A stretch of 64,000 nt of DNA from Halorussus sp. MSC15.2 (GTDB lineage: Archaea > Halobacteriota > Halobacteria > Halobacteriales > Haladaptataceae): assembly GCF_010747475.1 (NCBI RefSeq), contig NZ_VSLZ01000003.1, positions 124,001-188,000 of the forward strand. Reading direction: 5' to 3'. Each line of letters begins with the position of its first letter. Within the stretch, counting starts at the first letter, position 1. Under the pieces are notes generated by a model. That model worked only from the letters and a program-made list of their open reading frames with translations. It was not told where the DNA came from and made no database searches. The translations under genes were made by a program, and so were the position numbers. Below are positions 1 to 64,000 of the stretch, in pieces.

Positions 1-44
1 CGCACCGCGATTCGCTCGCTTCGCGTCGAGTTCGTAGGAACCCG

Positions 45-66
45 GTCCCCGAGTACTCTCGGGGAC
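45..66. terminator. Hairpin downstream of the Cys-rich gene
   Basis: GTCCCCGAG and CTCGGGGAC form a perfect 9-bp stem with a TACT loop. It lies just past the stop of the minus-strand gene ending at 76, where a transcript end is expected. No clear T tract follows on that strand, so the terminator role is inferred. Confidence 0.4.
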
Positions 67-75
67 GACACCGTT

Positions 76-708
76 CTAACAGCAGACGCAACAGAAGTGA
101 CAGCCGTCGGGCTGACAGCACCCACAGCACGTCGTTCCGCTCGGACAGTCGTAGTGGTCGTCGGTCGTCGGGCCGTCGGTGTCGTTGACGGTGTAGAACC
201 GCTCACCGCTTTCCGGGAACAGACCGACGTTCAGCACTTCCTCACCGTAATCGCGAACGAGCACGATTTCGGGCCGAACGGCGCCGTCGATTCGTCGGGC
301 AGTGAACTTGACGCCGTCGAGGGTGTCGCCGGCGGTAGGGTCCTCTAGGTCCGCGAGGTCGAGGTCCGCGGCCGAGTGGCTGTCGAGGTACCCCTCGGCG
401 GCGACTTCTGCCAGCAGGTCCTCGTGGTCGCGGAACGCGTCGCGGACTGCCTCCGGCGAGCGATACTGTGCGGTGACGGCGCGTTCTTGCATGCGGGAGA
501 CGTCGGTCGATGGGTCTCTCTCGCTCGCGCTACCGAGACCGGAGAACCCGACGACCGAACCGACGGCAGCAAGAACACCGCCGACGACGCTTCGGCGGGA
601 CGCCGAGGTTTCGGTCACGTTTCCGAACGTCGCACGTTCGAGCAGCGATTGCTTGCTCGGTGGAGTATCTGACGACATTGCGCGATACTTGTTAACCCCC
701 CCACTCAT
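76..708 (-). CDS. Tat-exported protein with a ten-cysteine C-terminal tail (halocin-like layout)
   Basis: The 210-residue protein has a twin-arginine signal near residues 37-60 (SRRSVVGGVLAAVGSVVGF), so export in folded form is likely. A globular domain of about 120 residues follows. The last 24 residues hold ten cysteines (CPSGTTCCGCCQPDGC then HFCCVCC), and there are none before. This layout recalls precursors such as halocin C8, whose mature C-terminal peptide also has ten cysteines, but I see no sequence match to it. A TATA element lies about 25 nt upstream, so the first ATG is probably the start of a leaderless transcript. No maturase or immunity gene is visible nearby. Alternatives are a metal-binding or redox tail. 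The function is unknown. Confidence 0.8.
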   Translation of the reverse strand: MSGGVNKYRAMSSDTPPSKQSLLERATFGNVTETSASRRSVVGGVLAAVGSVVGFSGLGSASERDPSTDVSRMQERAVTAQYRSPEAVRDAFRDHEDLLAEVAAEGYLDSHSAADLDLADLEDPTAGDTLDGVKFTARRIDGAVRPEIVLVRDYGEEVLNVGLFPESGERFYTVNDTDGPTTDDHYDCPSGTTCCGCCQPDGCHFCCVCC

Positions 709-732
709 TTATGATATGTGCCTAATTGTTTG

Positions 733-742
733 TAATATATTG
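733..742 (-). promoter_or_regulatory. TATA element of the Cys-rich gene
   Basis: Read on the minus strand this is CAATATATTA, ending 25 nt before the ATG at 708. That is the normal haloarchaeal TATA distance for a leaderless mRNA and supports the chosen start. Confidence 0.6.
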
Positions 743-858
743 TAATCGCGGTGGCGGTGGACACGCCGCCGACGGTGGTCTCGTCGCCGACCGACAGAGT
801 CGCTGTCGGTCCAACCCGCGTTTTTAAAGTGGGTCAGTCGCATATCAACGGATAACGA

Positions 859-2025
859 ATGAGCGAGGATTTCTACGACGTACTCGGCGTGAGCAGAGAC
901 GCCGACGAAGACGAAATCAAGTCCGCCTACCGAGAGAAGGCGACGGAGTACCATCCCGACGTGAGCGACGACCCGAACGCCGAGGAGAAGTTCAAGAAGG
1001 TGAAGAAGGCCAAGGAAGTGCTGACCGACGAGGAGAAGCGCCAAGCCTACGACCAGATGGGTCACGAGCGCTTCGAACAGGCCGAGAAGCGCGGCGGTTT
1101 CGACGGCGGTGCTGGCGGCGCTGGCGGCATGGGCGGTCAAGGCCCGTTCGGCGGCGGTGCCGGAGGCGGTATGGGCGGCGGCATGGGCGACATCTTCGAA
1201 CAGTTCTTCGGCGGCGGCGGTCGCGGCCGCCAGTCCAACCGACCCCAGAAGGGGCAGGACCTCCGGACGCGCCTGACCATCGACCTCGAAGACGCCTACG
1301 AGGGCGTCCAGAAGCAGGTCAGCGTCCGCCGCCCCGAACGGTGTGACGAGTGCGACGGCGAGGGTCACCCGCCGGACACCGACTCGCACACCTGTCAGGA
1401 GTGTAACGGCCGCGGACAGGTCACGCAGGTCCAGCAGACCCCGCTCGGCCGCGTCCAGCAGACCCAGACCTGCCGCCACTGCGGCGGCGAGGGCGAAATC
1501 TACGCCGAGACGTGTTCGACCTGCGGCGGCGACGGCACGGTCCGGAAAGAGGCCACGCTGTCGGTCGAAGTCCCGGCGGGTATCCAGTCGGGCCAGAGCC
1601 TCCAGATGGAAGGTGAGGGTGCGCCCGGCCCGAACGGCGGGCCGAACGGCGACCTGCTCATCGAGGTCGAAGTCGAGGACCATCCCGACTTCGAGCGCGA
1701 CGGCGACGACCTCCACCGGCAGGAACCCATCTCGTTCCCGCAGGCGACGTTCGGCGACACCGTCGAGGTTCCGACGCTGGACGGGACCGTCGAGATGGAC
1801 GTGCCCGCCGGAACCCAGAGCGGCGAGACATTCCGCCTGAAGGACAAAGGCATGCCGCGTCTGCGGCGTCGGGGTCAGGGCGACCTCTACGTGCAGGTGC
1901 AGGTCGTGACGCCCTCCGACCTCAATCAGGAGCAGAAGGAGGCGCTGGAGCAGTTCGCCGAGGCCGGTGGCGAGGAGGTCAGCGTGGACGAAGGTTTCTT
2001 CGAGAAGATAAAGAACAGTTTCTGA
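859..2025 (+). CDS. dnaJ: Chaperone DnaJ (Hsp40, type I)
   Basis: Cytosolic co-chaperone that stimulates DnaK ATPase and binds unfolded proteins. The J domain carries the HPD motif at residues 32-34. A Gly-rich linker follows (about 79-125), then four zinc-finger CxxC motifs at 162-165, 179-182, 205-208 and 219-222, and then the C-terminal substrate-binding beta domains. The length of 388 residues is normal and all domains are present. No dnaK lies in the window; in many haloarchaea dnaK is upstream, but here the upstream gene is on the other strand. Confidence 0.97.
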   Translation: MSEDFYDVLGVSRDADEDEIKSAYREKATEYHPDVSDDPNAEEKFKKVKKAKEVLTDEEKRQAYDQMGHERFEQAEKRGGFDGGAGGAGGMGGQGPFGGGAGGGMGGGMGDIFEQFFGGGGRGRQSNRPQKGQDLRTRLTIDLEDAYEGVQKQVSVRRPERCDECDGEGHPPDTDSHTCQECNGRGQVTQVQQTPLGRVQQTQTCRHCGGEGEIYAETCSTCGGDGTVRKEATLSVEVPAGIQSGQSLQMEGEGAPGPNGGPNGDLLIEVEVEDHPDFERDGDDLHRQEPISFPQATFGDTVEVPTLDGTVEMDVPAGTQSGETFRLKDKGMPRLRRRGQGDLYVQVQVVTPSDLNQEQKEALEQFAEAGGEEVSVDEGFFEKIKNSF

Positions 2026-2273
2026 GACCGCGCTCTTTCGAGAGCGTTCGACCGTAGTTCCGGTGCTGCGAGTCGAGTTCCGTTGCCGAGTGGTGTAGAT
2101 TACTCACGCTCCGGACAGCGGCCGATGTGTCGTACCGCCGGGATTTTATACCGAGCGGCGGGGCCGACCGGTACCGTGTCCGAATCGAACAGTTCGCCTC
2201 TGGCGGTGTTTCCGGAGGTCCGACCCTCCGACAGACCACCGATTTTTGTCCCCGGACTTCGTACGTCCGACCG

Positions 2274-3260
2274 ATGCCGCCAGCGCCGAAGTACCCGTCG
2301 TTCGCCGCCGTCACGATGTTCGTCCTCGGACTGCTCATCGTCCTCGCTCGGGCCTCGCAGGCGATGTTCGAGGACCCCGAAGCGGCCGACGAGCGACCCG
2401 CAACCGACGAGGCGGAGTCCCGCGTTCCCGCGACCGGCGCGGCCCGCATCGAGCGCCACGCCGACACCGGGAAGGGACGACACGAACGCCGAATCCTCGA
2501 CGACGACGAGTCGAACCCGTGGAGCGACGAGACCGGTCGGCGCACCGAGGAGTCGCCGTGGGGCGAGAACCGGGCCGAGACCGACGCCCGGCGAGCGCGG
2601 GACCCGACGACCGAACCGTCTGTACCCGAGCAGCAGGCGGGCGGCGCGGAGGAGGACCTGAACTTCTCGACCGGCGCGCTACTGACCAACGTCGCGTTCA
2701 GTCAGGGACTGCTCGGCGCGGCAATCGTCGCCGCGGCGTGGCTCGCCGACGTCCCCCTCGCCGCGCTCGGCGTACGCCTCGGCGACCCGTGGAGCGTCGG
2801 TCTCCCCGCCGTCGGGGTCGGGGCGGCGGTCGGCGTCGCGCTGTACGCCGCCAACGAACTGAGTACGACGCTCGCGGACGCCGCGGGCATCGAGTACTCC
2901 GAGGGTCTCAGGGAGGCGCTCGCGCCCGACACGCTCGGCGGGTGGGCGGTGCTGCTCGTGGTCGTCCTCCCCGTTATCGCGGGCTTCGAGGAACTGCTGT
3001 TCCGCGCGGCGCTCGTCGGCGCGTTCGCCACGGGGTTCGGACTCTCGCCGTGGTTGCTCGCGGCGTTCTCGACGGTGGCGTTCGCCGTCGGTCACGGCGC
3101 GCAGGGACCCGGCGGGGTCGCGGTCACCGGCCTGCTCGGGTTCGCGCTGGCGGCCGCGTTCGTCCTCACGGGGAGTCTACTGGTCGTCGTCGTCGCCCAC
3201 TACCTCGTGAACGCGCTGGAGTTCGTCGTCCACGAAGGTCTCGGAGTCGAGTGGACGTGA
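2274..3260 (+). CDS. CPBP-family intramembrane glutamic endopeptidase
   Basis: The 328-residue membrane protein has one N-terminal hydrophobic segment (about 11-28), a long acidic, polar linker (about 32-130), and then a multi-TM CPBP (Rce1-like/ABI) domain. The signature residues are present: EE at 239-240 followed by R244, H274, and H309 with N313. These form the active site of the Rce1-type protease family. The ATG at 2274 was chosen over an upstream ATG in the same frame because the protein begins cleanly before the first TM segment there. The substrate is unknown. The extended linker is not part of the catalytic core. Confidence 0.88.
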   Translation: MPPAPKYPSFAAVTMFVLGLLIVLARASQAMFEDPEAADERPATDEAESRVPATGAARIERHADTGKGRHERRILDDDESNPWSDETGRRTEESPWGENRAETDARRARDPTTEPSVPEQQAGGAEEDLNFSTGALLTNVAFSQGLLGAAIVAAAWLADVPLAALGVRLGDPWSVGLPAVGVGAAVGVALYAANELSTTLADAAGIEYSEGLREALAPDTLGGWAVLLVVVLPVIAGFEELLFRAALVGAFATGFGLSPWLLAAFSTVAFAVGHGAQGPGGVAVTGLLGFALAAAFVLTGSLLVVVVAHYLVNALEFVVHEGLGVEWT

Positions 3261-3299
3261 GAACAACTTTACCATTTCCGAGAGTAACTCGAATCGACA

Positions 3300-4184
3300 G
3301 TGAACTCCGACCCGTCCACACACGACACGAGCGTCCCCGCCGACGAATCCCCGGAGAACTCCGGGAGAGACGGGTTCTTCGGCTTCGTAGTCGGTCTCTA
3401 CGCCGCGGCGTTGGTTACACCGGCGGTTCTCGTCGGGGTCGCGCTGTGGGCGACGACCGAACCCGGCGTCATGTTCTTCGTCCTCCTCGGCACCGCCGTC
3501 GTCGTCGCCGGGGCGGTCGGACGAGTCGCTCGTCGGGAGTCGCTGGCCGTCCGTCTCGGGGCGACGCGCTGGGTGTGGGCCGCGATAGTCGTCCCCCTCG
3601 CGTACGTGTCGTTGCCGCTCGTCGCAGACCTCGCCGGTAACACCCTCCCCGACCCGGTGGGTTCCGTCGCGATACTCGCGGCGATGTTCGGACTCGTCGG
3701 CGGCATCGGTCTCGTCGCGGCGTCGCACAACCGACACGCGAAAGCGGTCCTCCGCGACGCTCCGGCGGCAGTCGAGTTCGAAGCCCGCGCCCCGGAGCGC
3801 GACAGAGCGCGCGCGAAGCGGGCCGCGGGCGGCCTGTTCGTCGCTGGGACGCTCGGTTTCGTCGCCGGAATACACCTCGACCTCGACCCGCTGCGTTGGC
3901 TGTTCCAGATACTCGTCCCGACGGCGGCGGGACTCTACGGCGCGACGAACGAGCGTGAGGTTCGGGTCTCGGAGGTGGGACTGGTAACGGGGAGTCCGGT
4001 CCACAAGCGGTTGCGCCCGTGGTCGGCCTACGAGAGCTACGACGTGACCGAGACGGCCATCGTCGTCCGGCGTGCGGGGTGGTCCCCGTGGGGGGTCCGG
4101 GACGTACGCCGGGACCCCGACGACGTGGACGACCCCGAAGCGGTCGCGGCGGCGCTGGACCGATTCCTCCCGTTGCGGGAGTAG
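3300..4184 (+). CDS. Membrane protein with PH-like C-terminal domain
   Basis: A 294-residue protein starting at GTG. It has about four or five hydrophobic segments in residues 28-150, a polar stretch with arginines, a further TM pair (about 180-215), and a C-terminal soluble part that reads like a bacterial-type PH domain (beta-rich, with WSAYESYDV and WSPWGVRDVRRDP). A similar design is seen in the gene at 33925-34716. It follows the CPBP gene by 39 nt on the same strand, so the two may be co-transcribed. The function is unknown. Confidence 0.8.
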   Translation: MNSDPSTHDTSVPADESPENSGRDGFFGFVVGLYAAALVTPAVLVGVALWATTEPGVMFFVLLGTAVVVAGAVGRVARRESLAVRLGATRWVWAAIVVPLAYVSLPLVADLAGNTLPDPVGSVAILAAMFGLVGGIGLVAASHNRHAKAVLRDAPAAVEFEARAPERDRARAKRAAGGLFVAGTLGFVAGIHLDLDPLRWLFQILVPTAAGLYGATNEREVRVSEVGLVTGSPVHKRLRPWSAYESYDVTETAIVVRRAGWSPWGVRDVRRDPDDVDDPEAVAAALDRFLPLRE

Positions 4185-4287
4185 GTCCGGCGATAGTTCC
4201 GCTCGGGCGCGAACAGACGCCCGGCGCTGCCGCGAGGAAGCAAACTACTTTGCGGACCCCCGCAACATTTGCCACACGGAGGACACC

Positions 4288-6308
4288 ATGGATACGCTCG
4301 AAGACGTGGACGAGGTCGTCCACGAACCCAGCGAGGAGTTCGTGGAATCGACAAACGTCTACCAGTTCATGCAGGAGTACGGCATCGAGGACTACGACGA
4401 GTTGATAGACCGGACCACCACCGAGATGTCGGGGGTCGAGGAGTCCGGCGTGGAGTGGTTCTGGGACGAGATGGTCGAGTACCTCGGCATCGACTTCTAC
4501 GAGGACTACGACAGCGTCCGCGACAACAGCGAAGGGCCGGAGTTCTCGGAGTGGTACCCCGGCGGCGAACTCAACGTCGCGCACAACGTGGTAGACCGCC
4601 ACGCCGCGCCGGACAGCGAGACCCGGAACAAGGTCGCCTGCCTCTGGGAGGGCGAGGACGGCGAGGTCCGGGAGATTACCTTCCACGAACTCCACCGCCA
4701 GTCCAACAAGGTTGCCAACGCGCTCGAAGAGCGCGGCGTCGGGACGGGCGACACGGTCGGTCTCTACATGCCGATGGTTCCCGAGGTCATCTCCATCCTC
4801 TACGGCGCGTTCAAGGTCGGCGCTATCGCGGTGCCCATCTTCTCCGGGTTCGGCGTGGACGCCACCGCGACCCGCATCGAGGACCCCGAGTGTTCGGTGC
4901 TGTTCACCGCGGACGGCTTCTACCGGCGCGGCAGCGAGGTGTCCCTGAAGGGCACCGCAGACGAGGCCATCGAACAGGCGGGCCACGTCGAGCACACCGT
5001 CGTCTACGATAGATTCGGAACGCGCGAGCGGGGCGACGACGCCGAGACCGACGTCCCGTGGAACGACGACCGCGACGAGTGGTGGGACGAGGCGGTCGAG
5101 ACCCAGTCCGACGAGTACGAGACGAAGTCGCTGGGGTCGAGCGACGAGTCGATGTTGCTCTACTCCTCGGGGACCACCGGCAAGCCGAAAGGCATCGTCC
5201 ACACCCACGCCGGGGCCCTGATGCAGGCCGCCAAGGAGATTTACTTCGGCTTCGACCACAAGCCCGCCGACCGGTTCTTCTGGGTGTCGGACATCGGGTG
5301 GATGATGGGACCGTGGACGCTCGTCGGCAACCACGCCTTCGGCGGCACCGTCTTCATGTACGAGGGCGCGCCGACCACCCCGAACCCGACCGCTTCTGGG
5401 AGATGATAGACCGCCACGGCATCTCGACGTTCGGTATCTCGCCCACGGCGATTCGCGCGCTCCGAAAGTACGGCGACGAACACGTCGAGAAGCACGACCT
5501 CTCGACGCTCCGTCTTCTGGGTTCGACGGGCGAACCGTGGGACCCCGAGAGTTGGCAGTGGTTCTACGAGAAGGTCGGCGGGGGCCGAGCGCCCATCATC
5601 AACATCTCGGGCGGTACCGAAATCATGGGCTGTTTCCTGATGCCGATGCCCATCCAATCGCTCAAGCCCTGCACGCTCGGCGGGCCGGGCCTCGGCATGG
5701 ACATCGACATCGTGAACTCGCAGGGCGAGTCCATCGCCGACACCCACGAGCGCGGCTTCCTCGTGGCCCGCGACTCCTGTCCGTCGATGACCAAGAGCCT
5801 CTGGTCGGGCGACGAGCGCTACCTCGAGGAGTACTGGTCGAGTTTCGAGGACCCGCCGCTGTGGGACCACGGCGACTGGGCGCAGAAGGACGAGGACGGC
5901 TTCTGGTTCCTCCACGGCCGCGCCGACGACGCCATCAACGTGGCGGGCCGGAAGGTCGGTCCCGCGGAGGTCGAGGGCGCACTCATGGACCACGACACCG
6001 TCAATCAGGCCGCCGCGGTCGGCGTCCCGGACGACACCACCGGACATGCTGTGGTCGCCTACGTCATCCTCGAAGACGGCGTCGAGGCGAGCGACGACCT
6101 CCGCGAGGACCTCCGCGAGCAGGTCGGCGACGAACTCGGCAAGCCCTTCCGCCCGCGGGAGGTCCTGTTCGTCGAGGAGTTCCCTAAGACCCAGTCGGGC
6201 AAAATCATTCGGCGGGCCATCGAGGCCACCTACACCGGCGAGGACTTGGGCGACATGTCCTCCATCGAGAACCCCGACGCGCTGGACGAACTCGAAGCGG
6301 CGGAGTGA
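4288..6308 (+). pseudogene. Acetyl-CoA synthetase-like AMP-dependent ligase; frame broken as sequenced, probably an intact gene
   Basis: Activates a short-chain carboxylic acid to acyl-CoA through an acyl-AMP. The ATG at 4288 is preceded by GGAGG at 4278-4282. The ATP-binding motif YSSGTTGKPKG lies near residue 292, ISGGTEIMG and GDWAQKDEDG follow, and the C-terminal PKTQSGKIIRR holds the catalytic lysine. The frame breaks at about 5373: restoring one G (GCGCCG-G-ACCACC) joins the two halves as EGAPDHPEPDRFWEM and gives about 673 residues, the usual length for the acetyl-CoA synthetase family. Both halves are fully conserved, so a sequencing error is more likely than decay. The true acid substrate (acetate, propionate or another) cannot be read from sequence. 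Confidence 0.9.
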
Positions 6309-6362
6309 CCGCCCGCGAGCCGACTCCCGGTCGATTCTTCGCGCTGTCCGACCGGAAACGGA

Positions 6363-7316
6363 CTACCGATTCCGACTGACGGGGAAGTCCACTCTGTCGG
6401 GGTGGTCGTTCAGCGACGACAGGATTCGGTCGTACAGTTCGTTCCGGACCTGCGTGCCGCGCTTGGGATGGACCAGATACCGCAGTCGCAGGTCCACCCA
6501 CGACTCCTCCTGCCGGACGTTCACCGTCGGCCCGTCCCGGACTTCGAGTTCCACCGGCGTCTCGTCGAGTCGCTCGCGGTAGCGTCGAATCCGCGACCGC
6601 ATCTCCTCGCCGAGCAACGCCTCGGCCTCCCGTTCCATCACGGCCTTGGTGAACGCGAGGTCCGTCTCGTAGGCGACCTGCACGCCCAGTTCGTTCCAGA
6701 CGTACGGGAACTCCTCCCACGAGTAGTTGTAGACGTGCGAGGAGAGCACGACGCTGTTCGGGAGCGTGATGGTCCGACCCGACGGCTGGTGGGAGGAGAC
6801 CAGTTCGCCGTTTATCTCCCAGAGCGTCGTCACGAAGAAGTCCACGTCCACCACGTCGCCCTTCGACCCCTCGATGGCGACCCGGTCACCGACGTGGTAC
6901 GGGCGCTTGACGACGATGTAGAACCACCCGATGAGCGAGAACAGCGGTTGCTGGAGCGCGAACGTGACCGCGAAGCCGACGACGCCCAGCGAGAACAGCA
7001 CGCCGACCCACTGGGCGGTCAGGACGCCGAAGATGGCGACCGCCGTGACGGCGACGAAGACGAGTCGCAACACGTTTCGCGCGTCGTGTCGGCGGCGCTT
7101 GCTGGTCGTTCGCTCCACGACCGCCTCGAACGTGAGGCCGTAGACGCCGTAGGCGGCGGTGACGATGGCTCCGACGAGCAGGGCCTTCGTCAGCACGTCC
7201 ACGACGGGCAGTCCGGAGACGGTGAGAGGAGCGAAATCTAACTCGGCGACGACGCCCGCCGCGAGCGCGAGAACGACGGCCGAGAGCAGGGAGAGACGCT
7301 CGACGGAGCGGAGCAT
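6363..7316 (-). CDS. MscS-family mechanosensitive ion channel
   Basis: An inner-membrane channel that opens under membrane tension to release solutes on osmotic downshift, relevant to a halophile. From the ATG at 7316 the protein has about 317 residues. Four hydrophobic segments lie in residues 5-125; the last is the Gly/Ala-rich pore helix (GVVGFAVTFALQQPLFSLIGW). The beta domain follows with RVAIEGSKGDVVDVDFFVT and the loop TLPNSVVLS, typical of MscS. An in-frame ATG at 7355 would add 13 residues and is less likely. Confidence 0.93.
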   Translation of the reverse strand: MLRSVERLSLLSAVVLALAAGVVAELDFAPLTVSGLPVVDVLTKALLVGAIVTAAYGVYGLTFEAVVERTTSKRRRHDARNVLRLVFVAVTAVAIFGVLTAQWVGVLFSLGVVGFAVTFALQQPLFSLIGWFYIVVKRPYHVGDRVAIEGSKGDVVDVDFFVTTLWEINGELVSSHQPSGRTITLPNSVVLSSHVYNYSWEEFPYVWNELGVQVAYETDLAFTKAVMEREAEALLGEEMRSRIRRYRERLDETPVELEVRDGPTVNVRQEESWVDLRLRYLVHPKRGTQVRNELYDRILSSLNDHPDRVDFPVSRNR

Positions 7317-7380
7317 GGTGGCCGACTCGGACGACGGCGGTAAAACTCTTCGCAAGTCGCTCGTGGGGAACCGGGCGCGT

Positions 7381-8160
7381 TCACTCGAACAGCTTCTTCT
7401 CGCGGTCTATCGACTCGACTTTCGCCACGTCCTCGGCGTCGAGTTCGAGGTCCAGCGCCGCGAGGTTCTCTCTGAGGTGGTCGTCGCTGGCCGACCGCGG
7501 AATCGGGACGATGTTGTCCTTCTCCGCGAGCCACGCCAGACTGACCTGCGCGGGCGTCGCGTCGTGCTTCTCGGCGACGTCCCGAATCTCGGGAAGGTCG
7601 AACACCTCGCCCTGCGCCAGCGGCGAGTACGCCACGAGCGCGTAGTCGTGACGCTGGGCGTCGGCGAGCAGGTCCGCCTGCTGGTAGAGGGGGTGCATCT
7701 CCACCTGATTCGCCGCGAGCGGCGCGTCGAGAATCTCGCGGGCCTCGGCGACCTGTTCGGCGTCGAAGTTGCTCACGCCCACGGCGCGGACCCGGCCCTC
7801 GTCGCGGAGTCGGTCGAACGCCGACAGCGTCTCCTCGGGGTCGTAGGTGTCGACGGGTCGGTGGACGTAGAGCAAATCCACGTACCCGACGCCGAGTCGG
7901 TCGAGACTCTCGCGCGTGCTGGCGAGCACGTCGTCGTGCGCGAGGCTTTCGGCCCACACCTTCGTCGCCAGCGAGAGGTCCGCGCGCTCGACGGGGGCGC
8001 GCTCGACCCCGCGACCCACGACGCGCTCGTTCTCGTATATCTGGGCGGTGTCGAGGTGTCGATACCCCGTCTCGATTGCCGAGGCGATTCGCTCGGCGTC
8101 CTCGATACCCATCGTCCCGAGTCCGATTCTCGGCTCCGGTCGGAGCAGTTCGTCGCTCAT
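7381..8160 (-). CDS. Aldo/keto reductase
   Basis: An NAD(P)H-dependent oxidoreductase of the (beta/alpha)8 AKR superfamily that acts on carbonyl substrates. The catalytic residues are visible in order: the Asp/Tyr motif GYRHLDTAQIYENE, the Lys in LATKVW and the His in LLYVHRP. PRSASDDHLRENL near the C terminus matches the family's cofactor-binding region. The 259 residues are slightly short but complete. Its start overlaps the stop of the upstream gene (8157-8918) by 4 nt, so the two are co-transcribed and translationally coupled. The physiological substrate is unknown. Confidence 0.93.
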   Translation of the reverse strand: MSDELLRPEPRIGLGTMGIEDAERIASAIETGYRHLDTAQIYENERVVGRGVERAPVERADLSLATKVWAESLAHDDVLASTRESLDRLGVGYVDLLYVHRPVDTYDPEETLSAFDRLRDEGRVRAVGVSNFDAEQVAEAREILDAPLAANQVEMHPLYQQADLLADAQRHDYALVAYSPLAQGEVFDLPEIRDVAEKHDATPAQVSLAWLAEKDNIVPIPRSASDDHLRENLAALDLELDAEDVAKVESIDREKKLFE

Positions 8161-8918
8161 ACTCCGACCTTCGCGCCGGGGTAGTTAGTCCAACCGAACG
8201 TCGGCGGGACGACGACGCCACCCTCCTCGGGCGCGCCGCCCTGCGCGACGGCGAAGTCGCCCGTCGCGTCGTCGTCCGGGAGGAGAACCACCGCGCCAGC
8301 GAGCAGGGGCGCGACCACGCCCGCGACCGCTGTCCCGGCGACCGAGAACGGAGCGCGAACCGCCACCTCGTCGCCGGGCGCGAGTTCCCAGTCGTCGGCG
8401 ACCCTGCGGGCCGCCGCGAGGACCTCGGCGTGCGAGAGGGCGTTGTCACCGGCGACGATAGCGACCGTCTCCGGGTCGATGGGCGTCTCGGGGAACGCGG
8501 GGTTCTCGCTCCACACGTCGCGCTCGAAGTGCGCGACCGAGGGGTCGTCGGGCGGCCCGCCGTAGGCGACCCGCTGCGTTCCCGGCGGCACGTCGTAGTC
8601 GCCGATTTCGTCGCGAGGTGCGACGACGAGGCGAGCGTCGAAGTCATCGTCCCCGACAGAAGCGTCGGTCGTGCCGAACCGCGTCTTCGCACCCAACAGC
8701 GCCGCGCCGAGAAACGAGAAGACGGTCTCGGGGGCGGGGGCGTCCGCGACCGCCACGGTCGCCCCCTCGTGGACCCCGCGCCTGCGCCAGTAGTTGCCGG
8801 TCTTCCACGCCGTGTTGCAGAATCGGCGGTAGTCGTAGTGGCGGTTCCCTCGGGGCGCGACGAGCGCGGGGTCGTCGGACCGCCGGTCCCGAGCCACGAT
8901 GTCGCCGAGTGCGTCCAT
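8157..8918 (-). CDS. Truncated AMP-binding (acyl-CoA synthetase-like) protein
   Basis: The 253-residue protein resembles the N-terminal domain of AMP-dependent synthetases: RHYDYRRFCNTAWKTGNYWR matches the segment where full enzymes enter the adenylation domain. It lacks the Gly/Ser/Thr-rich ATP loop (SGTTGxPKG) and the C-terminal lysine lid, so it should not catalyse acyl activation. Both ends are intact in frame, so this is a short homologue rather than a fragment from a recent break. It shares a 4-nt overlap with the downstream aldo/keto reductase gene. A binding or regulatory role is possible. Confidence 0.7.
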   Translation of the reverse strand: MDALGDIVARDRRSDDPALVAPRGNRHYDYRRFCNTAWKTGNYWRRRGVHEGATVAVADAPAPETVFSFLGAALLGAKTRFGTTDASVGDDDFDARLVVAPRDEIGDYDVPPGTQRVAYGGPPDDPSVAHFERDVWSENPAFPETPIDPETVAIVAGDNALSHAEVLAAARRVADDWELAPGDEVAVRAPFSVAGTAVAGVVAPLLAGAVVLLPDDDATGDFAVAQGGAPEEGGVVVPPTFGWTNYPGAKVGV

Positions 8919-9023
8919 GTTCGAGGGGTTAGACCAGTACGCGAAAAGGGATGTCGGTTCGACGGGACGTCCGGGAGAGGTTCGACTTCGGACGGCCGTC
9001 AGGCGATTCCGGTGCTCGACTCG

Positions 9024-9224
9024 TCACTCCGCGACGCTGGCCTCGTCCTCGAACTCGATTTCGGTGTCGGTGCCGCCCGCGGACAGCAACGACCGCACCG
9101 CAATCGACCCGCCGGTTACGACGCCGACCCGCGTAGCGACCCGTTCGCCGCCCAGTTTGCGCACGAGCAGCGTCACGACGGCGAACACGACCAGCCCCTT
9201 CAGGAGGCTCTTCTTGAGTGCCAT
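9024..9224 (-). CDS. Small membrane protein, unknown function
   Basis: A 66-residue protein with a basic N terminus (MALKKSLLKG), one hydrophobic helix (about 8-22), a second weaker one (about 33-50), and an acidic tail (EIEFEDEASVAE). Length, charge asymmetry and codon use are typical of real small haloarchaeal membrane proteins. It lies alone between two larger minus-strand genes. No family is recognised. Confidence 0.6.
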   Translation of the reverse strand: MALKKSLLKGLVVFAVVTLLVRKLGGERVATRVGVVTGGSIAVRSLLSAGGTDTEIEFEDEASVAE

Positions 9225-9382
9225 ATCAGTACGAAAGACAGGTCGCGTCCAAGATATGTTTGTCGCTTCCGAGGGCGGGCGACGAACCTCGGAACCGCCG
9301 TGGCGCTCACCGCCGGATACCGAACCACGGCTGTCGCTCCGAGCGAGTCGCGATAATCGAAAGAAGAGGAACCAGTACGGCG

Positions 9383-11395
9383 TTACTGGGGACTCGGACT
9401 GCCGGTGCCCGAGCGACCGACGTCGTGTTCGAGCGCGGAGCCGGTGATGTTCTTGAGGCGGTCCACGAGACCGTCCTTCTCGGGTTCGCCCGCGAGCGCC
9501 ACGTCGAGGACCTCGCTGATGTGGGAGACGGGGATAATCTCTATCTGCTCCTCGTACTCCTCCTCTATCATCACGTCGTCCTCGTTGGCCGCGGGGATGA
9601 TGACGCGGTCGAGTCCGGCCTTCGCGGCGGCCTCTATCTTGTGCGTGACGCCGCCGACCGGGAGCACGTCGCCCCGGACCGACAGCGACCCGGTCATGGC
9701 GAGGTCCTGCGCGACCGGGATGTCCTCCAGCGCCGAGATGACGGCCGTGGCGACCGTGATGGACGCCGAGTCGCCGTCGACGCCCTGCTGTCCGGCCTGC
9801 ACGAACTGGATGTGAACGTCGCGTTCGGTGATGTCCTCGTCGCTGAACTTCTTGATGATGGCCGAGACGTTCTGAACCGCCTCCTGAGCCATCTCCTTGA
9901 GTTGACCGGTGGCGATGACTTCGCCCGGTCCCTGCGAGGGGGTCACCTCGGCCATCACGGGCAGGACGATACCGGAGTCCTGCCCCATCACGGCGAGACC
10001 GTTGACCCGGCCCACGACCTCACCCTTGCTGACGGTGAGTTCGTAGTCCTTGCGGCGTTCGATGTAGTCGTCGGCGACCTGTTGCTCGATGGACCGACTC
10101 CGGCGCTTGGCCTGCAGCACGTCCTCGCGACCGGTGTAGTCCTTGTTCGCGGCGCGGGCGATGTCGCCCGCCACGCGGACGAGTCCGCCGAGGTCCCGGA
10201 GCTTCAGCGTGAGGTGGTCCTTGCGGCCCGACCGGCGCTGGGCTTCGAGGATGACCTCCTCGACCGCCTCCTCGTTGAAGTGGGGCAGGCGGCCGTCCTT
10301 CTCGACTTCCTGAGCGATGAACCGGGTGTACTTCCGGCGCATCTCCGGGGTGTCGTCGATGGTGTCGTCCATGTACACCTCGTACCCGTACCCCTTGATG
10401 CGCGACCGGAGCGCCGGGTGCATGTTCTCCATCGCGTCCATGTTCCCCGCGGCAATCATGATGAAGTCGCAGGGGACGGGTTCGGTCTGGACCATCGCGC
10501 CCGAGGAGCGCTCGGACTGGCCCGTGATGGAGAACTCGCCCTCCTGAATCGCGGTCATCAGCTTCTGCTGGGACCGGATGTCGAGGGTGTTAATCTCGTC
10601 CACGAACAGCACGCCCTTGTTTGCCTTGTGGATGGCCCCCGCCTCGACGCGGTCGTGGCTCGGGGTCTCCATCCCGCCGGACTGGAAGGGGTCGTGGCGC
10701 ACGTCGCCCAGCAGAGCACCCGCGTGGGCACCCGTGGCGTCCTCGAACGGCGCGGCCGACTGGTCGGCGTGGTTGACCAGCAGGTTCGGAATCATCGCGT
10801 CGTTCCCTCGCGACCCGTAGCGGAAGGCGAGGTAGATGACGCCGGCCGCGAGGATACCCAGCAGCGGCCGGGTAGCGATGAGCAGCGAGTAACCCACCAC
10901 GATGGCGATGATGACCCACATGAGGAACGACCGCATCTGGTTGCGCTTGCGGGCTTCCTCTTTGTGTGCGTCGATTATCTGTTCACCCTTCCCGGCCGGA
11001 ACGGTCCGAACTTTGGGTTCGTTACCGTCGTCGGGGTTGTGGTAGACGAGAACGTCCTGAAGGTCCTCCTTCGGCAGGAGTTCGCTCATCGCCTTCGCCA
11101 GCATCGACTTGCCCGTCCCGGGCGTCCCAATCATCATCACGTGGCGGCGCTGCTTGGCCGCCTTCTGGACCACGTCACGAGCGTGGTCCTGCCCGATGAC
11201 CTGGTCCACCAGTCGGTCTGGAATCTCGATTTCGTCGGTACTCTCGATCTCCAGTCCGCCGAGCAGATCGTCCTCGACCGCGGCCTCGTCTTCGACGTCG
11301 GGTTCGACGTCGCTCCCGAGGTCCTCGAATCCCGAGTCTTGTTGCTCGGTCGTCTGCTCCGGCGACGGAGCTTCGTTATCGGTGTCCTTACTCAT
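9383..11395 (-). CDS. lonB: Membrane-anchored ATP-dependent protease LonB
   Basis: The archaeal Lon protease, which degrades damaged and regulatory proteins and is essential in Haloferax volcanii. From the ATG at 11395 it has 670 residues. An acidic N terminus precedes the AAA+ domain with Walker A GTPGTGKS (90-97) and Walker B GVLFVDEIN. Two TM helices (about 156-174 and 177-192) are inserted inside the AAA+ domain, the hallmark of the archaeal LonB type. The Ser/Lys dyad is S543 (GDSASI) and K586 (THKIEAA). An in-frame ATG at 11473 would overlap the divergent promoter region and is not favoured. Confidence 0.97.
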   Translation of the reverse strand: MSKDTDNEAPSPEQTTEQQDSGFEDLGSDVEPDVEDEAAVEDDLLGGLEIESTDEIEIPDRLVDQVIGQDHARDVVQKAAKQRRHVMMIGTPGTGKSMLAKAMSELLPKEDLQDVLVYHNPDDGNEPKVRTVPAGKGEQIIDAHKEEARKRNQMRSFLMWVIIAIVVGYSLLIATRPLLGILAAGVIYLAFRYGSRGNDAMIPNLLVNHADQSAAPFEDATGAHAGALLGDVRHDPFQSGGMETPSHDRVEAGAIHKANKGVLFVDEINTLDIRSQQKLMTAIQEGEFSITGQSERSSGAMVQTEPVPCDFIMIAAGNMDAMENMHPALRSRIKGYGYEVYMDDTIDDTPEMRRKYTRFIAQEVEKDGRLPHFNEEAVEEVILEAQRRSGRKDHLTLKLRDLGGLVRVAGDIARAANKDYTGREDVLQAKRRSRSIEQQVADDYIERRKDYELTVSKGEVVGRVNGLAVMGQDSGIVLPVMAEVTPSQGPGEVIATGQLKEMAQEAVQNVSAIIKKFSDEDITERDVHIQFVQAGQQGVDGDSASITVATAVISALEDIPVAQDLAMTGSLSVRGDVLPVGGVTHKIEAAAKAGLDRVIIPAANEDDVMIEEEYEEQIEIIPVSHISEVLDVALAGEPEKDGLVDRLKNITGSALEHDVGRSGTGSPSPQ

Positions 11396-11535
11396 AGAGC
11401 TGTCCTGTGCGTATCTGGAATGAGGGCTGGAGAACTGATATACTTTCTCCCTCGATTCGCCAGCAGAGGCCACGCCGAATCCGTAGAGAGAGCCGCCGAG
11501 AAGTTCGTTTCCGCCGTACGCTCCGTCTCGCCACC

Positions 11536-11545
11536 CTTATAAAAC
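11536..11545 (+). promoter_or_regulatory. TATA element of the NMN adenylyltransferase gene
   Basis: CTTATAAAAC ends 20 nt before the ATG at 11566, which places the transcription start very close to the start codon. It supports the ATG at 11566 rather than in-frame codons further upstream. Confidence 0.6.
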
Positions 11546-11565
11546 CTCACGGCGCAACGATAGGT

Positions 11566-12084
11566 ATGACTCGCGGGTTCTACATCGGTCGCTTCCAGCC
11601 GTACCACAACGGCCACCACAACGTGGTCCAGAGCATCGCCGAGGAAGTAGACGAGTTGGTGCTGGGTATCGGGAGTGCAGGCGACTCCCACAGCCAACAC
11701 GACCCGTTCACCGCCGGCGAGCGAATCATGATGATTACCAAGTCGCTCGTGGACTCGGACCTCGTGACCTACGCCGTGCCCATCGAGGACTTGGACCGGA
11801 ACTCGGTCTGGGTCAGCCACGTCCAGAGCATGAGTCCCGACTTCGACGTGGCGTACTCGAACAACCCGCTCGTCATCCAACTCTTCGAAGAGGCGGGCGT
11901 CGAGGTGCGCCAGTCGCCGATGTACAACCGCGACGTGCTGGAGGGCACGGAAGTCCGCGACCGGATGATAGAAGGCGGCGACTGGGAGAAGTTGGTTCCG
12001 GACGCCGTGGTCGAAGTCGTGGAGGAGACCGGCGGCTTGGAGCGGATTCAGCGCGTGAGCGACTCGGACAGTAACGGCGAGTAA
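11566..12084 (+). CDS. Nicotinamide-nucleotide adenylyltransferase (archaeal type)
   Basis: Joins NMN and ATP to make NAD+, a late step of NAD synthesis in the cytosol. The 172-residue protein opens with the nucleotidyltransferase signature GRFQPYHNGHH (residues 8-18) and carries GTEVRDRM near residue 127, equivalent to the second ATP-binding motif. Length and motifs match the archaeal NMNAT family. It is divergent from lonB, and the two share the 170-nt intergenic region. Confidence 0.95.
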   Translation: MTRGFYIGRFQPYHNGHHNVVQSIAEEVDELVLGIGSAGDSHSQHDPFTAGERIMMITKSLVDSDLVTYAVPIEDLDRNSVWVSHVQSMSPDFDVAYSNNPLVIQLFEEAGVEVRQSPMYNRDVLEGTEVRDRMIEGGDWEKLVPDAVVEVVEETGGLERIQRVSDSDSNGE

Positions 12085-12144
12085 GCGAGCGGTACGCGTT
12101 TCGACGGGCACGCCGATTATGCGTGTTCGTCCGATAGACGCTAC

Positions 12145-12720
12145 ATGGACTACGGCGACCTCCGAATCGAGTACGAGTCACACTCCAACGTTCGAGAACT
12201 GCTCGACTGTCTCGTCTTCGCGCTCGAAGGTATCAGTCTGGAGTTCGAGAAGTGGGACACACGGCACGTGAAAGGCCCCGGTCTCTACGTCGCCGTCGTG
12301 ACCGGGCCGACAGTCGCCGAGTTCGCCGACCCGATGGGGAACAACCACTGGCCGGTGGACCGGTGTCGGACCGTCTGCGGTAGGCTGGATTGCTTCTACG
12401 AAACCGCATGCGACGTCGCCCGAACCCGGGACGGGGCCGTCGTCGTCAGCGTCGACGACGTGATTCAGCGCCAGATGGTGCGGTTCCGGGACCTGCAATC
12501 CGACCGTTCCGACACGCCGAGCGCGGAAATCGCCGACTACGAGGACTGGATGGGGGCGCGTCACATGAGCGCGCTCGACACGTCGGCGCGCCCGAACGTC
12601 GTCTCGACGCTGACGCTGAGCGAGGAGACCGGGCGCGTGACGGTCTTCCAGCGCGGGACCTTCGAGACGCACACCCGGGCGGAACTCGGCGGCGAGTGGA
12701 ACGCCAGAACCAATCAGTGA
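12145..12720 (+). CDS. dacZ: Diadenylate cyclase, DacZ type (c-di-AMP synthase)
   Basis: The 191-residue protein matches the haloarchaeal DisA_N-type enzyme DacZ, which makes cyclic di-AMP from two ATP. The DGA motif is at residues 96-98 (TRDGAVVVS). The second active-site motif reads GARHMSALDTSARP at 137-150, so RH is kept at 139-140 but the third position is Met where the classical motif is RHR. NVVSTLTLSEETGRVTVFQRG closes the domain. c-di-AMP level affects osmotic fitness in Haloferax volcanii. It is followed on the same strand by a SAM hydrolase gene 159 nt downstream. Confidence 0.85.
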   Translation: MDYGDLRIEYESHSNVRELLDCLVFALEGISLEFEKWDTRHVKGPGLYVAVVTGPTVAEFADPMGNNHWPVDRCRTVCGRLDCFYETACDVARTRDGAVVVSVDDVIQRQMVRFRDLQSDRSDTPSAEIADYEDWMGARHMSALDTSARPNVVSTLTLSEETGRVTVFQRGTFETHTRAELGGEWNARTNQ

Positions 12721-12879
12721 GCCACAGTTCGACGGCGGTGACCCCGTCGCACGCTCGGACGTGATGGTAGGAGTCCGCAGCACCGCTGTCGAACGAACCG
12801 AGAGAACCGTCTTCTACCTGCGCGTTTCGAAGGCCGGTGTTCCAATCGCTTTTACTGAACCGACACTGAACTGCCAGAT

Positions 12880-13653
12880 ATGATAACCCTCACATCGGAC
12901 TTCGGAACGCCCTACCCCGCCGCGATGAAGGGGGTAATGCTACAGCGAACCGACGCGCGACTGGTTGACGTCGGCCACGACTTCCCCCGGCAGGACGTGC
13001 GGACCGCGGCGTTCTGGCTCCGTGAGGTCCTCCCGTACTTCCCGCCCGCGGTTCACCTCGTCGTCGTTGACCCCGGCGTCGGCACCGAGCGCGCGGCGCT
13101 CGCGGTCCGGGCGGGCGACCACGCGCTCGTGGGACCGGACAACGGCGTCCTGCTCCCGGCGGCCCGCGAACTCGCGGCACGCGCCGAGAGCGACGACGCC
13201 GAGGTCGAACTCTTCGAGGTGGAGTACGACGACGCCGACACCGAGAGTACGACGTTCCACGGACGCGACGTATTCGCGCCCGCAGCGGCAGAAATCCACG
13301 AGGCGGGCGTCGCGGAGTTCCACGAGCGCGACGACATCGTTCCCACCGACGAGTACGACGACCTCCGGTTCCCCGACCCCGAACTCGACGGCGAAACCGC
13401 GGTCGGCGAGATTCTCGTCGTGGACGGGTTCGGCAACGCCGTCACCAACCTCCCCGGCGAACTGCTCGACGGCCGGACGGAGGTGACCGCGAACGGCGAT
13501 TCCGCGCCCGTGGCGCGGGCCTACGCCGAAGTCGGGGTGGGCGAACGTCTCGTCACTGTCGGCAGTCACGGGAACGTCGAACTGGCGGTCAACCGCGGCC
13601 GAGGCGACGAGGCGTTCGGCGTCTCGGTCGGCGACGAAGTGCGAATCGAATGA
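12880..13653 (+). CDS. S-adenosyl-L-methionine hydrolase (adenosine-forming; SAM hydroxide adenosyltransferase family)
   Basis: A DUF62-type enzyme, related to fluorinase/chlorinase but using water, that splits SAM to adenosine and methionine. The signature MITLTSDFGTPYPAAMKG is at the N terminus, where the Asp binds the ribose. VVDPGVGTERAALAVR and GPDNGVLLPA follow, then a beta-rich C-terminal domain with VDGFGNAVTNLP. The 257 residues are normal for the family. The promoter region upstream contains GCTTTTACTG. The physiological purpose of SAM hydrolysis in archaea is not well defined. Confidence 0.92.
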   Translation: MITLTSDFGTPYPAAMKGVMLQRTDARLVDVGHDFPRQDVRTAAFWLREVLPYFPPAVHLVVVDPGVGTERAALAVRAGDHALVGPDNGVLLPAARELAARAESDDAEVELFEVEYDDADTESTTFHGRDVFAPAAAEIHEAGVAEFHERDDIVPTDEYDDLRFPDPELDGETAVGEILVVDGFGNAVTNLPGELLDGRTEVTANGDSAPVARAYAEVGVGERLVTVGSHGNVELAVNRGRGDEAFGVSVGDEVRIE

Positions 13654-13809
13654 CGAGGCCCGGAGTTCCGTCTCGGCGAGGTATCCGCACCGCTCCATCG
13701 ATTCGGACTCGTAGAAATCGAGCGCGGCGTCGTTGCCCTCCCTGACCGCGAGCGCGGCCAGAAGGACGTTTCGACAGTTCGTGACTCGCCCGTCGTCCGC
13801 GTTGGTCGT
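13640..13809 (-). pseudogene. Possible remnant of a GNAT acetyltransferase C terminus
   Basis: Read on the minus strand after the stop of the 13813 gene, the frame gives VLLAALAVREGNDAALDFYE followed by MERCGYLAETEL, which resembles the final helix and strand of GNAT acetyltransferases (…N..AL.FYE..GFERxGYL). No start codon or N-terminal domain is present, and the far end runs antisense into the SAM hydrolase gene. It is either a decayed gene end or chance similarity. Confidence 0.3.
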
Positions 13810-13812
13810 CGG

Positions 13813-14085
13813 TCAGACTTGTTCGCTCACCTCGTCGTCGTACCGGGACGCGACGCTGACGAGGGTGAAGAGGACCGCGAGCGTGCTGGCGGTCACGAGC
13901 ATGCCGAACGTGGCCATCGACAGCGGCGTCATGCCGAACGAGACCACGCCGAACAGGTCCATCGTCACGGCGCGCTCCTGACCGGACGCGCCGACGACCG
14001 CGCCGATACCGCCTGCCACGAGGACGACGACGACCGCCACCGCGGCGAAGATGGGGCGACTGGAGATACGGGACTCTGTGCTCAC
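13813..14085 (-). CDS. Small two-TM membrane protein
   Basis: A 90-residue protein with hydrophobic segments at about residues 11-31 and 52-76 and a short acidic C-terminal tail (RYDDEVSEQV). Related small proteins occur in haloarchaea, some labelled as cox-cluster proteins, but I cannot confirm that assignment here. It lies 31 nt downstream of pyrF on the same strand, so it probably shares its transcript. The function is unknown. Confidence 0.65.
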   Translation of the reverse strand: MSTESRISSRPIFAAVAVVVVLVAGGIGAVVGASGQERAVTMDLFGVVSFGMTPLSMATFGMLVTASTLAVLFTLVSVASRYDDEVSEQV

Positions 14086-14116
14086 GGTCGGTCGTTCGGA
14101 CTCACGTCGATTAGGG

Positions 14117-14926
14117 TTATCGGTACTCGTTCAGGCGCTCCTTCAGGTCCCGTGCGGCCGCCTCGGCGGCCTCGTCGAAGGCCGCCTCGGAGTCCTCCCC
14201 GGCGAAGATGATGCCCCGCGTGGAGTTGACCAGTCCCGCGCCGTTCGCCGCGGTGGCGTGCGTCGCGGCGGCCTCGACGTCGCCGCCCTGCGCGCCGACG
14301 CCGGGGACGAGAAACGGGAGGTCGGGCACGCGCTCGCGGACCGAGCGGAGTTCGTCGGGGGTGGTCGCGCCCACGACGAGACCCACGTTCCCGTTTCCGG
14401 TCGCGCTCCACTCGCTGGCGAGGTCGGCCACGCGCTCGTAGACGAGGTCGCCGTCGGCGAGTTCGAGTTCCTGCACGTCCGCGCCGCCGGGGTTCGAGGT
14501 CCGACAGAGGAGGAAACAGCCTGCCTCCTCGCGGTCGAGGAACGGCGCGAGCGCGTCCCGACCGAGGAAGGGGTTGAGCGTGATGGCGTCCACCGAGTCC
14601 AGCACTTTCGCGTACTGTCGAGATGTGTTGCCGATGTCGGCGCGCTTGGCGTCGAGCAGGACCGGAACCCCGGCGTCGCGGGCGTGTTCGACCGTCTTCT
14701 CCAGCGCCCGCCACCCGTCGGCGTCCTCGTAGAACGCGGCGTTGGGCTTGAACACCGCAGCGTGGTCGGCGGTCGCGTCGATGATTCGGCGGTTGAACTC
14801 CCAGCGCGGCAGGTCGGCGTCGCGGACCTCGTCGGGCAGGCGGTCGGTGTCGGGGTCCAGTCCCACCGACACGATGCTGTCGATTTCGGCGATTCGGTCG
14901 GCGAGTCGGTCGAAGAACGCGGTCAT
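14117..14926 (-). CDS. pyrF: Orotidine 5'-phosphate decarboxylase
   Basis: The last step of UMP synthesis: OMP to UMP plus CO2. The 269-residue protein has SVGLDPDTDRLPDE at the N terminus, K60 in VFKPNAAFYE, and the catalytic motif LDAKRADIGNT with D92, K94 and D97. The C-terminal half carries LVPGVGAQGGD, the phosphate-binding region. It is of the longer group of OMP decarboxylases (about 270 residues). The small membrane protein gene follows it closely. Confidence 0.97.
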   Translation of the reverse strand: MTAFFDRLADRIAEIDSIVSVGLDPDTDRLPDEVRDADLPRWEFNRRIIDATADHAAVFKPNAAFYEDADGWRALEKTVEHARDAGVPVLLDAKRADIGNTSRQYAKVLDSVDAITLNPFLGRDALAPFLDREEAGCFLLCRTSNPGGADVQELELADGDLVYERVADLASEWSATGNGNVGLVVGATTPDELRSVRERVPDLPFLVPGVGAQGGDVEAAATHATAANGAGLVNSTRGIIFAGEDSEAAFDEAAEAAARDLKERLNEYR

Positions 14927-15018
14927 TGGTCTGAGTTCTAGAGGAGCGGATACAAATGTTGCTACTCGTCAGTCGTCCGCCGGAGCGGGGCGTCGAAACC
15001 CCATGGCAGTCCATTCGC

Positions 15019-15570
15019 ATGAAGCCATTGTGTAGTTTTAATATCGGTGAGACGTTCTACCCGGAGGTGGAACCGGACGAGACAGTCAATTGCCACGAGG
15101 AGGGGGAAGCGTTGGCAGTCGTTCGACCCAAGGGATACGTCGAGGACGGTCCCGTGGTTCGACGAATCGGCGGCCGTAATCTGTATCTCGGAAATACGTT
15201 CGCGGCCCATCCCGAAGGCCACGACCGGTCGTTCGAGTTCGTGTTATCGGCCACCGACGAGGAGTGCCCGCTGACCACTCACCATCGCCCCCTAATCGAC
15301 GGTCGCGGAAACGATTGGTCTGCGTTCGCAGCGGCCGTCGATACCGCTCGGACCCTCTACCGCCGGGACGGCTCTGTGTTGATTCACTGCAAGGCCGGAA
15401 TCTCGCGGAGTAGCACGCTGATTGCGACCACACTCGCCGCCGAGGAGAATCGGCCGTTCCGCGACGCACTCGGTATCGTTCAGGAGGCCCGACCTGCCGC
15501 GATGCCCAACCCTGCCCTCCACGAGGCAGCGATTGTGTATCTCGCCGCAGAACCGCAGGTCGATAGCTAA
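15019..15570 (+). CDS. Dual-specificity protein phosphatase family protein
   Basis: The 184-residue protein has the CX5R active-site loop HCKAGISRSS at residues 123-132, with C124 as nucleophile and R130 as phosphate binder. D94 (PLIDGRGND) is a candidate general acid. It therefore probably removes phosphate from proteins or small molecules through a cysteinyl-phosphate. The ATG at 15019 was chosen; an in-frame ATG at 14956 would add 21 residues with no conserved look. It is divergent from pyrF. Confidence 0.85.
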   Translation: MKPLCSFNIGETFYPEVEPDETVNCHEEGEALAVVRPKGYVEDGPVVRRIGGRNLYLGNTFAAHPEGHDRSFEFVLSATDEECPLTTHHRPLIDGRGNDWSAFAAAVDTARTLYRRDGSVLIHCKAGISRSSTLIATTLAAEENRPFRDALGIVQEARPAAMPNPALHEAAIVYLAAEPQVDS

Positions 15571-15698
15571 GCTATCCCGTACGGTTGAGTGAACTCTCGT
15601 TACCGTGGTAACCGTCCCGGTACAGGTCCGCGTCGGCGAACCGCTCGGCCATCGACGCGTCCCGAGGGTTCAAAAGGGATTCCGACCTATCTCCGGCC

Positions 15699-16522
15699 AT
15701 GAGAGCGTTCGCCCCCGGAAGCGTCACCGCCGTCTTCGCGCCCGCCGAGACCGCCGACCGGTCGAAGGGCGCGAGCGTGGCCATCGCGGACGGCGTCCTC
15801 GCGGACGTGACCCACGCCGACCGACGAGACGCCGACGGACCGGACTCCGACGAACCGAATGGCGGCGAGTCGTCGTCACCGTGGACGGTGAACCGACCGA
15901 TTTCGAACCCGTGGAACTGGCGCTCCGTGAACTCGGCGTCGCGGCCCGCGTGGACCTCACCCCGGAGGTGCCTATCGGCCGCGGGTTCGGCGCGAGCGGG
16001 GCCGCCACCCTCGCCACCGCCATCGCCGCGAACGCGGAGTTCGGACTGGGCCGCTCCCGCGACGAACTGGTCGAAGTCGCCCATCGCGCGGAGGTCGAGG
16101 CCGGGACCGGTCTCGGCGACGTGTTCGTCCAGAACCGCGGCGGTCTGGTCGTCGGCGACGGCGGCGACCCCCGGAAGTACGACCGCGAGACCCCCATCGA
16201 GTACGCCAGTTTCGGTCCCATCGCCACCGAGGAGGCGCTGGCCGACGACGACCTGATGGCCACCGTCGCGCGGGAGGGGTCGGCCACCCTCGACGCGCTC
16301 CCCGACGACCCCTCGCTGGCGCGTCTGACCCGCGACGCGTGGGACTTCGCCGAGACCATCGGCCTGCCGACCGCGGAAGTTCGCGAGGCGGTCGAAGCGG
16401 TCGAAGCGGCGGGCGGGGCCGCGAGCATGGCGATGGTCGGCGAAACGGTGTTCGCCGTGGGCGCGGCGGGTGTCCTGCCGAACCGGACCGAGGTCTGCCC
16501 GGAGGGGGCGCAACTGCGCTGA
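15699..16522 (+). pseudogene. Pantoate kinase (GHMP family); frame broken as sequenced, probably an intact gene
   Basis: The archaeal route to CoA uses pantoate kinase plus phosphopantothenate synthetase. The N terminus MRAFAPGSVTAVFAP matches archaeal pantoate kinase, and the GHMP ATP loop is PIGRGFGASGAATLA. The reading frame changes near 15864: restoring one C (GGCGG-C-CGAGTC) joins DEPNGG to RVVVTVDGEPTDF and gives one protein of about 274 residues. Both sides are well conserved. Because CoA synthesis is essential, a sequencing error is the likeliest cause. Confidence 0.88.
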
Positions 16523-16585
16523 GCGCTTACGGGGACAGCCACCGAGATTAAGCGTCTCGTCGTCCTCGTAGGAGGCTCGAGAGCA

Positions 16586-17677
16586 ATGAGTGTGAATCTG
16601 AAACCCGTCGAGGAGCAGGTGATGGTTATCACCGGCGCGTCCTCGGGCATCGGCCTGACGACCGCCCGAATGGCCGCCGACCGCGGGGCGCGGGTGGTCC
16701 TCGCGGCGCGGAGCGAGGACGCACTGCGGGAGTTGACCGACGAAATCACCCGGAGCGGCGGCGAGGCGACCTACGTCGTCGCCGACGTGCGCGACCGCGA
16801 CGACGTGCGCGAAATCGCACGAGTGGCGCGCGAGACCTACGGTGGCTTCGACACGTGGGTCAACGTCGCGGGCGCGTTCCTCTACGGTAAACTGGCGGAC
16901 ACGCCGGTCGAGGACATGCGCGAGCAGTTCGAGACCAACGTCTGGGGACTGCTGTACGGGTCGCTGGAGGCCGCCGACCACCTGAAAGAACGCGGGGGCG
17001 CGATACTCAACGTCGGGAGCGTCGCGTCCGACCGCGCGCTTCCGCTTCAGGGGAGTTACTCGGCGTCCAAGCACGCCGTCGAGGGGTTCACCGACGCCCT
17101 GCGGATGGAACTGGAGCAGGAGAACGCCCCGGTGTCGGTGACACTGGTCAAACCGGCATCCATCGACACGCCGTACCCGGACCACGCGAAGAACTACATG
17201 GACGAGGAGGCGACGCTCCCGCCGCCCATCTACTCGCCGGAGACGGTGGCGCGGGCGATTCTCGACGCCGCGGAGCGCCCCCAGCGAGACGTGTACGTCG
17301 GCGGGGGTGCCAAGGGGATGGCGGCGCTGGGCTACTACGCGTCGGGCCTCTTGGACACCGTCATGGAGAAACTGTTCGTCCCGATGCAGAAGAAGGAGAC
17401 CCCTGCGCGCACGGACGGGCTGAACAACATCGATGCGCCGACCGGCGACCTCGAAGAGCGCGGCGACGTGGACCGCCACGTCTCGGAGACGAGCGCGTAC
17501 ACCGCGGCCTCTCAGCGTCGGAGTCTGACCGGCGTCGCGCTCGCGGGTCTCGGGGCGGTCGGTCTGGCGCTGTACGCGCGTTACAGGTCGAGACGTGACG
17601 GCGACACGAGACGTGGTGACGCCGAGGAGACGGACGAGCGACGGACCGTCGAGACGGCACCGCGGACTCGGCGATAG
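16586..17677 (+). CDS. SDR-family oxidoreductase with C-terminal membrane anchor
   Basis: An NAD(P)-dependent short-chain dehydrogenase with a Rossmann fold. The cofactor loop TGASSGIG is at residues 16-23, NVAG in the middle, the catalytic Ser in NVGSVASD, and Tyr158 and Lys162 in SYSASK. The core ends at about residue 255. The extra C-terminal 100 residues hold one hydrophobic segment (TGVALAGLGAVGLALYARY) flanked by arginines, so the enzyme may be membrane-tethered. At 363 residues it is longer than the usual 250-300. The substrate is unknown. Confidence 0.92.
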   Translation: MSVNLKPVEEQVMVITGASSGIGLTTARMAADRGARVVLAARSEDALRELTDEITRSGGEATYVVADVRDRDDVREIARVARETYGGFDTWVNVAGAFLYGKLADTPVEDMREQFETNVWGLLYGSLEAADHLKERGGAILNVGSVASDRALPLQGSYSASKHAVEGFTDALRMELEQENAPVSVTLVKPASIDTPYPDHAKNYMDEEATLPPPIYSPETVARAILDAAERPQRDVYVGGGAKGMAALGYYASGLLDTVMEKLFVPMQKKETPARTDGLNNIDAPTGDLEERGDVDRHVSETSAYTAASQRRSLTGVALAGLGAVGLALYARYRSRRDGDTRRGDAEETDERRTVETAPRTRR

Positions 17678-17724
17678 AACGAGGATACCGCGGTCGAGGG
17701 AACGAAAAAGATTGCAGTCGAGGC

Positions 17725-19317
17725 CTACTCGGCGGCGATGACGTCGTCGATGCGGGCTATCATGGTCGCGGCCTCGGTCGCCGACTCGACCGCCTCGCGC
17801 TTGACCGCGACGGGGTCGAGGACGCCCGCTTCGACTGGGTCGCCGACTTCACCGTGTTCGCCCTCGGCGATGATTCCGGCGCGACCCTCCTCGTCCTCGT
17901 TCCCGGCGCGGAGGTCCACCAGACCGTCGATGGGGTCCATGCCGGTGTTCTCCGCGAGCGTCCGCGGGAGCACGTCCACCGCGTCGGCGAACGCCTCGAC
18001 AGCGAGCTGTCTGCGGCCTTCGACGCCCGCGGACTCCTCGCGGACGCGATTGGCGACGGCGATTTCGGTCGCGCCCGCGCCCGGCACGACGCCGCCGGTG
18101 TCGAGCGCCGCGGTCACCACGTCGAGGGCGTCCTCCAGCGCGCGGTCGAGTTCGTCCACCACGTGGTCGGTCCCGCCCCGGATGAGCATCGTGACCGCTT
18201 CGGCGGCCGCGCCGCCCTCCACGAACGCGAGGTCGTCGTCGCCGAACGTCCGGACGCGGACCGTCTCGGCCTCGCCGAGGTCCGCGTCCTCGATGTCCGC
18301 GACCTTCGAGGTCCGACCCGCGCCGGTGGCGGAGGCGATGGCCTTCGCCTCGTCGTCGTCCACGTTCTCGAACGCGAGGATGCCCGCGTCGGCGAGGTAC
18401 GCTCCGGCGCGGTCCTCGATGGAGTCGGTCGAGAAGACCACGTCCACGCCCGCTCCGGAGAGCGCGTCGGCGTACTCCCGCAGTTCGCGGTCCTCGGCGT
18501 CCATGGCGGCGGTCAACTGGTCGACGCTCTCGACGTTGTACTCGGCGTCTATCTCGGTCTCGCGCACGCCGAACTTCTCGTCCACGACCGCAATCGTGGC
18601 GTCTTCGACTTCGCCGGGCATGTTCGCGTGGACCGCCTCGGCGTCGCTGATGACGCCCTCCACGAGTTCGGTCGCCGACGACGACGCGCCGGTCTGAGTG
18701 TGGACGCGGACGTTGTCGCGGACGACGCCCTCGTCGCCTTCGACGTGGCGGACCGCCCGTACGACGGCGTCGGCCAGTTTCTCCGTGGTCACGTCGCCGG
18801 TCCCCTTACCGGTCATGCTGGACTCGGCCACGTCCCGCAACAGGTCGTCGTCGAGTTCGTCGTCGAGGACCAGACCGTCGATGGCCTCCACGGCGATGTC
18901 GCGGGCCTGCGCGTACCCCTCGACTATCGTGGTCGGGTGGACGTCGTCGTCGAGCAAGTCTTCGGCCTTCGAGAGCAGTTCGCCCGCGAGTACCGCCGCC
19001 GTCGTCGTGCCGTCACCCACCTCGTCCTCCTGTGCCTCCGCGACTTCGACTATCATCTGGGCCGCGGGGTGTTCGATGTCCATCGTACTCAGGATGGTCG
19101 CGCCGTCGTTCGTGATGGTGACGTCGCCGGTGTCTGTCACCAGCATCTTGTCCATCCCGCGAGGCCCGAGCGTGGTTCGCACCGCCTCGCTGACCGCCTT
19201 TCCGGCGGAGATGTTCGACGACTGCGCGTCTCTCCCTTGCGTTCGCTCGGTGTCCTCCGCGAGGACGAACATCGGTCTGCCGCCCATGCGTCGCTGTCCG
19301 GACTGTGATTCTGCCAT
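17725..19317 (-). CDS. Thermosome subunit (group II chaperonin)
   Basis: An ATP-driven protein-folding chaperonin that forms double rings. The 530-residue protein has the signatures [17 protein letters not shown] (about 49-65), NDGATIL and the nucleotide loop [15 protein letters not shown] (from 101). [10 protein letters not shown]-type sequence appears as [15 protein letters not shown]. The C terminus ends shortly after [11 protein letters not shown], with no Gly/Met repeat. Which subunit paralogue it is (cct1, 2 or 3) cannot be decided from one copy. A strong TATA element lies upstream. Confidence 0.96.
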
Positions 19318-19350
19318 GGTTACTCCCCGTCTATAAGATGTTTGAACTTC

Positions 19351-19360
19351 TATATAACTT
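19351..19360 (-). promoter_or_regulatory. TATA element of the thermosome gene
   Basis: AAGTTATATA on the minus strand ends 33 nt before the ATG at 19317, giving a leader of only a few nucleotides. The surrounding bases (TATAGAAGTT and CTTATAG) are AT-rich, as at strongly expressed or heat-inducible haloarchaeal genes. Heat regulation is inferred. Confidence 0.5.
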
Positions 19361-19550
19361 TTTCTCCGTTCCCGGAAGCAGTCTGATTCGCGTATGTGTT
19401 CCGACCGCGACGTGGTCGCCGTGCGACAGTATCACGCGGTGTTTTCTATTATGGGAAAATATTTTGTAGTTCGTGGAATCCAAGTCGGGCTAAGACCACC
19501 TGCTTTTTTTGTAATAGCGGTTCCTCCAACCGGATGAGCGAACCCCGAAT

Positions 19551-21801
<2,251 letters not shown>

Positions 21802-22029
21802 TCGTGGCCGAGAGGCTCGGGGTCGGTGACCGCGTACGACCTCTCGACGGGGTGTAGATGCGGTCCCGAGGTCTCGCACTGCTCTTTGCAGTAGTTGCTG
21901 ATAATACGGTTTCCTCGTTCAGAGTCGTCCGTGAAAACCACGGTAAGTAGAGTGGAGAATCCACAGTCGTCCGTCGACTGAACAATTGACACAAAAAGAA
22001 CTAATTGGGGCAAACGACAATCCAGACGT

Positions 22030-22260
22030 ATGCCTCAAGAGAGCAACACCGGCCGAACTGCTTATCGGTTACTAACTACGGGAGAGCGCCACTGGGAGTT
22101 TTTAGGTCTTCTCACCCTTGTTACCGCCACAATCGCGTACACGATTGGTTCGGTTGCCGCTGGCGAATCAGTCGGCGCGCAAGCACCGCTGGCTGTCGTC
22201 GTCGCCGGGCTTACTGCAACGGCAGCGGTCCTCGTCAAGGATTTCGAGGACACCTCGTAG
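22030..22260 (+). CDS. Small two-TM membrane protein
   Basis: A 76-residue protein with hydrophobic segments at about 24-41 and 52-68 and polar ends (MPQESNTGRTAYRLLTTGER, KDFEDTS). The upstream 60 nt are AT-rich and could carry a promoter. It is flanked by non-coding spacers on both sides. No family is recognised. Confidence 0.55.
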   Translation: MPQESNTGRTAYRLLTTGERHWEFLGLLTLVTATIAYTIGSVAAGESVGAQAPLAVVVAGLTATAAVLVKDFEDTS

Positions 22261-22501
22261 TAGGGCGCACTCCGTTCGCATCTGTAGTTACCGACTCGCC
22301 GACTTAGGTTTCAGGAACAGCGCTGAATGAAAACCCTGTGCCACTATCTACTGTTTCTCTCTCGCCGTCTATCCGTCAGAACTACCGAGACCGTCGTCGC
22401 AGTCACGACGTGCGCACGAAGCCAACGCTCCGACCGGCGACCTGTCGGCCGACCGAGCGCAACCGACACTGAGAAATAGGGTAGTTCCAAACCAACTCCC
22501 A

Positions 22502-23325
22502 ATGCTGGAGTTGGAGCATCGGTTCCGGGTGGTGGACGTACACGCCAGACTCAACGCCGACGCCGGGGGGATTCAGACCCGCGGGCGGGCCATCAGTCCC
22601 GACAGGTTGGAGCGCGAGATGAATCAGGCCGGTGTCGTACGCTCGGTCGTGTTCCCGGGCACGCGCGACGGGGGGAGCTACGTGAGCGCGAACAACGCCG
22701 TGGCGCGACGGAGCGTGGACCGACCGTTCCTCACCTTCGCCCGGATAAACGGCCCGCGAGACCCGGGCGAACGTGCGTCCTCTCGCCTGCGCAACCTCGC
22801 CGCCCGCCGGAAAGACCACCACACTTCGCCGGAGGACGTCGAGCAGTACGCCTACGACGACCGATTCCACGGATTCAAGCTGAACCCCGCCGAGGACGGC
22901 CTGCCCGACGACGAGACGCTGGACCGGTTGGAGGACGTGGGCCTGCCCGTTCTCGTCCACGGTGGCGAGCAGTTCCCGCCGGACGCGGCCGAAGACGCCC
23001 TGCTCTCGCGGTCGTTCCCCGTAATTCTCGCTCACTTCGGCGGCCACCCGCTGAACCGGGAGTTGATGACCGAGGCCGTGGACCTGCTCGAACGCAACGA
23101 CGACTGCTATCTCGACACGAGTTACGTCCGGTACCGGACCTGTTGGAGCGAGCGGTGATGGAACATCCCGACCGAGTGCTGTTCGGAAGCGGTGCCCCGA
23201 GTTCTCACCCGAACGTCGCGGTGATGGAGATTCTGACGCTCGACGTGCCCGAGGACGCGATGCGGAAGGTCTTCGACAAGAACGCCAGACGCGTTCTCGG
23301 CGACTCGCTGCCGGGCGACTTCTGA
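22502..23325 (+). pseudogene. Amidohydrolase-like protein; frame broken as sequenced
   Basis: A TIM-barrel amidohydrolase-2 fold of about 274 residues once repaired. The N-terminal VVDVHARLN, HGFKLNPAEDGLP, VLVHGGEQFP, VILAHFGGHP and VLFGSGAP are aligned as in the family. The frame breaks at about 23137: one added G (CGG-G-ACCTG) gives YVRYRDLLERAVMEHPDRVLF across the join (21 residues, positions 23122 onward). The first metal motif reads DVHAR rather than DxHxH, and the final motif has Gly where Asp is usual (FGSGAP), so metal-dependent catalysis may be lost. The substrate is unknown. Confidence 0.8.
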
Positions 23326-23415
23326 CTCGCGCGAACCACGCGGCCGACGCACGCCACGTCGTGCGGGAAAACGTCTTAGTCGATGGCGCTCGTTCGTCCT
23401 CCGAGGCGTAAGCGG

Positions 23416-23796
23416 ATGTCCGGAAACGGAGCGGACGACGGGGAGTCTCGTAACGACGACCGCCCAGTGGACGGCGTGTCGCTCTCGCTGGACGCGACGT
23501 TCGAGTTGCTCGCTCACGCCGACCGACGGGTGATACTGCGCTATCTCCGAGACGCGCCGGGGAAGGCCGCGACACGCGATGAACTCGCGGACCACCTTGC
23601 CAGCGAGCGGGCCGAACGGCCGGGAGAACGACCCGACCGCGACCGCGTCCTCTCGACGCTCCACCACGTTCACGTCCCGAAACTGGTGGACGCGGGCGTC
23701 GCCGATTACGACGCTCGGAGCGAGGAGATTCGGTACTGGGGCAGCGACCGACTGGAGGAGTGGCACGACCGCGTCCGCAACCGGGAGGGTACCTAA
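23416..23796 (+). CDS. Winged-helix-like regulator (DUF7344 type)
   Basis: A 126-residue protein with the LSLDATFELLAHADRRVILR opening typical of haloarchaeal DUF7344-type proteins, which resemble small DNA-binding winged-helix domains. The pattern DRVLSTLHHVHVPKLVDAGV corresponds to the recognition helix and following strand. The start was taken at 23416; an in-frame ATG lies at 23383. Its stop overlaps the end of the convergent paralogue by 4 nt. Targets are unknown. Confidence 0.75.
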   Translation: MSGNGADDGESRNDDRPVDGVSLSLDATFELLAHADRRVILRYLRDAPGKAATRDELADHLASERAERPGERPDRDRVLSTLHHVHVPKLVDAGVADYDARSEEIRYWGSDRLEEWHDRVRNREGT

Positions 23797-24161
23797 TCCG
23801 GGGCGTTGCTCGCGGTGGCGTCCGGAACGTCGTAGCCCGGAGACGCCAGTTGCTCGCCGTCGGTCTCCTGTCGGGCGGCGACCGTGAGAAACGGTTCGAG
23901 CGCCTCGACGCCGTCGGTGAGCCAGACGGCGTCTTCCGGGTCGTCGTACGCTATCACGTCGTACTCCGCCAGTTTCGGGAGGTGAGTGTGGACGAGCGAG
24001 GCCATGGCTCGCGTTCGGTCTTCCGCGAGGTCCGAGGAGACGACTGCGTCGGCGAGTTCGTCGAGACCCGTCGGACCGTCGTCTCGTAAGACGTAGATAA
24101 CACACCGACGATACGCGCTACCGAGCAAGTCGCACGAGTGGTCGATACGCTCGGAGTTCAT
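23793..24161 (-). CDS. Winged-helix-like regulator (DUF7344 type), convergent paralogue
   Basis: A 122-residue protein from the ATG at 24161. CDLLGSAYRRCVIYVLRDD and MASLVHTHLPKLAEYDVIAY align with the same positions in the gene ending at 23796. It is therefore a diverged paralogue placed tail to tail with a 4-nt overlap. A DNA-binding regulatory role is likely from the fold, but the targets are not known. Confidence 0.75.
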   Translation of the reverse strand: MNSERIDHSCDLLGSAYRRCVIYVLRDDGPTGLDELADAVVSSDLAEDRTRAMASLVHTHLPKLAEYDVIAYDDPEDAVWLTDGVEALEPFLTVAARQETDGEQLASPGYDVPDATASNAPD

Positions 24162-24399
24162 CGACGTAGCGGGTCCGCCTACCATCGACCGAGAATACCA
24201 CGACCACCTTCATAAGCGATGTATTCGTTCCCAACCGTTTCACCTATACTCTAACTGATAGTTGTAACCGTTTCGAACCGCTGAAATAACCCCGATACCG
24301 GCCGTATTAGTCCGGTCGAGCGAGTCGATGGAGAGATAGCGCTAGTGACGGACCGATACTGGGAAGACTCGCTGTCGCGGAACGCGGTCGAAGCGTCCG

Positions 24400-25323
24400 C
24401 TACTGGGTCGGTTCTTCTCGCTGCTCGGGGTCGGTTCGCCAATCGTAGCGTTCGACCGCTCGGTCTGCCCGCACGGAGAGACCGTTCGGATTCCGGGCCT
24501 CGCTCCGGTCTCCGAATCTGGCCTTGAGACCGTCCTTGCAACCCACGGCCATACTCTTGGTCACGCGCTTGCCGCTGGCCATCCATCCGGAGGGCGTCTC
24601 GTCGCCGCGAATCACGTCGGTCGCCGTCGAGAGGGCGTCCGAGACCGCGTCACGGAGCGTCCGGTAAACGACCCCCGGCCGAAACCCGTAGTTCTTCACG
24701 AGTCGGTAGGCGAGCGCGCGGTACTTCCATCCCCAGTCCCGGTCGTCGTCCTCGTCGATACGAGTCACCGACACGTCCGACGACCAGACGACCTCCCGGC
24801 CGCTCGCGGCGAGTCGGTGGGCGCAGTCGCGCGCGCCGCCCGTCTCCAGATACTCGTCGAACCCGTCCATCGCTTCGATGGTCTCTTGCGTGAACGCGAC
24901 GTTCCCCCCGTCGAAGTAGGTCACTTCCCGTCCGTCGATGGTCCGACACTCCTCGGACTCTGTCGTCACGCCCGCGCGAACCGACCGATGGACCGGACCG
25001 GTGACGACGTCGGCCTCGGCGAGACCCGCCGCGATTCCGTCGTACCACGACGGTTCGATTACGTGGTCCTGCCCGACCAGTGCGATGACGTCGCCGGTCG
25101 CCGCCGAGAGACCCGCGTTGCGCGCGACGTTGAGTTTTCGGTCCGAGACTTCGAGCAACAGGTCCACGTCGTCTCGGTCGCGTACCATCCCGGTGGTCCC
25201 GTCTGCGGAGGGGCCGTTGACGACGACCACCTCCGCCTCCGGGGCGTGGGCCGCAAGCGCGTCGAGGCACGACGCGAGGCTCTCGCGGCCGTTGAGCGTC
25301 GGTACCACCACGGATAGCTCCAT
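24400..25323 (-). CDS. Glycosyltransferase family 2 protein
   Basis: A GT-A-fold enzyme of 307 residues that transfers a sugar from a nucleotide sugar. MELSVVVPTLNGRESLASCL is the typical opening; VVVNGPSADGT and KLNVARNAGL follow. The usual DxD metal motif is replaced by GQDH (about 82-85), as in some haloarchaeal family-2 members. FDGGNVAFTQETIEAMDGFD and RDCAHRLAASG mark the acceptor side. No TM segment is evident. It lies upstream of nothing it clearly pairs with; the methyltransferase 25447-26154 is upstream on the same strand. The acceptor is unknown. Confidence 0.88.
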   Translation of the reverse strand: MELSVVVPTLNGRESLASCLDALAAHAPEAEVVVVNGPSADGTTGMVRDRDDVDLLLEVSDRKLNVARNAGLSAATGDVIALVGQDHVIEPSWYDGIAAGLAEADVVTGPVHRSVRAGVTTESEECRTIDGREVTYFDGGNVAFTQETIEAMDGFDEYLETGGARDCAHRLAASGREVVWSSDVSVTRIDEDDDRDWGWKYRALAYRLVKNYGFRPGVVYRTLRDAVSDALSTATDVIRGDETPSGWMASGKRVTKSMAVGCKDGLKARFGDRSEARNPNGLSVRADRAVERYDWRTDPEQREEPTQ

Positions 25324-25446
25324 ACCCCCGAATCTCCTGCCGGAGCCTTAAAAACTGTTCGGCCTTCGTTCGGTCGTCGCCAAGTTTTAAAGGTCGTTAC
25401 CGGGGTTCGGCCGTGTCTCCTAGAAATCGTCGGTGGCGGGACCCGG

Positions 25447-26154
25447 TCACTCGACGTGCGCGTTCCAGTACGAGACCGACGCGAAGTAGTCGCCGACCGG
25501 CGAATCGCGGATGCTGGTGTCGACGTCCCGAATCGGGTCCGCGATGGCTCCGGGAATCTTCCGGTAGAACCCGTAGGGGAGTATCCAGTCGTGTTCGGCG
25601 TCCACGAGTCGGAGGTCGGCGTCGTCGAGCAGTTTCTCCACGTCTGACCGGGTGTAGAGATGCGACCCCATCGGCAGCAGCCAGTTGTACACGCTCCGGG
25701 TGCTTCTGGCGTTGAACGTGTCGAAAACGACCTGTTCTTTGGCGACCCGACGCATCTCGGAGAGGAAGGTCGCAGGGGTGTCCGCGAGGTGGAAGAACCG
25801 CATGGCGAACACGGTGTCGAAGTGGTCGTCCGGAAACGGGAGACGACCGGCATCGCCGCGCATGAACTCCAAGTGGTCCGCGACACCGGCACTCTGTGCC
25901 TTCTGGCGGCCCTGTTGGAGCATCGCCGCCGAGATGTCGAGACCCACGATGTCGGCACCGCGCTCGGCCAACATGACCGTGAAGCGGCCCGTACCGCAGG
26001 CTATCTCTAGCACTTTCTTGTCTTCTAGCGGGCCGATAGCGTCGAGGACGGCCTGTTTCTCGCGGCGGTCGATGAGTCGTCCTCCGCGAGAGAATCGCTT
26101 CTCTTCGTACTCCTCGGCGACTTCGTCGGTCTGGTACCACTCCGCTCCTTTCAC
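25447..26154 (-). CDS. Class I SAM-dependent methyltransferase
   Basis: A Rossmann-fold methyltransferase of about 235 residues. Motif I is VLEIACGTGRFTVMLAERGA, followed by the acidic ribose-binding VGLDIS and motif II/III FDTVFAMRFFHL. The GTG at 26154 (VKGAEWYQTDE) is preferred because the likely promoter (GTTTTAG near 26190) sits just upstream; a GTG at 26229 would add 25 residues rich in Arg. The methyl acceptor is unknown. Confidence 0.88.
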   Translation of the reverse strand: MKGAEWYQTDEVAEEYEEKRFSRGGRLIDRREKQAVLDAIGPLEDKKVLEIACGTGRFTVMLAERGADIVGLDISAAMLQQGRQKAQSAGVADHLEFMRGDAGRLPFPDDHFDTVFAMRFFHLADTPATFLSEMRRVAKEQVVFDTFNARSTRSVYNWLLPMGSHLYTRSDVEKLLDDADLRLVDAEHDWILPYGFYRKIPGAIADPIRDVDTSIRDSPVGDYFASVSYWNAHVE

Positions 26155-26363
26155 GCTTCTCGTTTCATTGTAGTTCGCGGGGGGACTAAAACGGTATTGG
26201 AAGCGTCTCGTGACTGTCCTGTCGGCCACCGCTCATCGGGGCCGCGAGGGAGCAATCTCGACGCGGCCCATCGACGACGTCGCCGTCTTCGTCGAAGATA
26301 CGCCACGACAGTCGCCACTACAATCTCTTTGTGCGTCGGAGTCGTACGTCGTTCGGAACACGC

Positions 26364-26525
26364 ATGACGACCTGCAAAGGATGCGGGCGACACCTCGACC
26401 CGGAGGACCTCGCCCGCCACGAGCGAGGGCGGTTCGTCGTGGTCCACTGCCCCGACTGCAAGTGTCTGCTCGGGCGGTACAACCGCCACGGCGCGAACCC
26501 GGAGACCGACCACCTGAGACCGTAG
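26364..26525 (+). CDS. Small zinc-finger protein
   Basis: A 53-residue protein starting MTTCKGCGRHLDPEDLARHE, with two CxxC pairs (CKGC at 4-7 and CPDC near 29-32) about 25 residues apart, suited to one zinc site. It belongs to the large class of haloarchaeal small zinc proteins. The ATG at 26364 is chosen because upstream in-frame sequence has no conserved look. The role is unknown; nucleic-acid or protein binding is plausible. Confidence 0.75.
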   Translation: MTTCKGCGRHLDPEDLARHERGRFVVVHCPDCKCLLGRYNRHGANPETDHLRP

Positions 26526-26540
26526 CAGTCGCCGCGAACG

Positions 26541-26945
26541 CTACTCGCCGTTCGTGACCACCCGGTCGGGCCGAATCCGGACGACGACTCGCGGGCCGGA
26601 CTCCTCGCCGTGGTTCGGGTACTCCTCGACGTCCATGTACCGACGCGCGAGTTCGTCGATGTGTTCGACAGCGCCGTCCTCGGTCACTTCGACGACCTCG
26701 CCGCGAACCGAGACGTACCTGTAGGGGTCGTCGGGGTCCATCACGCAGAGACCGACCTTCGGGTCCCGTTCGACGTTGCGCACCTTCTGACGGCCGCGCG
26801 CGGTGTTGACCAGCAGGTGGTCCTCGTCGTCCCGGTCTATCCAGACCGGGGTCACCTGCGGCGTGCCGTCGCCCATCAGGGTCGCGAAGTTAGCGAACGT
26901 CTCGCGCTCGAACAGGTCGCTGAACTCTTCGGGAATCGACTCCAT
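26541..26945 (-). CDS. PPOX-class F420-dependent oxidoreductase
   Basis: A split-barrel flavin/deazaflavin-binding protein of 134 residues. FATLMGDGTPQVTPVWIDRD is the family opening, and LLVNTARGRQKVRNVERDP is the cofactor-phosphate binding region. DPYRYVSVRGEVVEVTEDGA completes the barrel. Members use reduced F420 to reduce small molecules. It is convergent with the small zinc-finger gene, 15 nt apart. Confidence 0.88.
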   Translation of the reverse strand: MESIPEEFSDLFERETFANFATLMGDGTPQVTPVWIDRDDEDHLLVNTARGRQKVRNVERDPKVGLCVMDPDDPYRYVSVRGEVVEVTEDGAVEHIDELARRYMDVEEYPNHGEESGPRVVVRIRPDRVVTNGE

Positions 26946-27004
26946 GCGCGACGTTCGCCCTCGACCGACGTAACGTTTGGTCGGTCAGAGCCGCGAAAGT
27001 GCGT

Positions 27005-27029
27005 TTAAGGTGAAATAATATGTCCTTAA
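27005..27029. promoter_or_regulatory. Inverted repeat upstream of the wHTH regulator
   Basis: TTAAGG at 27005-27010 and CCTTAA at 27024-27029 are exact inverted half-sites with 13 nt between them, so the centres are about two helical turns apart. They flank an AT-rich stretch (GAAATAATAT). Placed 67 nt before the HTH gene, they could be an operator bound by a dimer. Confidence 0.35.
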
Positions 27030-27095
27030 GGAGTATAGAGTGTACAGATGTGCATATAGCCAAGCTTTACCAGTGCGTTCCGGCGTGGCATAGAT

Positions 27096-27365
27096 ATGAG
27101 TACGACCACGGACGAGCCACCCGTAACCGAGCAATTATCCGACGACTTCCGCGACCGCCTGCGCGAACTCCCCCCGAGCGCCAAACTCGTCGCGAAGGTG
27201 CTGGAGACCGACGCCCCGCTCTCCCAAGGTCAACTGGCCGAGGAGTCGCTGCTGCCCGACCGTACCGTCCGGTACGCCCTGAACCGCCTCGAAGACGAAG
27301 ACCTCGTGGACTCGCGCTACAGTTTCCAAGACGCTCGGAAGCAGGTCTACTTCCTGAACCGCTGA
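27096..27365 (+). CDS. MarR-like winged-helix transcriptional regulator
   Basis: An 89-residue single-domain DNA-binding protein. PPSAKLVAKVLETDAPLSQG, ESLLPDRTVRYALNRLEDED and YSFQDARKQVYFLNR form the helix-turn-helix and wing of a compact MarR/TrmB-like domain. No effector domain is present. An inverted repeat lies upstream and may be its own operator. It precedes the MBL-fold gene by 111 nt on the same strand. Confidence 0.85.
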   Translation: MSTTTDEPPVTEQLSDDFRDRLRELPPSAKLVAKVLETDAPLSQGQLAEESLLPDRTVRYALNRLEDEDLVDSRYSFQDARKQVYFLNR

Positions 27366-27476
27366 CTGCTATCGCCGCAGAGTCGACCGCCCGGCCGTTC
27401 GACCGACCACGCATCGACCGTGGTCTCGACTGCCGAATCGACCATCCTTTTTTCGTCGGCGTGCGACGCCTCTGAT

Positions 27477-28250
27477 ATGGAACCCCATCGCGTCTCGGTC
27501 CCCACCGAGACGCTCGCACCGACGGGAGCCACGAACGCCTACGTCCTCGGCCGCGAAGACGCGCTTCTCGTGGACCCCGCTGGTCGAACCGACGAACTCG
27601 ACGCCGCCGTCGAATCGCGCAACGTCGGCCATATTCTCGTCACGCACACGCACCCGGACCACGTGGGCGGGGTCGCCCACTACGCGTCCGCTTGTGACGC
27701 CACGGTCTGGGCCAGAGCGGGCCGCGAAGCGCGCTTCGAGCGCGCGACGGGCGTCGCGCCCGACCGGACCTTCAGAGAGGGAACGAGAGTCGCGGGCGTC
27801 GAAGTCGTGGCGACGTCGGGTCACGCGCCCGACCACGTCGCGCTCGTGGCGGACGGGACGATGCTGACGGGCGATCTCGTCGTCTCGGAGGGGAGCGTGG
27901 TCGTCGGCGCGGACGAGGGCGACCTGCGCGCCTACCTGACCTCGCTCCGGCGACTCTACGCCCGTAATCCCGACAGACTCCTCCCCGGACACGGTCCCGC
28001 CATCGACGACCCACGCAGGGAAACCGTGCGCCTGATTCGCCATCGACTCGACCGGGAAGCGAAGGTCCTCGCGGCGGTCCGGGGCGGTGCGGCCGCGCTG
28101 GACGACGTCCTCGACGCCGCTTACGAGAAGGACCTCTCGGGCGTCCGGGACCTCGCCCGAAGCACCGTCGCCGCCCACCTCGAGAAACTGGCCGTCGAGG
28201 GGAAAGTCGAGTGGGACGGCGAATTAGCGCGTCTCCCCGACGAGGACTGA
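27477..28250 (+). CDS. MBL-fold metallo-hydrolase
   Basis: The metallo-beta-lactamase fold binds two metal ions. The HTHPDHVGG motif is at residues 57-65 (H57, H59, D61, H62). TSGHAPDHVALV supplies the next His, LTGDLVV the bridging Asp, and LLPGHGPAI the last His. The C-terminal 70 residues (LARSTVAAHLEKLAVEGKVE) look like the winged helix seen in LACTB2-like members, which cleave thioesters or RNA. The length from the ATG at 27477 is 257 residues. The substrate is not identifiable. Confidence 0.9.
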   Translation: MEPHRVSVPTETLAPTGATNAYVLGREDALLVDPAGRTDELDAAVESRNVGHILVTHTHPDHVGGVAHYASACDATVWARAGREARFERATGVAPDRTFREGTRVAGVEVVATSGHAPDHVALVADGTMLTGDLVVSEGSVVVGADEGDLRAYLTSLRRLYARNPDRLLPGHGPAIDDPRRETVRLIRHRLDREAKVLAAVRGGAAALDDVLDAAYEKDLSGVRDLARSTVAAHLEKLAVEGKVEWDGELARLPDED

Positions 28251-28330
28251 CGAGCGGCCAGTCGAACGGTCATCGTACCGAGCGCAATCGGTACGGTACC
28301 GCGAGGTGTGGTACTGGTACTCTCAGAAGT

Positions 28331-28339
28331 CTTATACCC
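28331..28339 (+). promoter_or_regulatory. TATA element of the cold-shock gene
   Basis: CTTATACCC ends 24 nt before the ATG at 28364, the spacing expected for a leaderless mRNA, and supports the ATG over in-frame upstream codons. Confidence 0.55.
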
Positions 28340-28363
28340 GGTCGGCCTCTCTGTATATTCGTA

Positions 28364-28558
28364 ATGGCAAACGGTACGGTTGACTTCTTCAACGACACAG
28401 GCGGCTACGGTTTCATCGACAGCGACGATTCGGAGGAAGACGTCTTCTTCCACATGGAGGACATCGGCGGTCCCGACCTCGAAGAGGGAACGGAAGTCGA
28501 GTTCGACATCGAGCAGGCCGACAAAGGCCCGCGCGCGACGAATCTGACCCGAAAGTAA
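28364..28558 (+). CDS. cspA: Cold-shock protein (CspA family)
   Basis: A 64-residue single OB-fold protein that binds single-stranded RNA and acts as RNA chaperone. The start MANGTVDFFNDTGGYGFIDS contains RNP1-like GYGFI, and EDVFFHMEDI contains RNP2-like VFFH. Length and motifs are complete. A strong hairpin follows the stop codon within 10 nt. Confidence 0.95.
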   Translation: MANGTVDFFNDTGGYGFIDSDDSEEDVFFHMEDIGGPDLEEGTEVEFDIEQADKGPRATNLTRK

Positions 28559-28566
28559 GCCGGATT

Positions 28567-28600
28567 GGACGGTCGGCGATTACGTAATCGCCGGCCGTCC
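28567..28600 (+). terminator. Strong hairpin directly after cspA
   Basis: Sixteen base pairs around a two-base centre: the left arm GGACGGTCGGCGATTA pairs with the right arm TAATCGCCGGCCGTCC, with one G-U pair in RNA. It begins 8 nt after the cspA stop. It could end transcription or protect the 3' end; in archaea, T-rich tracts rather than hairpins usually end transcripts, so an mRNA-stability role is also possible. Confidence 0.55.
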
Positions 28601-28800
28601 GATATCTCAACTCTACAATTTTAACGCACGCTACTCCCCAAGCGACAGCAGTCGTCAAATCGGTGCGTGTATGGCGGGTTCCACTGCGTCGAATCAATCC
28701 TCGACAGTTACTCGCTCGCTCTCGTCGCCGCCAATTACTGCGGCGGTACCGCAGTCGGGCCGATAAACACCCTTTTGCCCGCGAGGACTAACCTTCCGAC

Positions 28801-29550
28801 GTGCAGAGTCTCGAAGCGGAACTGGAACGCGCACGCGACCTCGACACCGCCGACCTCGCCGACGCCATCGAGTCCATCGGCTTCGAGTGTACCCGGTGCG
28901 GTGCGTGCTGCAAGAGCGCGGAGCCACGCTCCGCGGAGAGTCGAGCGGAGGAACCGCGAGACAGCGAGGCTGACGACCCCCACACGGCGACCGTCTTCCC
29001 CGACGAAGTGCGGGAGTTGCAAGACGCGACCGACTACGATTGGCGGGACGTCGCCCGGCCGATGCCCTACGGTCTGGAAACCGCTGAGGGCGGAGACAGT
29101 TCGGAGAGCGGAGGTACCGCCGATAGAGACGAAACTGAACCTGCGGGCGAGACCTTCGAGTGGGCGCTCCAGACCGATGCGTGCGGGGACTGTACGTTCT
29201 ACGAGGAGACCGAAGACGGAACGGGTGCCTGTTCGGTCCACGGTGACCGACCGCTCATCTGCGAGACCTACCCCTTCTCCGTCGCGCTCGGCGGGACGAG
29301 TCAACCGATGGGCGAGGCCGTGGACGAGTCGGGGATGGTCCGCGCCCACGAGTGCGAGGGACTGGGCCGCGATATCTCTCGTGAGCGAGCGGAGGACCTC
29401 GCGGCGGCGCTCAAGGAACGAGCAGTCCGGGAACTGACGGAGGCCATCGGGGTCCGCGACGAGTACCAACCCGCCGACCCGGACGAGGGCGTCGTGGTCC
29501 ACGACTCCGAGGGCGCGAAGCGACCGGACGGGTCGGCGTACGAAGGCTGA
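28801..29550 (+). CDS. YkgJ-family cysteine cluster protein
   Basis: The 249-residue protein starts at GTG and has a cysteine cluster of the YkgJ/Fli-B type thought to bind Zn or Fe-S. CTRCGACC is at residues 30-37; later come CGDC and CSVHGDRPLICETYPF, the diagnostic second half. A charged insertion (about 38-60) separates the first cluster from the rest, and another low-complexity stretch lies near 100-115. The function is unknown. Confidence 0.85.
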   Translation: MQSLEAELERARDLDTADLADAIESIGFECTRCGACCKSAEPRSAESRAEEPRDSEADDPHTATVFPDEVRELQDATDYDWRDVARPMPYGLETAEGGDSSESGGTADRDETEPAGETFEWALQTDACGDCTFYEETEDGTGACSVHGDRPLICETYPFSVALGGTSQPMGEAVDESGMVRAHECEGLGRDISRERAEDLAAALKERAVRELTEAIGVRDEYQPADPDEGVVVHDSEGAKRPDGSAYEG

Positions 29551-29761
29551 CGCCGACGAGCGCGCCCGCGACTACGGCCCGCGCGAACGGGGTACTCTTC
29601 GGTCGTCGGTGCGACACGGAGACGGTTCGTCCCACTCTCCCACGTCAACCTTCTGCGGGACCGGAGACTGGACGTATCGACCCGGTAGCGATAGACCAAC
29701 TGGTACGGCGTTCTCGCGGAACTGCGGTCGCTGGCGACGCCGCCAGCAATAAAGAGGTCGG

Positions 29762-30175
29762 TTAGAAGTCCTCTTCGATGATTTCGCCGACCGCGAAGTT
29801 GGACTTGACTTCCGTAATCTCGACCTTGACGCGCTCGCCGATTTCGGCGTCGGGGACGATGATGACGTAGCCGCGTTCGACGCGGGCGATGCCGTCGCCC
29901 TGCTTGCCGATGTCCTCGACTTCGACGTAGCGAATCTCGCCCTCCTCGACGGGGGGTTGTGGTTCCGAGGGCGCGCCGCTACTCGTGGACTGTGACGACG
30001 ACTCGTCCTGCGACGAGGAGTCGGAGTCGTCGGAGATGAGTGCGACGCGGTAGGTCTCGCCGGGTTCGACCGACCCGGTCTCTATCTCTCGGCGCGGTAC
30101 TTCGACGACGTACTTGTCGTCTTCGATAGTCACATCAGCACTGAACAGACACAGCAGTTTGTCAGAGATCTCCAA
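29762..30175 (-). CDS. TRAM domain-containing protein
   Basis: A 137-residue protein starting at TTG; no in-frame ATG or GTG lies between it and the upstream stop. The N-terminal part (CLFSADVTIEDDKYVVEVP) is followed by a Ser-rich linker (about 50-70) and a C-terminal TRAM domain (VEVEDIGKQGDGIARVERG, VKSNFAVGEIIEE), a beta-barrel that binds RNA. Archaeal TRAM proteins are proposed RNA chaperones with a cold-shock-like role. The last residues of the domain are complete. Confidence 0.9.
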   Translation of the reverse strand: MEISDKLLCLFSADVTIEDDKYVVEVPRREIETGSVEPGETYRVALISDDSDSSSQDESSSQSTSSGAPSEPQPPVEEGEIRYVEVEDIGKQGDGIARVERGYVIIVPDAEIGERVKVEITEVKSNFAVGEIIEEDF

Positions 30176-30275
30176 GGCTATATGCCTCCATTTGGACCCA
30201 AGTGGTCAGCGCGTAAAGAGTTTTTCTACACCCGACCTTTTGCTGCGTTCTCGTGAGCGTATCGAGCGAGGTCTT

Positions 30276-30369
30276 CGAAAATCGGATATTTTCGGGCTGT
30301 GGCGAATCTCCGATTCGCATCGGCTGGAAACGACGAAGCCGTTTCGGCAGGCGCGGCGTTCGGCCGCGC
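30276..30369. other. Cluster of four hairpins in a gene-free 398-nt spacer (30176-30573)
   Basis: No coding sequence is supported here. Four stem-loops follow in about 95 nt: CGAAAAT/ATTTTCG (30276-30294), GCGAATC/GATTCGC (30301-30317), GCCG/CGGC (30337-30347) and GGCGCGGC/GCCGCGCC with a GTTCG loop (30349-30369). The regular spacing suggests a structured RNA or a 5' leader of the 30574 gene; it may also be non-functional palindromic spacer. Confidence 0.35.
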
Positions 30370-30573
30370 CCTTGCGAAACGTCGATGAAGGACCTGCGCT
30401 TGGTGCCGGTCGTCGCTCGGACTTCTCGTTCACTTCGTTCGCTCGCGGCAGATTCCGGAGTGGGAAACCCTCGTGCTCGTCCGCACTATATCGACGCTCG
30501 CCGAGTCGTAGCGATGCGGCGCTACCCCTCAACTGGCCGAACATTGATGGTGCCCCACCGACGAGTTGTTAGC

Positions 30574-31194
30574 ATGGACACAGAATCGTCGGACGGGTGG
30601 ACCGGTTACGACAAGCTCGCGGGACTCGTCGCGTTGACGCTGATGGCCGGTTACCACGTGACCCCGATACAGCGGGGTGTCGCGGGGGCGTTACACGCCA
30701 TGCTCGGCCCGGCCACGACCATCCTGCCGTTCTCGGTTCTCGTCCTACTGCTCGCCGGGACGACCGGTCTCTCCTCGGCGGTCCTCCAGACGAAACTCCG
30801 GAGCCAGCGACGGATGGAGCGACTTCAGGAGCGCATGTCTGACCTGCGCGAGCGGATGGCGTCGGCCCGCGAGCGCGACGACGAGGACGCCGTCGAGGAC
30901 CTCCGCGCCGAGCAGATGGAACTCACGACCGACTACCTCGCGGCGATGAAGACCCAGTTCCGGCCCGCGGTCTGGAGCATGCTGGTCTCGGTCCCGGTGT
31001 TCCTCTGGCTCCGCTGGGTGTTCGTCGCGCCGAGCGCCGCCGTCGCGCCCGCAGCGCTGGCGCTGCCGGTCGTCGGTCACGTCGCGTGGACTGCGACGCT
31101 CGTCGGTCCGCTGAAGGTCTGGCTCGCGTGGTACGTCGGCTGTTCGCTCTCGACCGGGCTACTCGCGCGGAGGGCCATCGCCCGACTCGCCTGA
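30574..31194 (+). CDS. EMC3/TMCO1 (DUF106) family membrane protein
   Basis: A 206-residue protein with TM segments near 16-35, 41-65, 118-142 and 155-180 and a cytosolic coiled coil between them (SQRRMERLQERMSDLRERMA, about 75-112). This layout is that of DUF106 proteins, archaeal relatives of the Oxa1/YidC/EMC3/Get1 insertases, which help insert membrane proteins. The start was taken at the ATG at 30574. Confidence 0.88.
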   Translation: MDTESSDGWTGYDKLAGLVALTLMAGYHVTPIQRGVAGALHAMLGPATTILPFSVLVLLLAGTTGLSSAVLQTKLRSQRRMERLQERMSDLRERMASARERDDEDAVEDLRAEQMELTTDYLAAMKTQFRPAVWSMLVSVPVFLWLRWVFVAPSAAVAPAALALPVVGHVAWTATLVGPLKVWLAWYVGCSLSTGLLARRAIARLA

Positions 31195-31259
31195 GAACAG
31201 CCGTCCTCTTTCTGTAGCGCTCGCGTCCCCTTTCGGTCCACGTCGCATCGACGGCCGGA

Positions 31260-31985
31260 CTACTCCGGCCGGTACCTGCCTGCGGTCGGTGCGCTCACCC
31301 GGTCTACGATGGCGTCCACGAGTTCCGGAACGACCGTCCAGACGCCGTAGTAACTGTCTGGGTCGCGTTCCTCGACGAGCATCGCGGCCTTAGCCGCGTC
31401 GTTGCCAGCGCCGTCGAAGACGACCAGCCACGTCCCGGCGAACTCGTGACGGTCGCCGTGGACGACGAATCGGTCGCCGTCCGGGACGTACGCGGGGTCC
31501 TCGAAGACGTGCACTTCGCACCCCGCCTCGGCCACGTCGGCGTAGATGTCCCACTGGTCGTCCATCGAAGCGAACCGCTGCTGGCCCGCGACGTAGAGTC
31601 GGCCCTCGCCCGCACGCCACGCCAAGGTCTCGATGCGGTTCGACAGCGCGCGGAGTCCGGCCCGGTCGCCGTACCCCGCGAGGAAGAGCGTATCGGCCGG
31701 CCGGAACGCGGAGACGACGTCGGCTATCGGGTCGTCGCCGCGACGGGGGTGGACGAGCGCGCCGCCCACGAGGACGTCGTCGTGGAGGACCGCGAACTCG
31801 TCGGGTTGTTCGTCGGTCAGCGTGGTCCCGACCGTCACGTCGTCGATGTCGAGGTAGCGGCCGAGCGTGTCCCCGAGGGTCGCGAGAGTCGCCTCGGAGC
31901 AGTCGGTGTTGAACGCCGCGAGCGTCAGTCCGTCCGGAACTGCGTGGGGCGCGACCCCGCGCTCGTGAACTGGCGAGTCGGGCAT
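31260..31985 (-). CDS. DICT sensory domain-containing protein
   Basis: A 241-residue cytosolic protein. The core (about 85-215) reads like the haloarchaeal DICT sensory domain: EFAVLHDDVLVGGALVHPRR, TLAWRAGEGRLYVAGQQRFA and YADVAEAGCEVHVFEDPAYV. DICT is a light- or signal-related sensor domain found with diguanylate cyclases and two-component proteins. It stands alone with no fused output domain. The signal is unknown. Confidence 0.83.
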   Translation of the reverse strand: MPDSPVHERGVAPHAVPDGLTLAAFNTDCSEATLATLGDTLGRYLDIDDVTVGTTLTDEQPDEFAVLHDDVLVGGALVHPRRGDDPIADVVSAFRPADTLFLAGYGDRAGLRALSNRIETLAWRAGEGRLYVAGQQRFASMDDQWDIYADVAEAGCEVHVFEDPAYVPDGDRFVVHGDRHEFAGTWLVVFDGAGNDAAKAAMLVEERDPDSYYGVWTVVPELVDAIVDRVSAPTAGRYRPE

Positions 31986-32064
31986 GTCGGAACGTCGCGT
32001 AATTCGGTCGAATGCTCAAAAAGCGTAGTGGCCTCGGGGCGACACGTCCAACCGCCGGAGAGGC

Positions 32065-33792
32065 TTAGTCCGCGCCTTCTGGCGTTTTTGCGGTGGTGAA
32101 CTCGGTCAGGTCCACGCCCACGTCGGCGTCGAGTTCGGCCGAGGAGTCGTAGGGTCGTTCGACGACGATGTTCCCGGCGCGCTGCTTGCCGAGACCCGGA
32201 ATCGCGGTGAGTTCGTCCATCGTCGCGCTGTTCACGTCGAGCGGATAGGGCACGCCCGTCACCGAGCGATAGCCGTGGTCCACCACCGCCACGTCCACGG
32301 TCCGCCCGAGTTCGCGCTCGCCCGGAATCCCGACGAGCAGGGGGTAGGTGCCGAGTTGGCGACCGAACGTCTTCCCGTCCTGATGGTATTCGAGATGTAC
32401 GTCCGGCAGGACCGTCCCCGCCGGGGCGAGGCGCTGGAGCATCGGATTGTCTATCTGCTCGCGCACCTCGGTCTTGTACTGCTTGAACAGTTTCTTGTGG
32501 TCGTTGGCGATGTCCGCGCCCACGTCGCTCATCTCGGTGCCGTCGAACGCCATGACCTGCCGGATGTTGACCCGGCGGAGCATCAGGCCCTCGTCGTACA
32601 CCCGGTTCAGGAACTCCTTGTTGTGTTCGAACGTCTCACGTCGCTCGCCCTTCAGTCCGTGGAGCAGGTTGATACCCGGCAGGAGTTTGGGCAGGCGGTT
32701 CGCGGCGTCTCGGCCGTGGGTCGGGGCCGCTTCGGGGTCCTCGCCGGGTCGCCACCCGGCCTCCTCGTTGACTATTTTGACCGCCTCGAAGCACTCCTCG
32801 GCGGTCACGTTGAGGTTGTTCTCGTCCTGCACGAGGGGGTCGGCCGATTCGAGACCGAAGGCGGCGGTGTCGCCCGGCGTGTTGTGCTCGGCGATGACCC
32901 GGATTCCCTCGCGGGCCAACTCGGGCCACTCGACCACCGTGATGGGGTTCATGTTGTCGAGGTGGAGCGTCCCGAGGTCGGGCGCGACCTCCCGAATCCC
33001 GCCGTAGAGGTCGCGGAGCGCGTCGGGGTTGGGCTTCTCGCCGTCGCCGCCGTAGGCGAGGATGTCGGCCTGTCGACCGAGTCGGAAGTGTCCCACGCCG
33101 CGGTCGTAGAGCGTCCCGACCTCGCTGACGACCGACTCCGGTCGCCGGAACGAGGGATTTCCGTACAGCGGTTCCGTGCAGAACGAGCAGCGGTAGGGAC
33201 ACCCTCTGCTGGTCTCCAACTCGGCGATGAGGTAGTCCGGATGGTTGGGGTGTTGCTCGACGACGAACGCCCCGGAGGCGGCCCATCGGTCTATCTCCTC
33301 GTTGTCGCGCATCCGATTGTTGAACCCCTCCAAGCCGCTGTCGAGCAGGTCGTAGGCCGCGGCTTCCACGTCGCCTTTCGCCACGAAGTCGAAGTCGAGG
33401 TCGTCGCGCTCGGTCTCGGTTCCCCCGGCGTTCTCGTCGCCGACGCCGAACTTCACCGGGCCGCCCATCAGACTCGTCCCGTCGGCGGTCCACGCCATCT
33501 TGCGCACTTCGTCGGGCTCGGCCGGGGTGCCCCCGACGTACTTGCCGGGGACGGTCATCCCGCCGAGGTAGACGAACAGGTCTGCGTCCTCCACGTCGCG
33601 CCACTTGTGAGAGTCGTCCCGGAGTTCGTCGATGGTGTGATAGGTGACGTTCTCCGCGGGGACGCCCGCGTCCACGATGGCCCCCGCGGTGTACCGCGGG
33701 TAGGTCGAGATGTAGGGCGGGACGCCGAAGTGGGCCGGTTCGTCGACGTACCCGTCCACGAGGGTCACGTCGAGGTCCGTGAGGTCGGTCAT
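32065..33792 (-). CDS. Radical SAM protein with B12-like N-terminal domain and helix-hairpin-helix C terminus
   Basis: The 575-residue protein binds a 4Fe-4S cluster through C198, C202 and C205 (RGCPYRCSFC) and would make a 5'-deoxyadenosyl radical. The N-terminal 150 residues resemble the cobalamin-binding Rossmann part of B12-type radical SAM enzymes. Near the C terminus LDVNSATMDELTAIPGLGKQ is a helix-hairpin-helix DNA/RNA-binding motif. This architecture is conserved in archaea, but the reaction is not known. Confidence 0.92.
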   Translation of the reverse strand: MTDLTDLDVTLVDGYVDEPAHFGVPPYISTYPRYTAGAIVDAGVPAENVTYHTIDELRDDSHKWRDVEDADLFVYLGGMTVPGKYVGGTPAEPDEVRKMAWTADGTSLMGGPVKFGVGDENAGGTETERDDLDFDFVAKGDVEAAAYDLLDSGLEGFNNRMRDNEEIDRWAASGAFVVEQHPNHPDYLIAELETSRGCPYRCSFCTEPLYGNPSFRRPESVVSEVGTLYDRGVGHFRLGRQADILAYGGDGEKPNPDALRDLYGGIREVAPDLGTLHLDNMNPITVVEWPELAREGIRVIAEHNTPGDTAAFGLESADPLVQDENNLNVTAEECFEAVKIVNEEAGWRPGEDPEAAPTHGRDAANRLPKLLPGINLLHGLKGERRETFEHNKEFLNRVYDEGLMLRRVNIRQVMAFDGTEMSDVGADIANDHKKLFKQYKTEVREQIDNPMLQRLAPAGTVLPDVHLEYHQDGKTFGRQLGTYPLLVGIPGERELGRTVDVAVVDHGYRSVTGVPYPLDVNSATMDELTAIPGLGKQRAGNIVVERPYDSSAELDADVGVDLTEFTTAKTPEGAD

Positions 33793-33924
33793 GCGGGGAA
33801 GTTGCCGCTCGACGGGTAAAACGATGACTACACGGACCGGACTGGCAGGACCACCGCAGCGCGGGGGAACGCCGTGACGTGGGGTCCAGCGCCGCGGTCC
33901 GCGACCGAAGGCGCACGGCCGCGG

Positions 33925-34716
33925 TCAGTGAACGGACGGGTACGTCCGGAACGCTTCGACCGCGGCGCGTCGGTCCGATACCGAAGAGAGGTCGGCCGTG
34001 TAGACGCTGAAGTACGGCGGGCCGCGAGCGATTCGGAGGGTGGCGCCCTCGACGGTCACGTCGCCGAGTCGCCGCCACGGAATCGCGGTCGCTCCCCACC
34101 CGCCTCGCTGCCGGACCAGAAGGTGGTCGTCGAGCGCGACGAGTTCGTACTCCTCGGTGCCGGTGAGACCGTTCCCGATGAGCATTCCGACGACGGTTCC
34201 CACGAGCGACCATATCGAGAACGAACCAGCAATCGTGTGCGAGATGACGAAAAGAGTCACGGTAGCGACGGCGATTCCCAGCGCGAACTGTCGCCACTTG
34301 GACTTGACGGCGACGACTCTCCCGCGGACCTGACCGCGCCCCAGCAGGAGCATCCCGCGGTGTTGCTCCCCCATGGCGGCCACGACGAACACCGCGAACG
34401 TGAAGACGAGTACTCGAACCGACGTTCCCTCGGGCGGCGTCGGCGCGCCGAACAGAGGGGGACCGAAGACGGCCGCGGCCGGAAGCAGACCGAGACCGGC
34501 GAGGACCCACTGAGCGCGCGCTTCGACCGCTCGGTCGAGCGCGTCCGGTCGCTGTTCGAGGGCGGCCCACACGACGACGGTGACGCACGCGCCGAGACCG
34601 ATGCCGAGGACGGGGTCGGTCGGCCACGGTCCCGGCGTCGCGAGGAAACCGGCGAAACCGGCGAGGAGACCGAGCGAGAGGGGGACGTGTCGGGGTTCGG
34701 GGCGGCGGAGTCGCAT
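33925..34716 (-). CDS. Membrane protein with PH-like domain
   Basis: A 263-residue protein from the ATG at 34716 (MRLRRPEPRHVPLSLGL). Hydrophobic segments lie at about 10-30, 40-58, 68-88, 95-115 and 140-185, followed by the C-terminal PH-like half (EYELVALDDHLLVRQRGGWG and WRRLGDVTVEGATLRIARG). The design is similar to the gene at 3300-4184. An in-frame ATG at 34755 is possible. The function is unknown. Confidence 0.78.
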   Translation of the reverse strand: MRLRRPEPRHVPLSLGLLAGFAGFLATPGPWPTDPVLGIGLGACVTVVVWAALEQRPDALDRAVEARAQWVLAGLGLLPAAAVFGPPLFGAPTPPEGTSVRVLVFTFAVFVVAAMGEQHRGMLLLGRGQVRGRVVAVKSKWRQFALGIAVATVTLFVISHTIAGSFSIWSLVGTVVGMLIGNGLTGTEEYELVALDDHLLVRQRGGWGATAIPWRRLGDVTVEGATLRIARGPPYFSVYTADLSSVSDRRAAVEAFRTYPSVH

Positions 34717-34996
34717 GTACGACCGTCGTACCGCCACCCATTTGATAGCTGTCATCTCTGTCGAGTGTCCGACCGTTCACAGGTTGAGACCGCCGCCGAC
34801 TCCCCGGCGTCCAGTGGGGACTCCGCTCTCGCCGGTGTTGTACGGGGCCTAAAATTACCGTTCGCACCGTTCACGCGAGTTCAATCGCGGACTGAGGCGT
34901 GGCGATTCGGTCCGCCGAGACGCACCCGTCAGTTATGATACAGTAGGTGGCGCGGAACAATGTCCGGTTCGGTCCAACGGACGGTCGGCGATTGGC

Positions 34997-36475
34997 ATGT
35001 CCGAACGAAACTCCTCCATCGACGGTATCGAACGGCGCGGCGTCCTCGCGGCGCTGGCGACCGGAATCGGCGGCGCGGGCGTCGCCCAGCGGACGCTCGC
35101 CCGGCGAGTGGACGCGCTCGACGCGACCCGCTACGTCGTCGAACAGGGCGACCGCTGCATCCCGATAACGCCGCTCTCGGGCGACGAGACCGTCGAATCC
35201 TTCTACGACTACCGGACGCCCTACACCTCCCCGTCGGGCGCGGCCTACAGTTCCTACGGGACGACCGACCTCCAGCGACCCGAGACCAGCATCTGCTTCC
35301 TCTACGACGGGCCGGAGGGCCTGAGTCTGGTCGTCGTCCACGACAAACTGAACGACGGTACCTCGGGCGGCGCGGTGACGTTCGACCTCGCGTTCGAGAA
35401 CCCCGACCGCGGTTCGTGGGTCGTCGGCGACGACGACTACGACGCGCCGAGCAACTACGACACCTTCGACCGCACCGCCGACGGGTGGTCCGTGGACTGG
35501 ACGTGGACCGACGGCCGGTCCGACGGCGGGGCCTACCGCCCCCTCGGCGAGGAGTTCGCCGTCACCATCGACCCGGCGTTCAACGACGCCGCGGCGCTGT
35601 ACGGCGACCCGTACGAGGGCGAGATAACCGACTGGCAGGTCCTCTCGGGCGACCGGAGCGACCCCGACCGAGTCTCGCTGGCGCTGGACGAACCGCTCGT
35701 GGTCCGCGCCGGAACGTGCGGCGCGACGACGACCACGACGACCCGACGCGAGACGACGACGGAAGAAACGACCACCGAGCAGGACGACCGCCAGTCGGGG
35801 CCGATTTCCGCGGACGTGACGGTCGTCCCCGGCAAGGTGAACCCCCGGAGCCACGGCCGTCTCCCGGTCGTCGTGCGCTCGACCGACGAGTTCGACGCCA
35901 CGGCGCTCGCGCCCGGAAGCGTCGCGTTCGGGCCGGAGGACGGAACGGAGCGCGCGAGTCCGGTGAAGCGAATTCAGACCGACGCGGACGGCGACGGCCG
36001 AACCGACCTCAAATTCCACTTCCGGACGGACGCGACTGGCATCGACTGGGACACCGACCGCGTGCGACTGACCGGCGTGACCGAGAGCGGGCGGGCCGTC
36101 GAGGGGTCCGCGGAGGTTCGAATCGTTCCGAACGGCGACGAGGAAAGCGAGCGGAAGAGAGACGAGGAGAGCGAGGGTGACGGGAGTAGTGAGCGCGAGG
36201 CGGAGAAAGAGGAAGGCGAGGGGGACGAACACGCGAAGAAGGGGGAAACCGAGGCTGAAGACGAGGGGAACGAGGCAGAAGCCGAGAAGGAAGACGGCGA
36301 CGAGTCAGAGGAGGACGACGGTGGCGACGACGAAGGAGAACGCGGTGGCGAAGACGGACGCGGCAGCGGTCGAGGGAAGGAAAACGGACGAGGTCGAGGG
36401 AAGACGGGGAAGGGAAACGGAAAGGGTCGGGAGAGAGGCCGCGGTGACGGGCGAGGAGGCGACGAGGACGACTAG
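34997..36475 (+). CDS. Exported protein with a long charged, Arg/Gly-rich tail
   Basis: A 492-residue protein. The N terminus (ERRGVLAALATGIGGAGVAQ) looks like a Tat signal. Two beta-rich globular parts follow: about 45-245, then a Thr-rich linker (TTTTTTRRETTTEETTTEQD) and a second domain of about 100 residues with DVTVVPGKVNPRSHGR and the calcium-like DADGDGRTDL. From about 372 the chain turns to Glu/Lys/Gly/Arg repeats ending in GRGKENGRGRGKTGKGNGKG-type sequence. The tail resembles polyampholytes that bind surfaces or nucleic acid. No family assignment is possible for the whole. Confidence 0.8.
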   Translation: MSERNSSIDGIERRGVLAALATGIGGAGVAQRTLARRVDALDATRYVVEQGDRCIPITPLSGDETVESFYDYRTPYTSPSGAAYSSYGTTDLQRPETSICFLYDGPEGLSLVVVHDKLNDGTSGGAVTFDLAFENPDRGSWVVGDDDYDAPSNYDTFDRTADGWSVDWTWTDGRSDGGAYRPLGEEFAVTIDPAFNDAAALYGDPYEGEITDWQVLSGDRSDPDRVSLALDEPLVVRAGTCGATTTTTTRRETTTEETTTEQDDRQSGPISADVTVVPGKVNPRSHGRLPVVVRSTDEFDATALAPGSVAFGPEDGTERASPVKRIQTDADGDGRTDLKFHFRTDATGIDWDTDRVRLTGVTESGRAVEGSAEVRIVPNGDEESERKRDEESEGDGSSEREAEKEEGEGDEHAKKGETEAEDEGNEAEAEKEDGDESEEDDGGDDEGERGGEDGRGSGRGKENGRGRGKTGKGNGKGRERGRGDGRGGDEDD

Positions 36476-36551
36476 TCGGAAGTCGGCAGTCTCGACCCAC
36501 AGAATCGCCGAAGCCCTCGTGTTTATGGTCACCGGGCCGTTAAATTCGGAT

Positions 36552-36710
36552 ATGCCCGCGACGCTCGAAGTGAAGTGTACGAACGACGAGTGCGAACTGG
36601 ACATGTTCGAGATGCACTACACCTACGATATGCCCGACGACGTCGGTATCGAGGACTTTCAGTGTCCGTACTGCACTCGAACCGACACCCTCCGGGAAAT
36701 CGAGCTATGA
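36552..36710 (+). CDS. Small zinc-binding protein
   Basis: A 52-residue protein (MPATLEVKCTNDECELDMFE…) with CTNDEC near residues 9-14 and CPYC near 38-41, a CX4C/CXXC pair that can hold one zinc. It ends CTRTDTLREIEL. The stop overlaps the start of the next gene (ATGA at 36707-36710), so the two are translationally coupled. The function is unknown. Confidence 0.8.
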   Translation: MPATLEVKCTNDECELDMFEMHYTYDMPDDVGIEDFQCPYCTRTDTLREIEL

Positions 36711-37123
36711 CCATCCGAGAGATTGGCCGGTCGGTCGGTAGCGCCGTCCTCCAGCGCGTCGGCCGCGCCGCCAGCAAGGTCCAAGAGTCCAAGCCCCTCC
36801 CCGTGGACCTGCTGGAGAGCGACGACGCCTACCTCGTGGTGTTCGACGCGCCCGGCGCGACCGGAAGCGACGTGCAGGTCCGGTACGCCGAGGGTGCGGT
36901 CCACGTCCGAATCGACCGCTTCCGCGACTACTACGAGGGCTTCGAGATGCTGTTCCCCGGCCGCGGTCTCTCGCTCGACGGGAAGGCCGACCTCCCGACA
37001 GACGCCGTGGTGGACGCGAACGAGGCGTCCGCGACCCTGACCGAACACGGCACCCTCCGCGTTCGGGTCCCCAAGCGCGCCGAGGAGAAAGGAGAGTCAG
37101 ATAGCGTCTCCGCGGAAGCGTAG
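36707..37123 (+). CDS. Hsp20-like (alpha-crystallin fold) protein
   Basis: A 138-residue protein. After a basic helix (MTIREIGRSVGSAVLQRVGR) comes a beta-sandwich with LPVDLLESDDAYLVVFDAPG, VQVRYAEGAVHVRIDR, LPTDAVVDANEASATLTEHG and TLRVRVPK, the order seen in Hsp20 domains; the terminal IxV-like motif is weak. Such proteins hold unfolded proteins without ATP. It is coupled to the upstream small zinc protein by a 4-nt overlap. Confidence 0.82.
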   Translation: MTIREIGRSVGSAVLQRVGRAASKVQESKPLPVDLLESDDAYLVVFDAPGATGSDVQVRYAEGAVHVRIDRFRDYYEGFEMLFPGRGLSLDGKADLPTDAVVDANEASATLTEHGTLRVRVPKRAEEKGESDSVSAEA

Positions 37124-37348
37124 CGCGATTCGGTGGTCGTGCTCGCACACTACTCGTGTCTCTTTTATCGTTTCACTGCCGGTATTGACGCGTCGTACGC
37201 AGAGACTCATCGATAGCTTCTCTAGAACATCTCTCCGGCGGATGGCCATCTAAAGAATCCGAGCGCGCTCGTTCCTAGTAGTGGATGTGAGGTCTGCGTT
37301 CGCTCTGTTCCACGCAGTCTATCGCTCACTACGACAGGGACTCAGTCA

Positions 37349-37408
37349 TCAGTAACAACTGGTCCGTTCGCACGGGGGGACGTAGTCCATAAGGGAAATT
37401 CCGAACAT
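37349..37408 (-). CDS. Tiny Cys peptide 4 of a new family (19 residues)
   Basis: The peptide is MFGISLMDYVPPCERTSCY, stop TGA at 37349-37351. GGAGGTGA at 37413-37420 lies 4 nt before the ATG, an ideal Shine-Dalgarno, and a GAAAAATTTAAAT element lies 48 nt upstream. It shares the MF start and two Cys (13 and 18) with the peptides at 56185, 57610 and 57922. It is located 106 nt downstream of the FAD-dependent oxidoreductase gene on the same strand, but has its own AT-rich promoter region. There is no known relative that I can name. Candidate roles are a modified peptide, a metal ligand or a signal. Translation is inferred. Confidence 0.6.
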   Translation of the reverse strand: MFGISLMDYVPPCERTSCY

Positions 37409-37443
37409 TAGTTCACCTCCGGGCATATGTGGGAACTGTAACG

Positions 37444-37456
37444 ATTTAAATTTTTC
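37444..37456 (-). promoter_or_regulatory. AAAATTT promoter element of peptide gene 4
   Basis: Minus strand GAAAAATTTAAAT, 48 nt from the first base of the ATG at 37408. The flanking ATATATAATTATAATTATT on the upstream side can serve as TATA region. The same element occurs before the three other peptide genes. Confidence 0.45.
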
Positions 37457-37514
37457 TAATATATAATTATAATTATTCTTCAGAGGACGGAACGTTTCCG
37501 TACTCGGGACGCGT

Positions 37515-38681
37515 CTACTCCACCGTCATCCCCTCGACCACGTCGAACTCCTCGTCGCCCTCGAAGCGGTTCGGGTCGAACTCCGGAAGCGGACTCTCGC
37601 CGAGTACGGACTCCGCCACCGCTTCGCCGAGCGCCGGGGCGCGCATGAACCCGTGGCCCTGCCACCCGGCCGCGACGAACAGACCGTCGCGCAACTCGCC
37701 CAGTAAGGGGTCGCGGTCGGGCGTGGCCACACAGAGACCCGCCCACGAGTCCCGGACCGCGCCGAAGTCGCCGAGGCGGCGGGCGAGTCGTTCGCGGGTG
37801 ATATCGCGAAACTCCCGGTCGGCGTCGCGCTTCCAGTCGTCGGGGTCGCTCTCGACCTCCTCGGTGCCGTCGCCCGCGAGCAGGCCGTCGGGGTGGGGCC
37901 GGAGGTAGTAGCCGCCGGTCGCGTCGTAGCACATCGGCAGGTCGGCCCGGCGCTCGTCGTCGTACCCCGCGGTCAGCGCCTGCACCCGGTAGGGTTTGAG
38001 CGGAACCGGAATCCCGGCGATGGCGAGCAGGCGTTTGGTGTGAGCGCCCGCGGCCACCAGAATCGCGTCGAAGAGTTCGCGTTCGCGTCCGTCTTCGTCG
38101 TCGCTCTCGGCGGGGGCGCTCTCGACCGCGAGGTCGTCGGCGTCGATTCGCGCTTCGACACCGGTCCGGACCGTCGCGCCCGCGTCGCGGGCCTTCTCGG
38201 CGAGCAGGTCGGCGTAGCTTCCGGGGTCGGTCCGCCCGGCGTTCTCGGCGACCGCCGCCACGCCGACGTCGCTCCAATCGACCGCGGGGAATCGGTCGCG
38301 GAGTTCTCCGACGTCGGCGAACGACACGTCCCGGCCCTGCTCGCGCATCTCTGGCACCTGTTCGCGGAGGGCCTCGGCGCGCTTCTCGTCGCCCTCGCGG
38401 GCGAACCAGACGTAGGGCGTCTCGCGGAACTCGAAGTCGCCGTCGCCGGAGAACTCGCGGAATCGCTCGATGGCCCGTTCGCCGACCCGCGCGTCCTCGG
38501 GCGCGGCGAAGGCGTCGTAGAGGACGCCCGCCGCCCGGCCCGTACTCGCGCCGCCGATTTCGCCCTTCTCGTAGACGACGACCTCGGCGTCCCGTCGAGC
38601 GAGGTCGTAGGCCGCCGTGACGCCGACCGCGCCACCGCCGATTACCGCGACCGTCGGCCGCGTCTCGTGGCTCCCACTCAT
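37515..38681 (-). CDS. FAD-dependent oxidoreductase (DAO/glycine-oxidase-like)
   Basis: The 388-residue flavoprotein of the D-amino-acid oxidase/sarcosine oxidase fold oxidises an amine or amino acid. The FAD Rossmann loop VAVIGGGAVGVTAAYDLARR is at residues 11-30, GGASTGRAAGVLYDAF contacts the flavin, and the C-terminal FVAAGWQGHGFMRAPALGEA is the typical second FAD contact. Its start overlaps the stop of the creatininase-family gene by 4 nt, so both act together. The substrate is unknown. Confidence 0.9.
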   Translation of the reverse strand: MSGSHETRPTVAVIGGGAVGVTAAYDLARRDAEVVVYEKGEIGGASTGRAAGVLYDAFAAPEDARVGERAIERFREFSGDGDFEFRETPYVWFAREGDEKRAEALREQVPEMREQGRDVSFADVGELRDRFPAVDWSDVGVAAVAENAGRTDPGSYADLLAEKARDAGATVRTGVEARIDADDLAVESAPAESDDEDGRERELFDAILVAAGAHTKRLLAIAGIPVPLKPYRVQALTAGYDDERRADLPMCYDATGGYYLRPHPDGLLAGDGTEEVESDPDDWKRDADREFRDITRERLARRLGDFGAVRDSWAGLCVATPDRDPLLGELRDGLFVAAGWQGHGFMRAPALGEAVAESVLGESPLPEFDPNRFEGDEEFDVVEGMTVE

Positions 38682-39448
38682 TTGTGACCCCGCGGCCAGA
38701 GCGACGCTGCATCCTGTTCAGCTAACCACTCCACGAGCGCGGCGAGGTCCTCGCTCGCGTGGTCGAGTAGTTTCTCGCCGACGGCCGCCGACCCTTCCGT
38801 GGGTCGGCCGACCGCACCGCTCTCGGTGAAGTCGATGGCGTCGAACCCGACCGACGCGCCCCGGACCGTCTCGCCCCACGAGTCGGCCCCGCGCTCCTCG
38901 GCGTCTTCGAGCGCCGCCTCGCGCACGAGGTCGCCCGCGACGGCGAGCATCATGCTCGTCTCGACCTCGTCGGCGTGGCCCAGCGACGTGTCGAGTTCTT
39001 CTTCGACGAGGGCGTCGAGGTTCGACCACCAGTTCCACGGCGCGGCGAAGGCGACCTCCTCGTCGCGGAGACCGCGGGCGGCGCGCCGGAGCGCGTCGTC
39101 GTTTCCGCCGTGCCCGTTGACGACGACCGCCTTGCGAACGCCGTGTTCGGCGACGCCGGCCACGATGTCCGCGACGTAGCGCTCGAAGGTCTCGGGGTCG
39201 GTCCAGAGCGTCCCGTCGAACTGACGGTGGTGGGCGCTGACACCGACCGGAATCGGCGGGAGGAGGACGGCGTCCGTGCGGTCGGCGACCGTCTCGGCGA
39301 CCGCGCGGGCCGCCAGCAGGTCGGTCCCGAGGGGGAGCGCGGGACCGTGCTGTTCGACGCTGCCGGTGGGCAGGACCGCTACCTCGGCCTCCGCGAAGGC
39401 GTCGGCGGCCGTGGTCGTCGTGTGTTCGTGGAGATACGTCCGACTCAT
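38678..39448 (-). CDS. Creatininase-family amidohydrolase
   Basis: A 256-residue metal-dependent hydrolase. The metal ligands are seen as E32, H34 and D43 (VEQHGPALPLGTD), the His-Gly-Gly motif NGHGGNDD and a later Glu in HADEVETSMM. Family members hydrolyse creatinine, formamides or N-formyl nucleotides such as FAPy. The downstream FAD oxidoreductase, coupled by a 4-nt overlap, suggests a small catabolic pair; the substrate is not predictable. Confidence 0.9.
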   Translation of the reverse strand: MSRTYLHEHTTTTAADAFAEAEVAVLPTGSVEQHGPALPLGTDLLAARAVAETVADRTDAVLLPPIPVGVSAHHRQFDGTLWTDPETFERYVADIVAGVAEHGVRKAVVVNGHGGNDDALRRAARGLRDEEVAFAAPWNWWSNLDALVEEELDTSLGHADEVETSMMLAVAGDLVREAALEDAEERGADSWGETVRGASVGFDAIDFTESGAVGRPTEGSAAVGEKLLDHASEDLAALVEWLAEQDAASLWPRGHK

Positions 39449-39527
39449 GGCCGGTGGAAGGGCGACCGGGCACTTAGAGGTGTGCCCGGCGGAAAACGAG
39501 GCAGCAGAACCACCGACTGGCGTGGAC

Positions 39528-40247
39528 TCACTCCGGTGCGACGACTTCGTTCCGGAGGGTACCGACGCCCTCGTAGGTGATTTCGACCTCGTCGCCCGGT
39601 TCGACGAGTCCGGGGTTCGCCGGACTTCCGAACGCTATCACGTCGCCCGGACGGAGGGTGAACCGCTCGGAGAGGTAGGAGACGACTTCGCGCGGGCCGA
39701 ACAGCATCAGTTCGGTGTTGGCCTCTTGGCGGCGTTCCCCGCCGACGTCGGTCCGCATGTCGATGGCGGTCGGGTCCACGTCTGTCTCTATCCACGGCCC
39801 GAGCGGTCCGGACCCGTCGAACGCCTTCCGGGCGGTCCGGCCCTGTTGGTCGAGCGCGTCCACGTCGTTGAGTATCGTGTAACCGCGGACGACCTCGGGT
39901 ACCTCCTCGGGCGCGACGTTCCGACAGCGCTCGCCGACGACCGCCGCCAGTTCGCCCGCGTAGGTGAGTTCGTCGGTGAAGTCGGGGTACGGAATCGGTT
40001 CGCCGTGGGCGACCAGCGACGTCGGCGGTTTGATGAAGAAGTCCGGTTCGTCCGGGCGCTCGTACTCCATCTGGTCGAGCGTCTCGGCGTAGTTCCGGCC
40101 GACGCAGTACAGCGCCGAGGGGTCGCAGGGCGGGAGCAGTCTCCCGTCTCGGCCGACCTCGTAGGTGCCGTCCTCAGCGTGGACGACGCCGTCCTCGTAC
40201 TCGCCACTGACTGGTCCGTCCGCGGTCAACAGGCGGGCAACTCGCAT
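39528..40247 (-). CDS. Fumarylacetoacetate hydrolase family protein
   Basis: A 239-residue beta-roll enzyme that uses Mg2+ to cleave C-C bonds or isomerise 2-oxo acids. ALYCVGRNYAETLDQMEY, PDFFIKPPTSLVAHGEPI, YAGELAAVVGERCRNV, GPLGPWIETDVDP and FGSPANPGLVEPGDEVE are the family signatures, with the Glu, Glu and Asp metal ligands in the middle third. It lies 79 nt downstream of nothing coupled and precedes the creatininase pair on the same strand. Confidence 0.92.
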   Translation of the reverse strand: MRVARLLTADGPVSGEYEDGVVHAEDGTYEVGRDGRLLPPCDPSALYCVGRNYAETLDQMEYERPDEPDFFIKPPTSLVAHGEPIPYPDFTDELTYAGELAAVVGERCRNVAPEEVPEVVRGYTILNDVDALDQQGRTARKAFDGSGPLGPWIETDVDPTAIDMRTDVGGERRQEANTELMLFGPREVVSYLSERFTLRPGDVIAFGSPANPGLVEPGDEVEITYEGVGTLRNEVVAPE

Positions 40248-40346
40248 ACCCCGACTTCGGAATCGGCCGGGAAATGGGTACCGACCTGCGTCGGTAGTTG
40301 CCCAGAACAGGGCGACGACAGAACCTCCGGACCCCGCCGGTCCGTC

Positions 40347-41129
40347 TTACTCGGCGAACTCCTCGATGCCGCGGGCGGGGTAGCCGACCACGATGTCCGC
40401 CCCCGCGTCCTTCAGCGCTGCCACGCGCTCGCCGACTTCGGCGGGCGTGCCGACCAGCGCGTAGTCCCGAGTCGCGGCCGAGAGGACCTCGCGCGCCCTG
40501 TCGGCGGCCGCGCTGTCGGTGGCCACGCCGTCGGGGAGCGCGCTCGCCACGGGACCGCGGCGAGCGGCGTACGCGCCGACCGCGTCCAGAATCTCGTCCT
40601 CGTCGTCGGTGAGAACCGTCGGCGCGTACACCGCGATTTCGCCGTCGAACCCGGCGGCCCGGAGCGCCTGTAAGTCCCGTTCGGTGGTCCGCGAGAGGAG
40701 TTCGAACTGGGTCGCCCCCGTCGCCAGCGCGAGGCGTTCGACGCCCTCGGTGCCGACCCACGCGGCGGGGTCGCGCTCGACCGCGGACCGAAGGCGGGGG
40801 GCGACCGTTCTCCCGCGCTCCTCGTCGGTGAGGTAGGCGGGGTGCCCGGCGACCGCGACCCGGTCCACGCTCTCGGGAATCCGGTCGTAGGCCGCGTCGT
40901 CGCCGAGCGGGTCGAACCCGTCGGCTCTGACGGGCGTGGTCAGGCGGACCTCCTTCTGGCGGGCGATTCCGGCCAGCGTCTCCTCGTCCGGGAGGTGTTC
41001 GAACCCTTCGTAGTCGATGGCGACCGTCTCGAAGGGGAGTTCGACCGCGCGCGATACGTCACACTCTGCGGGTTTGAGCGCGGCTGCGTCCAGTCCAGTC
41101 TCTGCGATACTCTTCCCAGTAGTCAACAT
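40347..41129 (-). CDS. Luciferase-like (F420/flavin type) protein, divergent
   Basis: A 260-residue protein with a good Shine-Dalgarno (TGGAGGTG, 7 nt before the ATG). The C-terminal GTPAEVGERVAALKDAGADI matches the bacterial-luciferase/F420-dependent Mer-like family. RLALATGATQFELLSRTTER and APTVLTDDEDEILDAV lie in the middle. The conserved N-terminal barrel is poorly matched, so it may not bind a cofactor. Haloarchaeal relatives are conserved but uncharacterised. Confidence 0.7.
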   Translation of the reverse strand: MLTTGKSIAETGLDAAALKPAECDVSRAVELPFETVAIDYEGFEHLPDEETLAGIARQKEVRLTTPVRADGFDPLGDDAAYDRIPESVDRVAVAGHPAYLTDEERGRTVAPRLRSAVERDPAAWVGTEGVERLALATGATQFELLSRTTERDLQALRAAGFDGEIAVYAPTVLTDDEDEILDAVGAYAARRGPVASALPDGVATDSAAADRAREVLSAATRDYALVGTPAEVGERVAALKDAGADIVVGYPARGIEEFAE

Positions 41130-41299
41130 GTCCGAACACCTCCAGCAACAGTCACTCGTGCTACTCGTCTACTGCCCTTGCGGAACGCGATCCATCGTCT
41201 GTGCGACCATGTAGCCACCCGTACCCGCGGGAGGGTCAAAAGGGTATCGGCGCGCACGATTCTTACCGACGGTCGCGCCTCGGACTCGGTGACCCCGAT

Positions 41300-41656
41300 T
41301 CACACCTCGTCTCGGTCCGTGTAGGTCCACCGCTCGGTAATCTGACCGCCCTCGTCGAACCGGTGGAAGTCCGCGAAGCCGAACGACACTGCCTCGTCGC
41401 CCTGCGTTCCGGCGAACTCGCCGCGGACCGCGACCGTATCGCCCTCCGCGACTACGTCGTGGATTTCGTGGTCGCCGTCTTCGAGCGGCCGGTCTTCGAG
41501 GTAGAACTCGCGGAACTCGTCCATCCCCGAGAGGTTCGACTGACCGGGACGCTCGTAGGTCACGTCGTCGGCGAACAGCGAGAACACCGACTCGTAGTCG
41601 TCGGCGTCGATGGACTCGTAGTACGCTCGTACTGCCTCGGTATCTGCGGTCGCCAT
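41300..41656 (-). CDS. NTF2/SnoaL-like nuclear transport factor 2 family protein
   Basis: A 118-residue cone-shaped fold: AVRAYYESIDADDYESVFSL, FADDVTYERPGQSNLSGMDE, VAEGDTVAVRGEFAGTQ and SFGFADFHRFDEGGQITERW. Such folds are small-molecule enzymes or binding proteins. No catalytic motif is diagnostic. Confidence 0.85.
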   Translation of the reverse strand: MATADTEAVRAYYESIDADDYESVFSLFADDVTYERPGQSNLSGMDEFREFYLEDRPLEDGDHEIHDVVAEGDTVAVRGEFAGTQGDEAVSFGFADFHRFDEGGQITERWTYTDRDEV

Positions 41657-41751
41657 AGTCGGAACTCAGAGCGCAGCGAGTAGTTCTTTTCGGCGAGACC
41701 GCGGAGGCATCGAACGAAAGAAAGACTTACTCGGCGTCCGACCGTGTCATC

Positions 41752-42852
41752 ATGGACTACGAGACACCGCTGTTCTTCCACGTGATGCAGTACGCCGCCA
41801 CCGCCGACAGAGACGTGGTGGATATGGTGAGTGGCAACCCCGACTGGGGGTCGCCCGAAGCCATCAGCGAGGGACTCCACGAGTACGCCGACCTCGGCGG
41901 CGCGGACTTCCAGTATCCGCCCAGCGAGGGGTTGGCCGAACTCCGCGAGGAGATAGCCGAGCGACGGAACGTCGCGGAGTCCCAAATCGTCGTGACGAAC
42001 GGCGGCGGCGAGGCCAATTACCTCGCGATGGCCCGAGCGTTGGAGCGCGAGCGCGGGTCGGAGTTCGTCCTCACCGACCCCGTCTACCCGTACTATCCGG
42101 GCAAGACCAAGATGCTCGGCGCGACGGCGCGGTACGTCACCACCGCGGACGACGGGTCGCTCGACCCCGCGGACGTGCGCGAGGCCGCCAGCGACGAGAC
42201 CGCCGGAATCGTGGTGAACACGCCGAACAACCCCACCGGCGCGGTGTACGACGAGGAGACGATGCGCGAACTCGTGGCTATCGCCGAGGAGTACGACGCA
42301 CTGCTGGTGAGCGACGAGGTGTACGACCACTTCGACTTCTCGGGCGAGTTCACCTCGGCGCTGTCGTTCGACTCCGACCACCGCGTCGTGACCAACTCCT
42401 ACTCCAAGACGTTCGCCATCACCGGTTTCCGCGTCGGCTACGCCGTCTTCCCCGAGTCGCTGGTAGACGTGGCCAAGACCCGCCACATGCTCACCAACGT
42501 CGCGACGACGCGGCCCGGCCAGTACGCGGTGCTCCACGCCCTGCAGAACACCGACCCGGCCTACTACGAGGCGAACCGGCAACTCCTCGAAGAGCGCGTC
42601 GAGACCTTCACCGCGGCGCTGGACGCGGCGGGCGCGGACTACTCCTCGCCCGACGGCGCGTTCTACGTGATGGCTCGGTTCCCCGACTTCCCCGGCACGC
42701 TGGAGAACGTCGAGCGACTCGTGGACGAGGCGGGCGTCGCGGGGATGCCCGGCGAGGCGTTCGGCGAGTCGTTCGACGACTGGGTCCGGTTCGCGCTCGT
42801 GAGTCCGCGCGTCGAGGAGGCCGCCGAGCGGTTGGCGGACCACTTCGCGTAG
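41752..42852 (+). CDS. PLP-dependent class I/II aminotransferase
   Basis: The 366-residue fold type I enzyme moves an amino group between an amino acid and a 2-oxo acid. TNGGGEANYLAMAR is the cofactor phosphate region, NTPNNPTGAVYDEE and VSDEVYDHFDF carry the PLP Asp/Tyr, and NSYSKTFAITGFRVGY contains the Schiff-base Lys219. The C-terminal Arg in DDWVRFALV binds the substrate carboxylate. The specific amino acid is not predictable. The gene starts at the ATG at 41752. Confidence 0.93.
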   Translation: MDYETPLFFHVMQYAATADRDVVDMVSGNPDWGSPEAISEGLHEYADLGGADFQYPPSEGLAELREEIAERRNVAESQIVVTNGGGEANYLAMARALERERGSEFVLTDPVYPYYPGKTKMLGATARYVTTADDGSLDPADVREAASDETAGIVVNTPNNPTGAVYDEETMRELVAIAEEYDALLVSDEVYDHFDFSGEFTSALSFDSDHRVVTNSYSKTFAITGFRVGYAVFPESLVDVAKTRHMLTNVATTRPGQYAVLHALQNTDPAYYEANRQLLEERVETFTAALDAAGADYSSPDGAFYVMARFPDFPGTLENVERLVDEAGVAGMPGEAFGESFDDWVRFALVSPRVEEAAERLADHFA

Positions 42853-42921
42853 ACATCGCTATCGAGGGTCTCTCTTCGGCACAGCCGTTTCCGGGTAGTC
42901 GGACTGGCGGTTACGGGGTAG

Positions 42922-42955
42922 GGCGGCTTCGCCGCCGCGAGGCGGTCCCACCGCC
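42922..42955. other. Two hairpins in the spacer 42853-43222
   Basis: GGCGGC TTC GCCGCC (42922-42936) and GGCGGT CCC ACCGCC (42941-42955) follow each other 70 nt after the aminotransferase stop. They may end or protect that transcript. The rest of the 370-nt spacer has no supported coding sequence; GTTCAAATAC on the minus strand recalls a tRNA T loop but has no pairing stem. Confidence 0.4.
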
Positions 42956-43222
42956 GAGCGACACTGCTGACTGACTCGCCAGCTATCTGCCCGCAACCGC
43001 GCGAGGCGTCCGGTCCGGGATTCGTCTCGCCTCAGTATTTGAACCCTCGCGCGTGTTCGGCCATCGAACACACGCTAGCAGAACTGACAAGTCCATCGTC
43101 TGGGGCCATTGGAAAAACACCCTACGGATGAGCATGGCAACTTGTCGTGAAACGTTCAACGAAAAGGACCGCATTCGCTTCCCGAACAACTAAGCCCCAG
43201 CGAGAACCCCTCCCGATAACGA

Positions 43223-43726
43223 ATGGCCGACACCAGAGACGAACTCGCCGGGGTGGTGGACCTCTTCGACGGACTCGCGCGCGACGAACTCGAACAGGCG
43301 CTGGTCGAACTCGCGTTCAAGCAGGGCAAGGAGGTCGAGCGCGAGGCGTTCGCGGCCGAAATCGAGCGTGCGGTCGAGGCGTACTACCTCGTGGAGGCAG
43401 AGACCGACGACGATGATGGTAGAGACGGAGACGACTCCGACCGCGACGCCGAGTCAGTTCTCGTCGCCGGACCCGCGGCGTTCCCGACGGTGCCCGAGAA
43501 CGGCGAGGACCTCCCGCACATTCTGGACGTGCCCGACCGGGAGTTGGACCGCGAGGGTCTCGGCGAGTCGGTCGCCGAGCGCCTGCGCGAGGAGGCACGG
43601 ACGATTGCGGCCGCGGGCGACGCCGAGCGCGCCCGGGAACTGCTGGACGTGAGTTACGACCTCGAAGCGTGGGCACCTGTCGAGGCCGACGACGTGCGCG
43701 AGACGCTCGACCGGGCGTTCGAATAG
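43223..43726 (+). CDS. Haloarchaeal conserved protein of unknown function
   Basis: A 167-residue acidic protein. The N-terminal helical part (ELAGVVDLFDGLARDELEQA and ELAFKQGKEVEREAFAAEI) and the last third (AERLREEARTIAAAGDAERA) are helical, with an acidic linker (DDDDGRDGDDSDRD) between. It has no membrane segment or catalytic motif. The function is not recognised. Confidence 0.75.
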   Translation: MADTRDELAGVVDLFDGLARDELEQALVELAFKQGKEVEREAFAAEIERAVEAYYLVEAETDDDDGRDGDDSDRDAESVLVAGPAAFPTVPENGEDLPHILDVPDRELDREGLGESVAERLREEARTIAAAGDAERARELLDVSYDLEAWAPVEADDVRETLDRAFE

Positions 43727-43829
43727 GAGAGCGTCGGCGCGGGCGACCGTCTCGGGTCGCCGACCGAACCGGCACCCGACGTGGCGACAGGACGGGCAAA
43801 TTAAGACGACGGAGTACGACGTAGCGGGT

Positions 43830-44435
43830 ATGGAACTGGGTCGCGTGGCCGAGTACGTCCCGCGGGACGTTCCCGACGAGGACCACGACGCGGCGGTGTT
43901 GGCACCGGTGGTCGAGCGGGAGGGCGACCACTACCTCCTGTTCACCAAGCGGGCCGACCACCTCGGCGAACACGCCGGGCAGATGAGTTTCCCGGGCGGC
44001 GGCCGCGAACCGAGCGACGCCGACCTCCGGGCCACCGCGCTCCGGGAGGCCGAGGAGGAAATCGGCCTGCGCCCGGCGGAGGCGGATATCGTCGGCCGAC
44101 TCGACGACATCCGGACGACGAGCAGGTACGCGGTCACGCCCTACGTCGCCACGGTCCCCGACCGGGAGTACACCCCGGACGAGCGCGAAGTCGCCGAAAT
44201 CGCGGTGCTTCCCGTCGCCGGACTGGTGGACCCGGACAACCACGAGGTCGAGCGCCGGGAGCATCCCCAGTACGGCGAATCCATCGTCCACTTCTTCCAC
44301 GTCGGCGGGTACACGGTGTGGGGCGCGACGGCCCGGATTCTAGTCCAACTGCTGGAGTTGACGACCGACTGGCGCGCGCCCGAGGACGTCGACAAGGTGG
44401 TGGACCCGGACGCCGACGTTCGACAGGGGAAGTAA
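43830..44435 (+). CDS. Nudix hydrolase, CoA pyrophosphatase type
   Basis: A 201-residue enzyme. The CoA-specific motif LLFTKRADHLGEHAGQMSFP precedes the Nudix box GGGREPSDADLRATALREAE with EEEIGL, giving GX5EX7REUXEEXGU and the Mg2+-binding glutamates. It probably cleaves CoA or CoA derivatives into phosphopantetheine and 3',5'-ADP. It stands upstream of cinA by 66 nt on the same strand. Confidence 0.92.
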   Translation: MELGRVAEYVPRDVPDEDHDAAVLAPVVEREGDHYLLFTKRADHLGEHAGQMSFPGGGREPSDADLRATALREAEEEIGLRPAEADIVGRLDDIRTTSRYAVTPYVATVPDREYTPDEREVAEIAVLPVAGLVDPDNHEVERREHPQYGESIVHFFHVGGYTVWGATARILVQLLELTTDWRAPEDVDKVVDPDADVRQGK

Positions 44436-44501
44436 GAACCACGAAGCGCCCCCTCGGCGCGTCCCGTACCTTCATTCGATTGGGACTCCTCAGCCTCGGG
44501 T

Positions 44502-45023
44502 ATGAACGACGACGCCGAGGACCCGCCGGTCGAGGAGCGCATCGGAGACGCACTGCGCGCGGCCGACCAGACCGTCGCGGTGGCCGAGTCCTGCACCGGC
44601 GGTCTCGTGGGGTCGCTGCTGACCGACGTGCCGGGGTCGAGCGACTACTTCGACCGCGGGTTCGTGACCTACTCCTACGACGCCAAGTTGCAGGACCTCG
44701 GCGTCGCCCGCGAGGAGTTGGACGACCGCGGCGCGGTCAGCGAACCCGTCGCACGCCAGATGGCCCGCGGGGTTCGAGACGCCGCGGGGACGACGTGGGG
44801 CGCGGCGACGACCGGCATCGCGGGACCGACCGGCGGGAGCGACGAGAAACCGGTCGGCACCGTCTTCGTCGGCGTCGCCTACGCGGGCGACTGGGGAACC
44901 CAGGAGTCGTACTCCGTGGTCTCTCGCTACGAGTTCGACGGGAGTCGGCGCGAGATAAAGGAGCAGATAGCCCGGCAGGCGTTGCGGGACGTGCTGGCGG
45001 AAGTGGAGTCACAGGCGGACTGA
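44502..45023 (+). CDS. CinA family protein (nicotinamide-nucleotide amidohydrolase)
   Basis: A 173-residue protein matching the amidohydrolase domain of CinA/PncC, which converts NMN to NaMN. VAESCTGGLVGSLLTDVPGS, FVTYSYDAKLQDLGV, GAATTGIAGPTGGSDEKPVG and VFVGVAYAGDW are the family motifs. The sequence after the stop repeats EVESQAD out of frame; adding one G at about 45022 would restore a tail ending EVESQADRDGG, so the true C terminus may be longer (to 45060). Confidence 0.9.
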   Translation: MNDDAEDPPVEERIGDALRAADQTVAVAESCTGGLVGSLLTDVPGSSDYFDRGFVTYSYDAKLQDLGVAREELDDRGAVSEPVARQMARGVRDAAGTTWGAATTGIAGPTGGSDEKPVGTVFVGVAYAGDWGTQESYSVVSRYEFDGSRREIKEQIARQALRDVLAEVESQAD

Positions 45024-45046
45024 ACGAGGTGGAATCGCAGGCGGAC
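45000..45046 (+). repeat. 21-nt imperfect tandem duplication at the cinA 3' end
   Basis: Copy 1 (45000-45020) and copy 2 (45026-45046) match at 18 of 21 bases with five bases (TGAAC) between. Both encode EVESQAD. The offset of 26 nt is not a multiple of three; one missing base would make it 27, the in-frame duplication expected in a gene. Confidence 0.6.
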
Positions 45047-45239
45047 AGGGACGGAGGATGACACTCCAGCGGTGGGGTGTCCGAACAGTGCGAATATCAT
45101 CGAGCGCGCAGTTCGTGAGAGAGCTTTTTCCGGATTCAGACCGAGCGACGACCCCGAATCGCAAGACGGGCGTCAGACATCGGAGGGAAACCCTTGAGTC
45201 CTCCCCGGATAAGAAGTCGGACGTGACCGGGGAAAACGC

Positions 45240-45722
45240 ATGAACAAGGAGGGACACGTTCTGAACGCGGTCCTGTTGAGCATCGGTCTGGGGTACGTCT
45301 TCCACCCCGCGGGCGACGTGCCGACGTTTCGGGCCATCGCGGAGATTTCCGTGCCGGTCGTCCTCGGGGCGCTGTTCCCCGACGTGGACACCGCCTTCGG
45401 CAAGCACCGCAAGACGCTTCACAACCTGCCCGTGCTGGCGCTGTTCTACGTCTGGCCCGTCTACTTCGGTAACCTCCACTACGTCTGGATAGGCGTGGCG
45501 ACCCACTACGTGCTCGACGTGGTGGGGAGCAAGCGAGGTATCGCGCTGTTCTACCCCTACACGAAGGAGTACGGCCTGCCGGTCGGCGTCGCGGTCTCCA
45601 GCGAGCGCGCCGGTCTCGTCACGGTCGCTATCTCGATTCTGGAGGTCGCGGTAATCGCGGGAGTCGTCCACCTCCAACTGCCGATTCAAGACCTCACGGC
45701 GACGGTCGGGGGACTCCTGTAG
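45240..45722 (+). CDS. Membrane-bound metal-dependent hydrolase-like protein (DUF457/YdjM type)
   Basis: A 160-residue protein with about four TM segments. NKEGHVLNAVLLSIGLGYVF and GALFPDVDTAFGKHRKTLHN supply the His, Asp and His residues typical of the YdjM-like family, and ATHYVLDVVGSKRGIALFYP is the third signature. The role of this family is not clear; members are often in lipid or stress contexts. Confidence 0.85.
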   Translation: MNKEGHVLNAVLLSIGLGYVFHPAGDVPTFRAIAEISVPVVLGALFPDVDTAFGKHRKTLHNLPVLALFYVWPVYFGNLHYVWIGVATHYVLDVVGSKRGIALFYPYTKEYGLPVGVAVSSERAGLVTVAISILEVAVIAGVVHLQLPIQDLTATVGGLL

Positions 45723-45766
45723 CCGACTAGTCGGGCCGAATTTCCCGTAGTTAGCCGAATACCGAG

Positions 45767-46543
45767 TCAGTAGACGCCGTCGAATCGGTCGCCGTAGGCG
45801 ATGTGGTCGGGGTGGGTCGGTTCCATCCCCGAGAGGAACAGTCGGTCGAGTTTCTCGTAGGAGTTCTCCCACCCGAGGTGGGCGAACTCGGCGGCGCACC
45901 GGAGTTCGTGTCGCCACCCCGACCGGCGGACGATTCTGCGCGGGACGCCCTCTTTCAGCGCCGCGACCAGTTCGTCGGCGGAGTCGAGCGACCGCCGGAA
46001 CTCGGTCCACGCCTCGCCGACCGACCCCCGGAGGTGGGCGTACGACGACGTGAACGCCGGGAGGTCGTACTCGGCGGCTAACTCCCGGGCGCGCTCGTTG
46101 TGGTGGGGCCAGTGCTTGGAATTGTACGTCTCGATGGCGTCGATTCGGTCGCGGTAAGTCGAGAAGTCCGACTCCGACAGCGAGACGTTGAGGAACTCGG
46201 GGTGGGGAGCGAGGACCGCGGCGTCCTGTCTGTCGAACTCGTCCATCGCGGCGTCGAACGAGATGAAGTCCGGCACCGGGGCGTCGAGACCGACCGCGAG
46301 GAGGTGCCTGCGATTTCGCCAGTCCCCGGTGAACACTTCCCGGCCGGGGACGACCAGCAGGTCGTCGTCAGAGAAGCGAGCGGCCTGCTGGCGGACGTCC
46401 GGCAAGCGCGTGAAGTGAGGTGCGTACACGATAGCGTCGAGGCCACGCTCCTTCGCGCGCTCGACCACCGACTCGTCCAACACCTTCACGTGGAGGTCCA
46501 CGCGGAACGACTCGCCCCCTGTCACGTGCGTTCGTTTCGACAC
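45767..46543 (-). CDS. PHP domain-associated protein
   Basis: A 258-residue TIM-like barrel of the PHP superfamily. FRVDLHVKVLDESVVERAKE is the first motif but reads LHVK instead of HxH. GREVFTGDWRNRRHLLAVG and VLAPHPEF carry the next His, and AIETYNSKHWPHHNERAREL and PAFTSSYAHLRGSVGEAWTE the last. The incomplete metal set suggests altered metal binding or a phosphoesterase of unknown substrate. Confidence 0.78.
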   Translation of the reverse strand: MSKRTHVTGGESFRVDLHVKVLDESVVERAKERGLDAIVYAPHFTRLPDVRQQAARFSDDDLLVVPGREVFTGDWRNRRHLLAVGLDAPVPDFISFDAAMDEFDRQDAAVLAPHPEFLNVSLSESDFSTYRDRIDAIETYNSKHWPHHNERARELAAEYDLPAFTSSYAHLRGSVGEAWTEFRRSLDSADELVAALKEGVPRRIVRRSGWRHELRCAAEFAHLGWENSYEKLDRLFLSGMEPTHPDHIAYGDRFDGVY

Positions 46544-46637
46544 GTCGCTGATAACGATTCTGATTTAGCGAGTAAACGCCCCACGGCTAGCGCACTGTGG
46601 TAGCAAGTCATATGAATCCGGAAGCCAAGACGCGGAT

Positions 46638-48293
46638 ATGGCAGGCGCAGAGCCGACCCTTCGACCGTTCCTGTGGCGCGCGGCGAAACTGTACCCGGAC
46701 ACCGAAATCGTCTCGCGCACGAACCGCGGCATCGAACGGTACGACTACGAGACGTTCGAGGACCGTACCGCGCAACTGGCGAACGCGCTCGACGCGGCAG
46801 GCATCCAATCGGGCGACCGGGTCGCCACCTTCTGTTGGAACCACCATCGCCACTTCGAGACCTACTTCGGCGTGCCCAACTCCGGCAGGCAACTCCACAC
46901 CATCAACCCGCTGCTCCCGGACCACCACATCGAACACATCGTGGAGAACGCCGGCGATAAACTCGTCTTCGTGGACGCCTCGCTGGTCGAGAAACTCGAA
47001 GGCGCGGCCGGCTCCGAGGCGTTCGAGAGCGTCGAACAGTTCGTCGTGATGGACGAGGAGGTCCCCGACACCGACCTCGCTCCCGTGACCGACTACGAGT
47101 CGTTCGTCGCCGACGAGTCGGCCGACTACGACTGGCCGAGTCTCTCGGGCGACACGCCCGCGGGGATGTGTTACACCTCCGGCACCACCGGCGACCCGAA
47201 GGGCGTCGAGTACACCCAGCAGATGCTCTGGGCGCACACCATGGCCTCGCTGACGCCGCAAGGACTGGAGTTCGACGAGTCCGACGTGATAATGCCGGTC
47301 GTCCCGATGTTCCACGTCAACGCGTGGGGGATGCCCTACTCGGCGACCGCCGCCGGAGCGACTCACGTCTACCCCGGTCCGTCGCCCGAACCCGCGGACC
47401 TCGCCGAACTCATCGAGAGCGAGGGCGTCACCTTCACCGCGGGCGTCCCGACGGTGTGGCTGGGACTATTGGAGTATCTGGAGGAGAACGACGCCGACAT
47501 CTCGTCGCTGGAGACCATCGTCATCGGCGGGAGCGCCGCGCCCAAGTCGGTCATCCGGCGGTTCGACGAGGAGTACGACGTGAACGTCCTCCACGCGTGG
47601 GGGATGACCGAGACCGCACCCATCGGTAGCGTCTCGCACCTCAAGGACGGCATGGAGGAGTGGGACGCCGACAGTCGGTACGACAAGCGCGGCAAGCAGG
47701 GTCTCATCATGCCCGGTCTGGAGTTCAAGGTCGTCGGCGACGAGGACGAGGAGATTCCGTGGAACGGCGAGGACTTCGGCGAACTCTACATCAAGGGACC
47801 GTGGGTCACCCAGTCGTACTTCCAGCGCCCCGAGGCCAACGAGGAGGACTTCGACGGCGAATGGCTCAAGACCGGCGACGTGGTGACGGTGGACGAGGAC
47901 GGGTACATCCAAATCGTGGACCGGGCCAAGGACGTCATCAAGAGCGGCGGCGAGTGGATATCCTCGCTCGAACTGGAGAACGCGCTGATGGCTCACGACG
48001 ACGTCGCGGAGGCCACCGTGGTCGGCGTCCCCCACGAGCGCTGGCAGGAGCGACCCGTCGCGTTCGTGGTGGCGAAGGCCCGTGCCGACGAGGAGACGCT
48101 GAAGGAGGAACTGCTCGCCAGCATCAGCGAGGAGTATCCCCGCTGGTGGGCACCCGACGAAGTGGTGTTCATCGAGTCGGTTCCGAAGACGGCAACCGGG
48201 AAGTTCGACAAGAAAGTGTTGCGCGAACAGTACGACGACCAGTCGCTCGTTGATGGCGAAGTTCCCGAAGAGGCCGCGCCCGACGAGGAGTAA
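46638..48293 (+). CDS. Long- or medium-chain acyl-CoA ligase
   Basis: Activates a fatty acid to acyl-CoA with ATP. The 551-residue enzyme has [18 protein letters not shown] at about residue 176, [10 protein letters not shown], the hinge [20 protein letters not shown] and the C-terminal [17 protein letters not shown] with the catalytic lysine. It is complete. It precedes an acyl-CoA dehydrogenase gene by 74 nt on the same strand, which fits the first two steps of fatty-acid breakdown. Confidence 0.93.
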
Positions 48294-48367
48294 ACACCGA
48301 GACGAGGACAGTTCCGACGCGAGTCGGAACCCCGAGGTATTTTCCGGGCGTGGGCCTTCGATTCGAT

Positions 48368-49522
48368 ATGGAACTTCTCGCCGACGATATCGTCCCCGAG
48401 TACGCCCGCGACGTGAAACACGAGGCTCGCGAGTTCGCCGACGAGTACGTCGCACCGAACGCCGAGGAGTACTTCCGGGAGGGGAAGTACCCCGAAGATA
48501 TCCTCGAAGCGGGTCAGGACGCCGGACTCGTCGCACAGGACATCGGCGAGGAGTGGGGCGGTCGGGGCCTCGACGTGGTCCAGATGCTCGCCGTCGCCGA
48601 GGAGTGGTTCCGGGCCGACGCGGGCATCGCGCTCACGCTCCAACTCGCCAGTTTCGGCGCGGAAATCGTCGAGGAGTACGGCACCGACGAGCAAAAGGAA
48701 GAGTACCTCCGACCCGTCGCGGAGGGCGACCAGATTACGGGTCTCGCGGTGTCGGAACCCGACACCGGGAGCGACCTGTCGGGGATGCAGACCACCGCCG
48801 AGAAGGACGAGGACACCGGCGAATGGGTCCTGAACGGAGAGAAGTACTGGATAGGAAACGGCGTCGAGGGCGACTGGCTGACCGTCTACGCCCGGACGGG
48901 CGACAACGAGGACAACCGATACGGCAACCACTCGCTGTTCATCGTGCCGACAGACGCCGAGGGGTACGACGCCGAACACATTCCGGAGAAGATGGGGATG
49001 CGCGCGAGCAAGCAGGCCCACATCGTCTTCGACGACTGCCGGATTCCCGAGTCGAACCTCGTCGGGAGCGAGGGTGCCGGGTTCATGCTGCTCGCGGAGT
49101 TCTTCAATCACGGCCGGACGGTCGTGGCCGGACACGGTCTCGGTCTCGCGGCCGCCGCGATAGAGGAGGCGTGGGAGTTCGTCCACGGCCGCGAGGAGTT
49201 CGGACGGACCATCGCCGACTTTCAGGCGGTCCAGCACGGACTCGCCGACATGCGCATGGAGTTCGAGTCGGCCCGCGCGCTGACCTTCCGCGCCGCCGAG
49301 AAGGTCCGCGACGGCGACAACGCCGGTCTCTGGGCCGCGATGGCCAAGACCAAGGCCACCGAAACCGCGACCGACTGCGCCGAACAGGGGATGCAGTTCC
49401 ACGGCGGGCGCTCCATCCTGACCGACCGACGCATCGCCCGAGTGTACCGTGACGTCCGCATCCCGGTCGTCTACGAGGGCGCGAACGAGATTCAGCGCAA
49501 CCTCATCTACAAGCAATCGTAG
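48368..49522 (+). CDS. Acyl-CoA dehydrogenase
   Basis: An FAD enzyme that makes trans-2-enoyl-CoA and passes electrons to ETF. From the ATG at 48368 it has 384 residues. ITGLAVSEPDTGSDLSGMQT, EKYWIGNG, FGRTIADFQAVQHGLADM, EQGMQFHGGRSI and the C-terminal VYEGANEIQRN (Glu370 as probable catalytic base) are present. It probably shares a transcript with the upstream acyl-CoA ligase. Confidence 0.95.
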   Translation: MELLADDIVPEYARDVKHEAREFADEYVAPNAEEYFREGKYPEDILEAGQDAGLVAQDIGEEWGGRGLDVVQMLAVAEEWFRADAGIALTLQLASFGAEIVEEYGTDEQKEEYLRPVAEGDQITGLAVSEPDTGSDLSGMQTTAEKDEDTGEWVLNGEKYWIGNGVEGDWLTVYARTGDNEDNRYGNHSLFIVPTDAEGYDAEHIPEKMGMRASKQAHIVFDDCRIPESNLVGSEGAGFMLLAEFFNHGRTVVAGHGLGLAAAAIEEAWEFVHGREEFGRTIADFQAVQHGLADMRMEFESARALTFRAAEKVRDGDNAGLWAAMAKTKATETATDCAEQGMQFHGGRSILTDRRIARVYRDVRIPVVYEGANEIQRNLIYKQS

Positions 49523-49746
49523 CGTGTCTTCCGGATAAATTTCTCAGCAGTACGGTACTCTTTCGTTCGATATCGCGCACGGCCATTTATCGTGTTCTCC
49601 ACCGGGGACCGTGGGGCGCAGTCCGATTGTTACGGATAGTCGCTGCCGTCACTCGGTCGGCTTTGGAACGTCGGTAGAAACCACCTCCTGCCACCAAGTC
49701 GCACACCGCCCCGACCTTTTTCGCGAGCGAACGAGAACCCAGTCGC

Positions 49747-50418
49747 ATGCGAGCGGTCTTCTTCGACCTCGACGGAACGCTGGTCGAACTCCCCGACGAC
49801 TTCGCGGCGCTGTTCGAGGCGGCGCTGGCCGACCACGGCGTCCGGGCCGACGCGGAGCGCCACGAGTTCTACACCGACGCCCTCTTCGACCACCTCGGCG
49901 CGTGTCACGACGAACCGTACCGGGCGGCGATGGCCGACCTCCGAGCGGCGTACGACCTCGACCCGAGCGCCTCGGCGCTCGCGGAGACCTATACCCAGCG
50001 CGAGGCGGCCGCGACCGACCTCCGGCCGGGCGTCCGCGACGCGCTTGACGCGCTCGCGGCAGGCGACTGCACGCTCGGCGTGCTGACCAACGGCGGTGCG
50101 CGCGCTCAGCGGCGAAAACTCGCCCACCACGACCTCTCGGGGTACTTCGACGCGGTGGTTGTCTCCGGCGACGTGGGCGCGGGCAAGCCCGACCCGGATA
50201 TCTTCGCGGCCGCGAGGGACGCGATTCCGGCCGACGAGTACGCCTTCGTTGCCGACGACCTCGAACGCGACGTGCGTCCCGCACAGGACGTCGGGTTCAC
50301 CGGCGTCCATGTCACCGAAGATGTAGCTGATGAGGGAGAGAGAAGCGCAGAGAGTCGGGAGCGTCGGCCGGACGTGGCCGTCACGTCACTGCGGGACGTT
50401 CCCGACCTGTTCGCGTAG
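49747..50418 (+). CDS. HAD-family hydrolase
   Basis: A 223-residue phosphatase-type protein. The nucleophile motif VFFDLDGTLVELP (D7, D9), the Ser/Thr region GVLTNGGARAQRR, the Lys in GDVGAGKPDPDIF and the acidic FVADDLERDVRPAQ are in the usual order. Its stop directly abuts the convergent gene with no gap. The substrate is unknown. Confidence 0.9.
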   Translation: MRAVFFDLDGTLVELPDDFAALFEAALADHGVRADAERHEFYTDALFDHLGACHDEPYRAAMADLRAAYDLDPSASALAETYTQREAAATDLRPGVRDALDALAAGDCTLGVLTNGGARAQRRKLAHHDLSGYFDAVVVSGDVGAGKPDPDIFAAARDAIPADEYAFVADDLERDVRPAQDVGFTGVHVTEDVADEGERSAESRERRPDVAVTSLRDVPDLFA

Positions 50419-52530
50419 TCAGTTCCCGCCGTCCGCGGTGGCGTTGTTCGCCGTGCTATTGCCACCGCCGCCGTCGGTGGTGGTTTCGCCGCCTCCGTTT
50501 CCGCCACCGCCCGACTGGTGAATCTGCATCAGTTGGACCGAGAGGTTCGCCGCGCCGGGTCCGGGAATCTGCGGGACGAAACCGGCGAACTCCGCCCCGT
50601 TGACCGGCCACATGACCTTATCGTAGCCGTACACCATGTACGGGAAGTCGAGGTAGATGCGCTCGATGGCCTTCCGGGCTATCCGGTTGCGCTTCTCGGC
50701 CTGCATCGTCGTCCGGGCGCGCGAGATGAGGTCGTCGGCCCCGGCGTCGGCCAGTCCGTACCCCATCGCGTTGTTGAGCTGGGTCGTCGTGTTCTTCTGG
50801 TCGTAGCCTTCGAGTTTCGAGTGGTCGTCGGCGTTGTCGCTGTGGAAGATGTTGTACAGCGTTCCGGTGGCGAACGGCGAGAGGTCCGACCACCCCATCG
50901 GGTAGATGTCGAAGTCCTCTTGGGAGTACACCCGGCCGAGCATCGTGTTGAACGACATCACCTTCACCGTCGCCGGGACGCCGAGTCGCTGGAGCATGTC
51001 CACCCAGCGCGTCGTCATCTTGGCGAGTTTCGGCGTGTCCTTGGCGGGGTAGACGAACACCTCCAGCGGCCCGCCGTGGGCCTGCGTGATGGTCTGGCCG
51101 TCCACGCGAATCTCCTGTTCCACGCCGTCGGCCTCCCGCAAGACCTGCGACTGGACCGGGCCGAAGGTGTAGTCGTGCTTGGCCTCCGACTGGCCGCCAG
51201 TCACGCCGGTCAGGCTACCGGGATACTCCTTGCCGACGTAGGTCCCCGAGTTGCCGTCGATGACCTTCCCCTCGGTGAGGAACGTTCGGATGCCCTCGAT
51301 GTCGGGCACGCCGGGTTCGGACTGGCGGAACTCGAAGGCGTTGGTCGCGGGCGCTTCCAGCAGTTTCGCGCCTTCGACGCCCGTCTCGGGCCGGACCGCG
51401 GTGAACCCCGGCGGCATCACGAAGTCGCCCATGTACGCGTAGCCCTGTTGGAGCCGTTCGGTCCAGAAGTAATCGTCGAACACCATCGAGGTCGCCTGCC
51501 GGAACGTGGCGTCGTCGAGGGGTACGCGCCGCATGTTGTACGCGAAGTAGCCGAAGCCCGTGTCGTCGCCTTGGACGAGCTTCTGACCCTCGTTCTTCCG
51601 GACCTGCTCTATCTTCGAGACGTTGATGGAGTCGTAGAGGGTGTCGATGTTCCCCCGGAGGAACGCCTGCTGGAGCGCGGAGTCGCTCCCGAATATCTTG
51701 AACCGGACCGCGTCGAGGAACGGTCCGCCCGCCACGAGTTTGTCCACCTGCCCGCGCCAGTCGAGGTTCCCGAGCGGGTAGTCGTCCCGGAACTCGACTT
51801 CGATGGCGGTGGCCGCGTCGTAACTCGTGACGGTTCCCGGCCCGAGTCCGACCGGCCCGTCGTTCTCGGCCGGGGAGTACTGCCGGTAGCTGTCCACGTT
51901 CGACCAGATGTGCTGTGGCAGAATCGGTATCGCCAACTGGTTACTCGCGTAGGTCCCGATGGGCTTGGCGAGTTTCATGTGGACGTCCCAGTCCGCGTTC
52001 GAGGCCTTCTCGACCGTCTCGATGGGGTCGATGGTCGAGGCGTACCGCCCCGGCTGCTGCTCTTTCATGTAGTTGTACGTGAACACGACGTCCTCGACGG
52101 TGAGGTCCTCCCCGTCGGTCCACGTCAGTCCGTCGCGGACGTCGAAGTACACGTCGGGTTTGGCGTTCTGTCCGCTGGCGTTCTCGACGGTCCAGTCGGT
52201 GTAGACGTTCGGGCGAACCTCGAACTCGACCGGGTCCACCGTCGTTCCCCCCTGATACACGAGGTCCAGTACCACCCACGAGTAGGCCGAGGAGGTCGAG
52301 AGGGGATTCAGTCCTCTCGGCTGCTGGCCCACCCCCACGGTGAATACTCCGCCCTCCGAGACGTTCTGTGCCGTCACGTCCGCCGCGTCGGTTATCGTCG
52401 GCTCTGGCGTCGCGTCACGCTCCGCGGCGTCCGCCGCGCCGGAGAGCGAAATCCCGACTGCCCCCGCACCGCTCGCTTTCAGAAACCGTCGCCGACCGCT
52501 CTCGAAATCTGATGGGTTATCATTACCCAT
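50419..52530 (-). CDS. ABC transporter substrate-binding protein (family 5), Tat-exported, orphan
   Basis: A 703-residue dipeptide/oligopeptide-type solute-binding protein. A Tat signal RRRFLKASGAGAVGISLSGA leads it. GGVFTVGVGQQPRGLNPLST and LTWTDGEDLTVEDVVFTYNY are typical family-5 motifs. No lipobox Cys follows the signal, so it is not a typical lipoprotein. The C terminus is a Gly/Thr/Asn-rich tail. No permease or ATPase genes are nearby. Its end abuts the HAD gene. Confidence 0.92.
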   Translation of the reverse strand: MGNDNPSDFESGRRRFLKASGAGAVGISLSGAADAAERDATPEPTITDAADVTAQNVSEGGVFTVGVGQQPRGLNPLSTSSAYSWVVLDLVYQGGTTVDPVEFEVRPNVYTDWTVENASGQNAKPDVYFDVRDGLTWTDGEDLTVEDVVFTYNYMKEQQPGRYASTIDPIETVEKASNADWDVHMKLAKPIGTYASNQLAIPILPQHIWSNVDSYRQYSPAENDGPVGLGPGTVTSYDAATAIEVEFRDDYPLGNLDWRGQVDKLVAGGPFLDAVRFKIFGSDSALQQAFLRGNIDTLYDSINVSKIEQVRKNEGQKLVQGDDTGFGYFAYNMRRVPLDDATFRQATSMVFDDYFWTERLQQGYAYMGDFVMPPGFTAVRPETGVEGAKLLEAPATNAFEFRQSEPGVPDIEGIRTFLTEGKVIDGNSGTYVGKEYPGSLTGVTGGQSEAKHDYTFGPVQSQVLREADGVEQEIRVDGQTITQAHGGPLEVFVYPAKDTPKLAKMTTRWVDMLQRLGVPATVKVMSFNTMLGRVYSQEDFDIYPMGWSDLSPFATGTLYNIFHSDNADDHSKLEGYDQKNTTTQLNNAMGYGLADAGADDLISRARTTMQAEKRNRIARKAIERIYLDFPYMVYGYDKVMWPVNGAEFAGFVPQIPGPGAANLSVQLMQIHQSGGGGNGGGETTTDGGGGNSTANNATADGGN

Positions 52531-52655
52531 ACCTGCGGGAAGTCGGTCCTACGGATGAAGATAATGGTTAGTTATGAAGGTATTTACAAGGGGTCCGCGT
52601 CCGCCGGACCCAATCGGTCGAAAGCTTGTTGTCGCGGCGATTCGACCACCCGATA

Positions 52656-52961
52656 ATGACCGACTGGGAGTGCGGCATCGACAGTTGTAGCGAGACGTTC
52701 GACGACGTCGAGGAAGCCATCGTCCACCAGACGACCGACCACAAGCGCCGCGAGTGCAAGGTCTGCGGGTCGGTCGTCCCGGACGGCTACTTCGCCATCC
52801 GGCACGCGTTCAACGAACACTCCCGCGCGGAGTACGTGCGTGCCTACGGCGCGAGCGCCGCGGAGGTCCGCCAGCGCGAGCGCGTCCGCGACGCCATCGA
52901 GGACGAGGCCGACCTCCAGCAGGTCGTGAACCGACTCGACGAAGTGACCGGCGGCCTGTAG
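52656..52961 (+). CDS. C2H2-like zinc-finger protein
   Basis: A 101-residue protein with two CX4-5C…H/H units: CGIDSCSETFDDVEEAIVHQ with DH, then CKVCGSVVPDGYFAIRHAFN with EH. C-terminal residues (AAEVRQRERVRDAIEDEADL) form a helix. The ATG at 52656 was taken; an in-frame ATG at 52626 exists. It belongs to the haloarchaeal zinc-finger proteins of unknown role, possibly DNA binding. Confidence 0.75.
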   Translation: MTDWECGIDSCSETFDDVEEAIVHQTTDHKRRECKVCGSVVPDGYFAIRHAFNEHSRAEYVRAYGASAAEVRQRERVRDAIEDEADLQQVVNRLDEVTGGL

Positions 52962-53018
52962 CGCCTCCTCGGTCCCTCGCGCCACAGCTTTTTACGCTCT
53001 GACGGCCAACTCACAGCC

Positions 53019-53600
53019 ATGTACGTCCGGGACGCGAAAAACAGGGAAGAGGTCTGGCTGTTGGACCACATCGAAGAGATGGGTCTCGACGAAACCGCGT
53101 TCCGTTCCCGCGACTACGTGGTCGCCATCGACGAGACGTCGGGCGAGAAGGCGGGGTTCGGCCGCATCCGGATTCACAAGACCGACGACCGGGAACTCTG
53201 CGAGTTGACCAGCATCGGGGTGCTCGAATCGTGGCGCAGGCAGGGCGTCGGCGCGCACGTCGTCGAACGACTGGTCGAGCACGCCCGCGACCAAGGGTTC
53301 GACGCGGTGTTCTCGTTGACGAGCGCGACCGACTACCTTGCGCAGTTCGGGTTCCGCGGCGTGGAGACGAGCGACCTGCCCGACCGACTCCGCGAACGCC
53401 TCGAAGACAAGCGAGCGGGGACAGACCCCGACGCCGTCGCGATGGTCCTCGACACCGACGAGTTCGTGATGCCCGACCGCCTCCGCGAGCGGTTCAAGCG
53501 CGCCCAACCTCACGAGGAGGAACCCGAACCCGAGGAGTCCGCCGAGGACTTCGGCATCGACCCCAACAGCGCGACCTACAAGTACGACACCGGCGGGTAG
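53019..53600 (+). CDS. GNAT-family N-acetyltransferase
   Basis: A 193-residue enzyme that uses acetyl-CoA. The pyrophosphate-binding motif is RRQGVGAHVVERLVEHA (R/QxxGxG/A). LCELTSIGVLESW is the preceding strand and FSLTSATDYLAQFGFRGVE the following one. The last 40 residues are an acidic tail. The substrate is unknown. Confidence 0.9.
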   Translation: MYVRDAKNREEVWLLDHIEEMGLDETAFRSRDYVVAIDETSGEKAGFGRIRIHKTDDRELCELTSIGVLESWRRQGVGAHVVERLVEHARDQGFDAVFSLTSATDYLAQFGFRGVETSDLPDRLRERLEDKRAGTDPDAVAMVLDTDEFVMPDRLRERFKRAQPHEEEPEPEESAEDFGIDPNSATYKYDTGG

Positions 53601-53631
53601 CGAAAAGAAGCGACTCCGGTCGGAACTCTCC

Positions 53632-54120
53632 TCAGGTCAGTTGGTCGTAGTCGTAGTTCTCGGTCAACTCGACCAATCGGTCGAGGAACTCCTCTTCTTC
53701 TTCGAGGTTCTGGTGAAGGAGGTCGCCCGCCTCGTCCATGCCGAGTCGGTCGGCGAGTTTGGCGAGGTTGCCGTAGGTGGCTATCTCGTAGTGCTCGGTC
53801 TTCTGGCCCGCGGTCACGTCGAACACGTCGAGTTCGCCCTGCTCGGGGTCGGAGTCGACGAACTCGTCGTGTTCCTCGATGATGCCCTGCGTGGCTTCGC
53901 ACTCTTCGTCGCCGGGCGAGGTCCCGACGATGTCGAAGACCTGTTCGAGACGGTCGATTTGGCCCTCGGTCTCCTGCCGGTGGTCGCGGAACGCTTGGGC
54001 TATCTCGTCGTGCTCGACTTCCTCGGCCATCTCGCCGAGCGCCTCGTCGATGCGCTGCTCGGCGTCGTAGATGTCTTTCAGTTCGTTCTCGAACAGATGA
54101 TTTAGGGAATTCGTACTCAT
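53632..54120 (-). CDS. Ferritin-like DUF892 (YciE-type) protein
   Basis: A 162-residue helical bundle. From the ATG at 54120: LNHLFENELKDIYDAEQRID, EEVEHDEIAQAFRDHRQETE, QTEGQIDRLEQVF and HYEIATYGNLAKLADRLGM are family signatures, with Glu and His residues in the four helices that could bind two metals. DUF892 proteins are linked to stress in bacteria and haloarchaea. An in-frame codon far upstream (54303) overlaps the divergent mutase gene and was not used. Confidence 0.9.
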   Translation of the reverse strand: MSTNSLNHLFENELKDIYDAEQRIDEALGEMAEEVEHDEIAQAFRDHRQETEGQIDRLEQVFDIVGTSPGDEECEATQGIIEEHDEFVDSDPEQGELDVFDVTAGQKTEHYEIATYGNLAKLADRLGMDEAGDLLHQNLEEEEEFLDRLVELTENYDYDQLT

Positions 54121-54263
54121 TAGCATCGGAGAGACGCCACGGACGTAGGTAAACTCGGTGGCCAGCACGCGGGAGGGTCGTCGGAGGGGTGAGACGACTC
54201 GGCCGCCGGGTCCCGTAACGAATCCGCCAACCGTTAAGACCGGCCCGCCCGTCGGTCTACGTA

Positions 54264-55946
54264 ATGTTCGACGCGGACGACCTCGCGGAGATACGCGAGG
54301 CACGTGAGGAGTGGGAGGAAGAGACAGTCGGACCCACGGTCGAGCGCTTCGGCGAGCGCAAAGAGGAGTTCACCACCGACACCGGGGGACAGGAAGTGAA
54401 GCGCCTCTACACGCCCGACGACGTGGCGGACCTCGACTACGAGGAGGACCTGAGCTTCCCGGGGGAGGACCCGTACACCAGAGGCCCCTACTCCACGATG
54501 CACCGCGGGCGACTCTGGACCATGCGCCAGTACGCCGGGTTCGGCACGCCCGAGGAGACCAACGAGCGCTTCGAGTACCTCATCGAGAACGGCTCGTCGG
54601 GCCTCTCGATGGCGTTCGACCTGCCGACCCAGATGGGCTACGACTCCGACGACGACATGGCCGCGGGCGAGGTCGGAAAGTCGGGCGTCGCCATCGACTC
54701 CCTGCACGACATGGAGACCGTCTTCGACGGCATCCCGCTCGACGAGGTCAGCACGTCGATGACCATCAACGCGCCCGCCTCGGTCCTGCTGGCGATGTAC
54801 ATCGCGGTGGGCGACAAGCAGGGCGTCGATAGGGAGGAGCTTCGGGGGACCATCCAGAACGACCTCCTGAAGGAGTACATCGCGCGCAACACCTACATCT
54901 ACCCGCCGGAGCCGTCGATGCGCATCATCACCGACATCTTCGAGTTCTGCGCCGAGGAGACCCCGAAGTTCAACACCATCTCCATCTCGGGCTACCACGT
55001 CCGCGAGGCGGGCGCGACGGCGGCCCAAGAACTCGCGTTCACGCTCGGCAACGGCATCGAGTACGTCGAGGCCGCGATGGACGCGGGTCTCGACGTGGAC
55101 GAGTTCGCCCCGCAACTCTCGTTCTTCTTCAACGCCCACAACAACATTCTGGAGGAAGTGGCGAAGTTCCGCGCGGCCCGCCGGATGTGGGCACAGATAA
55201 TGGAGGAGCGCTTCGGCGCGGAGAACCCCAAGTCCAAGCAACTCAAGTTCCACACCCAGACCGCCGGTTCGACCCTGACCGCCCAGCAGGTGGACAACAA
55301 CATCGTCCGCGTGGCGTATCAGGCGCTCGCGGCGGTGCTGGGCGGCACCCAGAGCCTCCACACCAACGGGAAGGACGAGGCGCTCGCGCTCCCGACCGAG
55401 GAGAGCGTCCGGACCGCGCTCCGCACCCAGCAGATTCTGGCCCACGAGTCGGGCGCGGCCGACACCATCGACCCGCTCGCAGGGAGTTACTACGTCGAGA
55501 GCCTGACCGACGGACTGGAGGAGGAGGCATTCGACATCATCGACACCGTGGACCGGAAGGGCGGGATGCTGCAGGCAATCGAGGACCAGTGGGTCCAGCG
55601 CCAGATTCAGGACGTGGCCTACGAGCGCCAGCGCGAAATCGAGGAGAAAGAGCGCGTCATCGTCGGCGTCAACGAGTTCGAGGTGGACGAGGACCCCGAG
55701 GTGGACATTCAGGAAGTGACCGAGGAGGAGGAACAGCGCCAGATAGACCGCCTGAACGCCGTCAAGGACGACCGCGACGACGAAGAAGTCGAAGCGAGAC
55801 TCGACGCTCTCCGAGAGGCCGCCGAGGGCGACGACAACGTGATGCCCTACATCGTGGACGCGGTGAAGGCCTACGCGACCGTCGGCGAAATCTGCGGCGT
55901 CCTCCGCGAGACGTTCGGGGAGTATCAGCCCGGCGCGGCGGTGTAG
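54264..55946 (+). CDS. Methylmalonyl-CoA mutase, large (alpha) subunit without B12 domain
   Basis: Interconverts (R)-methylmalonyl-CoA and succinyl-CoA. The 560-residue protein holds the TIM-barrel substrate domain: [90 protein letters not shown]. The B12-binding domain is not fused, so a separate small subunit must exist elsewhere. It is divergent from the DUF892 gene, with a shared 143-nt spacer. Confidence 0.96.
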
Positions 55947-55978
55947 ACGGGCCTGAACAGCGTAGTGGAGGTGAGAGA

Positions 55979-56038
55979 ACGTTCGGACTCGACTCGTTCA
56001 TCAGTTGTGACCCGTGGATAGACGGCTATTCGACCGCT
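55979..56038 (+). pseudogene. Possible relic of a Cys peptide gene (ACG in place of ATG)
   Basis: GGAGGTGA at 55967-55974 is followed 4 nt later by ACGTTCGGACTC, which matches ATGTTC at the same spacing in the peptide genes. The frame reads TFGLDSFISCDPWIDGYS with Cys at position 10, but there is no nearby stop. Without the AAAATTT element this is weak and could be chance. Confidence 0.2.
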
Positions 56039-56121
56039 GTACGGTTACACGACGACTGCCGAAACACCACTCCAGTATTCTACGTACCGAATCGTCGCGG
56101 GTTAATAGCTGGGTATTCTAT

Positions 56122-56134
56122 ATAAAATTTCTAG
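56122..56134 (+). promoter_or_regulatory. AAAATTT promoter element of peptide gene 1
   Basis: ATAAAATTTCTAG, 63 nt before the ATG at 56185. It nearly repeats the element before peptide 2 (ATAAAATTTCCTAG, 64 nt before its ATG). Confidence 0.5.
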
Positions 56135-56184
56135 AAAATAATTAAGAACAACGGGACGCCTATGTTCATCCGGAGGTGACAAAG

Positions 56185-56241
56185 ATGTTCTTCCTGTTCC
56201 CGGCCGAGAACATGTGCAAACCGTATCGCGTCGAGTGTTGA
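56185..56241 (+). CDS. Tiny Cys peptide 1 of a new family (18 residues)
   Basis: The peptide is MFFLFPAENMCKPYRVEC, stop TGA. GGAGGTGA at 56172-56179 lies 5 nt before the ATG. Cys are at 11 and 18 and Pro at 6. Peptide 2 has Cys at the same positions, also ends -EC and has the same Shine-Dalgarno and promoter element. It follows the mutase gene by about 240 nt and faces the class V aminotransferase convergently. No known relative comes to mind. Translation is inferred from the signals. Confidence 0.65.
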   Translation: MFFLFPAENMCKPYRVEC

Positions 56242-56324
56242 GCAGGCGTCGCGCAGTCGTATCGCCCGCTAACCGCCTTTCACAGTAGCCGAGGTCACCC
56301 GAGCGTTCGTAGTTACCTCTCTCG

Positions 56325-57472
56325 TCAGAGCCACTTCACCAACTCGTCCACGTCCGCCTCCGAGTTGAACGCGTGAACCGACGCCCGGACCGCGTTTTCG
56401 GGGGACGGGAGCGACCGAATCCGGACCCGTCGTCGGCCAGTTCCTCGACGAACGCCTCCGGGTCGGGGTCGTCGATTGCGAACGTCACGAGACCCGACTC
56501 GTACTCGCGAGGACTCAGCAGGCGGGCGGTCTCGGCGTTCCGAATGCCCGCCTTCAGTCGGTCGGTGAGCGCCTCGATGCGGCCCCGAATTACGTCGTAC
56601 CCCATCTCCTCGATGGTCTCGATAGCCTCGCACAGGCCCGCGTAGGGCGCTGGCGAGACGGTGCCGACTTCCAGCCTGTGGGCACCGGGTTCGTAGGCGT
56701 ACTCCTCGGCGTTCGGGTCCTCGACGCTCCGGTAGCCGACGTGTGCCGGTTCGAGGCGGGTCTCCGCGCCCGGAGCGACGTGGACGAATCCCGCACCGAA
56801 GGGACCGAGGAGCCATTTGTGGCCCGCGCCAGCCACGAAGTCAGCCCCCCACTCGCGCACGTCCACCGGCATCTGGCCGGGGCACTGGACGGCGTCCACG
56901 AGGACCAGCGCGCCCGCGTCGTGGGCCGTCTCGACTATCTCGCGGACCGGCAGGAGCGTGCCGTGACTCCACGTCAGCGAACTCAGGCAGACGAGTTTCG
57001 CGCCCACGACGGCCGACGCCATCCGGTCCGCGTCGAGGCGTCCGCCGTCGCTCTCGACTACTTCTACTTCGACGCCCCGGCGTCGCAGGCGTTGCCACGG
57101 CAGGATGCCCGACGAGTGTTCGAGGTCGGTCCGGACCACGGTGTCCCCGCGCTCCCAGTCGAGCGCTGCCGCGACGCGATTGATGCCGTCGGTGGTGCTC
57201 TGGGTGAGCGCGATTTCCGCGGCGGTCGCGCCGAGGTGGTCCGCGACGACCTCGCGCGTCTCGTCGAAGACGTCGAACGAGAAGGGGTACATCCCCTCGC
57301 CGCCGGGCGACTCGTACTCGTGGCCTTCCACGCAGGACTCGACGGCCTCGACGACGCGGGACGGACTCGGTCCCGCGGCCCCGGTGTTGAGGTACGTCGT
57401 GCGGTCGAGCGCCGGAATTTCGGTCCTGAGGTCGGTCGGGTTCACGTCTCCGGTCACGGGAACCACCTCCAT
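56325..57472 (-). pseudogene. Class V aminotransferase (cysteine desulfurase-like); frame broken as sequenced
   Basis: A PLP enzyme of the NifS/SufS/isopenicillin-epimerase group. From the ATG at 57472 the restored protein has about 382 residues. YLNTGAAGPSPSRVVEAVES, TQSTTDGINRVAAALDW, DAVQCPGQMPVDVREWGADF and the PLP Lys in AGAGHKWLLGPFGAGFVHV are clear. The frame breaks at 56426-56428: one extra C on the plus strand restores EELADDGVRIRSLPSPENAV and the C terminus ADVDELVKWL. A conserved active-site Cys of true desulfurases is not evident, so the substrate is uncertain. The gene lies between peptide genes 1 and 3. Confidence 0.88.
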
Positions 57473-57559
57473 AAACCTCCGCGACGCGGCGGTGTGACTA
57501 GCCGTTCGCCCCGGCCGAACTGAGTGCCATAGACGAGTTTTGTACATCAACATCTAGTA

Positions 57560-57571
57560 GAAAAATTTTAG
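57560..57571 (+). promoter_or_regulatory. AAAATTT promoter element of peptide gene 3
   Basis: GAAAAATTTTAG, 50 nt before the ATG at 57610, the same element and distance class as peptide 4 (48 nt). Confidence 0.45.
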
Positions 57572-57609
57572 TATGTGGTGGTAGCCAATACCATGGGAGA
57601 GGTGATTGA

Positions 57610-57669
57610 ATGTTCATAATCGTGCCCTTCGATTACGCTTGCGCCCCCAATAGAGAATGTGAGTCGTAA
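57610..57669 (+). CDS. Tiny Cys peptide 3 of a new family (19 residues)
   Basis: The peptide is MFIIVPFDYACAPNRECES, stop TAA. AGGTGAT ends 3 nt before the ATG, matching the anti-Shine-Dalgarno except for upstream bases (GGGAGAGGTGAT). Pro6 and Cys11 are as in peptides 1 and 2; the second Cys is at 17, and the C terminus extends by ES. The change near the end and weaker 5' match suggest a diverged copy. An overlapping frame (MGEVIECS) exists and is not favoured. Confidence 0.55.
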   Translation: MFIIVPFDYACAPNRECES

Positions 57670-57857
57670 GTGGGTAGTCGAGAAGCATCGGCCTCTGACT
57701 GAGTTTTGTGCGCCGAACAGTTCGTCCGCGGATTCGCCGAGGCGTTTCGGACATCGGTACCGAAAACCTACCCCCGACGACACGAGACCAATAGTCGGAG
57801 GCCCGGCGGACACGCGCCGGTCAAAGCGGTCCGTACGTATGGACAACTCTCGAGGCC

Positions 57858-57871
57858 ATAAAATTTCCTAG
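57858..57871 (+). promoter_or_regulatory. AAAATTT promoter element of peptide gene 2
   Basis: ATAAAATTTCCTAG, 64 nt before the ATG at 57922. See the matching element of peptide gene 1. Confidence 0.5.
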
Positions 57872-57921
57872 CCTAGATTTATGTTCTAAAGAAACAAGTA
57901 TCCTACAACGGAGGTGAGAAA

Positions 57922-57978
57922 ATGTTCCTGTTCACACCGTTCAAGGTCGACTGCCCGCTCCCCGAGACCGAGTGCTGA
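57922..57978 (+). CDS. Tiny Cys peptide 2 of a new family (18 residues)
   Basis: The peptide is MFLFTPFKVDCPLPETEC, stop TGA. GGAGGTGA at 57910-57917 lies 4 nt before the ATG. Pro6, Cys11 and Cys18 match peptide 1, with a C-terminal EC. Acidic and hydrophobic residues alternate. It stands alone between peptide 3 and a possible relic at 58264 and is upstream of the epimerase gene by about 440 nt. The function is unknown; ribosomal profiling or mass spectrometry would decide whether it is made. Confidence 0.65.
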   Translation: MFLFTPFKVDCPLPETEC

Positions 57979-58224
57979 CGCCGACAGCACCGGCCAGTAG
58001 TACCGACTCCTGACCGATTTTCGCAGTCGAATCCCCACGTATCGACGGAATCGCCGAGATACCTCGGCGGCGGACTGGCGTTCTACGGTAACTGAACGAC
58101 GGATATAGGTATCCATTTACTTAACGATTATATTTCGTTGTCTTCTGCTACGATTGCTGACCGAGCGACGGTGTCGATACGTCACCTCCTACGTAAATTC
58201 ATGCTTCTACCCCAATCATCCACA

Positions 58225-58241
58225 ATAGAGTGACGCTCTAT
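58225..58241. other. Hairpin before the possible peptide relic
   Basis: ATAGAG and CTCTAT form a 6-bp stem around TGACG. It lies 10 nt before an AGGAGGT sequence at 58250-58256. It may end a transcript or be incidental. Confidence 0.3.
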
Positions 58242-58263
58242 CGAGTGATAGGAGGTACAAGCA

Positions 58264-58323
58264 ACGCCTGCGTCCAATCCGCTCGAAATCGTCTGCGGTT
58301 ACAACCAGTGTTTTCTCGCATAA
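58264..58323 (+). pseudogene. Possible relic of a Cys peptide gene
   Basis: After AGGAGGT at 58250-58256 and seven bases, the frame starting at ACG reads TPASNPLEIVCGYNQCFLA then stop TAA. Pro6 and Cys11 align with peptides 1-3, and the NPLEIVC core resembles TPFKVDC and VPFDYAC. There is no ATG, GTG or TTG in the frame, so it is probably a dead copy. Confidence 0.3.
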
Positions 58324-58422
58324 GGTAGCTGACTCCGGTTTTTTGGACTCGACGCGCGTTTCTCGGCGGCGGGTGTCGGTCGAATCACGAGAATTATACT
58401 CCCACAGTCGCACCTGTCACGC

Positions 58423-58806
58423 ATGCACATCGACCACGTCGGAATCGCCACCGAGGACGCCGCGGCCCTCGCCGACCTGTACGCCGACCTGTTCGACGCG
58501 CCGGTCGCCCACGAGGAGGAGTTCGACGGCCTGCGGGTCGTCTTCCTCGAATTCGGCGACAGCTACTTAGAACTGCTCGAACCCCTCGAAGACGGGACCG
58601 TCGCGCGCTACCTCGACGCGAACGGGCCGGGCATCCACCACGTCGCTCTCGAAACCGACGACATCGAGGCGGCGCTCGACACCGCGCGCGACCACGGCGT
58701 CGAACTGATAGACGACGAACCGCGGCCCGGCGCGTGGGGTCACGACGTCGCCTTCCTCCACCCCAAATCGACCGGCGGCGTCCTGATGGAGTTCGTAGAA
58801 CACTGA
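58423..58806 (+). CDS. mce: Methylmalonyl-CoA epimerase (VOC family)
   Basis: Interconverts (S)- and (R)-methylmalonyl-CoA to feed the mutase. The 127-residue protein has two VOC repeats: MHIDHVGIATEDAAALADLY and GPGIHHVALETDDIEAALDT. Metal ligands are His5, a Glu in LELLEPL, His in GIHHVA and Glu in LMEFVE. It is in the same pathway as the mutase at 54264, from which it is separated by the 2.4-kb peptide region. A promoter (AATTATACTC) lies just upstream. Confidence 0.95.
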   Translation: MHIDHVGIATEDAAALADLYADLFDAPVAHEEEFDGLRVVFLEFGDSYLELLEPLEDGTVARYLDANGPGIHHVALETDDIEAALDTARDHGVELIDDEPRPGAWGHDVAFLHPKSTGGVLMEFVEH

Positions 58807-58985
58807 CGGCGCTTCTCGACGACACCGATAAACCGGGACGCACCCCGACAGCGTCCGAACTACGTACGTGAGATAGTGCGACGAGGCGGGCCGTCCGGAA
58901 GTGGCGCTTCCCGTGGCGAGAACTCGACGGTACCGACACCGAACGCGGGTAGAAGCGGTGTTCGGGGTCGCCGACGCACGGCGCG

Positions 58986-59192
58986 TCACGAATCGTCCGC
59001 GCGGACTCGTCGCAGCAGTTCCTTGACCTCCTCGACCGTGAGGTCGTAGTCGTCTGCGAGTTGTTCCGGCGAGGCACCGAGTCGGTTCTGACCGACCGGC
59101 ACCTTCGTGGAACAGTTCGGACACGTCGCCCGCTGGAGCGACCCGCTGTACTCCCAGACGTACCCGCACCGATGGCATTGAAGGGTTGACAA
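58986..59192 (-). CDS. Small zinc-ribbon protein
   Basis: A 68-residue protein with CHRC (6-9) and CPNC (24-27), a one-zinc ribbon, followed by a helical tail (ASPEQLADDYDLTVEEVKEL). The second half resembles a short regulatory helix-turn-helix. The role is unknown; transcription or RNA binding is a guess. Confidence 0.8.
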   Translation of the reverse strand: MSTLQCHRCGYVWEYSGSLQRATCPNCSTKVPVGQNRLGASPEQLADDYDLTVEEVKELLRRVRADDS

Positions 59193-59296
59193 GGGTACGT
59201 TCTCCAGTTATTCCTCCGAAAGGGAGTGTCCCCGAGGTCCGAAACGGAGGAGTAACTGTACCGCTCTAACGGGTCGGAAGGGGTGTCTCTCCGGCG

Positions 59297-59749
59297 CTAC
59301 GCCTGCTGAGACCCTTGGCCCTGCGTCTGGTGGGCGCGCTGGCGTATCTCCTCGCGCAGGTGGTTCATGAGTTCCTCGCCGGAGGGCTGCTGGCTACTGC
59401 GGTTCATCGCCTCCTGTTCGACCTGTTCGGCCGCCTGCCGAACGCGGTCGGGTGCCCGGTTGCCGGTGACGCCCTCGTAGAGGTTGACCAGCCAGTCGGC
59501 ACCTTGGCCCTCGATGGACTCTTGGAACTCCTCGGGCGACATCTGGCTCACGCCCTCGTCCCACTCGTGGGAGACGTTCTCCGAGATTTCGTTCTCGTTG
59601 ACGCCGAGGAAGTTCGCCAGTCCGCGCCGATAGTCGTCCTGACTCTCGGTGACGCCCTGCTTCCACTGGTCTGCTGCTCGTTCGAGGTGCGATTCCCAGA
59701 CGGCCATCGCTTCGAGTTCTTGCTGAAGTTCGTCTTCTCCTGCGGACAT
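59297..59749 (-). CDS. Helical acidic protein, paralogue of 60727-61179
   Basis: A 150-residue protein from the ATG at 59749. AMAVWESHLERAADQW aligns with AMAMWERHLESATDRW of the paralogue; GADWLVNLYEGVTGNRAPD aligns with GTDWFTGLYEKATGEQPPQ. It is predicted all helical and acidic. The C-terminal end is Gln-rich (QGQGSQQA). Neither has a known family. Confidence 0.72.
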   Translation of the reverse strand: MSAGEDELQQELEAMAVWESHLERAADQWKQGVTESQDDYRRGLANFLGVNENEISENVSHEWDEGVSQMSPEEFQESIEGQGADWLVNLYEGVTGNRAPDRVRQAAEQVEQEAMNRSSQQPSGEELMNHLREEIRQRAHQTQGQGSQQA

Positions 59750-60301
59750 TGGAATCACGGGAGCGACCTGCTCCCGGTTGGTAGTAGAAGACGTTTGCGC
59801 ATAAACATCCCACGGCCAGCATTCTTACATTTACAAAACCGAATTGTGATTATATTCGGGACGTTTAGTCGAGACCGGGTGACGGTAAGTTCTTTCGAAG
59901 GGACAATCCCGGAACCTGATTTCGATTCTACAACGTCCGGGAAGTATGTAGCCACCAGAGACAGCAGCGCGCCGAGTCCCGAATACTCGACTCGCCCGAG
60001 TCGAGTGACACTAGTGAGGAATTCGGATAGTAACTGCTACCGTTAGGTGGTGACGAGGTACGGAAACAGCGGGACGACCCGAGTCGTCCCGACTCCACGT
60101 GATTCCAATAGCAGGAGCGGTCAGAACGCCCCGTACCGTTTTAGTCTTTTTCGGCCAAAGAGCGTTACGGCCAACTGCGCTACTCGTCGTATTTGCGTAC
60201 TACGCCGTGCAACGAATCAGTCTGCCGAACTCCGACTCGAAACGGCGTCGGTCGTCCACCCGACGACCGAGTGTCGTCGCTGGCCGAGCGAATCCATCTC
60301 G
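59750..60301. other. Gene-free 552-nt spacer with one hairpin
   Basis: No supported coding sequence. It holds the likely promoter of the 59749 gene (AATTGTGATTATATTC near 59842-59858) and the hairpin CGGGACGAC/GTCGTCCCG at 60070-60091. The rest shows nothing I can name. Confidence 0.4.
60070..60091. terminator. Hairpin in the 59750-60301 spacer
   Basis: A perfect 9-bp stem (CGGGACGAC, GTCGTCCCG) with a CCGA loop. No gene ends directly before it, so it could be an RNA element or a chance palindrome. Confidence 0.3.
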
Positions 60302-60457
60302 CTACTCGCTGACCGTCTGGCCGTAGTCCTCCATGAAGCGCTTCCCGTAGGCCTGCAGTCCCATCAGAAACTCGGCGGGGGTGAGACCCCTGTCGCGTGC
60401 GCGTTCGGCCGTCAATGCAAACTCCTGCAACATCCAGTCGAGGTCCTCGTCGTCCAT
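60302..60457 (-). CDS. Small acidic helical protein
   Basis: A 51-residue protein from the ATG at 60457 (MDDEDLDWMLQEFALTAERA…). DRGLTPAEFLMGLQAYGKRF and EDYGQTVSE follow. It is acidic and helical and could be a subunit or regulator. Placed between the two paralogous helical proteins, though on a different strand from one of them, it may belong to the same locus. No family is recognised. Confidence 0.55.
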   Translation of the reverse strand: MDDEDLDWMLQEFALTAERARDRGLTPAEFLMGLQAYGKRFMEDYGQTVSE

Positions 60458-60726
60458 GATGATTCTGGTGGTAACAGCTACCACTATTGTATATGTCTTT
60501 CGGTGATTCCACTGGGGAGAACCCGAGGTAGTCGGGCGTTTTGCGGATAACCCGTCCCAGAAGGGGACAGAGCGTTCTCGGTCGCACTCGGCCCGCTGTG
60601 GGACGACGACCGACGTGCCGTTGCACCACCGGCCGACCTCGGCAGACGACCGCGCGGCAACAAGACTGACAGACGTTCGTGTCGTTGAAGACGCGAGGAA
60701 TCGAGCGCGACGTTCCTCGTGATTTC

Positions 60727-61179
60727 ATGGCAGGGGACGATTCGGAGACAGCGTCCGAGGAGTTGATGGACGAAGCCGAGGCGATGGCGATGTGGGAACG
60801 ACACCTCGAAAGCGCGACCGACCGCTGGCACGAAGGCGTTCGGGAGAGCGCCGAGGAGTACCGAGAAGGTCTCGCGGAGGGACTCGGCGTCGAACCCGAG
60901 GACGTGCCCGACGAGGCCGTCGAACACTGGCAGGAGAGCGTGATGGAGACCGGACCCGACGAGTTCGCCGCCTCGATTACCGGCGAGGGGACCGACTGGT
61001 TCACCGGCCTGTACGAGAAGGCCACCGGCGAACAACCTCCGCAAGCGGTCGAGGACGCCGCCCGCGACGTTAAACAGGAGGCCCTCGACCGGGTCGGCGA
61101 CGACGCGAGCGACGAGGAGATAGCGAACGCCGTCCGGCAAGCGGTCCGGCGTCGGAGCGGCGACGCGACCGAGGAGTGA
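60727..61179 (+). CDS. Helical acidic protein, paralogue of 59297-59749
   Basis: A 150-residue protein from the ATG at 60727. It shares with its paralogue an opening helix (AMAMWERHLESATDRWHEGV), a middle core (GTDWFTGLYEKATGE) and a C-terminal charged helix. Spacing of the matching blocks is conserved, so the pair arose by duplication. The function is unknown. Confidence 0.75.
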   Translation: MAGDDSETASEELMDEAEAMAMWERHLESATDRWHEGVRESAEEYREGLAEGLGVEPEDVPDEAVEHWQESVMETGPDEFAASITGEGTDWFTGLYEKATGEQPPQAVEDAARDVKQEALDRVGDDASDEEIANAVRQAVRRRSGDATEE

Positions 61180-61228
61180 GCGTCGGCCCCAGTCGGTCGT
61201 TCGGAACGGCGAAAACCGGGGTCAATCG

Positions 61229-61251
61229 TTCGACGGCGAGTTGCCGTCGAA
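61229..61251. terminator. Hairpin between convergent genes
   Basis: TTCGACGGC and GCCGTCGAA form a 9-bp stem with a GAGTT loop, between the convergent genes ending at 61179 and 61286. It can serve as a bidirectional transcription end. Confidence 0.45.
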
Positions 61252-61285
61252 ACGAGAGTATCGGAATGAGTGACGACGTCCTACG

Positions 61286-61927
61286 TCAGGGAGCGGGACC
61301 GAAGTTTTCGGCCTTGGCGTCCTCGGCGTCGACGTTCGCGGCGTCGAGCGCGGCGGTCGCCCGGTCGAGGAAGTCCGCGAACCCGTAGATGAACGTCTGG
61401 CCCTGCGCGTCCGCGAGGACTTCCAGCACGTCCTCGGAACTCACGTCGTCGGTGACGGCGACCGTCGCGCTCGCGTCGGCGAGCGCGGTCAGTCGCTCCT
61501 CGTGGGCGGGGTCGTCGTCCTCGTAGACCACCGTGACGGCCGCGCCGTCCGCGCTCGCGCGCTCGCCGATGCCGACCGCGGGACCGACTCCGGGTCCGCC
61601 CGCGAGGACGACGACACTCTCCTCGCCCTCGTAGTAGGCGTCGCCGAAGGGACCCGCGACTTCGACCGTGTCTCCGGCGTCGAGGTCGGCGAGGTAGGGG
61701 CTGAGCGACCCGTCGGGGTCGACCTCGACGGTGGTCTCGAAGGTCTCGTCGGCGTCCGGCGACGAGAGGGTGTAGTGGCGGGTGACCTCCTCGCCGTCTA
61801 TCGTCGCGGCCAACTGGACGAACTGACCCGGGGCGGCGTCGAATTCCGCGGGCGTCTCCAGCGTGAGCGCGATGGTGTCGGTGCCGACCGTCTCGACCGA
61901 GCGGACCGCGACTTCGGTTCCGTCCAT
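61286..61927 (-). CDS. FAD-dependent ferredoxin/flavodoxin reductase-like oxidoreductase
   Basis: A 213-residue flavoprotein of the FNR fold. The FAD site is RHYTLSSPD (RxYS/T) near residue 50, and the NAD(P) site is LAGGPGVGPAVGIGERA near residue 107. The last Tyr/Phe segment (FIYGFADFL) stacks on the cofactor. It may feed electrons to ferredoxin or a monooxygenase; the partner is not evident. Confidence 0.88.
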   Translation of the reverse strand: MDGTEVAVRSVETVGTDTIALTLETPAEFDAAPGQFVQLAATIDGEEVTRHYTLSSPDADETFETTVEVDPDGSLSPYLADLDAGDTVEVAGPFGDAYYEGEESVVVLAGGPGVGPAVGIGERASADGAAVTVVYEDDDPAHEERLTALADASATVAVTDDVSSEDVLEVLADAQGQTFIYGFADFLDRATAALDAANVDAEDAKAENFGPAP

Positions 61928-62053
61928 GGCAATCCCTTGCCGAGGCGCGACTAAAGAGCCTACGACTGCGGCCGCGAGTGGGTATCGGAAGTCATTGCCG
62001 GAGGGGCGCTTCAGAAGGTTTTTGATTTGGCATGGGTTACCGGCTAGTTAGGA

Positions 62054-63814
62054 ATGCCAGACGACCTGAACTGGGCCATCGGCGGAGAGGCCGGCGATGG
62101 GATTGACTCTACCGGGAAAATTTTCGCGCAAGCGCTTTCCCGCGCAGGACGACACGTGTTCACTTCCAAGGACTTCGCGTCCCGAATCCGCGGTGGGTAC
62201 ACAGCCTACAAGATTCGAAGCTCGACCGACCGGGTCGAGAGCGTGGTGGACCGACTCGACATCCTCGTCGCGTTGACCGAACGCACCATCGACGAGAATC
62301 TCGACGAACTGCACGAAGGGAGCGTCATCATCTACGACGGTGAGCGCACCGAGATGCAGGACGTGGAGATTCCCGAGGGCATGATTGGACTCGACGTGCC
62401 GCTCCAGTCGCTCGCCGAGGAGGCCGGCGGGGCCATCATGCAGAACATCGTCGCGCTGGGCGCGGCCTGCGAGGTGACGAACTTCCCCATCGAGAACCTC
62501 GACTCCGCGCTGGAGAAGAAGTTCGGCTCCAAGGGCGAGTCCATCGTGGACAACAACAAGGAGGCCGCCCGGAAGGGTCAGGAGTACGTTCAGGCGGAGT
62601 ACGACCACGAGTTCGAGTACGACCTCGACACCACCGACAACGACTACGTCCTGCTGAACGGCGACGAGGCCATCGGCATGGGCGCTATCGCGGCCGGATG
62701 CCGCTTCTACGCCGGGTACCCCATCACCCCGGCGACCGACGTGATGGAGTACCTGACGGGCCGCATCGAGCAGTTCGGCGGCGAAGTGGTGCAGGCCGAA
62801 GACGAACTCTCGGCCATCAACATGGCGCTGGGCGCTGCCCGCGCCGGTGCGCGGTCGATGACCGCCACCTCCGGACCGGGTATCGACCTGATGACCGAGA
62901 CGTTCGGTCTCGTGGCGACCAGCGAGACGCCGCTGGTCATCGCCGACGTGATGCGCTCGGGTCCCTCGACCGGGATGCCGACCAAGCAGGAGCAGGGCGA
63001 CCTCAACATGGCCCTCTACGGGGGTCACGGCGAGATTCCGCGGTTCGTCCTCGCGCCGACCAACGTCGCCGAGTGTTTCCAGAAGACCGTCGAGGCGTTC
63101 AACCTCGCCGAGAAGTACCAGACGCCGGTCTTCCTGCTCGCGGACCTCTCGATGGCCGTGACCGAGCAGACCTTCGAACCCGAGACGTTCGACATGGACG
63201 CCGTCGAAATCGACCGCGGGAAGGTCGTGGACGAGGACGAAATCGAGGCGTGGACCGACGAGAAAGACCGGTTCCAGCCCCACTTCTCGACCGCGGACGG
63301 CGTGAGTCCGCGGGCGTTCCCCGGGACGAAGAACGGCGCGCACATGTCCACCGGTCTCGAACACAACGCGCTCGGTCGCCGGACCGAGGACACCGACGTC
63401 CGCATCGAGCAGGTGGACAAGCGCAACCGGAAGGTCGAAACCGCCAAGGAAGAGGAAGACTGGAGTCCCCGGGAGTTCGGGGATTCGGACTCCGACAACC
63501 TCGTCATCTCGTGGGGGTCCAACGAGGGCGCGATGCGCGAGGCCCTCGAGTTCCTCGACGAGGAGGGCGTGGACGTTCGGTTCCTCTCGGTGCCCTACAT
63601 CTTCCCGCGACCCGACCTCAGCGACGAAATCGAGGCCGCCGACGAGGTCATCGTCGTCGAGTGTAACGAGAGCGGGCAGTTCGCCGACATACTCGAACAC
63701 GACGCACTTACCCGCGTCAAGCGCGTGAACAAGTACAACGGCATCAGATTCAAGGCCGACGAACTGGCAGACGACATCAAGTCGAGTCTCCAGAGCGAGG
63801 AGGTCACAGCATGA
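62054..63814 (+). CDS. korA: 2-oxoacid:ferredoxin oxidoreductase, alpha subunit (KorA-like)
   Basis: Oxidative decarboxylation of 2-oxoglutarate to succinyl-CoA with ferredoxin as acceptor. The 586-residue chain joins the gamma domain (AIGGEAGDGIDSTGKIFAQ at the start) to the alpha domain (FYAGYPITPATDVMEYL). TSGPGIDLMTETFGLVATSE is the substrate region. The KorA rather than PorA assignment rests on the N terminus (DFASRIRGGYTAYKIRSS). The start of the beta subunit overlaps its stop by 4 nt. Confidence 0.93.
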   Translation: MPDDLNWAIGGEAGDGIDSTGKIFAQALSRAGRHVFTSKDFASRIRGGYTAYKIRSSTDRVESVVDRLDILVALTERTIDENLDELHEGSVIIYDGERTEMQDVEIPEGMIGLDVPLQSLAEEAGGAIMQNIVALGAACEVTNFPIENLDSALEKKFGSKGESIVDNNKEAARKGQEYVQAEYDHEFEYDLDTTDNDYVLLNGDEAIGMGAIAAGCRFYAGYPITPATDVMEYLTGRIEQFGGEVVQAEDELSAINMALGAARAGARSMTATSGPGIDLMTETFGLVATSETPLVIADVMRSGPSTGMPTKQEQGDLNMALYGGHGEIPRFVLAPTNVAECFQKTVEAFNLAEKYQTPVFLLADLSMAVTEQTFEPETFDMDAVEIDRGKVVDEDEIEAWTDEKDRFQPHFSTADGVSPRAFPGTKNGAHMSTGLEHNALGRRTEDTDVRIEQVDKRNRKVETAKEEEDWSPREFGDSDSDNLVISWGSNEGAMREALEFLDEEGVDVRFLSVPYIFPRPDLSDEIEAADEVIVVECNESGQFADILEHDALTRVKRVNKYNGIRFKADELADDIKSSLQSEEVTA

Positions 63815-64000
63815 GTTCAGACGTTAGATTCACCGACTTCAAGTCCGACAAGCAGCCGACGTGGTGCCCGGGATGCGGCGACTTCGGCACGATGAACGGC
63901 ATGATGAAGGCGCTGGCCAACACGGGTAACGACCCGGACAACACCTTCGTCGTGGCGGGCATCGGCTGTTCCGGCAAAATCGGCACCTACATGCACAGCT
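63811..64000 (+). CDS. korB: 2-oxoacid:ferredoxin oxidoreductase, beta subunit (KorB-like), partial
   Basis: The 5' end of the TPP-binding subunit; the gene runs past the window end. Visible residues include DKQPTWCPGCGDFGTMNGMM with the cluster-binding Cys pair and VVAGIGCSGKIGTYMHS, which leads into the TPP domain. The ATG at 63811 overlaps the korA stop (ATGA), showing an operon. Confidence 0.93.
   Translation, partial: MSSDVRFTDFKSDKQPTWCPGCGDFGTMNGMMKALANTGNDPDNTFVVAGIGCSGKIGTYMHS

Follow-up and report, generated by a model that had tools for sequence, protein, structure and literature searches.

A dispersed family of two-cysteine micropeptide genes in the haloarchaeal genus Halorussus

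Small genes that encode peptides with two cysteines, and that are scattered singly over Halorussus genomes, almost certainly constitute a real and previously undescribed gene family. The family appears as a lineage-specific set of dispersed micropeptide genes of which about 60 distinct copies were collected. No account of it was found in the open-access literature, and the ten members of at least 20 aa that were compared with Pfam and NCBIfam profiles gave no matches up to E 1 (the gene from which the analysis started encodes 19 aa). As to function we tentatively propose matured and exported cysteine-loop peptides of RiPP-like character that could act between cells, a reading which we consider a serious possibility somewhat short of probable.

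The flagged gene and its relatives in the window

The window, i.e. the whole stretch of 64,000 nucleotides from Halorussus sp. MSC15.2 that was analysed, holds four copies and a decayed one. The initial annotation had singled out a minus-strand ORF at 37408-37349 (ATGTTCGGAATT...TGTTACTGA, giving MFGISLMDYVPPCERTSCY*) as a remote member of a peptide family. On re-reading of the sequence the positions of this ORF, of its Shine–Dalgarno sequence (SD) and of its promoter proved correct to the base, and the nearest other copy, placed initially at about 19 kb, is 18.8 kb away. The features are:

37349..37408 (minus strand), stop within coordinates: micropeptide gene MFGISLMDYVPPCERTSCY, 19 aa, based on the sequence and the orthologue MFGISITDYIPPCSVTQFGCQ in genome G015
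37413..37420 (minus strand): Shine–Dalgarno GGAGGTGA, 4 nt before the flagged ATG, conserved in the alignments of 22 and 52 copies
37444..37456 (minus strand): TATA-type element GAAAAATTTAAAT of the promoter, some 24-36 nt ahead of the SD
55967..56125 (plus strand): decayed copy with SD GGAGGTGA, start codon changed from ATG to ACG at 55979, original stop lost
56132..56179 (plus strand): promoter element TAGAAAATAATTAAG (56132-56146) and SD GGAGGTGA (56172-56179) of the 56185 copy
56185..56241 (plus strand): micropeptide gene MFFLFPAENMCKPYRVEC, with G015 orthologue MFFLFPTEVKCPPSYVTC
57558..57605 (plus strand): promoter element TAGAAAAATTTTAG and SD GAGAGGTGA of the 57610 copy
57610..57669 (plus strand): micropeptide gene MFIIVPFDYACAPNRECES
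57874..57917 (plus strand): promoter element TAGATTTATG and SD GGAGGTGA (57910-57917) of the 57922 copy
57922..57978 (plus strand): micropeptide gene MFLFTPFKVDCPLPETEC

The element GAAAAATTTAAAT begins 48 nt upstream of the flagged ATG, which itself lies 106-107 nt beyond the stop codon of a FAD-dependent oxidoreductase (37515-38681, minus strand; PF01266, E 2.5e-60). At its other end the gene is convergent with an Hsp20-like gene (36575-37123, plus strand), whose label is taken from the G015 orthologue (PF00011), the window protein giving no Pfam match at 1e-5. At 37250-37345 (minus strand), past the end of the flagged ORF, about 60 nt are 75% conserved with G015, and a possible hairpin with paired changes (CTGCG...CGCAG / CTGAG...TTCAG) is found there, with no Rfam match.

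The decayed copy follows directly after the stop of the methylmalonyl-CoA mutase gene and reads xFGLDSFISCDPWIDGYS... (the FGLDSFISCDPWIDG reading); in G010 the copy after the same mutase also starts with ACG but its frame is intact. The 56185 copy is convergent with a class V aminotransferase gene (56336-57553, minus strand). This aminotransferase has an apparent frameshift near its 3' end at about 56.47 kb, with the expected C-terminus in an overlapping ORF (56325-56816); several relatives have an undamaged gene, and in G010 it is split. A link between it and the peptides was rejected, since the gene is present without peptides at the same loci of other species.

Gene layout and predicted transcripts

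All copies share one layout: a TATA element about 28 nt before the SD (a spacing near-fixed in 52 copies), a perfect GGAGGTGA, an ATG or GTG 2-9 nt further on and an ORF of 14-26 codons. With this distance between TATA element and SD, transcription is predicted from archaeal promoter geometry to start just upstream of GGAGGTGA. Of 54 copies, 30 have a tract of four or more T in the 100 nt that follow, where 8.3 were expected; most of these tracts lie 14-60 nt past the stop codon. Taken with the promoter geometry they predict transcripts of about 100-140 nt. Every gene would then be a minimal stand-alone transcription unit of this length with a strong BRE/TATA promoter, a very short leader, a perfect SD and often a U-rich terminator. 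The combination of SD, spacer and ATGTTC, initially put forward as the signal for finding further members, holds for three window copies only; at 57610 GAGAGGTGA replaces GGAGGTGA.

Extent of the family

In the window GGAGGTGA-N2-8-ATGTTC occurs three times, compared with no occurrence in 100 dinucleotide shuffles. Over 18 Halorussus genomes the SD-start pattern gave 32 matches versus 2 for the reversed pattern, and its true positives were tiny two-cysteine ORFs with an AT-rich promoter in front. Sequence models of promoter, SD and start were built from 22 copies (R1) and from 52 copies (R2). The flagged copy matches R1 over 37463-37396 (E 2.2e-11) and the four window copies do so at E 2.2e-11 to 6.8e-8; as all of them belong to the R1 training set, the alignments of 22 and 52 copies are the fuller evidence.

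The genome-wide scan, which the initial annotation had recommended, found with the promoter and SD model exactly six copies in MSC15.2 (E <=1.7e-4; the next match, at E 0.49, is noise); the window accounts for four of them and other contigs for two. The initial view of a dispersed family with its own promoters, not a local repeat, is borne out both by these six copies on three contigs and by the roughly 60 distinct copies found across the genus with the common promoter-SD-start layout. Model matches occur in 12 of the 18 Halorussus species, or 11 after dropping a weak and unconvincing match in G011, and copies are also present in one species of a sister genus (G023); the number per genome ranges from 0 to about 14. 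No other convincing copies were found in 394 genomes of the order by model search with stricter filters: weak matches in G048, G070, G145, G250, G260 and G336 gave no convincing two-cysteine peptide where they were read, and a cysteine-rich, arginine-rich GTG ORF in G070 was judged spurious. Plasmid searches returned nothing relevant.

Peptide features

The defining feature of the family, absent from the initial annotation, is its two-cysteine C-terminus. Composition was tallied for 57 distinct peptides gathered with a filter for two or more cysteines, which is a bias, and including the spurious G070 ORF, which hardly alters the percentages. In this set cysteine makes up 12.6% of residues (0.6% in the window proteins), phenylalanine 10.1% (3.3%) and proline 8.9% (4.9%). 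Exactly two cysteines are present in 44 of the 57 peptides, the last cysteine lies at most 3 residues from the end in 49, and residue 2 is F, I, L or M in 52. The typical member thus has a hydrophobic start (MF, MI or ML) and a C-terminal Cys...Cys loop, the spacing between the cysteines varying from 2 to 15. A short ORF with at least two cysteines stands behind 48 of the 49 family-level R2 matches (E <=1e-3), the lone exception being MTFPFPWTPIYPLL in G012. Neither serine nor threonine is found in 12 of the 57 peptides, including the conserved orthologues MFGFFPLQVCDGRIDNGC and MMFGFGLQIWCDYLGC; the flagged peptide has both Ser/Thr and Cys.

Conservation and turnover at fixed sites

Orthologous positions were detected in up to eight species. 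The shared intergenic sites lie beside the genes of proline dehydrogenase/DUF502, of aconitase/GNAT and of an amidohydrolase, and between those of methylmalonyl-CoA mutase and its epimerase, of Cpn60 and ornithine cyclodeaminase (OCD), and of FAD oxidoreductase and Hsp20. The last is the site of the flagged copy, and its G015 orthologue MFGISITDYIPPCSVTQFGCQ (L067) sits between the same two genes. Further copies and conservation, on both of which the initial annotation had made its family depend, are thus found.

The pooled orthologues have pS 0.52 and pN 0.21 (pN/pS 0.41), and from the first cysteine on pS 0.54 and pN 0.17, the partial grouping of orthologues by similarity lowering pN. The pair of the flagged gene and its G015 orthologue alone gives a weaker contrast (pS 0.35, pN 0.26). 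Identity among orthologues amounts to 77% in the ORF versus 57% in the promoter and 62% downstream, and IWCDYLGC is identical in two genera, where the sole change is synonymous. As orthologues at the same sites differ mostly by synonymous changes, the family ORFs are translated, judging from this translation-type conservation.

Site-specific sub-families can be recognized (GCGYHYGSxQVxC, PFCTCxEFPxxxC, VCGYNQCFLA, IWCDYLGC). Sequences are hypervariable among paralogues. Some copies have decayed, other examples being a lost stop in G005 and a degraded copy in G008; peptides at some shared sites, e.g. between Cpn60 and OCD, are unrelated in sequence. The closest relative of MSC15.2, G002, has a 99% identical mutase and no peptide copies at all. 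At its two sites corresponding to those of the window there are genes recognized by eye as those of a GH3-like glycosidase and a CPBP-like protease, and the glycosidase gene occupies the peptide position beside the FAD oxidoreductase. In the history of the family, copies seem to have arisen, been lost and been replaced at fixed sites.

Neighbouring genes

The copies are flanked mostly by housekeeping genes, and these neighbours differ among copies. When the genes of 53 loci were clustered only syntenic orthologues recurred, and no common processing enzyme or transporter adjoined the copies. The association of the peptide with the FAD oxidoreductase that had been suspected initially does not hold, and a partner role of this enzyme was rejected, since G002 keeps the oxidoreductase (94% DNA identity) at the same locus without the peptide. 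A 128 aa membrane protein beside the copy on L158 was likewise discarded, as it does not track the family.

Two exceptions to the housekeeping flanks, both in G010, point towards export or RiPP chemistry. In the first, the gene for MIDLKPQGNCKNCTSFCFCPF and an ABC-2 exporter pair are arranged divergently. MSC15.2 has the arrangement of G010 with MIDIKPQGNCPKCTSFCFCLL and an ABC exporter (G000:C8, about 40.5-44 kb; L156:9568-12758), but here frameshifts interrupt the ORFs for ATPase and permease, which G010 has intact. The syntenic site of G015 retains a 128 aa gene and a synthase-like gene, with exporter and peptide both missing. In the second, the G010 copy MFGICVYYDDAGVCLEYGKW has a CPBP-type (PF02517) protease and an ABC transporter nearby.

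A longer peptide matched by the promoter model in G013, MSDETAEAWEMNEIESEKRACTLTCDPTN, is placed between two SagB/nitroreductase-type enzymes and a MATE exporter (L153:7751-11629); no YcaO was seen near this candidate RiPP cluster, which resembles those of the TOMM/SagB type. In contrast with the tiny peptides, which have no such enzymes adjoining, MSDETAEAWEMNEIESEKRACTLTCDPTN has a leader-like N-terminus and is probably a separate RiPP with a similar promoter. In G015, the gene after MIDIFPRNPYICIHPCTP (L085:3676-4765) encodes a possible modifying enzyme of 266 aa that weakly matches R2K-type ATP-grasp.

Covariation with LanM

LanM genes were counted because, according to the open literature, Halorussus has the largest share of the archaeal LanMs (26 of 67; PMC12144867). 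Covariation with the peptides was compared for named gene families over 27 near-complete genomes of the taxonomic family, LanM being counted by PF13575. LanM is present in all 11 genomes with peptides, and among peptide-free genomes it is present in 2 (G001 and G019) and absent from 14 (Fisher 6e-6); peptide and LanM counts are correlated with a Spearman coefficient of 0.83, and Cas1 as control gave p 0.22. The 62%-complete genome G016 has peptides with no LanM detected, and many LanM genomes outside the taxonomic family are without peptides. On the mutase gene tree LanM and peptides change together in the comparisons G000/G002, G010/G014, G012/G006 and G008/G011+G017, with several sister groupings weakly supported (48-63) and few independent events. 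The link is a correlation. From the distribution of 11/0 against 2/14 and from the LanM genomes elsewhere that lack peptides, the peptides within this taxonomic family seem to need LanM or a co-travelling factor, and not the reverse.

Archaeal class II lanthipeptides comprise archalans, sallans, pellan and larlans, with Halorussus as the richest source (PMC10105419, PMC12144867). The micropeptides resemble them as short, cysteine-rich ribosomal peptides whose presence covaries with LanM. In contrast, the LanAs predicted beside Halorussus LanMs measure about 40-60 aa and have acidic leaders of 30-40 aa and no GGAGGTGA upstream, whereas the micropeptides are leaderless, mostly without adjacent LanM and often without Ser/Thr. 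The LanMs of MSC15.2 are located at C3:569 kb and C6:146 kb and the flagged copy at C3:161 kb; in G007, G008 and G015 the distance between some copies and a LanM cluster is 7-11 kb. None of the hallmarks of a LanA (leader, familywide core with Ser/Thr and Cys, adjacent LanM) characterizes the family, and ordinary lanthipeptide precursors are ruled out by the missing leader and by the 12 peptides without Ser/Thr.

Possible function

In the reading that we tentatively prefer, the N-terminus M-F/I/L-x-F/I would serve as a hydrophobic tag and the two C-terminal cysteines would close a loop of 2-15 residues, most simply by a disulfide or thioether. This loop would be the active part. Maturation and export would be carried out by enzymes encoded elsewhere, and the product might be a strain-specific signal or antagonist with extracellular action, which would amount to the same peptide-producing lifestyle as that of archaeal lanthipeptides. 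If this is correct, archaea possess a whole class of peptide genes that has been overlooked, since each has fewer than 30 codons and stands alone, and about 60 concrete haloarchaeal sequences are at hand for synthesis and testing. To our knowledge, peptide signalling of haloarchaea is largely unexplored. Dependence on LanM makes a specific experiment feasible in known lanthipeptide strains (Halorussus salinus YJ-37-H, H. litoreus). G015, in which the published archalan gamma core is encoded, is probably YJ-37-H itself or a near relative.

Among the alternatives, intracellular micropeptides that bind thiols or metals, i.e. a redox buffer or a Zn/Cu chelator with the cysteine pair as ligands, appear unlikely. 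Such a role would suit a rule of two cysteines in an otherwise free sequence, a promoter and SD strong enough to suggest high expression, and the lack of a signal peptide in the family. Haloarchaea also possess CPxCG zinc-finger micro-proteins (PMC11241148), which are likewise small and cysteine-containing but reach 70 aa and carry the C(P)XCG motif twice; the peptides described here have 14-26 aa and two single cysteines, and no C(P)XCG motif occurs in the peptide list. Moreover, a cysteine spacing of 2 to 15 leaves no fixed site, and simple chelation does not require that the residues between the cysteines be conserved within each sub-family, as they are (GYHYGS, YNQ, DYLG).

About as unlikely are immunity or regulatory peptides of lanthipeptide systems, either pheromones that activate LanM clusters or peptides that neutralise their products. 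Firmicutes pheromones (SHP/Rgg, ComS, AgrD) are likewise encoded by tiny, strain-variable ORFs missed by annotation, and AgrD even uses a cysteine ring; the hypervariable, multi-copy and strain-specific sequences of the Halorussus family are typical of pheromones, and its dependence on LanM within the taxonomic family would fit. However, Firmicutes pheromone genes are found beside a receptor or processing gene, whereas the Halorussus copies are solitary, occur in an archaeal host and are mostly far from any LanM cluster. No receptor or regulator was found adjoining them, and Pfam scans of flanking genes showed no AgrB.

A similarly doubtful reading regards the leaderless cysteine peptides as LanM-dependent partners, of a hitherto undescribed sort, of the archaeal lanthipeptide machinery that are encoded far from its clusters, for instance as thiol donors cross-linked in trans to dehydrated LanA or as cognate signals or antidotes of lanthipeptides. 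If true, it would explain why peptides occur only in LanM-carrying near-complete genomes of the taxonomic family.

Slightly less probable again is that LanM modifies the peptides themselves in trans, as leaderless lanthipeptide precursors scattered over the genome like prochlorosins. Prochlorosins (ProcA/ProcM) are many hypervariable precursors scattered in one genome, as in Halorussus, but the ProcA leader is long and conserved, whereas the Halorussus peptides share only about four hydrophobic N-terminal residues. The co-occurrence and count correlation with LanM, the copies 7-11 kb from LanM clusters and a Thr or Ser next to Cys in many peptides argue for such modification; the Ser/Thr-free peptides, MFGFFPLQVCDGRIDNGC and MMFGFGLQIWCDYLGC among them, and the absence of an acidic LanA leader from every peptide argue against it.

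That the transcript matters and not the peptide, be it a small regulatory RNA with a token ORF or an attenuator leader, is improbable. Transcripts of about 100-140 nt would have a suitable size, ribosome-associated sRNAs are known in Haloferax (PMC12482152), and the flagged copy is conserved with G015 over 60 nt downstream (75%). But in most pairs conservation follows codons and is confined to the ORF, the window gave no Rfam match, and there is no consistent downstream gene: neither the 37408 copy, convergent with the Hsp20-like gene, nor the 56185 copy precedes a regulated co-directional gene as an attenuator would. Chance ORFs behind ordinary haloarchaeal promoters can be dismissed, for although an AT-rich promoter with SD is not unusual alone, no pattern matches were expected, cysteine is enriched about 20-fold, and pN/pS of 0.41 and orthologous positions in up to eight species contradict them.

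Other short ORFs

In G003 three near-identical copies of MELSDLTExQxxEGDFIPCICFVDE (L160:9450 and 9943, plus strand; L161:8576, minus strand) have a promoter and SD of the family type with a different, leader-like N-terminus, and two of them stand in tandem upstream of a NikR-type regulator. The peptide MFGFLTFGASFWECFWFGKCK, from low-GC (35-44%) viral contigs, is alike by eye and was treated as unrelated, as it belongs to a phage gene block and to another domain. It is a conserved ORF of 21 aa (L271:8710, plus strand) with no annotated feature beneath it in the annotated phage records listed; a close match is present in about 220 staphylococcal phage records. A short gene flanks the ORF on either side, and an amidase-like endolysin is encoded immediately downstream.
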